DNA from: Collimonas silvisoli
GTDB lineage: Bacteria > Pseudomonadota > Gammaproteobacteria > Burkholderiales > Burkholderiaceae_D
Assembly: GCF_018305005.1 (NCBI RefSeq)
Contig: NZ_JAGQEG010000064.1
Location: forward strand, 1 to 33,759
DNA: 33,759 nt
Direction of reading: 5' to 3'
The notes beneath the pieces are model-generated. The model saw only the letters and a list, made by a program, of their open reading frames with translations, made no database searches and had not been told where the DNA came from. A program made the position numbers and the translations under genes. Every line of letters starts with the position of its first letter. Position 1 is the stretch's first letter. This document shows positions 1-33,759 of this stretch, piece after piece.

Positions 1-39
1 CAAAAAGACGGCTTAGTCAAACTCTTCCGAGGCAGTGGC

Positions 40-942
40 TCAAAGATAAATGATGGCCAGCACAACCCCGATAATCAGACCGAACTTGATGCACATATAC
101 AGCGGCTTGCTGAATTTTTTCAGGGCGCGCCGGTATTGGCCTGCGGCCCAGACGAAACGGAACAGCTTGTTGATGCCGCCGGTTTCGTCGCCGGTTTCGT
201 TGGGCGATGCCGCTGCGCTCATCATGTGGCGGCCGAGCCAGCGGTTGATCGCTTGCGCCCAGCGGTAACGCATGGGGCGTTCGATGTCGCAGAAAATGAT
301 GATGCGATTGCTGTCACAGCCGTTTTGCGCCCAGTGGATATAGGTTTCGTCAAACACCACGCCCTGGCCGTCGCGCCAGCTGTAGCGCTGCTGGTTGACT
401 TCAATGAAGCAGCGGTCGTCGTTGGGGGTGACCAGTCCCAGGTGATAGCGCAGCGAACCGGCAAACGGATCGCGATGCGGATTCAGGGTGCCGCCGGGCG
501 CCAGTTCGGCAAACATCGCCGCCTTGACGCTGGGCGTGCGGCGCAGCAGGGCAACGGTCTTGGGGCAGAATTGTTCGGCCGAGGGGTGGCTGGCGTCATA
601 CCATTTCAAATAGAAGCGTTTCCAGCCGGCTTTGAAGAAGGAATTGAAACCGGCGTCGTCATTCTTTTCCGCAGCGCGGATTTTTTCCAGGCCGATCAAG
701 CCCTGCGCTTCATCGCGTATGGTTTCCCAGTTGTCTTCCAGGATCTTGAGATCGGCGAAGGTGCTGGTCGGCAGGTAAGGCGTATTGGTGGGCACCTTGG
801 AAAACATGTACATGAAGATGTTGAGCGGCGCCATGATCGACGAATGGTCGAATAGTTGCCGGAAGAAGGGCAGCCGCGCCTTGCCGCGAAAATGCACGTA
901 CAACACCGATAAAAGAAAAATACTGACTACTGCCCATTTCAT
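40..942 (-). CDS. lpxO: LpxO-like Fe(II)/2-oxoglutarate lipid A hydroxylase
   Basis: A 300-residue protein of the aspartyl/asparaginyl beta-hydroxylase fold. An N-terminal hydrophobic helix (about residues 2-18) and a second hydrophobic stretch at the extreme C-terminus (about 287-300) suggest anchoring to the inner membrane with a cytosolic catalytic domain. The iron triad is visible as H156 and D158 in NPHRDP and H203 in YIHWAQN. R213 is the likely 2-oxoglutarate ligand. Length and membrane anchor match LpxO, which adds a 2-hydroxyl to a lipid A acyl chain in enterics; this assignment is family knowledge, not proof of substrate. The gene runs leftward with no partner in the window. The ATG start immediately precedes the N-terminal membrane helix. 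Bases 943 to about 1180 upstream hold no gene I can support. Confidence 0.85.
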   Translation of the reverse strand: MKWAVVSIFLLSVLYVHFRGKARLPFFRQLFDHSSIMAPLNIFMYMFSKVPTNTPYLPTSTFADLKILEDNWETIRDEAQGLIGLEKIRAAEKNDDAGFNSFFKAGWKRFYLKWYDASHPSAEQFCPKTVALLRRTPSVKAAMFAELAPGGTLNPHRDPFAGSLRYHLGLVTPNDDRCFIEVNQQRYSWRDGQGVVFDETYIHWAQNGCDSNRIIIFCDIERPMRYRWAQAINRWLGRHMMSAAASPNETGDETGGINKLFRFVWAAGQYRRALKKFSKPLYMCIKFGLIIGVVLAIIYL

Positions 943-1188
943 AAAAATGCGCTCCGTTTCAAAAATAGCTGGTCACTGGATGGCTGCGGGCACGTGCCTG
1001 GCGCGCCTCCCGTGGTGGGGAGAAAGAATGGAATATTGCCAACAAAAATCAAGTCAACCGCCATTTTATCCCTTTTGCGGGCTGTAACTGCGATCTTGCT
1101 GCGTTTGTTAAGCTGAACGGCCGTGCGCAGGAATGTTGCAGACGCATACCGCCGGCATTGCCGCCGCCAATATTTCGATGTTAAGATT

Positions 1189-1310
1189 GCGCCTCCTTAG
1201 GGGAGTAGCCGCCTTCGTTGTTTCGAAGAGCGCATGTCAACATACTTGGCGCTGTACCAAATTTACGCCATGGCATGCGCGACCGCACGGTTTGGCAAGA
1301 CCTATGGTGC
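1189..1310 (+). promoter_or_regulatory. yybP-ykoY (Mn2+) riboswitch aptamer
   Basis: The folded pieces can be read directly. P1 pairs GCGCC 1189-1193 with GGTGC 1306-1310. The conserved GGGGAGTAG lies at 1200-1208. A short hairpin pairs CTTCG 1213-1217 with CGAAG 1224-1228. A 7-bp arm pairs GCGCATG 1230-1236 with CATGCGC 1274-1280. The conserved GTCAACATACT lies at 1236-1246, and TGGCG 1247-1251 pairs with CGCCA 1266-1270. These are the hallmark loops of the yybP-ykoY class, a known Mn2+ sensor that raises expression of Mn exporters. The RNA ends about 200 nt before the antiporter start, so it is probably the 5' leader of that gene. Confidence 0.87.
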
Positions 1311-1322
1311 TTCCCTTTACCC

Positions 1323-1362
1323 GGCCGGGCGAAGGCGTTGCGCCATTCGTCAGTGCCCGGCC
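1323..1362 (+). promoter_or_regulatory. strong hairpin behind the Mn2+ aptamer
   Basis: GGCCGGGC (1323-1330) pairs perfectly with GCCCGGCC (1355-1362). Inside it GAA/TTC and GGCG/CGCC (1334-1337 with 1341-1344) stack further. No U-tract follows, so it is not a classical intrinsic terminator. It may be part of the expression platform or just an insulating helix. Confidence 0.5.
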
Positions 1363-1426
1363 CTCAGGATTTCCTCATGCTTATTTACCGCCAATGGCAG
1401 CGCCAACATGCTGTCGCAGCCAGTTT

Positions 1427-1500
1427 CGCCAAGCCGCTTTTTCTCGTATTTCTTCTCGTATTTCTTCTTTCGTCTGCCCCCATGGTTTGCTTGGCGGGAG
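1427..1500 (+). promoter_or_regulatory. candidate Shine-Dalgarno-sequestering helix
   Basis: CGCCAAGC (1427-1434) is the exact complement of GCTTGGCG (1489-1496), which runs into the Shine-Dalgarno GGGAG (1496-1500), 7 nt before the antiporter ATG at 1508. Between the arms lies a perfect 12-nt tandem duplication, TTCTCGTATTTC at 1441-1452 and 1453-1464. The pairing would bury the ribosome site. It is a plausible translational off-state for the upstream riboswitch, but this is inference. Confidence 0.45.
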
Positions 1501-1507
1501 CACGCGC

Positions 1508-2512
1508 ATGATAGTCAGCTTCGCTCTGCTGCTCGGCTCGGCCGTGGTGATTTATCTTTCCTGCGAATATTTCGTCAATAGCATCGAATGGGTCGGCCGT
1601 CGGCTGGGCATCGCGCAAAGCGCGGTGGGGACGATGCTGGCGGCGTTTGGTACGGCCTTGCCGGAAAGCGTGGTGACTTTTGTCGCCGTGGTGTTCGGGC
1701 GCGATGCAGCCCATCGCGAGATCGGCGTTGGCGCTGCGCTGGGCGGGCCGCTGGTGCTGGCGACGATTGCTTATGCGGTGGTTGGCCTGATGTTCATGCT
1801 GAATCATAAAAAAAACGGCGGCATTCTGCTGTCGGCTAGTGCCGCTCAACGCTTGAGCCGGGATCAGGCCTGGTTCATCGGAATTTTTGTGGTCAAGGTT
1901 GGCCTCGGGTTGGTGGCGTTTGCGATCAAACCTTGGCTGGGCGTGCTTTTCTTGCTGGCCTACGGTGTGTATATCTGGGGCGAAATGCGCAAGGAAGAAG
2001 ATGACGACGCCGAGCTGCACGAACTGGAGCCTTTGAAATTCCGGCCGCACGATGCGCAGCCTGGAATCGGTTGGGCCTTGCTGCAAACCTTGGTGGCGCT
2101 GGTGGTGATCTTCCTGAGTTCGCAACTGTTCGTGCATCAGTTGGGCGAGATCGCGCCATGGCTGGGCATCTCGCCGCAACTGGCCGCGCTGCTGCTGAGC
2201 CCGATCGCTACCGAGTTGCCGGAAATCCTGAATGCGGTGATCTGGGTCAGGCAGGGCAAGCAAAACCTGGCCTTGAGCAATATCAGCGGCGCCATGATGA
2301 TCCAGGCGACTATCCCGACCGCGCTAGTCTTGATTTTCACGCCATGGATGCTGGGCCCGGCGCTGGTCTGGGCGGCGGCGGTGACGATGATGTCGATGTC
2401 CGGTTTGTATGTGCTGCTGCGCAAGGGCATGCTGAGCGGCGGCCGTCTGGCGATTTTCGGTGTGTTGTACCTGGTGTTTGCTGCCGGCCTGGGATTGATC
2501 GGCGTGCACTGA
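1508..2512 (+). CDS. CaCA-superfamily sodium/calcium-type cation antiporter, probable Mn2+ exporter
   Basis: A 334-residue polytopic membrane protein. The two alpha-repeats that define the Ca2+/cation antiporter superfamily are present: FGTALPES near residues 47-54 and SPIATELPE at 231-239. They are joined by an acidic cytoplasmic loop (KEEDDDAELHELE, 162-174). Start ATG 1508 has the Shine-Dalgarno GGGAG 7 nt upstream. The frame is open further upstream to about 1133, but that stretch overlaps the structured riboswitch, so I reject a longer protein. CaCA proteins normally exchange Ca2+ for Na+ or H+. The Mn2+-sensing leader suggests that Mn2+ export is the physiological job here. It converges on ynfA, with only 20 nt between the stops. 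Confidence 0.88.
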   Translation: MIVSFALLLGSAVVIYLSCEYFVNSIEWVGRRLGIAQSAVGTMLAAFGTALPESVVTFVAVVFGRDAAHREIGVGAALGGPLVLATIAYAVVGLMFMLNHKKNGGILLSASAAQRLSRDQAWFIGIFVVKVGLGLVAFAIKPWLGVLFLLAYGVYIWGEMRKEEDDDAELHELEPLKFRPHDAQPGIGWALLQTLVALVVIFLSSQLFVHQLGEIAPWLGISPQLAALLLSPIATELPEILNAVIWVRQGKQNLALSNISGAMMIQATIPTALVLIFTPWMLGPALVWAAAVTMMSMSGLYVLLRKGMLSGGRLAIFGVLYLVFAAGLGLIGVH

Positions 2513-2532
2513 TCGCGTTCGCTGATGAGGTG

Positions 2533-2856
2533 TCAGGCGCGCGCGCCCAGGGCGATGACCGCCGCGCCCGTCAACGCCAGCCCGGCTCCCAGCAGATCGG
2601 TCCAACGGGGGCTGACGCCGTCGACGCTCCACAGCCAGAAAATCGCGGTGGCGATGTATACCGCGCCGTAAGCGGCGTACACGCGGCCGCTGGCGATTGG
2701 GTGCAAAGTCAGCAACCAGACAAAAAGCAGCAAGCTGATTGCAGCCGGCAACAATAACCACACCGAGCCCTTGTTATTGAGCCATAACATCGGCAGATAG
2801 CAGCCGAGCAGTTCGGCGATGGCGGTCAGCAGGAATAAGCCAAAAGTCTTTGTCAT
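2533..2856 (-). CDS. ynfA: YnfA family (UPF0060) small membrane protein
   Basis: A 107-residue protein with four hydrophobic helices and the family signature [13 protein letters not shown] near residues 14-26, followed by [10 protein letters not shown]. This matches the YnfA/UPF0060 family, related to the drug/metabolite transporter superfamily. An efflux role has been proposed for some members. ATG 2856 is chosen because the family begins a few residues before helix 1; an in-frame upstream start would add 17 residues without membrane or family character. No strong Shine-Dalgarno is visible. It is divergent from the guanidine riboswitch and gdx gene, and its 5' end is 75 nt from that aptamer. 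Confidence 0.85.
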
Positions 2857-2906
2857 AACAGGTGGTGAAAGAAAGCTGGGCGGAATAGGGTAGCAGCAAG
2901 AAGCCA

Positions 2907-2912
2907 TATAAT
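2907..2912 (+). promoter_or_regulatory. -10 element TATAAT for the guanidine riboswitch transcript
   Basis: A perfect TATAAT sits about 19 nt before the first riboswitch hairpin. This would place the transcription start near 2919. The region 17 nt upstream (around AATAGG) is a poor -35, so the promoter may need an extended or activated form. Confidence 0.5.
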
Positions 2913-2930
2913 GTTGCTGTTTTAATCCCA

Positions 2931-2986
2931 GTGCCGGGACGACCCGGTGCTGTACTCTATCCGGGGACGACCCCGCAATTCTGGAG
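2931..2986 (+). promoter_or_regulatory. guanidine-II (mini-ykkC) riboswitch
   Basis: Two GC-rich hairpins, each closed by an ACGA tetraloop, are the diagnostic of this class. Hairpin 1 spans 2931-2950 (GCCGGG, ACGA, CCCGGT core; 8 pairs with the outer G-C). Hairpin 2 spans 2962-2975 (CGGGG, ACGA, CCCCG). The linker CTCT (2955-2958) is complementary to the Shine-Dalgarno GGAG (2983-2986), so ligand-stabilised hairpins would plausibly free the ribosome site. Guanidine-II RNAs turn on genes for guanidine export or carboxylation; here the next gene, 5 nt after GGAG, is gdx. Confidence 0.92.
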
Positions 2987-2991
2987 ATCGC

Positions 2992-3216
2992 ATGGCCTGG
3001 ATCATTCTCTTTCTTGCCGGTCTAGCCGAAATCGTCTGGGCCGTCGGCCTCAAATATTCCGAAGGTTTCAGCCGCTTCTGGCCGTCCTTGATTACGGTGC
3101 TCGGCATGGCTATCAGCATCTGGCTGCTGGGCGAGGCGGCCAGTCTGGCGCGTGTTGCCAGCGTCAGCCTGATCGTGCTCGGTCTGGTCGGTTTGAAGCT
3201 GTCGTCGGCAGGCTGA
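2992..3216 (+). CDS. gdx: Gdx/SugE-type SMR guanidinium exporter with an internal in-frame deletion
   Basis: A 74-residue protein against the usual ~105. Residues 1-46 match the start of Gdx/SugE, including E13 (ion and substrate site), W16, the [10 protein letters not shown] stretch and S42. Residues 47-74 match the end of the family (GEAASLAR, then LGLVGLKL). The expected ~31-residue segment with helix 3 and the PxGTAYAVWTGIG signature is absent. The join lies at WLL-GE, DNA around CTGCTGGGCGAG, and keeps the frame. Start ATG 2992 has GGAG 5 nt upstream inside the riboswitch platform. Lacking the helix 3 Tyr and Trp of the binding pocket, it is probably non-functional as a guanidinium/H+ antiporter, although the frame remains open. 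It converges on the next gene, with 7 nt between the two ORFs. Confidence 0.85.
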
Positions 3217-3223
3217 ACTTTCT

Positions 3224-3544
3224 TTATGCGGCGGCGTTGATTTTATTGGCCGCGCTGACGGCTTTGGTGTCGAATCCCGCGCGGGTCTTTAATGCCTGGT
3301 AACGCAGGCAGGTGACGCGCAGGAAAGAGGCGAAATTGGTGGCTTCGCCCAGATGCGTGCTGACTTCGTCGTGCAATTTGGCGATCAGCTGGTTGGTGGT
3401 CAGGTCGTTATCTGCCGCCAGTTCCGCCAGGGTTTGCCAAAACAGGTTTTCCAGCTTGATGGTGGTGATGACGCCCATGATGCGCACCGAGCGGGCGCGC
3501 GATTCGTACAATATGGGATCGGCCTGGGCATAAATCTGACACAT
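3224..3544 (-). CDS. ribbon-helix-helix domain protein (RHH_4-like)
   Basis: A 106-residue protein. An N-terminal lead MCQIYAQADPILYESRARSV is followed by a strand-like segment (VITTIKLENLFW) and two helices (AELAADNDLTTNQLIAKLHDE). A conserved NFASFLRVTCLRY tail and an Ala-rich C-terminus complete it. This is the arrangement of the RHH_4 family, small putative DNA-binding proteins of unknown targets found widely in Alpha- and Betaproteobacteria. ATG 3544 has GAGG 7 nt upstream. It lies downstream of the DJ-1-like gene in the same direction, separated by a 10-bp hairpin. The regulatory role is inferred from fold only. Confidence 0.75.
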   Translation of the reverse strand: MCQIYAQADPILYESRARSVRIMGVITTIKLENLFWQTLAELAADNDLTTNQLIAKLHDEVSTHLGEATNFASFLRVTCLRYQALKTRAGFDTKAVSAANKINAAA

Positions 3545-3606
3545 CAAACACCTCGCTTTTTGAACATTCCTTGAACAATCGTTGCTGCCAACGCGTGCAG
3601 GATAGC

Positions 3607-3634
3607 GTGCGGCCGGTCTTGCGGCCGGCCGCAC
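3607..3634. other. 10-bp perfect hairpin between DJ-1-like and RHH genes
   Basis: GTGCGGCCGG (3607-3616) pairs with CCGGCCGCAC (3625-3634) across an 8-nt loop. It sits just downstream of the DJ-1-like stop (minus strand). No U-tract follows on either strand, so it is a weak or factor-assisted terminator at best. Confidence 0.5.
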
Positions 3635-3642
3635 AGCATCCA

Positions 3643-4224
3643 TCATAACTCTATGCGTGTCCCGAGTGCGGTCAGGAACAGCGCCAGCCAGGCTGGATGG
3701 GCGGGCCATGCCGGGGCGGTCACCAGGTTGCCGTCGCGGTGGGCGGCGGTGACGTCGATTTCCGCATATTTGCCGCCCGCCAGTCTGACTTCCGGCGCGC
3801 AGGCCGGATAGGCCGAGCAGGTTTTTCCTTCCAGCACGCCGGCTGCCGCCAGCAATTGCGGGCCGTGGCAGACCGCCGCGATCGGTTTGTCGGCGGCATG
3901 GAATTGCTGGACGATTTCGATCACGCGCGGATTCAGGCGCAGGTACTCGGGGGCGCGGCCGCCGGGAATCAGCAAGCCGTCGTAGCGGCTGGCATCGACA
4001 TCGCTGAATGCCGCATTCAGGGTAAAGTTGTGGCCGGGTTTTTCGCTGTAGGTCTGGTCGCCTTCGAAGTCGTGGATGGCGGTGCGGATCTGGGCGCCGG
4101 CGGCTTTGTCCGGACACACCACGTCGACCTGGTGGCCGACCATCTGCAGCGCCTGGAACGGCACCATCAATTCATAATCTTCAACGTAATCGCCGGCCAG
4201 AATCAGGATTTTCTTTGCGCTCAT
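3643..4224 (-). CDS. DJ-1/PfpI family protein
   Basis: A 193-residue single-domain protein of the DJ-1/ThiJ/PfpI superfamily. The nucleophile elbow [10 protein letters not shown] carries C119 followed by H120. E15 or E18 in GDYVEDYE is in place to polarise the cysteine, and the [12 protein letters not shown] motif (84-95) is typical. Members act as intracellular peptidases, glyoxalase/deglycase enzymes or stress chaperones; the sequence does not decide between these. ATG 4224 gives the canonical start [19 protein letters not shown] longer reading frame upstream lacks family similarity and ribosome site. It is divergent from folE, with a 253-nt spacer. Confidence 0.85.
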
Positions 4225-4477
4225 GATAGATCTTTCAATGAAGTTGGTGGGGCAGGGGAGATCGAGTATGGAACAGTGAGAGTTCGGCAGGTAATAACTG
4301 GCTACTACCGGCGCAAGTTTCGATGTTGCGCTGCGCAAATTGTGCACATTCGCGAATGCAATGCAGCAATGCGATAGCTGATTTACACTGTTGGCTTCGG
4401 CCGTGGTGATGCATCACCGTGACGCAAATAGGCGACTGCCTGCGGCTAGTAAAAATTTCTTGAAAAAAGGTAATCAG
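4225..4477. promoter_or_regulatory. divergent promoter region, DJ-1-like gene and folE
   Basis: A 253-nt spacer between divergent genes. It holds a perfect 14-bp palindrome GGTGATGCATCACC (4405-4418), about 60 nt before folE, and a 10-bp palindrome ATTCGCGAAT near 4348-4357. Either could be an operator, but I recognise neither. A hydrophobic-free open frame reaches back to a TTG at 4391 but has no gene character. Confidence 0.4.
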
Positions 4478-5104
4478 ATGGCTTCAATAGAATCAGTGCC
4501 AGCGGTGGCGGCTAGCGTCATGTCCGAACGTCCGAGCCGGGCCGAGGCGGAATCGGCGATTCGTACCTTGTTGCGCTGGGCCGGAGACGATCCGGATCGC
4601 GAAGGTTTGCTGGATACGCCGGCGCGCGTGGCCAGGGCTTATGAGGAGTTCTTTGCCGGTTACAGCAAAGACCCGGTGGAAATTCTTTCCACCACGTTTT
4701 CAGAAGTCGAAGGCTACGACGAGATGGTGGTGCTGACCGGTATCCGTTTCGAGAGCCATTGCGAACATCACATGGCGCCTATCATCGGCAAGGCGCACGT
4801 GGCTTATCTGCCGGATCACCGGGTGGTCGGCATTTCCAAGCTGGCGCGGCTGGTCGATATCTTTGCCAAGCGCTTGCAGATCCAGGAAAAAATGACGGTG
4901 CAGATTGCCGATACCTTGCAGCAAGTGTTATTGCCGAAGGGCGTTGCGGTAGTGATCGAGGCGTCGCATGGCTGCATGACCACGCGCGGCATTCACAAGC
5001 CGGGCAGCAGCCTGGTGACCAGCCGCATGCTGGGCGCGTTCCGCGACGATCCGTCGACGCGGCGCGAGTTCATGAGCATCATCAGCCAAAAGCGCAACGA
5101 ATAG
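4478..5104 (+). CDS. folE: GTP cyclohydrolase I (FolE1)
   Basis: A 208-residue enzyme that converts GTP to 7,8-dihydroneopterin triphosphate, the first step of folate and pterin synthesis, in the cytosol. The zinc ligands are all present: C95 and H98 in [10 protein letters not shown] and C166 in [10 protein letters not shown]. The motifs [16 protein letters not shown] and [12 protein letters not shown] are diagnostic. ATG 4478 follows AAAAGG at 7 nt. The first ~20 residues are a non-conserved extension. It stands alone, divergent from the DJ-1-like gene and convergent with the MdfA-like exporter. It is the zinc-dependent FolE1 type, not FolE2. Confidence 0.96.
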
Positions 5105-5139
5105 TTTTTCGTTGTTTTTCGTCGTCTTTCGTCGCGACA

Positions 5140-5163
5140 CCGCTCCGACTAGCATCGGAGCGG
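5140..5163. terminator. hairpin between convergent folE and mdfA-like genes
   Basis: CCGCTCCGA (5140-5148) pairs perfectly with TCGGAGCGG (5155-5163) over a 6-nt loop, in the 68-nt gap between two stop codons. No long U-tract follows on either strand, so it may act as a weak bidirectional terminator. Confidence 0.5.
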
Positions 5164-5172
5164 ATCCCTTCA

Positions 5173-6384
5173 TCAGATCAGCGGCCCCGAGCCGTCTTTC
5201 TCTGCATGTCCGGTAACCCGGGCCAGCATGGCGCGCGCCACCACGCTGCGCGACAGATACCAGTACAGCGCAATCACCGCCAGCGAAAACAGCGCAAAAC
5301 CCAGCATGCCTGCATGCTGGTAAAACACCTTGTACAGTTCGATGCCGACGCCATACAAAGTCATGTTGATCATGCCCATGGTGGCGGCCACGGTGGCCTT
5401 GGAGACCGCGCTTTCGGTCAGCGTGAAACGGATCATGACCGCCGCCGACAAGCCTTCGCCGAAGGCAATCACGCTGATTGCCGCGACCAGGAAGTAGGGT
5501 TTGTCGAGGAATGCCGCACCGAACAGCATGATCAAAATGCCCAAGGCAATCGGATACAGCGCGATCTTGATCGAGCTGCCCAGGCGCCAGCGGTCGACTT
5601 GCCGCGCCAGCACCAGATTGCCGGCGATCAGGCAGCCGAACACCGGGATCTGCCAGTAGCCGTATTCGATTACGCTCAGATGGCCGTCGGCTACCAGGAT
5701 TTCCGGCGACATGGCGATCCAGCCGATCAGCGGAATCGCCAGCAAGGGCATGCACATCGCGGCTTTCAGGAAATGGCGATTGCCGACCACGGCGCGGTAA
5801 TCGTGCCAGATCTGCATCAGCGGCAACTTCTCTTTGCGCTGCTTGACGGTTTCCGGCATATGCCGCGCCAGGCCGATCAGGGCCAGGGACGCAATCGCGG
5901 CGATGAATACGAACACCATGCGCCAAGGCAGCACTTCAATCATGAAAGCACCCGCCACCGGGCCGATCAGCGGTGCAATCAGCGCCACGTTGGCCATCAG
6001 CGCGGTGACCCGGATCGCGGCTTTTTCTTCGAACGCTTCCTGCACTACGGCGTAGCCGACCGAGGAAATAAAGCACAAGCCCATGCCTTGCAGCACACGC
6101 AAGATGATGAAGCTCTCGATACTTTGCGAGAGCAAGGTGGCCAGGCAGGACAGGATGAAAAACAGCGTGCCGCCCAGCATCACCGGACGGCGTCCGATGC
6201 GATCCGAGAGCGGCCCGAACAGCCATTGGAAGACTGCGCCGCCGACCAGGAACGCGGTCATGGCCGAAGCCATCCAGGCCGCGCTGGCGCCGAATTCACG
6301 GGTCACCGTCAGCATGCCCGGCTGGATCATGTCGTTGGCGATATAGACCGAGAACTCAAACAGCACCAGAGCCAGCGGGAACAT
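5173..6384 (-). CDS. MdfA/Cmr-type MFS multidrug exporter
   Basis: About 403 residues with 12 membrane helices. The N-terminal helix reads LFEFSVYIANDMIQPG, aligning with E. coli MdfA and keeping both membrane acids, E26 and D34 in MdfA numbering (E10 and D18 from ATG 6384). Other matches are FGPLSDRIGRRPVML (motif A), SSVGYAVVQEAFEE and ALMANVALIAPLIGP (motif C region). It should export drugs or cations by proton antiport. The start is uncertain: ATG 6384 or TTG 6387 leaves the protein about 16 residues shorter than MdfA, with no visible Shine-Dalgarno. The next 15 upstream codons still look MdfA-like but offer no standard start before a TAA. A TATAAA lies about 45 nt upstream of the start (minus strand). 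It lies downstream of a LysR gene in the same direction. Confidence 0.88.
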   Translation of the reverse strand: MFPLALVLFEFSVYIANDMIQPGMLTVTREFGASAAWMASAMTAFLVGGAVFQWLFGPLSDRIGRRPVMLGGTLFFILSCLATLLSQSIESFIILRVLQGMGLCFISSVGYAVVQEAFEEKAAIRVTALMANVALIAPLIGPVAGAFMIEVLPWRMVFVFIAAIASLALIGLARHMPETVKQRKEKLPLMQIWHDYRAVVGNRHFLKAAMCMPLLAIPLIGWIAMSPEILVADGHLSVIEYGYWQIPVFGCLIAGNLVLARQVDRWRLGSSIKIALYPIALGILIMLFGAAFLDKPYFLVAAISVIAFGEGLSAAVMIRFTLTESAVSKATVAATMGMINMTLYGVGIELYKVFYQHAGMLGFALFSLAVIALYWYLSRSVVARAMLARVTGHAEKDGSGPLI

Positions 6385-6536
6385 CAAGGTATTACGAGTA
6401 AGCGTAGAGATTTTTTGAATTGAGTATTTTTATAGGGTGAAGCTGCAAGCGCGAAGGCATTGCATCAAGCTGCGACTGTGGGCTTGTATAAATGAGACGC
6501 TGATTAGCGGCGACGGCACAGCGTATTAATCGTGTC

Positions 6537-6556
6537 GGCAGGCGAGTCGGCCTGCC
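6537..6556. other. 7-bp hairpin downstream of lysR
   Basis: GGCAGGC (6537-6543) pairs with GCCTGCC (6550-6556). It lies about 30 nt past the LysR stop on the minus strand. No U-tract follows, so its role as terminator is uncertain. The 200-nt gap holding it also contains the promoter of the mdfA-like gene. Confidence 0.4.
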
Positions 6557-6584
6557 CGGACTTGTTTGCTCGAACTTATTTGAT

Positions 6585-7493
6585 TCATGTGACCGGCGTT
6601 TGCCAGTCGCTGTCTGCGCTGAATTCTTCAACCAGAAAATCGAGCATGGCGCGCAGGATGGCAGGCATTTGGCGGCGCGAAGCATAGACGCCGTAAATGC
6701 GCATTTCGCGCGGTTGGTATTCGCTGAGCAGCGCGCGTAGTTTACCACTACGCAGCAATTCTGCCGCAGCATATGCCGGTTGCAAGCTGATCCCCGCGCC
6801 ATTGACCGCCGCTTCCAGCAAAACGGATGATTCGTTGGCGCTCATGTTGCCGCCTACCGGCACCGCGACCGGCACGCCGTCTTTCTCGAATTCCCACAGG
6901 CTTTTGCCGAAGTAGGAATAGGTCAGGCAGTTGTGCAAGGCCAGGTCTTCCGCGGTGTGCGGCGTGCCGTGTTCTTTCAGGTAGGCCGGCGACGCGCACA
7001 CCACCGAGCGGCACACCGCCAGCTTGCGCGCAATCAGGTTGGGATCGAGGGCATTGGTGATGCGGATGGCCAGGTCCACCCGTTCTTCGATCAGGTTCAC
7101 GGTTCTGTCGACCATCAGCATATCCACCGCGGTGCCCGGATAACGTTTCAGGAAGCGCGTCAGCAGCGGCGTCAGGTAAGCCAGCCCAAGCGACATGCTG
7201 CAAGTCAGGCGCAGCGTGCCGCGCGGAGTATTCTCGGGGGTTGCCGCCGAGGACTGGATATCGTCAGCCAGGCCCAGCAGTTGACGGCAGCGCGGCAAAG
7301 TCTCGCTGCCGGCCGATGTCAGGCTCAGTTTGCGGGTGGTACGGTGCAGCAGGCGCGCGCCTACCCATGTTTCCAGCTCGGCCAGATAACGCGACACCAT
7401 GGCGCGCGACATGTCGAGTTTGTCGGCGGCGGCGGTCAGGCTGCCCTGGTCCGCTACCTCGACAAATACTTGCATTGCGATCAGTCTGTCCAT
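6585..7493 (-). CDS. LysR-family transcriptional regulator
   Basis: A 302-residue LysR-type regulator. The winged helix-turn-helix covers residues 1-60 (MDRLIAMQVFVEVADQGSLTAAADKL, then MSRAMVSRYLAELE). The effector domain begins near residue 90 (RGTLRLTCSMSLGLAYLTPLL). It is divergent from the metallo-beta-lactamase-fold/DsbA pair and lies upstream of the mdfA-like exporter, so either could be its target. A T-N11-A inverted repeat in the shared 128-nt spacer favours the divergent pair. The inducer cannot be told from sequence. Confidence 0.9.
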   Translation of the reverse strand: MDRLIAMQVFVEVADQGSLTAAADKLDMSRAMVSRYLAELETWVGARLLHRTTRKLSLTSAGSETLPRCRQLLGLADDIQSSAATPENTPRGTLRLTCSMSLGLAYLTPLLTRFLKRYPGTAVDMLMVDRTVNLIEERVDLAIRITNALDPNLIARKLAVCRSVVCASPAYLKEHGTPHTAEDLALHNCLTYSYFGKSLWEFEKDGVPVAVPVGGNMSANESSVLLEAAVNGAGISLQPAYAAAELLRSGKLRALLSEYQPREMRIYGVYASRRQMPAILRAMLDFLVEEFSADSDWQTPVT

Positions 7494-7567
7494 GATTTTT
7501 CCGGCTATTCTCTTGACCTATTTGCTCGATTTTTGCAACTAACTGATCACCATTATGGGGTTTTTTG

Positions 7568-7590
7568 CATCGTTTTAGTCAACTACGATG
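7568..7590. promoter_or_regulatory. candidate LysR operator (T-N11-A)
   Basis: CATCGT (7568-7573) and ACGATG (7585-7590) form a perfect 6-bp inverted repeat with an 11-nt spacer, so the inner bases give T-N11-A, the LysR-type box. It lies about 30 nt upstream of the ATG at 7622 and 75 nt from the lysR start. Confidence 0.45.
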
Positions 7591-7621
7591 ATGCTTCTTT
7601 CCCGTCACTTTGGAGATACGC

Positions 7622-8518
7622 ATGTTGCAAACTCTGTTCACACGTACTTTATTTCGTTCGCTGCTGGCAGCCACTGCAGGCTTGATGATCGCCGGCTCGG
7701 CTGCTGCAGCTCCTCAGCCCTTGAAACTGGAAGTCTATAATCCCGGCGCCAACGGCATGTTCCCGGTGTCTTCCGAGCTGATTACCGGCAGCAGCGACGC
7801 CATCGTGATCGATGCTCAGTTCGACCGCGCCAACGCCGGTCAACTGCTGAAAAAGATCCAGGACAGCGGCAAGCAGCTGACCACGATCTACATCAGCCAC
7901 GGCGATCCTGATTACTACTTCGGACTGGAAGTGCTGAAGGAAGCCTATCCGGACGCCAAGATTCTGGCCCCAGCGCCGGTGATCGCCCACATCAAGGCCA
8001 CCATGCAGGATAAATTGGCGTTCTGGGGCCCCAAGCTTGGCGTCAACGCGCCTAAGCAACTGATCGTGCCGGAACCATTGCAAGGTAATACGCTGACTCT
8101 GGAAGGCCGCAAGCTGGAGGTAGTCGGCCTGGACGGCGCCAGCCCGGATCGCACTTTTGTCTGGATTCCGTCATTGAAGGCGGTGGTTGGCGGCGTGCTG
8201 GTAGCCGGCAATGAACATGTCTGGACTGCCGACACCCAGACCCTGGCCTCGCGTCAGCAATGGCTCAAGATGCTGGACAAGATTGCGGCCTTGCAGCCGA
8301 AGGTGGTGGTGCCTGGGCATTTCAGCGCCGGCGCAGCGCAAAACATCGAATCGGTACACTTCACCAAGAACTACCTGAAGACCTATGAAGCGGAAACCGT
8401 CAAGGCCAAGGATTCCGCCGCCTTGATCGAAGCGATGAAAAAACATTATCCGGACCTGGACGGCGTCTCTTCGCTGGAACTGGGCGCTAAAGTCAGCAAA
8501 GGTGAAATGAAATGGTAA
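7622..8518 (+). CDS. secreted metallo-beta-lactamase-fold protein with degenerate metal motif
   Basis: A 298-residue protein with a signal peptide (basic n-region LFTRTLFRS, hydrophobic core, Ala-rich cleavage near residue 30), so exported to the periplasm. The fold is recognised from the early ELITGSSDAIVIDAQ and the ISHGDPDYYFG segment (91-101), which replaces the canonical HxHxDH by H93-x-D95-x-D97-Y98. A later VVPGH (H233) is kept. Two of the four usual histidines are therefore missing, so metal binding may differ or be partial. The substrate is unknown. ATG 7622 has GGAG 6 nt upstream; the TTG at 7610 lies inside that ribosome site. Its end overlaps the DsbA-like gene by 7 nt, so the two are translationally coupled. 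Confidence 0.8.
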   Translation: MLQTLFTRTLFRSLLAATAGLMIAGSAAAAPQPLKLEVYNPGANGMFPVSSELITGSSDAIVIDAQFDRANAGQLLKKIQDSGKQLTTIYISHGDPDYYFGLEVLKEAYPDAKILAPAPVIAHIKATMQDKLAFWGPKLGVNAPKQLIVPEPLQGNTLTLEGRKLEVVGLDGASPDRTFVWIPSLKAVVGGVLVAGNEHVWTADTQTLASRQQWLKMLDKIAALQPKVVVPGHFSAGAAQNIESVHFTKNYLKTYEAETVKAKDSAALIEAMKKHYPDLDGVSSLELGAKVSKGEMKW

Positions 8519-9246
8519 ATAGTTACGATAGTCACGACAGCCACGGATGCGGCGACAGTAGTTGCGCGCTGCCCGATTCGATGGAAAGCAAGGCGGCAGC
8601 AGCGCCGGTCGCGGCCAAGGGGGCGGTCCTGCATTACATCTACGATCCGCTGTGCGGCTGGTGTTACGGCGCAGCGCCTCTGTTGCAAGCCGCCCGCGAG
8701 GTCGGCGGCCTGCGCATCGCGTTGCATGGCGGCGGCATGCTGGCCGGCAGCAATCGCAAGCAGGTCAGCAGCCAATTGCGCAATTACGTGATGCAGCATG
8801 ATCACCGGATTGCAGCGATGACCGGCCAGCCGTTCGGCGACGATTACTTCAACGGCCTGCTGCTGGATACCACAGCGGTGCTGGATTCCGAGCCGCCGAT
8901 CGCCGCGATCCTGGCCGCCGAAGCAGTCGCCGGACGTGGCTTGACGTTGCTGGCGCGGATACAAGTTGCGCATTATGTGCGCGGCTTGCAGGTTGCCGAT
9001 AGCGCGGTGTTGCGTAGCTTGGCGGCCGAGATCGGTCTCGATCAGGCGCTTTTCGATAGCAAGTTTGCCGAGCTGGGCGGCGCTGCCACGCAGACTCACA
9101 TCGCCGCCAGCCGTGCCTTGCTGACGCGGGTCGGCGGCCAGGGCTTTCCTACATTTGTACTGCAACGCGGAACGCAAATCGAGGTGCTGGATGCTGGCCG
9201 CTTTTTCGGTCAGGCGGAGGCTTGGAAGGCTGTCTTGAGCGCGTAA
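8512..9246 (+). CDS. DsbA-family thioredoxin-fold protein (CGWC)
   Basis: A 244-residue protein of the DsbA/FrnE-like group. The active site is CGWC (48-51) in YDPLCGWCYGAAPLL, and the cis-proline loop is GQGFPTFVL. An alpha-helical insert between them is typical of this group. No signal peptide is visible. Instead the first 23 residues are polar and carry HGCGDSSC, so it is probably cytosolic unless coupled to another route. ATG 8512 overlaps the previous gene by 7 nt and has AAAGG about 10 nt upstream; M24 (8581) is an alternative start that would drop the extra cysteines. It is likely a dithiol-disulfide oxidoreductase or isomerase; partner unknown. Confidence 0.85.
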   Translation: MVNSYDSHDSHGCGDSSCALPDSMESKAAAAPVAAKGAVLHYIYDPLCGWCYGAAPLLQAAREVGGLRIALHGGGMLAGSNRKQVSSQLRNYVMQHDHRIAAMTGQPFGDDYFNGLLLDTTAVLDSEPPIAAILAAEAVAGRGLTLLARIQVAHYVRGLQVADSAVLRSLAAEIGLDQALFDSKFAELGGAATQTHIAASRALLTRVGGQGFPTFVLQRGTQIEVLDAGRFFGQAEAWKAVLSA

Positions 9247-9268
9247 CCGATTGGCGCTTGTTGCATCA

Positions 9269-9296
9269 AAAAGTCTGCTTTCGAGCGGACTTTTTT
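9269..9296 (+). terminator. intrinsic terminator after the DsbA-like gene
   Basis: AAGTCTGCT pairs with AGCGGACTT over a TTCG tetraloop, followed by TTTTTT. It begins 23 nt after the stop codon. Confidence 0.9.
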
Positions 9297-9609
9297 CATT
9301 TCAGGATCGGCTGCTGCAAGTCATCGCAATAGTTGTAAAACGCGATGTTCGTGAAAATACAACTAGTTGTTATTTCGCGGCTATTTATCGATAAGCACTC
9401 GCTATCTAACGTTAAAATTATCGATGTTGCATGCTGTTATTTTGCAACATTTGCATATTTTTTAGCAGTTAGTGTCAGGTGTGCATTGTGTCGGCATCGC
9501 GCCGACGGTATTGTTGCAAGCAAATTTTGAGCAAGTAATTTGACGTAAAACACTGGAACCACGATTCCGATGCTACGTGTTTGCTGCAAGTTAATACCTA
9601 AGTGACTGT
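9297..9609 (+). promoter_or_regulatory. AT-richer leader of the autotransporter gene
   Basis: A 313-nt gene-free stretch. It contains repeated AGTTGT-type half-sites: AGTTGTA 9331-9337 facing TACAACT 9358-9364, and the palindrome CAACTAGTTG 9360-9369. It also holds an 8-bp inverted repeat ATGTTGCA/TGCAACAT (9424-9431 with 9443-9450) and GTCGGC/GCCGAC around 9490-9510. I cannot name the regulator. A 61-codon open frame at 9345-9530 has no family character and is not called. Confidence 0.4.
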
Positions 9610-12426
9610 ATGAATAGCAAACACGTAAATCGTCTTCCCTTATCCCTTATTTCCATAGCGGTTGTCACCTTGCTCTCGGCATGCGGCGGTGGCGGCGGTT
9701 CAGCCAGTCCTGGCGATACCCAGCAGCCGGTACCGACCGCTACGCCTACCCCAAGCAGCGCCGCACCGACAAACGCTGCGCAGACGCTTAACCCCAGCGA
9801 TCCTAGCAATGCCGCGGCCGCCCATGCGCGCGGCGTCACCGGCGCCGGCGTCACGGTGGCTGTGGTCGATATCGACTTTAATGTTGCCGATCCCGAGTTC
9901 GCCGGACGTTTGAGCAAAACCGTCTATGCCAGCGGCGGCGCCGGCAATCCGCACGGCAGCGAAGTGGCGGAAGCCTTGGGCGGGACCCGTTCAGGCGTGG
10001 CGCCGGCGGTCAGCATGCTGGGCGCTGCGGTCGGCACCGGCGGCGATAATGTTTCTTTCAGTAATCCGGTTTATCAGGATTTGTACAACAAAGGCGCGCG
10101 CATCTTTAATCAGTCGAACGCCTTTGGCACGATCGCCGCGCCAGCCGGCAACGGTCCGACTTTCTACAATATCTATCAGCCATTCGTAGCGCAAGGCAGC
10201 TTGTTCATCTGGGCCGCCGGCAACGACGGCAGCGCCCATCCCAGCCTGACTGCAGGCTTGCCGGCCTTGTATCCGGATCTGCAAAAAGGCTGGCTGGCGG
10301 TGGTGGCGGTGAACGCCGCCGGCGGCGCGCAAGGATACAGCAGCAGCGACACTACGCCGGGCGTGATTTCCAGCTATTCGAACCGCTGCGGCGAAGCCGC
10401 CAACTGGTGCCTGGCCGCACCCGGCGATTTTGTCTCGGCCACCGCCAACGGCCGGGTCTACGGCACTTCGTTCGCTGCGCCTGCGGTGAGCGGTGCGGCT
10501 GCCTTGGTACAGCAAGTCTTTCCGTGGATGAGCGCCGATCAGATTCGTCAAACCATCTTGTCCACCGCGACCAGCATAGGCGATACCGCCACCTACGGCT
10601 GGGGTCTGCTGAACGCCAGCAAGGCAGCCAACGGCCCGGCCCTGTTCGATACCAGGCTGACGCTGGGCGGCAATTTCGTCGCCAAATTCGACGCCGCCAG
10701 CGCTGCCTTCGGCAACGATATCGGCGGCAACGCCGGCCTGCTGAAAGATGGCAGCGGCACACTGACCCTGGCAGGCAACAATACTTATAGCGGCGCCAAC
10801 GAAGTGCTGAAGGGCACACTGAATGTGACCGGATCGCTTGCTTCCGCAGTCACCATCGACAGCGCGGGTATCTTGTCCGGCGACGGCGGCCGTGTCGGCG
10901 GCAGCGTGTTCAACTACGGCCGCCTCAGCAACACCGGCAACGGCATGACGATAGGCGGCAACTACACGGCCTCGGCCGGTGCGGTGCTGGCCAATCAATT
11001 CAATTCGACCTTGACCGTAGGCGGCAGCGCGACGCTCGGCAATTCGCATCTGGTCGCGACCACGCCGGCCGGCAGCAGCGATCCATCCGGCTATGTCGCG
11101 CAGCAAATCGGCGTCAAAGGCAAGGTGCTGACTGCGGCTAACGGTGTCTCCGGCCAGTTCCAGGATGTCTCGTTTGAACATGACGGTATTACTTTTAATC
11201 CGGGCACCTTCCTGAGTGCGACGCTCGCTTATACGGCTAACGAGGTCGATCTGACAGTGGCGCGCAATAACGTGCAGGTGGTTGCGGCGCAGGCGTTTGC
11301 CGCCGACCCTACACGTAGAAATAGTGCCGCCAACGTAGAGCAGGGACTCAAGGCAGCCGACGCCTTGGTCGCCAGCGGCAACACCGGCGGCAATAACAGC
11401 GCCTTCCTGAGCAGCGCCGCAGCGCTGCAACGGACGCCTGATCTGGCTGCTGCAGCCCAGGTGCTCGATAGTTTGTCCGGACAGATTTACGCCTCTTCGC
11501 AGGCGCTGACTTTCCAGCAGTCGCAAGCTATCAATCGCGACTTGTCGAACCGGCTGTCGTTATTGGCTAACCCGGTTTCCGGCAGTGTCAAGGCAGGCTT
11601 GTGGGCCAGCGTGATCGGCGCCACCGGCAAGCTGAGCGAGTCGGGTTACGCCTCTGCCGACACCTCTACCTGGGGCGGCCAGTTCGGTTTCGATACGCAT
11701 CTGAATGACAAGGCGATTGTCGGCGCCGCGCTGTCTTACTCGGAAAGCAAAGCCAGCTTCGACCGCTTCGGCGGCGCCTCGAACAGCCAGAATACCGGCT
11801 TGTCCCTGTATGGCCGCTATGCGCTCAGCAAAGACGGCATCTATGTTTCCGGCCGCGCCGGCATCGCCCGCGTCAGCAGCAAAATCAACCGCAGCGTGAT
11901 CCTGGGCTCGGAGGTCGATAGCCTGTCCTCCAGCCATACCGACAGCGTGATGTCGACCTATGCCGAAACCGGCTATGTGCGCCAGCTGTCGCCGACATCG
12001 ACGCTGACGCCGTTTGCCGGCATCAGTTACGACCGTCTCAAGCGCGGCGCTTTTACCGAAGCGGGCAGCGCCTTCGGCCTGACCGCCGGCAGCAAGGCCT
12101 ACCAACAGACTGCCAGCGTATTGGGTTTGCGCGGCGACGCCAGGTTTGACTGGCTGGGCGGCACTAGCAACTTGCAGGCCTACGCTGCCTGGCAGCACGG
12201 TTTCAACGACGGCAGGCTGGATTTCAATGCGGCTTTCGTGGCGGCGCCGACGGCCGGTTTCACCGTGCAAGGCATCGGCCTGCCACGCAACGGCGGCTGG
12301 GCAGGCGTCGGTATCTCCAGCGCATTGGCCGGCAACTGGAGCTGGTATGGCAATTACGACGCCCAATTCGGCAAGGGCGGCCTGGCCAACAGCGTATTTT
12401 CGGCGGGTGTTCGCAAATCCTTTTAA
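9610..12426 (+). CDS. lipidated subtilisin-like serine protease autotransporter
   Basis: A 938-residue protein. The signal peptide ends in a lipobox, LLSAC at residues 21-25, followed by a Gly-rich then Pro/Thr-rich linker (26-58). The S8 peptidase domain covers about 65-340, with D87 in VAVVD, H115 in NPHGSEVAE, oxyanion N205 in AAGND and S287 in YGTSFAAPAVSG. A passenger-associated repeat follows (LLKDGSGTLTLAGNNTYSG, 377-395). The C-terminal beta-barrel (about 655-938) ends in Phe (GVRKSF), the outer membrane export signal. A lipid anchor plus subtilisin plus autotransporter is the architecture of Bordetella SphB1 and neisserial NalP, which process surface proteins. No obvious substrate gene is nearby. 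The Shine-Dalgarno is weak. Confidence 0.93.
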   Translation: MNSKHVNRLPLSLISIAVVTLLSACGGGGGSASPGDTQQPVPTATPTPSSAAPTNAAQTLNPSDPSNAAAAHARGVTGAGVTVAVVDIDFNVADPEFAGRLSKTVYASGGAGNPHGSEVAEALGGTRSGVAPAVSMLGAAVGTGGDNVSFSNPVYQDLYNKGARIFNQSNAFGTIAAPAGNGPTFYNIYQPFVAQGSLFIWAAGNDGSAHPSLTAGLPALYPDLQKGWLAVVAVNAAGGAQGYSSSDTTPGVISSYSNRCGEAANWCLAAPGDFVSATANGRVYGTSFAAPAVSGAAALVQQVFPWMSADQIRQTILSTATSIGDTATYGWGLLNASKAANGPALFDTRLTLGGNFVAKFDAASAAFGNDIGGNAGLLKDGSGTLTLAGNNTYSGANEVLKGTLNVTGSLASAVTIDSAGILSGDGGRVGGSVFNYGRLSNTGNGMTIGGNYTASAGAVLANQFNSTLTVGGSATLGNSHLVATTPAGSSDPSGYVAQQIGVKGKVLTAANGVSGQFQDVSFEHDGITFNPGTFLSATLAYTANEVDLTVARNNVQVVAAQAFAADPTRRNSAANVEQGLKAADALVASGNTGGNNSAFLSSAAALQRTPDLAAAAQVLDSLSGQIYASSQALTFQQSQAINRDLSNRLSLLANPVSGSVKAGLWASVIGATGKLSESGYASADTSTWGGQFGFDTHLNDKAIVGAALSYSESKASFDRFGGASNSQNTGLSLYGRYALSKDGIYVSGRAGIARVSSKINRSVILGSEVDSLSSSHTDSVMSTYAETGYVRQLSPTSTLTPFAGISYDRLKRGAFTEAGSAFGLTAGSKAYQQTASVLGLRGDARFDWLGGTSNLQAYAAWQHGFNDGRLDFNAAFVAAPTAGFTVQGIGLPRNGGWAGVGISSALAGNWSWYGNYDAQFGKGGLANSVFSAGVRKSF

Positions 12427-12467
12427 CGGCTCCCCTCCGGATGTGATCCGGCGGTGATTGAATAAGC

Positions 12468-12507
12468 AAACTGCCTGTATAACTCTTGCGAGTCATGCAG
12501 GCAGTTT
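12468..12507. terminator. bidirectional terminator
   Basis: AAACTGCCTG (12468-12477) pairs with CAGGCAGTTT (12498-12507), with an inner ACTC/GAGT helix around TTGC. It lies between the convergent autotransporter and saccharopine-dehydrogenase-like genes. A smaller CCGGA/TCCGG hairpin precedes it at about 12437-12451. Confidence 0.8.
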
Positions 12508-12524
12508 TGCTGAGGGCTATGCGC

Positions 12525-13685
12525 TCAGGCAACCGCTTTCAATCTATTGGAATCGGTATTGCTGGCGGGCGCAAAACCGCTGTGGCCGGGTGCGTGACTG
12601 GCATAGAACTGGCCGAAGCGGTTGGCCAGGAAATCCGCCAGCGAGGCTTGCTCCTGACGCACAAAACCGCTTTGCGGCAACACGCCGGTCACCACCAGAT
12701 CAACCATGGCGCAAATGCCGGCCGCCGTCGTCAGTTGAATCGCCGACAGCAACTGGCCGTTGACGTGCTGGCTATAGATTTTCTTGGCATAGGTTTCTTG
12801 TTCAAGACGGCCGTCGCGCATGCCGCTGACGCTGACGAAAGTCAGCACCACGTCTTGCTTGGTGATCGGGATCGAGGTTTCCAGCACTTCCTTCAAGATC
12901 GGACGACGCTCCAGCTTGCCCAGTTGCAGATCGCGCACCAGGATCTTGATGATGTCGCGGTGGCCGGGATAACGCACGGTTTTGTAATCCAGGTTCTGCA
13001 CCCGGTCGCGCAAGCTTTCGCACAAGGTGCCGAGGCCGCCGGAGGTATTGAATGCTTCGTAATCGACGCCGTCGAGCGAGAAGTGTTCCAGCTCTTCCAG
13101 CGGCGAGGTTTCGCGCAGGACGCCGTCGACAATCGCTTCGCAAGGATTGCAGTACTCGTTGATCAAGCCGTCGGTGCTCCAGGTCAGATTGTATTTGAGC
13201 GCATTGCTAGGGTAGGTCGGCAGCGCACCGACGCGCATCTTGACGTCATGCAATTGCTCGAAGCGGCTTGCCACATCGTTCGCTACAATCGAAATGAAAC
13301 CGGGCGCCAGGCCGCATTGCGGCACGAATGCAGTGCTCGAATCGAGCGCCAGCGATTTGACGAAGCGGGTGCTTTCGACGTCTTCGGTCAAATCGAAATA
13401 GTGCGACTTGGCTGCTTTGGCGGCGGCGGCGATGACCGGCGTCAGGAAATAAGGGCAGGCCGACAATGTGACATCGTGGCCGCTGATCAGCTTGGTCACG
13501 GTCGGCGCGTGCGAAATATCCGCCAGAATCGTGGTGACGTTGGGGAAACCCGCTTGCTTCACATATTCCAGCCGTTGCGGATCGCGGTCGGCCACGGTCA
13601 AGATGTAATCGCCGGTATGGGACAACAGGTTAAGAATGGCATCGCCGATTTTGCCGGCGCCTAAGAGAATCAGTTTGGTAGTCAT
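12525..13685 (-). CDS. saccharopine dehydrogenase-family NAD(P)-dependent enzyme
   Basis: About 386 residues. The Rossmann nucleotide motif ILLGAGKIG opens the protein, followed by VADRDPQRLEYV, typical of saccharopine/lysine dehydrogenase-like enzymes. CGLAPGFISIVAND and SGGLGTLCESL are conserved family stretches. It probably oxidises an amino acid or its imine adduct such as lysine or saccharopine; the exact substrate is not decided. ATG 13685 is chosen. A GTG four codons upstream is possible; neither has a strong ribosome site. It is divergent from an Lrp/AsnC gene with a perfect inverted repeat between them, which suggests amino-acid-responsive control. Confidence 0.85.
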   Translation of the reverse strand: MTTKLILLGAGKIGDAILNLLSHTGDYILTVADRDPQRLEYVKQAGFPNVTTILADISHAPTVTKLISGHDVTLSACPYFLTPVIAAAAKAAKSHYFDLTEDVESTRFVKSLALDSSTAFVPQCGLAPGFISIVANDVASRFEQLHDVKMRVGALPTYPSNALKYNLTWSTDGLINEYCNPCEAIVDGVLRETSPLEELEHFSLDGVDYEAFNTSGGLGTLCESLRDRVQNLDYKTVRYPGHRDIIKILVRDLQLGKLERRPILKEVLETSIPITKQDVVLTFVSVSGMRDGRLEQETYAKKIYSQHVNGQLLSAIQLTTAAGICAMVDLVVTGVLPQSGFVRQEQASLADFLANRFGQFYASHAPGHSGFAPASNTDSNRLKAVA

Positions 13686-13742
13686 GTCGTCGCTCACATC
13701 TTTTGATGGGTCAGTTACGCTGTATATAAACAGCCCGCGTCC

Positions 13743-13759
13743 GCACTCGCCCTGAGTGC
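13743..13759. other. small inverted repeat in the divergent spacer
   Basis: GCACTC (13743-13748) and GAGTGC (13754-13759) are separated by 5 nt. It could be a secondary operator or a leader hairpin for the minus-strand gene. Confidence 0.3.
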
Positions 13760-13808
13760 TGGAACCATTGTAAATTCAAGCTAAGTCAGATAATAGAGTG
13801 TAAATAGT

Positions 13809-13841
13809 CGTCAAAATGTACAATAACGATACATTTTGACG
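13809..13841. promoter_or_regulatory. 12-bp perfect inverted repeat, likely Lrp/AsnC operator
   Basis: CGTCAAAATGTA (13809-13820) is mirrored by TACATTTTGACG (13830-13841) with a 9-nt spacer. It lies 24 nt before the lrp-like start, in the spacer shared with the divergent dehydrogenase. AT-rich dyads like this are common sites for Lrp-family proteins, so autoregulation and control of the divergent gene are likely. Confidence 0.65.
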
Positions 13842-13864
13842 AATGTTAAATATGGATTGTCGCA

Positions 13865-14311
13865 ATGAGAGAGAAACTCGACGAAGTCGACCACAAAATA
13901 CTGGCCCTGCTGATGGATGATGCGCGGCTCTCCATGGCCACCATTGCCAAGCGGGTCGGCATCGCCCGCACCACGGCGATTGCGCGTCTGGCGGCGATGG
14001 AAAACAAGGGCGTGATCGCCGGTTACGGCGTGCGCCTCGATCTGGAGCTATACCAGCCGGCAGTGCGCGCTTACGTCGGCATCTCGATCGACTCCCGCAA
14101 TGCACCACTGCTGGTGCAACAGTTGCAAAAGATGTCGCAGGTGGAAACCTTGTGCGCGGTGAGCGGCGTGATCGACTATATGCTGACCTTGCGTTGCCAA
14201 TCGACCGATGAGCTGGACCGCTTGCTGGATCAGATCGGCGCGATGGAAGGGGTGCGCCATACATCGACCTCGATCATTCTCAGCAAGCGGATTGACCGGG
14301 GACCGATCTGA
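13865..14311 (+). CDS. Lrp/AsnC family transcriptional regulator
   Basis: A 148-residue protein. The helix-turn-helix spans about residues 4-50 (LDEVDHKILALLMDDARLSMATIAKRVGIARTTAIARL, seen as two helices). The RAM/ligand domain follows (AYVGISIDSRNAPLLVQQL, then VSGVIDYMLTLRC). Members sense amino acids and act locally or globally. Its divergent neighbour, an amino-acid dehydrogenase-like enzyme, is the likely target. It ends before a clear terminator at 14431. Confidence 0.93.
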   Translation: MREKLDEVDHKILALLMDDARLSMATIAKRVGIARTTAIARLAAMENKGVIAGYGVRLDLELYQPAVRAYVGISIDSRNAPLLVQQLQKMSQVETLCAVSGVIDYMLTLRCQSTDELDRLLDQIGAMEGVRHTSTSIILSKRIDRGPI

Positions 14312-14430
14312 TTCGTTTGAAAGATATGTGATTTATCTATAACTGTTATGCGAATAATAAAGCAGACATGAATGCTGCACTGCCATATAGTTACACCTGT
14401 CTCCTCCAACACCTCCTAAGGTTTGGATTC

Positions 14431-14465
14431 AACCCGCCACCGCAAGGTCAGGCGGGTTTTTTTTC
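14431..14465 (+). terminator. intrinsic terminator
   Basis: AACCCGCC (14431-14438) pairs with GGCGGGTT (14451-14458), followed by a run of T. It lies 120 nt after the lrp-like stop and closes that unit before the SRPBCC/ArsR pair. The 119 nt before it hold no gene I can support. Confidence 0.9.
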
Positions 14466-14539
14466 GCCTGAGAAAATAAATGCAACTTAAGGGTTGCGGT
14501 TTTTCCGGCTTGGGCTAATATGCATCCAGGAGGAGACAT

Positions 14540-15001
14540 ATGAATATAACTACGGATCGGATTGAAAAGCAGATTGTGCTCAAGGCCGCACGCTCGCGGG
14601 TCTGGCGTGCTTTATCGAATGCCGAGGAATTCGGCAGCTGGGTTGGGGTGGCGCTGAAGGGCAAAATCTTCGTCGCCGGCGAGCCGGCGCAAGGACAGAT
14701 CACCCATCCCGGTTACGAACACGTGGTCTGGAATGCGGTGATCGAACGGATGGAGCCGGAAAGTTTGCTGTCTTTCCGCTGGCATCCCTATGCGGTTGAC
14801 CCTGCGGTCGACTATTCGCAGGAGCCGACCACGCTGGTCGTCTTCGAACTGACGGCGGTTGAGGACGGCACCTTGCTGCGGGTGGTTGAATCCGGGTTTG
14901 ACAATGTGCCGCCGGCGCGCCGCCAGGAAGCATTCCGCATGCACGACGGCGGCTGGGAAGAACAGTTGAGGAATATCGAGAAGTATGTCGCCACGTCTTA
15001 G
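14540..15001 (+). CDS. SRPBCC (AHSA1/START-like) domain protein
   Basis: A 153-residue protein with the helix-grip fold of the AHSA1-like SRPBCC family: an early IEKQIVLKAARSRVWRALSN segment, central SLLSFRWHPYA, and the terminal helix GGWEEQLRNIEKYV. Such proteins bind hydrophobic ligands, but the ligand here is unknown. ATG 14540 has AGGAGG 6-7 nt upstream. It overlaps the following ArsR gene by 17 nt; SRPBCC-ArsR pairs are a common two-gene unit in Proteobacteria. Confidence 0.88.
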   Translation: MNITTDRIEKQIVLKAARSRVWRALSNAEEFGSWVGVALKGKIFVAGEPAQGQITHPGYEHVVWNAVIERMEPESLLSFRWHPYAVDPAVDYSQEPTTLVVFELTAVEDGTLLRVVESGFDNVPPARRQEAFRMHDGGWEEQLRNIEKYVATS

Positions 15002-15350
15002 CACTACATCGAAGCAGGCGGCACTGAAGAATGCAGCGCTGCAAAATTCAGCGCCTGTCTTTGCGGCGCTGGGCGATGAGACGCGGCTGCGGCTGATCGC
15101 CGTCCTCTGCGCCGGCGGCGCGGTGTCGATCGCGCAGCTGACATCGGGTACGGAAATCACGCGCCAGGCTGTCACCAAACACCTGCGGGTATTGGCAGAC
15201 GCCGGCCTGGTGCGCGATCTCAAGGTCGGCCGCGAACGCCTGTGGGAGTTCGTGCCGACGCACTTGGAACAGGCGCAGCGCTCACTCGAAATGATCGCGC
15301 AGCAATGGGATCATGCGTTGAGCAAACTGAAGATGGCAGTGGAAGATTGA
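14985..15350 (+). CDS. ArsR/SdpR-family repressor
   Basis: A 121-residue winged helix protein. The DNA-binding core is PVFAALGDETRLRLIAVL then ITRQAVTKHLRVLADAGLV. No metal-binding Cys motif (such as CVC) is present, so it is a non-metal ArsR type. It overlaps the SRPBCC gene and probably autoregulates the pair. The start ATG is preceded by GAGAAG. Confidence 0.9.
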   Translation: MSPRLSTTSKQAALKNAALQNSAPVFAALGDETRLRLIAVLCAGGAVSIAQLTSGTEITRQAVTKHLRVLADAGLVRDLKVGRERLWEFVPTHLEQAQRSLEMIAQQWDHALSKLKMAVED

Positions 15351-15393
15351 GCGCGTCGTCTTTAGACGGATTTTTGATTTACCCGAGGGGAGT

Positions 15394-15762
15394 ATGAATA
15401 AGCAAATATTGCTGGCATTGGTATTAATGCTTGGGTCGTTCAATGCGAACGCTGCCGGCGATGTTCTAGCCGGCAAAACCGCATTTGCCAGGTGCGCCAG
15501 CTGTCACCAGGTAGGGGCGTCCGCGAGAGGCGGTTTCGGACCGCAGCTAAACGCTCTCTTCGGCAGGCCGGCGGCAGCAACCAAAGACTATAAATATTCG
15601 GCGGCGATGAAAAATTCGAGGATTGTGTGGTCGGAACCAACATTGCGCGCATTCCTCAAAGCCCCTGACGATGTCGTTCCCGGCAATAAAATGCGCTTCT
15701 TCGGCATCGGCGGCGACAAGCAAATCGATAATTTGCTGGCATATCTGCATACCTTCGAATGA
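15394..15762 (+). CDS. periplasmic class I cytochrome c
   Basis: A 122-residue protein with a signal peptide cleaved near ANA-AG (residues 18-22). Heme attachment is CASCH (C34, C37, H38). The distal axial ligand is probably M100 in GNKMRF, in the usual ~60-residue spacing. It resembles mitochondrial-type cytochrome c / c2 and likely shuttles electrons in the periplasm. Start ATG 15394 is preceded by GAGGGGAG. It stands between the ArsR gene and a convergent MFS gene and shares an operon with neither for certain. Confidence 0.92.
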   Translation: MNKQILLALVLMLGSFNANAAGDVLAGKTAFARCASCHQVGASARGGFGPQLNALFGRPAAATKDYKYSAAMKNSRIVWSEPTLRAFLKAPDDVVPGNKMRFFGIGGDKQIDNLLAYLHTFE

Positions 15763-15766
15763 AACG

Positions 15767-15812
15767 ACGGCGTTATAAGCTTTACTTCATAAGCATTGCT
15801 GCATAACGCCGT
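15767..15812. terminator. terminator-like hairpin between convergent genes
   Basis: ACGGCGTTAT (15767-15776) pairs with ATAACGCCGT (15803-15812), with a 26-nt interior that can form a minor helix. It fills the 60-nt gap between the cytochrome c and MFS stops. Confidence 0.55.
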
Positions 15813-15822
15813 GGACCTGTGA

Positions 15823-17097
15823 TTAAAATGCCTCTTGCGGGCAAGCCATGGTCGCTTGCACAGGTTTCGGAAAAAACTGCAAAGCAACCAGAGCACAAAC
15901 ACTCCCCGCCAGCCACACAGCCGGCCAGTTGCCGAGTGTGAGGATGTGCGGGATCGCCAGCGGCATCAGGAAACACATCACGAACACGCTGGTATTCGCC
16001 ATGCCGAGCGCAGTGCCGGCGTTGCGTGCGCCTGCGATCGTCGCCAGTTCGGTATAGGCGACGCCGTGCCAAGCTGAGACGCAGACGCCGGTAAGCACCA
16101 GCATAACGATCAGCAATGTCGCCATGGCTGAGCCGACTGCCGGCAACTGACCGGCCAGCGCCACCAGTGCGGCCAATGCAGCAAAGGCAGTCGCACTGGA
16201 GATGGTGCAGAAGCGCAGGAATTCGCGGCGGTTGCGATTGCGGTCGGTCCAGCGGCCGCTCCATACCCGCATCGCCATGGCGCCGCATTGCAGTGCCGCC
16301 ATGGCGGCGGTGATGGCGGCGTGGCTGAAGTCGTGCAGGAATACGCTGCCGAAGGAAAGTATTGCAAACTGCGGCGCACACAGGATGCCGATCGTAGCAA
16401 CGATGCGCCATAGCTGGCGATCCTTCAATGGCGCAGTTGCCGGCAGTGGCGCGTTGCGTGTCGCATGGGTTTTATCTGCATCGGTTGCGGCCGGTTCATA
16501 TAACCAAAGCCAGGTGAAAAACAGCGTCACGCCGCAAAACAGGGCCAGCACGCCATACACCGAGGCAAAGCCGGAATGGGCCGCAAGCGCCGGCAGAATC
16601 AAAGCGCCGGCAGCACCGCTCAGCGGCACCGCGGTCTGGCGTATGCTCATCGCCATGCCGCGTTCGCCCTCTCTGAACCAGGTCATCACCGCGCGGCCGC
16701 TGGAACCGTTGACGCTGCCGCCGAGCAGGCCGACCAGCAGCAAACCGGCGGCCAGCAGCGGCAGGCCGGGCACATGGCCGGCAGTTGGAGAAACAAACAA
16801 GGCCATCAATGCCAGCGCCGCCGCAGTGGTGGCCAGACCGGACAACAACACCGGACGGTCGCCCCAGCGATCGGTCAGCAAGCCCCAGGGCAATTCGCTG
16901 ATGGCGATGCCGAGGCCCATCAGACCCAGCACCAGGCCGAGTTCGGCGTTGTCCAGATGGTAACCGGAGCGGATCAAGACGGCAGTTATCGGAATGCCGC
17001 TGAATGCCACTGAAAAACTGGCGTTGGCCGCGACGCCTACGCCCAGCACTTTCCAGCGATGGCGGCGATTGTTGCTGAAAGCAGCAGATTGGGACAT
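15823..17097 (-). CDS. MFS transporter
   Basis: A 424-residue protein with 12 predicted membrane helices and a central hydrophilic loop (about 210-230). Motif A-like residues occur as GLLTDRWGDRPVLL, and the second half repeats the pattern (SGRWTDRNRNRREFL). The substrate is not recognisable. It is divergent from a LysR regulator with a T-N11-A box between them, so regulation by that LysR is likely. The minus-strand leader contains TAGGAGAATTTC just before the ATG, a good ribosome site. Confidence 0.85.
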   Translation of the reverse strand: MSQSAAFSNNRRHRWKVLGVGVAANASFSVAFSGIPITAVLIRSGYHLDNAELGLVLGLMGLGIAISELPWGLLTDRWGDRPVLLSGLATTAAALALMALFVSPTAGHVPGLPLLAAGLLLVGLLGGSVNGSSGRAVMTWFREGERGMAMSIRQTAVPLSGAAGALILPALAAHSGFASVYGVLALFCGVTLFFTWLWLYEPAATDADKTHATRNAPLPATAPLKDRQLWRIVATIGILCAPQFAILSFGSVFLHDFSHAAITAAMAALQCGAMAMRVWSGRWTDRNRNRREFLRFCTISSATAFAALAALVALAGQLPAVGSAMATLLIVMLVLTGVCVSAWHGVAYTELATIAGARNAGTALGMANTSVFVMCFLMPLAIPHILTLGNWPAVWLAGSVCALVALQFFPKPVQATMACPQEAF

Positions 17098-17176
17098 TGA
17101 AATTCTCCTATGACGATATGGGCAGCCGGTAGAACAAGAGCGGCGATCACAAGTCTTGTTTTAAGCCCTTGCGGTC

Positions 17177-17197
17177 AGTATCGCTTTGCACGATACT
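17177..17197. promoter_or_regulatory. LysR-type operator, ATC-N9-GAT
   Basis: AGTATCG (17177-17183) and CGATACT (17191-17197) form a perfect 7-bp inverted repeat with 7-nt spacer. The core ATC-N9-GAT contains T-N11-A, the classical LysR box. A second short dyad, TAGTT-TCG-AACTA, lies at 17211-17223 and could be the activation site. Confidence 0.65.
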
Positions 17198-17250
17198 TTT
17201 GAATATCAGATAGTTTCGAACTAACAGTTTTGAAAAACGGGATGATCGTC

Positions 17251-18150
17251 ATGCGACAAATCAGCTTTGACCTGGACGTGCTGCGCACCTTTACCACCGG
17301 CATCGACCTCGGCAGCTACGCCAAGGCCGCCGACCGCCTGGGCCGATCCACTTCAGCCGTCAGCGCCCAGCTGAAAAAACTCGAAGAGCAGGCCGGTGCG
17401 CCGATTTTTCGTAAAGCCGGGCGCGGCCTGGCGCTGACCGAGGCCGGCCAGACCTTGCTGGGTTATGCGCGCCGCCTGCTAGAGCTCAACGACGAAACCG
17501 CCAGCGCCGTGCGCGGCGTCGAGCTGGAAGGAGAAGTGAAACTTGGTTTGCAGGAGGATTTTGGCGAAGCGTTGCTGTCGGATGTGCTGGGCCGTTTCAT
17601 GCGCGCCCATCCGAAAGTGCGGGTCGAAGTCTGTGTTGCGCGTAGTACGGAATTGCGCGAGCGCGTGACTTTGGGCCGTATCGATCTGGCTTTGCTGTGG
17701 GAGGGCGGTGCGCCGGCGCTGAATGCGGAACGGGTGGCCGATCTGCCTTTGTGCTGGATCGGACCGGCGCAAGATGGTGCGATCTGGAACCGGCAAGCCA
17801 ATTCGCCGTTGTCATTGGTATTGCTGGACGCGCCTTGCCTGCTGCGCGATATCGCCTCCAACGCGCTCGACTCTGCCGGCATAGCCTGGCGTCATGCGTT
17901 CACCAGCGCCAGCCTGGCGGCGCTGTGGGCGGCCTCGGCAGCCGGGCTCGGCTTGACCGTGCGCACGCCGATCGGCCTGCCGGCCAGCTTGCGCATCATC
18001 GATCCGCAAGAAGCCGGCTTGCCGCCGCTGCCGCAGATCGGCTTGTCTTTGTATCGGGCGCAAACCATGGCGGGGCCGGCGGTGAACCGGCTGGAGGAAT
18101 TGCTGTTGCAAGCGGTGCACGAAACCATCCGCAGGATTGCGTCGGCATAG
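17251..18150 (+). CDS. LysR-family transcriptional regulator
   Basis: About 299 residues. The winged helix-turn-helix is at the start (FDLDVLRTFTTGIDLGSYAKAADRL, then STSAVSAQLKKLEEQ). The effector domain begins near residue 85 (GEVKLGLQEDFGEALLSDVL). I choose ATG 17251 because GGG at 17239-17241 is correctly spaced for it; ATG 17242 and TTG 17230 are in frame but lack spacing. It is divergent from an MFS transporter, the probable target, with operator-like dyads in between. Confidence 0.9.
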   Translation: MRQISFDLDVLRTFTTGIDLGSYAKAADRLGRSTSAVSAQLKKLEEQAGAPIFRKAGRGLALTEAGQTLLGYARRLLELNDETASAVRGVELEGEVKLGLQEDFGEALLSDVLGRFMRAHPKVRVEVCVARSTELRERVTLGRIDLALLWEGGAPALNAERVADLPLCWIGPAQDGAIWNRQANSPLSLVLLDAPCLLRDIASNALDSAGIAWRHAFTSASLAALWAASAAGLGLTVRTPIGLPASLRIIDPQEAGLPPLPQIGLSLYRAQTMAGPAVNRLEELLLQAVHETIRRIASA

Positions 18151-18171
18151 GGCTGTTGCATCGGCTCAGTT

Positions 18172-18429
18172 TCACATCTGCGGAGCGATCAGCGCAGCCG
18201 AATTCTGATCGATATCGAGTTGTGCTTTCAAAGCGGCCCATCCCTTCGGCGTGACCTGGATCGTACGCGACGACGATGAGCGCCGCAGCCATCCTGCCGC
18301 GCATAAGGCACGCATCAGTTGCACCCCGAGCGGGCCGGCCAGATGATGGCTGCGCTCGGTCCAGTCCAGGCATTGCCGGGCCAGTCCGTTGCGGGTTGGC
18401 CTGAGCGCGGTGAGATCGCCGCCAATCAT
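18172..18429 (-). pseudogene. C-terminal fragment of an ArsR-type regulator
   Basis: The 85 residues match the C-terminal third of the longer (~220 residue) ArsR-like regulators: LARQCLDWTERSHHLAGPLG, then LCAAGWLRRSSSSRTIQVTPKGW. The N-terminal helix-turn-helix is absent. Upstream in frame (18430-18504) the codons continue as low-complexity Arg/Gln-rich sequence until a TAA abutting the end of the AraC-GyrI gene. This looks like the remnant of a gene whose front was deleted. A functional small protein is unlikely. Confidence 0.65.
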
Positions 18430-18504
18430 CCGTTCCAGCTTGGCTTGCAGATCGTGCTGTGGGCCTCGGCCGGATTGGCGCTGGCGGCGGGCGTTGAAGC
18501 CAGA

Positions 18505-19473
18505 TTAAAGCGGCACCACCGGGATGCAGATATCGCATTCGAATGCGCCGCTTTGCGGATCGTAAGTGGCGTCTGTCGGATAGTATTCAAAGCAAGGGCG
18601 GGCATCGAGCTGCATGCCGCTGGCAGGCAGCCAGTCGCGCAGCAGGCCGGTCCAGGTTTCGCCGATATCCCGGCCGTCGCCGATATAGCGGGTCACGGCA
18701 TAACTGCCGCCGGGGATGGTGGTGGTAAACGCCTTGCCGCTGACGGCAAAATCAGCAGGCACTTCGACGCCGGCATCGTAGCGGCATTTGTCGGCGCTGG
18801 TGATGGCAGGGGCATCGTGGCTGATACCGTAGCGGGGACGGCCGAACAGATTATTGGTTTCCATCCAGGGACAGACGGTCTTGTCCCAGAATTGCGAGAT
18901 AGGATGGCCGTATGCGCCGGTGTAACGCAGGTAGGCGATTTTCGCTGCTTGCCGCTCGATAATTTTGACTTTCATGGGAATCTCCATAGTGGCTGTTTGG
19001 GAGTTTCCATGATGGCCCGGACGCGGCTTGCTTGCCTGATCCTGCTTGCCATGCAACTGACCAGGATTGCTGTTCTGGGCAGATGTGCCGCTGCGGTTTT
19101 CTTCAAGCTGGAAAGCCCAGCGATCCGCCTGCCCACGGCGCCACTCGGTGGCGGTGCAGCCGAACCTGGCTTTGAAGGCGCGGGCAAACGCTTCGGCCGA
19201 ACCGAAACCTACCGACAGAGCAATCTCCAGCACCAGCACGCCCGGCTGGGCGATCAAGCGCATTGCGGCTGTTTCCAGCCGGCGGCGGCGCAGATAATCG
19301 CCGAAGGTTTCACCCATCCATGCGGAGAACAGGCGGTGAAAATGAAACGCAGAAAAATGGGCGACTTCCGCCAGCGTGCTCAGCTCAAGCGTTTGATCGA
19401 GGTGGCGGTCGATATACTCAAGCACATGGTGCATGCGCCTGGCGTAGGCGGCCTGGTTTTCTTGCGATGTCAT
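18505..19473 (-). CDS. AraC-family HTH fused to a GyrI-like effector domain
   Basis: About 322 residues. An N-terminal double helix-turn-helix of the AraC type (ARRMHHVLEYIDRHLDQTL, FSAFHFHRLFSAWMGE, SVGFGSAEAFARAFKARFG) spans residues 10-110. A polar linker (about 120-165) leads to a GyrI-like domain (VKIIERQAAKIAYLRYTG, then GISHDAP, CRYDAGVEVP, then DICIPVV). This order matches SbmC/Rob-like regulators that bind small drugs. ATG 19473 gives a natural N-terminus (MTSQENQ); a further 19-residue extension upstream is unlikely. The LysE gene lies upstream in the same direction. Confidence 0.9.
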   Translation of the reverse strand: MTSQENQAAYARRMHHVLEYIDRHLDQTLELSTLAEVAHFSAFHFHRLFSAWMGETFGDYLRRRRLETAAMRLIAQPGVLVLEIALSVGFGSAEAFARAFKARFGCTATEWRRGQADRWAFQLEENRSGTSAQNSNPGQLHGKQDQASKPRPGHHGNSQTATMEIPMKVKIIERQAAKIAYLRYTGAYGHPISQFWDKTVCPWMETNNLFGRPRYGISHDAPAITSADKCRYDAGVEVPADFAVSGKAFTTTIPGGSYAVTRYIGDGRDIGETWTGLLRDWLPASGMQLDARPCFEYYPTDATYDPQSGAFECDICIPVVPL

Positions 19474-19501
19474 GCTTGGCTCGATATCCGATGGCGGCAG
19501 A

Positions 19502-20110
19502 TCAGCGCGTCGCCAGCATGACGCCGACACCGATCATCATGGCGCCCGAGGCACGCTCGACGTTGGCCTTGGCGCGCGAAGAACGGAACATCTTGCGCGC
19601 CAGCTCGCCGACCAGGCCGTAACCGAGCACCACCGCGCACATCACGCCAACGATGATGCCGCACAAGATCAGGTAGCTGGACAGGGTGACTCCGGAAACA
19701 TTGATCACGCCTGGCAGCAGCGCCATATAAAAAGCGATGGCAAGCGGATTGGTGACGGTCATCGCCAGCCCTAGTCCGATCTCGATGCTCAGGCTGGCGG
19801 CGGGAGCCGCAGTCTCCGTGGCCAGCGCGGCGCCGGCTTTGCGCCACTTTTTGATACCCAGCCAGAACAGGTAAGCCGCACCGATATATTTAAGCGCAAC
19901 GAAGGCCGGTCCGAGGATTGCCAGCAAAGCGCTAAGCCCGATCACGGCGGCAGTGAGCATCAACAGCTTGCCGACGATAATCCCGAGCGCCAGCGGCAAG
20001 CTGCTGGCGACGCCGCCGGAAATGGAGCGTGCGAGCAGGGCGGCGATTTCCGGTCCGGGCAATGCTGCCGAGGCCGCAAAAGCCAGTAAAAAGATGAGGT
20101 ATTGTGCCAT
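19502..20110 (-). CDS. LysE-family amino acid exporter
   Basis: A 202-residue, six-helix LysE/RhtB family protein. The family start LPGPEIAALLARSISGG (18-34) and the later YIGAAYLFWLGIKKWRKAG segment are typical. Likely exports amino acids or their analogues. Start ATG 20110 has AGGA 6-7 nt upstream. That ribosome site lies within a 12-nt tandem duplication, ATGTCCGATCCT, at 20109-20132 (plus strand sense). It sits between the AraC-GyrI gene and an MFS exporter, all leftward, so co-transcription is possible. Confidence 0.88.
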   Translation of the reverse strand: MAQYLIFLLAFAASAALPGPEIAALLARSISGGVASSLPLALGIIVGKLLMLTAAVIGLSALLAILGPAFVALKYIGAAYLFWLGIKKWRKAGAALATETAAPAASLSIEIGLGLAMTVTNPLAIAFYMALLPGVINVSGVTLSSYLILCGIIVGVMCAVVLGYGLVGELARKMFRSSRAKANVERASGAMMIGVGVMLATR

Positions 20111-20176
20111 GTCCGATCCTATGTCCGATCCTGCATTGAGCCCTTGCTCTAGCCGCAATATTAGTCCGTGGCATCC

Positions 20177-21421
20177 CTATGCGCCACTGCTTTCTGATTG
20201 GCTGACAGATGCTTGCGGCATATAGCGCAAGCTCAGCCGCCAGAACACGAGTGCCAGCAGGCTGACGCCCGCGCCAAGCAGGCAAACGCCGTTCCATCCG
20301 GCGGCGGCATAGACGCTGGTCGAAGCGATCGCGCCCAGGCCGCTGCCGACCGCATAGAAAATCATGTAGCAAGCGACCAGCCGGCTGTGGGCTGCCGGCT
20401 GGCTCCGGAAAATCATGCTTTGATTGGTGACATGTATTGCCTGTCCGCCGAGATCCAGCAGCACGATGCCGAGCACCAGCGCCCACAAGCTGTAGGACAT
20501 CATCGCCAACGCCAGCCATGACAGCAGCAACAGTATCAGCGCCAGACCGGTAGTGCGTTGGCCGTGGCCGCGATCGGCCCAATGCCCGGCGCGGGCAGCC
20601 GCCAGTGCACCAAGCACGCCGACCAGCCCGAACGCACCGATTGCGGTATGCGAGAAAGAATAGGGCGCAGCGCTCAAAGGCAGTACCAATGCACTCCAGA
20701 AGATGCTGAACGCGGCAAACATCAGCATCGCAATTACCCCGCGGATTTGGAGCACCCGTTCACTTGCCAGCATGGCGAACATCGAATACAGCAGCTTGAG
20801 ATAGGAGATGCGATGGGCCGGTGCTGTTTGCGGAGGCAGCACGCGCGACAAGACGGCCAGCATCAGCAGCGTCATGGCGGCCGACACAAAGTAGACAGCA
20901 CGCCAGCCGCCCAGGTCCGCCACCCATCCCGCCAAGCTCCGCGCCAGCAGCAGCCCGATCACCACGCCGCCTTGCGCCACGCCGACCACGCGGCCGCGTT
21001 CGGCGGGCGCGGCCGCACTGGCGGCATAGGCAATCAAGCCCTGCGTCATGGCTGTGCCGAGCAGGCCCAGGCTCAACATGCCCGCCAGCAGAACCGCAGC
21101 AGACGATGCCCGGCCGACGACGATTAATGCAGCACATAACAAGAACAGTTGCGCGATGGTCAGGCGTCGCCGGTTGATCAGATCGCCCAGAGGTACCACA
21201 AACAACAAGGCCAGCGCGCAACCGATCTGGGTAGCCGTAACGACCATGCCGACCGAAGCCTGGCTGAAGCCGAAATCTGCCGCGAATGCATCCAGCAAGG
21301 GTTGCGCATAGTAGACGTTGGCCACGCTCAAGGCGCAGGCCGCCGCAAATAGCAGCACCAGCCCTTTGCGCAAGAATGATGGCGATGCCAGCAGTTGACC
21401 GGTAACCGCGCTTTCCGCCAT
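20177..21421 (-). CDS. MFS exporter, 12 helices
   Basis: About 414 residues. Helix 1 holds ANVYYAQPLLDAFAADFG, typical of the MFS subgroup annotated as arabinose-efflux-type or uncharacterised exporters. Motif A appears as VPLGDLINRRRLTI, and motif C-like sequence as GVVIGLLLARSLAG. Start ATG 21421 is chosen over the TTG at 21427. The substrate is unknown. It probably heads a leftward unit with LysE and AraC-GyrI (66 nt to LysE). Confidence 0.85.
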   Translation of the reverse strand: MAESAVTGQLLASPSFLRKGLVLLFAAACALSVANVYYAQPLLDAFAADFGFSQASVGMVVTATQIGCALALLFVVPLGDLINRRRLTIAQLFLLCAALIVVGRASSAAVLLAGMLSLGLLGTAMTQGLIAYAASAAAPAERGRVVGVAQGGVVIGLLLARSLAGWVADLGGWRAVYFVSAAMTLLMLAVLSRVLPPQTAPAHRISYLKLLYSMFAMLASERVLQIRGVIAMLMFAAFSIFWSALVLPLSAAPYSFSHTAIGAFGLVGVLGALAAARAGHWADRGHGQRTTGLALILLLLSWLALAMMSYSLWALVLGIVLLDLGGQAIHVTNQSMIFRSQPAAHSRLVACYMIFYAVGSGLGAIASTSVYAAAGWNGVCLLGAGVSLLALVFWRLSLRYMPQASVSQSESSGA

Positions 21422-21587
21422 GCGCAATTCCAGGCCGCCACGCTGGTTGGAAATCCGATAGTTTTCATGACAGAAAATCGAGCTGCGTTCGCATGACGGT
21501 CATTTGCTGGCGCCGGCGGATACGGTGGTGCGCAAGGTCGACAGCAAACAAAGCAGTTGATTGAGAGCGCCGCATGGCGTAAACGAG

Positions 21588-21636
21588 AACGGAGTACGGC
21601 ATGCGCTTCACAGCGCTTGCCGTACTCCGTTTTTTT
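21588..21636. terminator. strong intrinsic terminator
   Basis: A perfect 14-bp stem (AACGGAGTACGGCA with TGCCGTACTCCGTT) with a GCGC/GCGC inner helix, followed on the plus strand by a run of T. On the minus strand the downstream sequence is TTCTCGTTT. It could therefore end the minus-strand peptide operon or a now lost plus-strand gene. Confidence 0.8.
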
Positions 21637-21641
21637 AAGTC

Positions 21642-21675
21642 ACGGGCAGTTGCCTGCTGCAGTTGCCCGTTTTTT
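21642..21675 (+). terminator. second hairpin overlapping the ATPase stop codon
   Basis: ACGGGCA (21642-21648) pairs with TGCCCGT (21664-21670), extended inward by wobble and GC pairs, then TTTTT on the plus strand. The T-run overlaps the stop codon (21674-21676) of the minus-strand ATPase gene. The orientation with U-tract on the plus strand is notable, since no plus-strand gene precedes it here. Confidence 0.6.
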
Positions 21676-23398
21676 AGTTCTGCAAACCGCGCGGAATCGC
21701 ACTCAGCAATTGGCGGGTGTATGCGTGGGTCGGATTGTGATACAGCTCATCCGAGTTGGCCAGTTCCACCACCTTACCCTGATGCATCACCATCACCTGG
21801 TCGGCCAGGTATTTGACCACCGACAGATCGTGCGAGATGAAGATGTAGCTCATGCCGAACTCTTCCTGCAAGTCTTGCAGCAGATTCAAGACTTGCGCCT
21901 GCACCGAGACGTCCAGCGCCGATACCGATTCATCGCACACCAGAATTTCCGGGCGCATGGTCAGACAGCGGGCAATCGCAATCCGCTGCCGCTGGCCGCC
22001 GGAGAATTCATGCGGATAGCGATGGTAGGCGACCGGCGGCAAGCCCACCTTTTGCAGCAGTTGCATCGCCATCTCGATACGTTCGTTATCGTCGCTGCCG
22101 ATCTGGTGGATGCGCATCGGCTCCAGCAGAATCTGGCCGATGGTGAAGCGCGGATTGAGCGAAGCGTAGGGGTTCTGGAAGATGATCTGGATGCGCCGCT
22201 TGTAAGACATGAACTCATGGTTGGACATGCCGATGATGTCCTTGCCTTCGAACAGTGCTTGTCCGGCAGTGGCTTGATGCAGGCGCATCAGGGTCAGGCC
22301 GACGGTGGTCTTGCCGGAACCGGATTCACCCACCACGCCCAGAGTCTTGCCGCGCGCCAGCTTGAATGAGACGTCCTGCACCGCTTTGAATTCCTTGCGG
22401 CCGAACAAGCCTTCGCGGAAATAAAAGCTCTTGCCCAGATTGCGCACGTCGAGCAAGGTATCTTCTTGTCCGCTGCAACCGCGGCTGCGTTCCCGCAAAT
22501 CCAGGTTGTCGCCATGGTGGCCGTTCATATAGTCGCTGATGACCGGCAAGCGCCAGGGGCGGGTATCGAGCGACGGGCGGCACATCAGCAAGGCCTTGGT
22601 GTACGGGTCTTGCGGCGCTTCAAAGATTTGCCGCACATCGCCTTTTTCGCGCACTTCGCCGTGGCGCATGACGATCACTTCGTCAGCGATTTCGCCGACC
22701 AGCGCCAGGTCATGGGTGATGAACAGTACCGACATCTTGTGCTTTTTGCGCAGGGCTTCGATCAGGTCGATGATCTGTTTCTGGATCGTGACGTCGAGCG
22801 CGGTGGTCGGTTCGTCGGCGATCAACAGCTTGGGTTCGCAGGCGATCGCCATGGCAATCATCACGCGTTGCTGCTGGCCGCCCGACATCTGGCTTGGATA
22901 AGCATCGATCTTGGTCGCCGGCGATGGAATCCCGACTTCCTCCAGCAATGCAATCGCGCGTGCCCGCGCCTGCTTGGCGTTCATGCCCATATGCAGCTTC
23001 AGCACTTCGCCAATCTGGAAACCGACGGTGAACACCGGGTTGAGCGATGTCATCGGCTCCTGGAAAATCATGGAGATTTCCTTGCCGCACATGTCACGCC
23101 GTTCGTCTTCCGACATGGCGAGCAGGTTGCGGCCTTCGAACTCGATGCAGCTGGTGGCGGCGATGCTGGAATTGTTTTTTGGCAGCAAGCCCATCACGGC
23201 CAGCGAGCTGACCGATTTGCCGCTGCCTGATTCGCCCACCAGGGCGACGGTGGTGTTGTGCGGAATATCAAAGGAAATCCCTTTGACGGTTTCCACCATG
23301 GTTTTTTTATCGGTGCGGAAACTGACGCGCAGATCGCGTACGCGCAACAGCGGTTGCGCGCTGTGGTCCGCTGGATGGTTGTGGTTGGTCGAATCCAT
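21674..23398 (-). CDS. fused two-domain ABC ATPase for peptide uptake
   Basis: A 574-residue protein with two complete nucleotide-binding domains, equal to DppD and DppF (or OppD and OppF) in one chain, as in YejF. Domain 1: Walker A GESGSGKS 55-62, signature SGGQQQR 172-178, Walker B LLIADE 191-196. Domain 2: GESGSGKT 357-364, SGGQRQR 466-472, LVCDE 486-490. Both domains appear catalytically intact. The linker (about 280-315) is variable. It is the last gene of the operon, 8 nt after the permease, with AGGAG before the ATG. It powers import of peptides bound by the upstream receptors. Confidence 0.95.
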
Positions 23399-23406
23399 GA
23401 GGTCTC

Positions 23407-24588
23407 CTATTTCAGCTTCGGATCAAGGGCGTCGCGCAGCGCATCGGTGAACAGCGAAAACGCCGTCACCAGGATCGCCATGGCGATACTTGCAGCCGCC
23501 AGCTGCCACCACTTACCCAGAATTAATTCGTTTTGTGCTTCGTTCAGCATGCTGCCCCAGGATACGACGCCGACCGGCACGCCGAAACCGAGGAAGCTCA
23601 AGATCACTTCCGACTTGATGAAGCCGACCACCGAGATCGACAGCTGCACCAATGACACATGGCTGACGTTAGGGAAAATATGGCCGAACATCTTGCTCCA
23701 GTGGCTGGCGCCGATAGCGTCCGCCGCCATCACGTATTCACGTGCCTTGTGCTTCATGTATTCGGCGCGGATCAGGCGGTAGGTGCCGGTCCAGCCGGTC
23801 AGGCCGAGGATCAGCACGATTGCCGTCACGCCTTTTTGCTGCAGCACCGCGGCCACGGCCAGGATCAGCAGCAGGTAGGGGATCGAGGTGAAGATGCTGT
23901 AGAACCAGTTGAAAGCGTCGTCGATCCAGCCGCCGAAGTAGCCGGATACCGCGCCGAAGAGGGTACCCAAGGTAACCGCCAGCAGCGCTGCAACCAGGCC
24001 GACGATGATCGAGGTTTCCGCGCCCTTGATGGTTTTCTTGATGATGTCGTGGCCCCATTTATCGGCGCCGAACGGCAGCGTCGGTTTGCGGATCAGTGTC
24101 GCGCTGCCGCCTTTTTTCGCCAGTTCGGCACGGATTTCAGCCATTTCTGTTGCCAGCGGATCGGCGATGCCGTAGTCGTTGGCGATCACCGGCGGTGTCG
24201 GCGCTGCGGTGCCGCTCTTGCGTAGATCACGCAAGATGTCGCGCAGCGGATCGACCGGATTTTCCGGCGGCGCCTCGACGGCGGCATCGTTGTCGCTGAA
24301 GCCGCGCTCGGCGTCGGTTTGCGCGCCCATGAAGGTGGGCGGCGCGTAGTTGACGCCAATTTCTTTCGACCAGTCGCCGGCGATCAGGTTGCTGGCCGAG
24401 AGCGCCAGCATGACCAGATACAGGCCGACCACGGCGAGTGCGGCCATGGCGACATGATCGGCGCGCAGGCGGCGCCAGGCCAAGGCCCACAGGCCAGGAG
24501 AATGGCTGCCGGCGGGGCCGCCGGCGAGCGCTACGGTGGTGGTTGCAGGCGCCGCTTGGGTAGGGGCCTGATGGATACTTTGTGTCAT
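23407..24588 (-). CDS. peptide ABC permease, DppC/OppC type
   Basis: A 393-residue permease. The first helix (about 45-65) is followed by an unusually long soluble segment to about residue 175 (rich in Asp, Pro and Ala), then the five core helices. The EAA coupling loop is visible as ADAIGASHWSKMFGHIFPNV. SFLGFGVPVGVVSWGSML is a classic OppC ending. The insert of about 100 residues resembles the extra loop in YejE-type permeases. Start ATG 24588 is preceded by AGGAG. It pairs with the next gene upstream as one transmembrane channel. Confidence 0.93.
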   Translation of the reverse strand: MTQSIHQAPTQAAPATTTVALAGGPAGSHSPGLWALAWRRLRADHVAMAALAVVGLYLVMLALSASNLIAGDWSKEIGVNYAPPTFMGAQTDAERGFSDNDAAVEAPPENPVDPLRDILRDLRKSGTAAPTPPVIANDYGIADPLATEMAEIRAELAKKGGSATLIRKPTLPFGADKWGHDIIKKTIKGAETSIIVGLVAALLAVTLGTLFGAVSGYFGGWIDDAFNWFYSIFTSIPYLLLILAVAAVLQQKGVTAIVLILGLTGWTGTYRLIRAEYMKHKAREYVMAADAIGASHWSKMFGHIFPNVSHVSLVQLSISVVGFIKSEVILSFLGFGVPVGVVSWGSMLNEAQNELILGKWWQLAAASIAMAILVTAFSLFTDALRDALDPKLK

Positions 24589-24596
24589 GGCGGCTC

Positions 24597-25535
24597 CTAC
24601 TTCAGTTGAACGCGTGGGTCGACCGCTTGGTACAGCAGATCGGTCAACAGGTTGAATATCATGGTGGCGGCGGCGACATAAATCGTGATCGCCTTGATCA
24701 CCGGGAAATCGCTGCGTTCAACCGCCAGGATCACTTCGCGCCCTATGCCTGGAATCGAGAAGAAACGCTCGATCAGGAAGGCGCCGATCAGCAGCGCCGG
24801 CAGGTTCGACATGACGTTGGTGATGATGGGAATCGCGGCATTGCGCAACACGTGCACCCACAGGATGCGGCGTTCCTTGACGCCCTTGGCGCGCGCGGTG
24901 CGGACGTAGTCCTGATTGACTTCATCCAGCACGAAAGTACGGTACAGGCGCAAGCTGGGGGCGATGCTCACCGCCAGCATGATCAGGATCGGCAGGGCCG
25001 AGTAGTGAAACAGGTTTTCGAGGAAACCGTTGCCCCAGCCTTGCACCGGGAACAGGCTCAGTTTGTAGGCGAACCAGTATTGGAACAGGATGATGTAGAC
25101 CAGGATACTGATCGACATGCCGACGGTACAAGCCACCATCACCATGCGGTCGGTCTTGGAGCCGCGGATGAAAGCCACGGCCAGCGCCAGCGCCACGGCG
25201 ATCAGGGTTTCCAGGATGGTGAGGGGGATCAGCACGGTCATGGATGGCCCGAGGCGGGTCAGGATGACGTTGGCCACGGATTCGCCGGTACTCCAGCTAT
25301 TGCCGAAGTTGAAGGTAACGATCTGCTTGATGAAAATCCACAGCTGGATGTAATACGGCTGGTCGATGCCCAGCTGGGTGCGGATGTTGGCGATCTGTTG
25401 CGGGTTCGACATCTTCCCGGCCAGGATATAGGCCGGGTCGCCACCGACCCAGTTGAACAGGAAAAATACCAGTACGATGACGCCGAGCATGGTCGGCAGC
25501 ATTTGCCACAGGCGGCGCAGGATATAAGCGGTCAT
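24597..25535 (-). CDS. peptide ABC permease, DppB/OppB type
   Basis: A 312-residue permease with six helices. The N-terminus MTAYILRRLWQMLPTMLGV and the terminal LIGAFLIERFFSIPGIGRE motif identify the OppB/DppB family. The EAA coupling loop reads TARAKGVKERRILWVHVLRNA. The downstream permease begins 8 nt after its stop. AAGGA precedes the ATG. It forms the inner-membrane channel with the OppC-type subunit. Confidence 0.95.
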   Translation of the reverse strand: MTAYILRRLWQMLPTMLGVIVLVFFLFNWVGGDPAYILAGKMSNPQQIANIRTQLGIDQPYYIQLWIFIKQIVTFNFGNSWSTGESVANVILTRLGPSMTVLIPLTILETLIAVALALAVAFIRGSKTDRMVMVACTVGMSISILVYIILFQYWFAYKLSLFPVQGWGNGFLENLFHYSALPILIMLAVSIAPSLRLYRTFVLDEVNQDYVRTARAKGVKERRILWVHVLRNAAIPIITNVMSNLPALLIGAFLIERFFSIPGIGREVILAVERSDFPVIKAITIYVAAATMIFNLLTDLLYQAVDPRVQLK

Positions 25536-25554
25536 GATGTTTCCTTAATCTGGC

Positions 25555-27570
25555 TCATTGCAGGCGCTGGCCTGAAATTTCGGCAAAGAACGCCTTGCTG
25601 TTGGGCTCGCGGCCGAGGAAGGTGCTGACCATCTCGCCGGCCGGCCTTTCAGCGCCGCGCGACAGGATGTCCTGGCGATACAGATGGCCGACATCCGGGT
25701 TCATCAGTTTTCCGTTATAACGCGACAGCATGTCCAGCGCCAGCACTTCCGACCACATGTAACCATAATAGCCGGCTGCGTAGCCGCCCATCAGATGGCC
25801 GAACTGGCCCGGGAATTCGGTGCCGGGCACGTAGCCCAACGGGGTTGCGCCTTCCATTTGTTGCCAGACTGCCAGCGGTTGTTGCCGGTCGGCCTTGTTG
25901 TTATGGAGGGTCATGTCGTAGCTCGCGTACAGCAGCTGGCGCGCGTAGCGTATGCCGCGGCCGTAATTGTGGGCGGCGGTCAGGCGTTGCAGCAGGGCGT
26001 CGTCGATGGTTGGGCAAGCGGTCTTGCAGAAGCCGGCCAGCAAGGTCAGCGACTCTTTGCGGCGCGCCCATTCTTCATACATCTGCGATGGCGCTTCGAC
26101 AAAATCGAGCTCGACGTTGGTGCCGGCCTGGGCCACATATTTGGTGTTCGACAGCACGCCATGCAAGACGTGGCCGAATTCATGCACCAGGGTTTCCAGT
26201 TCATCGCTGTTCAAGCCATTGCGATCGAAGTTGGTCACCAGGGTTGAAACCGGGGTGCGGCGGGCCAGGGTGCTGACGCCACGGGTGCCCCAGGCGGCTG
26301 CGTGGCCGTATTTGCCGTCACGCGGAAACAGGTCTAGATAGATGCCGCCGATGCGGGTTTTACTCTTGCTGTCGATGACATCGTAGTACTGCACTTCAGG
26401 ATGCCAGACCGGGACTTCGACCCGTTTGAATTCGACCCCATACAAGGTGCTGGAGACATGCAGGATCCAGGGGATTGCGGCGTCGGTAGGGAAGTATTTG
26501 CGCAGGGCTTCCTGATCGACGTTGTAACGCGCTTGCTTGATCTTCTGTTGCCAGTAGTCGGCATCCCAGCGTTCCAGCTTGGTGTCTGCCAGCGGCGTCT
26601 TCAGGGTTTCCGATTTGAATACGCGCAGTTCTTCGATTTCCTTGATTTCCAGCTGGGTGACCGCGGTTTGTACTTCAGCCAGGAATTTATCGACGGTTTG
26701 TGGGTTTTTCACCATGCGGCGACGGGTCGCCAGATCGGCATAGCTGGGCAAGCCGAACAGTGCAGCCATTTCGTGGCGCAAGTTCATCGCTTCTTTCAGT
26801 ATCTCCAGATTCTTCGGCGTACCGTGTTTGGTGAACGCGATCTGATAGCGGCGGCGGGCGTCGCTGTTGTCGGCGGATTCCATGAACGGTTTGTAATCCG
26901 GGTATTCGAAGCCAAGCAGGTAGTTGCCTTTGTCGTCGCGCTTGGCGCGCGCCAGATAGGCGGCCGGCATGCCTTGCAGTTCGGCCGGGGTGAACGTCAG
27001 TTTCTGGTTGTTGTCGCGGATGTCGCGAGCGAATTCCTGGCTCAGTTCACCCAGCTTGTCGAGGATTTCCTTCATCCTGGCGCGCTTTTCCGGGGGCAGG
27101 GAAACGCCGGTGTCGTCGAAGCTATATAGGATATCCTGGCGCAGCTTTTGTTCTATCGGATCGGTCGGCTGGATGGCTTTGAAACGGGCGTACAGCTTTT
27201 CGCTTTGCAGCAGATCGGTCGCGAATTTGTTGGTTTCAATCAGGCAGGCTTCGGTGGTGCTGCGGACTTTGGCGTCTGGCGAAACGTTGTTGAGGATATC
27301 GACCGGGCCTTGCAGGTCTTCCAGGGCGATCTGCAGATCGTTCCATTCGGTCAGCACTTTCTTGCTGTCTTTGGCATGTGCCGGCGGTAGCTTTTCCAGC
27401 ATGGCTACGCGCTTGCGTAAGCCGGTTAGGGTATCCTTGCACAGGGTCGGAATCTGTTCCGCTTTCAATAGCGGAATCAACGGGCGTTGGGTACCTTGGG
27501 CGGCTGCCTGGTTCAGCATCAGCGTGAATAGCGCTGTAGTGACCGGCAAGAAAAATGATGATGGTTTCAT
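25555..27570 (-). CDS. M3-family zinc oligopeptidase with predicted signal peptide
   Basis: A 671-residue thimet-oligopeptidase-like enzyme. The zinc site is HEFGH (H463, E464, H467), with E492 in DFVEAPSQ as third ligand; E464 is the catalytic base. The first ~24 residues (MKPSSFFLPVTTALFTLMLNQ, then AAAQG) look like a cleavable signal peptide, so the enzyme is predicted periplasmic. Most bacterial M3 members such as Dcp or OpdA are cytosolic. The ATG at 27570 is preceded by GAGGA; a TTG four codons upstream is in frame. It lies between the receptor genes and the permeases, so it probably trims oligopeptides before or during import. Confidence 0.9.
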   Translation of the reverse strand: MKPSSFFLPVTTALFTLMLNQAAAQGTQRPLIPLLKAEQIPTLCKDTLTGLRKRVAMLEKLPPAHAKDSKKVLTEWNDLQIALEDLQGPVDILNNVSPDAKVRSTTEACLIETNKFATDLLQSEKLYARFKAIQPTDPIEQKLRQDILYSFDDTGVSLPPEKRARMKEILDKLGELSQEFARDIRDNNQKLTFTPAELQGMPAAYLARAKRDDKGNYLLGFEYPDYKPFMESADNSDARRRYQIAFTKHGTPKNLEILKEAMNLRHEMAALFGLPSYADLATRRRMVKNPQTVDKFLAEVQTAVTQLEIKEIEELRVFKSETLKTPLADTKLERWDADYWQQKIKQARYNVDQEALRKYFPTDAAIPWILHVSSTLYGVEFKRVEVPVWHPEVQYYDVIDSKSKTRIGGIYLDLFPRDGKYGHAAAWGTRGVSTLARRTPVSTLVTNFDRNGLNSDELETLVHEFGHVLHGVLSNTKYVAQAGTNVELDFVEAPSQMYEEWARRKESLTLLAGFCKTACPTIDDALLQRLTAAHNYGRGIRYARQLLYASYDMTLHNNKADRQQPLAVWQQMEGATPLGYVPGTEFPGQFGHLMGGYAAGYYGYMWSEVLALDMLSRYNGKLMNPDVGHLYRQDILSRGAERPAGEMVSTFLGREPNSKAFFAEISGQRLQ

Positions 27571-27658
27571 GCATTTCCTCAAATATGGGCTTAGTAAAAA
27601 TTAGTGGTTAGTGTGAACACAGGCGGAAGGCGCTCGGCCTTTCCGCTCTGTCGTGTTT

Positions 27659-29461
27659 TTATTTACTTTTATCTATATCGAAATACATCCATTCGGTATG
27701 TAGGATCGGGTGTTTTTTGAAGCCGATCACCCGTGGTTGCGCAATCATGTTGCGGTAGCGGGCATAACCGATGCGCGCCGGCGCATTGACTTCCAGGATG
27801 CGCGCCATCTTGTGGTACAGCAGGTCGCGTTCGGGGCCGTTTGGCAATTTCTGGGAAGCCGCGTAGAGCACGTCGTATTCGGGGATCTTAGAGCAGCCAT
27901 TGTTGTTCTGGCCGATATTTGGCCCGTAGAACAATTGCATGAAGTTGTCGCCGTCCGGATAGTCGGCAATCCAGGGCGCGGTGCGCGATTGCAGCTGGCA
28001 TTCCTTTTCGGCTTTCAACAGGTCCGGGAAAGTTTTCAGGTCGCCGACCATGCGGATATGGATGGTGTCGTAGGTTTTTTTCCACATTTCCGATTGCTGC
28101 TGGCCGTTGGAGTCGGCTCTGGCGGAGTACCGTATGATTAACGGCTTGCCGTCAGGCAGGGTGCGCCAGCCATCTTTGCCTATTTTGTAACCGAACTTGT
28201 CGAGCAGGGCGTTGGCGACCTCCGGTTCATACTGAAGGCTGCTTTTGTAATCCGGATCGTGCCCTACAATACCTGGCGGGATAGGGTATTCAAGCGGGAT
28301 CGCTTCGTCGTTCCAGACCACCTTGATTTCTTCGCGCACGTTGTGCGCCATGGCAATCGCCCGTCGCAGAGCGATCTTTTCCTTGCTTAAGCCGCCCAAC
28401 ACAGGATCTTTCATGTTCCAGTAGTAATAGCTGATTTCTGGATCGACGATACGCGACAGTTGCACGCCTTTTTTTGTGAACTCCGGTTTCAGTTTGCCGC
28501 CGGACATTGCTTGTGGAGCCAGTGGCCCTTGCAATTCGGTGATATCCACTTCATCGCCTTCGAATGCCAGCAAACGCGACTGGTCTTCCACCATCACGCT
28601 GATTTCGATACGGCCGATTTGCGGCATGCGCTTGCCTTTCAGCTTGGCGACGATTTGCTGGTCTTCCGGATCGCTGCCGGCCTTGAAATCCCAGATGAAG
28701 CCGGGAAAGTCAGGATTCGCGGTTAATGTCATGCGCGCGCCACGGACCCAGTTGGTCAGCAGATAGGGGCCAGTACCGACCGGATTGGCCATCACCTGGC
28801 CTTGTGCATCGCGGTATTTTTCAATCACTTCACGCGCCATGGCACTGGTCGGCTCATGCGCTAGGATCATGCCGAGATTAAAGTCGGATTGTTTCAAGTG
28901 GATGCGTAAGGTGTAGCGATCCAGTAATTCAAATCCGGCGACCTTGGCGTCGTAATCGAAATGGCCGGTTTTCTTCGCCTGTTCCGCCAGTTCATCCAGT
29001 CCGACGACTTTGCCTTCCAGCAGCCAGGTATGTGGCGACGCCAGCTTGGGGTCGAACAGCCGCATGTAGGAGTAGACATAATCGGCCATCGTCAATTCGC
29101 GCTTTTTGCCGTTGAAGGCAGGGTCGTTGGCGAAGTAAATCCCTTTTTTTAGATGGATTGTATAGGTCATGCCATCGGCCGAGACTTCCGGCAAGGATTC
29201 CGCCGTCAGCGGTACCAGCTTGGCCGGCCTTGCCAGATAGTCGTAGGTGAACAAAGTCTGGAAAACAGATTGAACAACCAATGCCGAATACAAATCCCGC
29301 GTTATGGCCGGATCGAAACCGGTTTCCGGCGCAGGAAATACATAGCGCAATACTTTTTCGGGATCAGCTGGGGAAATTGGCGCTGCCGCTGCCGATGCTT
29401 TCATCGGCAGGGCGCACGCCAAACACGCAACCAAAATCCCGCGTAACCAAAGCGAGTTCAT
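27659..29461 (-). CDS. ABC peptide-binding protein, family 5 (paralogue 1)
   Basis: A 600-residue SBP_bac_5 receptor with a signal peptide (cleavage near ASA-AA, residue 24). The typical family stretch DLYSALVVQSVFQTLFTYDYL is near the start. A C-terminal region APWIADYPDGDNFMQLFYGP should hold the Asp that binds the peptide amino terminus, as in DppA. A Cys pair in the last quarter (in KECQLQS and NNNGCSK) is shared with the two other copies and may form a disulfide. It is the most diverged of the three (DIDKSK ending, FPAPETGFDP rather than AFEAADDGFD). AAGGAGG precedes the ATG. It is the third gene transcribed. Confidence 0.93.
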   Translation of the reverse strand: MNSLWLRGILVACLACALPMKASAAAAPISPADPEKVLRYVFPAPETGFDPAITRDLYSALVVQSVFQTLFTYDYLARPAKLVPLTAESLPEVSADGMTYTIHLKKGIYFANDPAFNGKKRELTMADYVYSYMRLFDPKLASPHTWLLEGKVVGLDELAEQAKKTGHFDYDAKVAGFELLDRYTLRIHLKQSDFNLGMILAHEPTSAMAREVIEKYRDAQGQVMANPVGTGPYLLTNWVRGARMTLTANPDFPGFIWDFKAGSDPEDQQIVAKLKGKRMPQIGRIEISVMVEDQSRLLAFEGDEVDITELQGPLAPQAMSGGKLKPEFTKKGVQLSRIVDPEISYYYWNMKDPVLGGLSKEKIALRRAIAMAHNVREEIKVVWNDEAIPLEYPIPPGIVGHDPDYKSSLQYEPEVANALLDKFGYKIGKDGWRTLPDGKPLIIRYSARADSNGQQQSEMWKKTYDTIHIRMVGDLKTFPDLLKAEKECQLQSRTAPWIADYPDGDNFMQLFYGPNIGQNNNGCSKIPEYDVLYAASQKLPNGPERDLLYHKMARILEVNAPARIGYARYRNMIAQPRVIGFKKHPILHTEWMYFDIDKSK

Positions 29462-29561
29462 ACCATTTGCCTCCTTCTATATATCTCTAGCTAAATTGGC
29501 GCTGCGGCAGGCTTCATCTGCTTGCCGGAGCACGGTGTCTTATTACTGCATATGCGGTGAA

Positions 29562-31373
29562 TTAGTGTTTTTCGACATCGATGTACTGCCACTCAGCGTG
29601 CAGGATCGGGTGTTTTTTGAAGCCCTTGACCCATGGCCGTACCAGCCAGTTGCGGATTCTGGTGGTGTTCAGAGCCCAGGCAGTGTCGGCTTCGAATTGT
29701 CGATTCATTTGCAGGTAGATCTGATTGCGCTCGGGGCCGAGAGGCAGTGCCATGGCCTTGGCATAGAGGGCGTCAAAGGCTGGCGATTTATAGCAGCCGT
29801 GGTTGCCGTGGCCGGAGTTCGGGCCGTACAGCAATTGCAGGAAATTCTCGGCTTCCGGGTAGTCGGCATTCCAGGCCGCACCCCACATCATCAATTCGCA
29901 TGAGGTGGCGGCTTTCAGGTTATCGGCAAAATTGCTGACAATGAATTTGGTCCTGACGCCGATCAAATCTAATCCGCGCTTCCAGAGTTCTGACTGTTCT
30001 TGTGAAATGCTGCCCTGATTGCTCGTATATTTCAGTAGCAACGGTGCGCCGTCCGGCATGTTGCGATAGCCGTCGACGCCGCGTTTGTAGCCGAAATGGT
30101 CGAGTAGCTTGTTGGCCAATACCGGGTCGTAACCGATGCTGCTGCGATACGAAGAATCATAGCCTCCGACCCCCGGCGGGATCAGCGTTTCCAGCGTGAT
30201 GGCCTGGCCATTGCGCAATAAATTTGCCTCTTCCTTGTTGTTGTATGACATCGCGATGGCCCGCCGCAGCGCAATTTTGTCGTTGCTGTAGCCGCCTATG
30301 GTCGGATCTTGCATGTTCAAGACAGTGTATGTGATGCCGGCATCGACGACACGCTGCAACTGTATCCCTTGCTCGGTAAATTCGGGTTTCAGTTTGTCGC
30401 CGTCCAGTACGGTCGGGGCTGCCGTTTCCGGTATCTTGTCGAAATCAATCTGCTTGCCCTGGAATGCCAGCCAGCGTGACTGATTTTCTTCGATGATGCT
30501 GATCTCGACGCGGCCGACTTGCGGCATTTTCTTGCCCTGCATGTCTTTGACGATTTGCTTGTCGATGGCATCGTTGGAGGGCTTGAAATCCCAGACGTAG
30601 CCGCGGTACTCTGGATTGGCAACCAGGCTGATTTTGCTGCGTGGGACGTACTTTTGCAGCATGTAAGGGCCGGTGCCGACAGGATGCTGTCCGCTTTGCT
30701 GACCGTAGGCGTCGATGACTTCGCGCGCAACAGCGCCGAAAGCCGGATAGGCGACGACATTCAGGAAGTTGTAGTCTTTGGCGTTCAGGGTGACGCGCAG
30801 CGTGTAGCGGTCGGGCGCCTGCAAACCGGCTATAGGCGTGTCGTAATCGAAGTGGCCGCTTTTCCCTGCTTGCTCGGCCAGGTCGTCGAGACCGACAATT
30901 TTACCGGCCAGGAAACTGGCCGACGGCGAGCGGTTTTTTGGGTCGAGAAAACGTTTGAAGGTGTAAATGTAGTCCTGGGCGGTCAGTTCCCTGCGTACAC
31001 CCTTGAAAACCGGATCGGGCGAGAAGTAAATCCCTTTTTTGAGATGGAAGGTATATGTCTTGCCATCCTCGCTGATTTCCGGCATCGCTTCTGCGGTTTT
31101 CGGCGCAACTTTGGCTGGACGCGCCAGATAGTCATAGCTAAGCAAGGTTTCGAAGATAACCTCGCTGACCCAGCCGGAATAGAAATTGGCGGTGCGGACC
31201 ATATCGAAGCCATCGTCCGCCGCTTCGAAAGCGGTGAGTATTACCTTGGCTGGATCGGCCGGATTGGTGTCGGCATGAACGCTGGTGGCGCTGCCCGCAA
31301 ATGCTGCAAGGGCGAGCATTTGCGCTAGCAATATTTTTTTGAATCTGACTGAATTCGACATTTTTCGATGCAT
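29562..31373 (-). CDS. ABC peptide-binding protein, family 5 (paralogue 2)
   Basis: A 603-residue receptor closely related to paralogue 3. A signal peptide ends near VHA-DT (about residue 34). Shared landmarks are ILTAFEAADDGFD, YDYLARPAKVAPKTAEAMPE and the ending WQYIDVEKH. The ligand-site segment NADYPEAENFLQLLYGP replaces the Asp/Gly of its sisters by Glu/Ala, so its peptide preference may differ. The start is taken at ATG 31373, with AAGG about 12 nt upstream; ATG 31361 is an alternative. It is the second gene transcribed, separated from the first by a 313-nt spacer. Confidence 0.93.
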   Translation of the reverse strand: MHRKMSNSVRFKKILLAQMLALAAFAGSATSVHADTNPADPAKVILTAFEAADDGFDMVRTANFYSGWVSEVIFETLLSYDYLARPAKVAPKTAEAMPEISEDGKTYTFHLKKGIYFSPDPVFKGVRRELTAQDYIYTFKRFLDPKNRSPSASFLAGKIVGLDDLAEQAGKSGHFDYDTPIAGLQAPDRYTLRVTLNAKDYNFLNVVAYPAFGAVAREVIDAYGQQSGQHPVGTGPYMLQKYVPRSKISLVANPEYRGYVWDFKPSNDAIDKQIVKDMQGKKMPQVGRVEISIIEENQSRWLAFQGKQIDFDKIPETAAPTVLDGDKLKPEFTEQGIQLQRVVDAGITYTVLNMQDPTIGGYSNDKIALRRAIAMSYNNKEEANLLRNGQAITLETLIPPGVGGYDSSYRSSIGYDPVLANKLLDHFGYKRGVDGYRNMPDGAPLLLKYTSNQGSISQEQSELWKRGLDLIGVRTKFIVSNFADNLKAATSCELMMWGAAWNADYPEAENFLQLLYGPNSGHGNHGCYKSPAFDALYAKAMALPLGPERNQIYLQMNRQFEADTAWALNTTRIRNWLVRPWVKGFKKHPILHAEWQYIDVEKH

Positions 31374-31686
31374 TTTCTTTTGCCTTTTGAGCAGGTGGTT
31401 ATTTTCTATATGTGCTTAAGATGGCTTATCTCTTGCTCAAAATAGTGTCATCTCCGATGACATCGCGCTACTCCGCCGGTAAGCGAATGCGCGATCAATA
31501 CCTTGTTACTTGGTAATTCAATAATAATGGATCTTGACCACTTATTCTGTCTAAGTGCTTACCTGTACATGCAGTTTGTCTCCTGTTGTATGTGATTTTG
31601 CGGCTGATGGCAGCCGTCTGTTCCAGGTTAAGGCGGCATACTACAGAATCCCGCGCAAAAAGATAGATGAGCATATAAATAAGCGC
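31374..31686. promoter_or_regulatory. long spacer inside the peptide operon
   Basis: A 313-nt AT-richer spacer between paralogues 3 and 2. It holds a 9-bp inverted repeat TTTTGAGCA (31385-31393) with TGCTCAAAA (31434-31442) just upstream of paralogue 2. It also holds TGTCAT-CTCCG-ATGACA (31446-31462). It may contain an internal promoter or an RNA processing site; no gene is visible. Confidence 0.4.
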
Positions 31687-33486
31687 CTAATGTTTTTCAA
31701 CATCGAGATACTGCCAGTCGGCCTGCAGGATAGGATGGCGCTTGAAGCCTTTGATCCATGGCCGGACCAGCCAGTTGCGCAGGCGCTGCACGGTGAGTAC
31801 CCAGGCGGTATCGGCTTCCATCTGGCGGCTCATCTCGATATATAACTGATTGCGTTCCGGGCCCGGCGGCAACGCCTTGGCCTTGACATAGAGAGCATCG
31901 AAGGCAGGAGAGCTATAGCAGCCGTTGTTGCCTTGCCCCACGTTGGGGCCATACAGCAGTTGCATGAAATTATCGCCTTCCGGGTAGTCCGCGGTCCAAG
32001 AGCCGTTCCACATCATCAGTTTGCATTCGGTCGCGGCCTTCAGGTTGTCGGCAAAATTGCTTACCCGGAAATCGGAGCGAATACCGACTTTGTCGAGCCC
32101 GCGCTTCCATATTTCCGAGAAAACCACGTTGATCGCGCTTGCTTCGGTGGCTATTTTCAGAGTCAGCGGCTGGCCGTCGGGGAGGGTGCGGTAGCCATCG
32201 GCCCCGCGTTTATAACCAAAGCGATCAAGCAATTTGTTTGCCAGCGCGGGGTCGTAGGCGATGCTGCTGCGGTAGTTGGGGTCATGGCCAGCCACGCCTT
32301 CCGGGATCGGCATTTCTGCTTTCACTGCCAAGCCGAGACGGACCTGAGATATCTCATCCTGGACGTTGTAAGACATGGCGATTGCGCGCCGCAGGGCGTT
32401 TTTCTCCAGGCTGCCGCCGCCGATGACAGGATCTTTGAAGTTCAGGAAGGTATAGACCACGCCTGCTTCTGCGACGGTATCCAGGCGGATGCCTTGATCG
32501 AGGAAGGGTTGCTTCAGTTTTTTTCCGTCCAGCACCGTTGGAGCTGCCGCTTGGGGCAAGTAGTCAAGGTCAATTTGCTTGCCTTGAAAAGCCAGCCAGC
32601 GCGATTGCTCTTCCTCGATGATGCTGATTTCGACCCGGCCGACCTGCGGCATCTTCTTGCCCTTCATATCGTGCACCAGCTGATCGTCCCAGGCGCTGCC
32701 GGACGATTTGAATTCCCATGTATAGCCGCGGTATTCCGGATTGGCGACCAGCACGATTTTGCTGCGCGGTACGTATTTCTGCAGCATATAGGCGCCGCTG
32801 CCGACCGGGTGGGCGCCGCTCTGGTCGCCGTAGGCGTCGACCACTTCGCGTGCTTGCGCGCCGAAGGCGGTGAATCCCATGATGTACAGGAAATTGTAGT
32901 CGGGTGCATTGAGCGTTATCCGCAGGGTATAGCGATCAGGAGTTTGCAGGCCCGCCAGCGGCGCGTCGTAATCGAAGCGGCCGGTTTTCTGTGCCTTGGC
33001 GATCAATTCATCCATGCCGGCGATCTTGCCTTGCAAGACGTTGGCCGACGGCGAGCGGTTCTTGGGATCGAGAAAACGTTTGAAGGTGTAGGCGTAGTCC
33101 TGGGCAGTCAGTTCGCGGCGCACCCCTTTGAAAGCGGGATCGGGGGCGAAATAAATCCCCTTCTTGATATGGAAAACATAGGTTTTGCCGCCATCGCTCA
33201 CCTCTGGCATGGCCTCTGCAGTTCCAGGCACCAGTTTGGCGGGGCGCGCCAGGTAGTCATAAGTCAGCAGGCGTTCAAAAATCGCTTCAGCTACCCAGTT
33301 GGAATAGACGTTAACGGTGCGCACCGGATCGAAACCATCGTCCGCTGCCTCGAAGGCGGCACGCACCACTTTGGACGGATCGGCCGGGTTATTGCCTGCA
33401 TGCGCCGGAAATATTGCACTTGCGATACTGAAAATGAGCATTATTGGTGCAATGCACGATGCTTTAAGTTGTTTAAAGTTCCGCAT
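31687..33486 (-). CDS. ABC peptide-binding protein, family 5 (paralogue 3)
   Basis: A 599-residue receptor, the first gene of the operon. A signal peptide ends near AHA-GN (residue 30). It shares long near-identical stretches with paralogue 2: AAFEAADDGFD, YDYLARPAKL, ELTAQDY, KRFLDPKNRSPSA and DVEKH at the end. The ligand-site segment is TADYPEGDNFMQLLYGP. The duplicated pair points to a tandem duplication followed by divergence. The Shine-Dalgarno before ATG 33486 is poor (AT-rich leader). It should deliver peptides to the shared permease pair. Confidence 0.93.
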   Translation of the reverse strand: MRNFKQLKASCIAPIMLIFSIASAIFPAHAGNNPADPSKVVRAAFEAADDGFDPVRTVNVYSNWVAEAIFERLLTYDYLARPAKLVPGTAEAMPEVSDGGKTYVFHIKKGIYFAPDPAFKGVRRELTAQDYAYTFKRFLDPKNRSPSANVLQGKIAGMDELIAKAQKTGRFDYDAPLAGLQTPDRYTLRITLNAPDYNFLYIMGFTAFGAQAREVVDAYGDQSGAHPVGSGAYMLQKYVPRSKIVLVANPEYRGYTWEFKSSGSAWDDQLVHDMKGKKMPQVGRVEISIIEEEQSRWLAFQGKQIDLDYLPQAAAPTVLDGKKLKQPFLDQGIRLDTVAEAGVVYTFLNFKDPVIGGGSLEKNALRRAIAMSYNVQDEISQVRLGLAVKAEMPIPEGVAGHDPNYRSSIAYDPALANKLLDRFGYKRGADGYRTLPDGQPLTLKIATEASAINVVFSEIWKRGLDKVGIRSDFRVSNFADNLKAATECKLMMWNGSWTADYPEGDNFMQLLYGPNVGQGNNGCYSSPAFDALYVKAKALPPGPERNQLYIEMSRQMEADTAWVLTVQRLRNWLVRPWIKGFKRHPILQADWQYLDVEKH

Positions 33487-33759
33487 GGTTTTGATTTTCT
33501 TTTATTATCTTTTTACTATTTAATTAGTATTTATTGCTTCTTCTTTTAAGCAAGAAATGGCGTACTTTCGCCGTTAAACAGAACTATGCATTTTTTTGCA
33601 TACCCGTATGCGTATTTGTTATTTGGCGTATATAAGCAACAGTATCGCCGGTGTTACTGAAATTAAATGATGTTTTATTTTTTTTAGGATACACTATTTT
33701 AGCTGCATTGCTTTATGTGGCATGTTTTTTGCTTATATGGATATGCGGAAATATTTTTG
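33487..33759. promoter_or_regulatory. AT-rich upstream region of the peptide operon
   Basis: A strikingly AT-rich stretch with no gene. It contains a dyad GCATAC-CC-GTATGC (33598-33611) about 110 nt before the first receptor gene. Several TATA-like blocks are present. It is the likely promoter region for the minus-strand operon, and the dyad is a candidate operator. The window ends here, so the full extent is unknown. Confidence 0.45.

Follow-up and report, generated by a model that had tools for sequence, protein, structure and literature searches.

A probable loss-of-function deletion in gdx beneath an intact Guanidine-II aptamer in Collimonas silvisoli

Introduction

The Guanidine-II (mini-ykkC) riboswitch is characterized by ACGR loops on two hairpins, and it has been proposed to act as a translational switch with a putative anti-Shine-Dalgarno sequence in its linker (PMC9094411). 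The described system closest to the one analysed here couples this aptamer (Rfam RF01068) to gdx/sugE, a gene of the Gdx subtype of the SMR family. The guanidinium exporter with a solved structure is Gdx-Clo (PDB 6wk5 and related entries). In Gdx-Clo, the W62F mutation eliminates guanidinium exchange, the Y59F mutant is not competent for it, and a GIG motif in helix 3 serves as the fulcrum of the conformational change (PMC7695847). A review likewise names GIG as the fulcrum (PMC9574504).

The locus described here lies near one end of a 33,759-nucleotide stretch of Collimonas silvisoli DNA (RefSeq assembly GCF_018305005.1, contig NZ_JAGQEG010000064.1), the whole of which is called the window. 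It has the same aptamer, the same spacing and the same N- and C-terminal gdx sequence as the known arrangement, and it is the same locus as in the relatives within the genus. The product differs, as it is without residues 47–78, including helix 3. Like qacE-delta-1, the naturally shortened SMR gene of integrons, the window gdx appears to have been shortened by a DNA rearrangement; the 3' end of qacE-delta-1 was replaced, whereas the window gene lost an internal stretch. Cesium-resistant E. coli likewise carries a small deletion at such a locus: 20 bp are missing from the P2 loop of the gdx riboswitch, and gdx is expressed constitutively (PMC13064478). There the switch is damaged, whereas in the window the damage is to gdx, under an intact aptamer. 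Among the papers listed by our literature search on shortened SMR proteins, none describes an internal helix loss, judged by title or the start of the abstract (the C-terminus of EmrE is treated in PMC12234006), and the search gave no matching paper on sugE deletions and pseudogenes. We conclude that the window very probably carries a lineage-private, in-frame loss-of-function deletion in gdx beneath an intact aptamer.

Results and Discussion

The aptamer occupies positions 2931–2975 of the forward strand. It spans the full RF01068 model (1–48) with a score of 43.2 bits against a gathering cut-off of 32, and both hairpin loops read ACGA, in line with the ACGR motif and with the two intact ACGA hairpins described in the initial annotation. 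The aptamer is thus apparently intact. Sixteen bases separate its end (2975) from the start of the gdx reading frame (2992). When 2922–3010 was folded as a lone strand, the minimum-energy structure retained P1 and paired P2 otherwise, and the centroid retained both hairpins; the z-score of the fold was −1.37, with 17 of 200 shuffles folding equally well or better. The claim that the linker is complementary to the Shine-Dalgarno sequence proved weak. A CUCUA/UGGAG complementarity can be read by eye, but 208 of 300 shuffled linkers equalled or surpassed the best window duplex between the linker plus the 3' arm of P1 and the stretch 5' of the start codon (−6.0 kcal/mol). The same comparison on 13 sequences, with 300 shuffled linkers each, gave a duplex that was rare against the shuffles in none of them, the lowest count being 53 of 300.

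The gdx gene (a sugE-type guanidinium exporter gene) is an open reading frame at 2992–3216 on the forward strand with an internal, in-frame deletion of 96 bp. The 74-residue product matches PF00893 with 50.6 bits (cut-off 23.7), its residues 1–52 covering positions 1–52 of the 93 in the profile. Its top NCBIfam match is PRK11431 (SugE), the equivalog taken here as a mark of a functional exporter, and the score of 79.4 bits lies under the cut-off of 126. Compared with the 106-residue form of the genus, 32 residues are absent. Helix 1, most of helix 2 and helix 4 are retained, and the end of helix 2, the 2–3 loop, helix 3 and the 3–4 loop are lost. The full-length form of the genus aligns with Gdx-Clo without gaps over residues 1–103 (103 residues), so that Gdx-Clo numbering can be used for it. 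In this numbering, G56, Y59, W62, T63 and the G64-I-G66 fulcrum are gone. Of the five residues E13, W16, S42, Y59 and W62, only the first three are still shared with Gdx-Clo. The initial annotation had described a riboswitch with an intact aptamer over a gdx without helix 3, a 74-residue frame-preserving gene and the survival of E13, W16 and S42, all of which agree with the RF01068 match, the reading frame and the genus comparison; its loss of about 31 residues with helix 3 and the pocket Tyr and Trp was right in content, the length being 32.

Structure prediction from 31 input sequences gave three helices (residues 2–22, 29–47 and 52–73) in place of four with the GIG fulcrum in helix 3. The prediction is of modest quality (mean pLDDT 71.9 for the best and 58.2 for the poorest of five models, pTM 0.47) and is uninformative on function. 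Because one helix is gone, helix 4 should traverse the membrane in the opposite sense. With this reversal and the loss of Y59, W62 and the fulcrum, the 74-residue protein should be without guanidinium export.

We compared the locus across 15 genomes of the genus, namely the window's own and 14 others. A gdx gene is found in 12 of the 14, and each matches the window gene in two pieces that skip a middle stretch. All 12 genes measure 318 bp and encode 106 residues (one, in L007, starts at GTG), which answers the suggestion that relatives might normally make a 74-residue form. The other two genomes, G010 and G012, have no gdx match. G010 measures only 1.7 Mb, yet it is scored as 99% complete. RF01068 exceeds its cut-off in 12 of the 15 genomes, the window's included. 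It was not found in G010, G012 or G014, the last of which has gdx; 150 of 356 first-look candidates were scored for G012 and 150 of 352 for G014.

In G014, both riboswitch loops before an intact, 106-residue gdx read ACGC and not ACGA/ACGR (L009, also L127; C32:93069–93105), and RF01068 was not reported at this site with 150 of 352 candidates scored. Among 392 family genomes, a single one has the two-loop ACGC pattern, and a reversed-pattern control matched in 5, so the meaning of the G014 match rests solely on its place just before gdx. Gene conversion between the hairpins and altered sensing are both possible origins of the ACGC pair.

The flanks of gdx are syntenic between the window and its relatives. 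A PfpI-type gene lies downstream of gdx in 12 of 12 relatives and a YnfA gene upstream in 10 of 12, with partial matches for both in L007. In the window, the YnfA/UPF0060 gene is intact and divergent from gdx (2533–2856, reverse strand); it was not found within about 1.5 kb of gdx in L004 and L005. On the other side, a gene for a ribbon-helix-helix protein (3224–3544, reverse strand; RHH_4, 82.1 bits) converges on gdx. Further upstream, a manganese (yybP-ykoY) riboswitch at 1192–1371 (57.6 bits) precedes an exchanger gene of the Na_Ca_ex family at about 1505–2512 (PF01699, 96.9 bits), whose product may be a manganese exporter in view of that riboswitch. A Betaproteobacteria toxic small RNA lies at 14398–14465 (RF02278, 53.9 bits).

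Across the family, 226 of 392 genomes (the window's included) have a match at E values up to 1e-10, and among the family matches listed the window's is the only open frame of fewer than 100 codons. Homologue loci from elsewhere (at least 117 confirmed and 80 kept, a set from which very near records may be missing) read 98–125 residues from the match start in 80 of 80 cases. A normal short form of gdx was therefore rejected, with none among the 12 genus relatives, the 80 kept loci or the listed family matches. The 18-base junction string occurs in the window only among 369 genomes of the class; this says little, since the string is strict and the sample holds no other genome of the window's genus or family.

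The deletion junction was found in CTGCTGGGC, where the initial annotation had placed it. That annotation had also predicted a short direct repeat, and the repeat is real: in 8 of the 12 relatives, a copy of the 8-mer GCTGCTGG marks each end of the missing stretch, the two copies standing exactly 96 bp apart, and the window retains a single copy at 3123–3130 (forward strand). One or both copies are altered in the other four (L009–L012). Repeats of at least 8 bp are common in the gdx genes of the genus (0 to 8 pairs each), and it is therefore the coincidence with the junction that counts and not the repeat itself. Recombination between short direct repeats is supported by the presence of GCTGCTGG at both ends of the 96-bp stretch, and a deletion between such repeats is the natural reading of the sequence comparison. 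The lineage would have inherited the ordinary locus of the genus, a Guanidine-II riboswitch followed by a 106-residue gdx, and slippage or recombination between the two GCTGCTGG copies would then have removed 96 bp. The papers on slippage returned by our search, judged by title, did not concern bacteria.

An alternative is that the real gene is of full length and that 96 bp were lost in the library or the assembly. In favour of such an artefact, the genome is a 241-contig draft known from a single assembly. The repeat, however, measures only 8 bp, shorter than the word lengths that assemblers commonly use, the junction is some 3.1 kb in from the contig end, the reading frame survives, and no other contig gave the missing segment with 40 of 75 candidates scored. 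The genome is also scored as 100% complete with 0.37% contamination. We regard an artefact as improbable. We also considered transposition of the missing segment to another place and rejected it: a search of the genome with the 96 nt of a close relative (40 of 75 candidates scored) gave 15 matches, all short, the best being 21 bp (E 0.02).

Apart from the deletion, the window gdx is without a stop or a frameshift, and its frame, start, stop and aptamer are all intact. Over the shared 74 codons, it differs from L004, L005, L006 and L007 by 7, 8, 11 and 9 nonsynonymous and by 17, 19, 19 and 16 synonymous changes, respectively. The corresponding dN/dS is 0.12–0.17, and 0.12–0.36 against all 12 relatives. 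In seven examined pairs that exclude the window it is 0–0.12, with 0.04–0.08 for the three pairs among L004–L006. The window values are higher yet low, they rest on few changes, the two ranges meet at 0.12, and most of the time that they cover precedes the deletion; they are at most a hint of relaxed selection on the remainder of the gene. Private residues number three in the window protein and 0–3 in the 12 relatives. The absence of decay fits a recent event, and the best reading is that the deletion is too recent for further decay to have followed. The same lack of decay fits a deletion that still segregates, in which case this strain would be a variant of a species that as a whole keeps Gdx. 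The lineage is sampled by one genome, as is each species, and we give this possibility somewhat less than an even chance. It is compatible with our explanation, from which it differs in scope alone.

No second full-length gdx, for which the initial annotation had advised looking, was found in the draft genome. A PF00893 search of the window's own genome gave one more full gene, on C172 (102.4 bits), as well as a fragment under the threshold on C228 (17.1 bits), and the window protein itself gave only weak matches, on C172 and C110 (E 0.01 and 0.24). The C172 protein has Ala at the position of Gdx W16, in keeping with the description of the Qac subtype (PMC7695847), and it is read for this reason as an EmrE/Qac-like SMR. 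Redundancy of the window copy with another gdx was thus rejected on both searches. Other routes of guanidine handling were likewise sought in this genome: the Guanidine-I riboswitch was not found with 150 of 153 first-look candidates scored, nor Guanidine-III with only 150 of 1095 scored, and TIGR03425, which marks guanidine breakdown via urea-carboxylase-associated proteins, had no match.

The initial annotation had left open whether guanidine export is lost here or whether a three-helix SMR protein has another role. A working protein of this kind, controlled by guanidine and serving for example to regulate another small transporter or to pair with it, would account for the retention of the frame, the aptamer and the acidic E13. 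Three helices are indeed predicted, and the EmrE/Qac-like SMR gene and the divergent YnfA gene are candidate partners. Against this, the form occurs in one genome only and is absent from the 14 other genomes of the genus and from the listed matches of the 392 family genomes; two relatives with a full gene gave no YnfA in the neighbourhood of gdx, the model confidence is modest, and essential residues are lost. We consider such a role very unlikely. Even less likely is a guanidine-induced, membrane-inserted three-helix fragment whose target is another SMR or SMR-like protein, for instance in the role of a poisoned subunit of the remaining EmrE-type transporter. We hold a loss of guanidine export to be much more probable than a new role, because W62 and Y59 are among the residues lost, and no second full gdx was found in the draft genome.

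Conclusion

What happened in the window is gene decay of an ordinary sort, though its anatomy is neat. The riboswitch is probably still responsive to guanidine, but the gene that it now controls would be dead. The locus captures a naturally occurring case of a riboswitch that outlives its gene, and it cautions that an intact riboswitch is no proof of a working exporter downstream. Together with G010 and G012, where the searches gave no gdx and no riboswitch, the deletion suggests that the genus can do without guanidine export.
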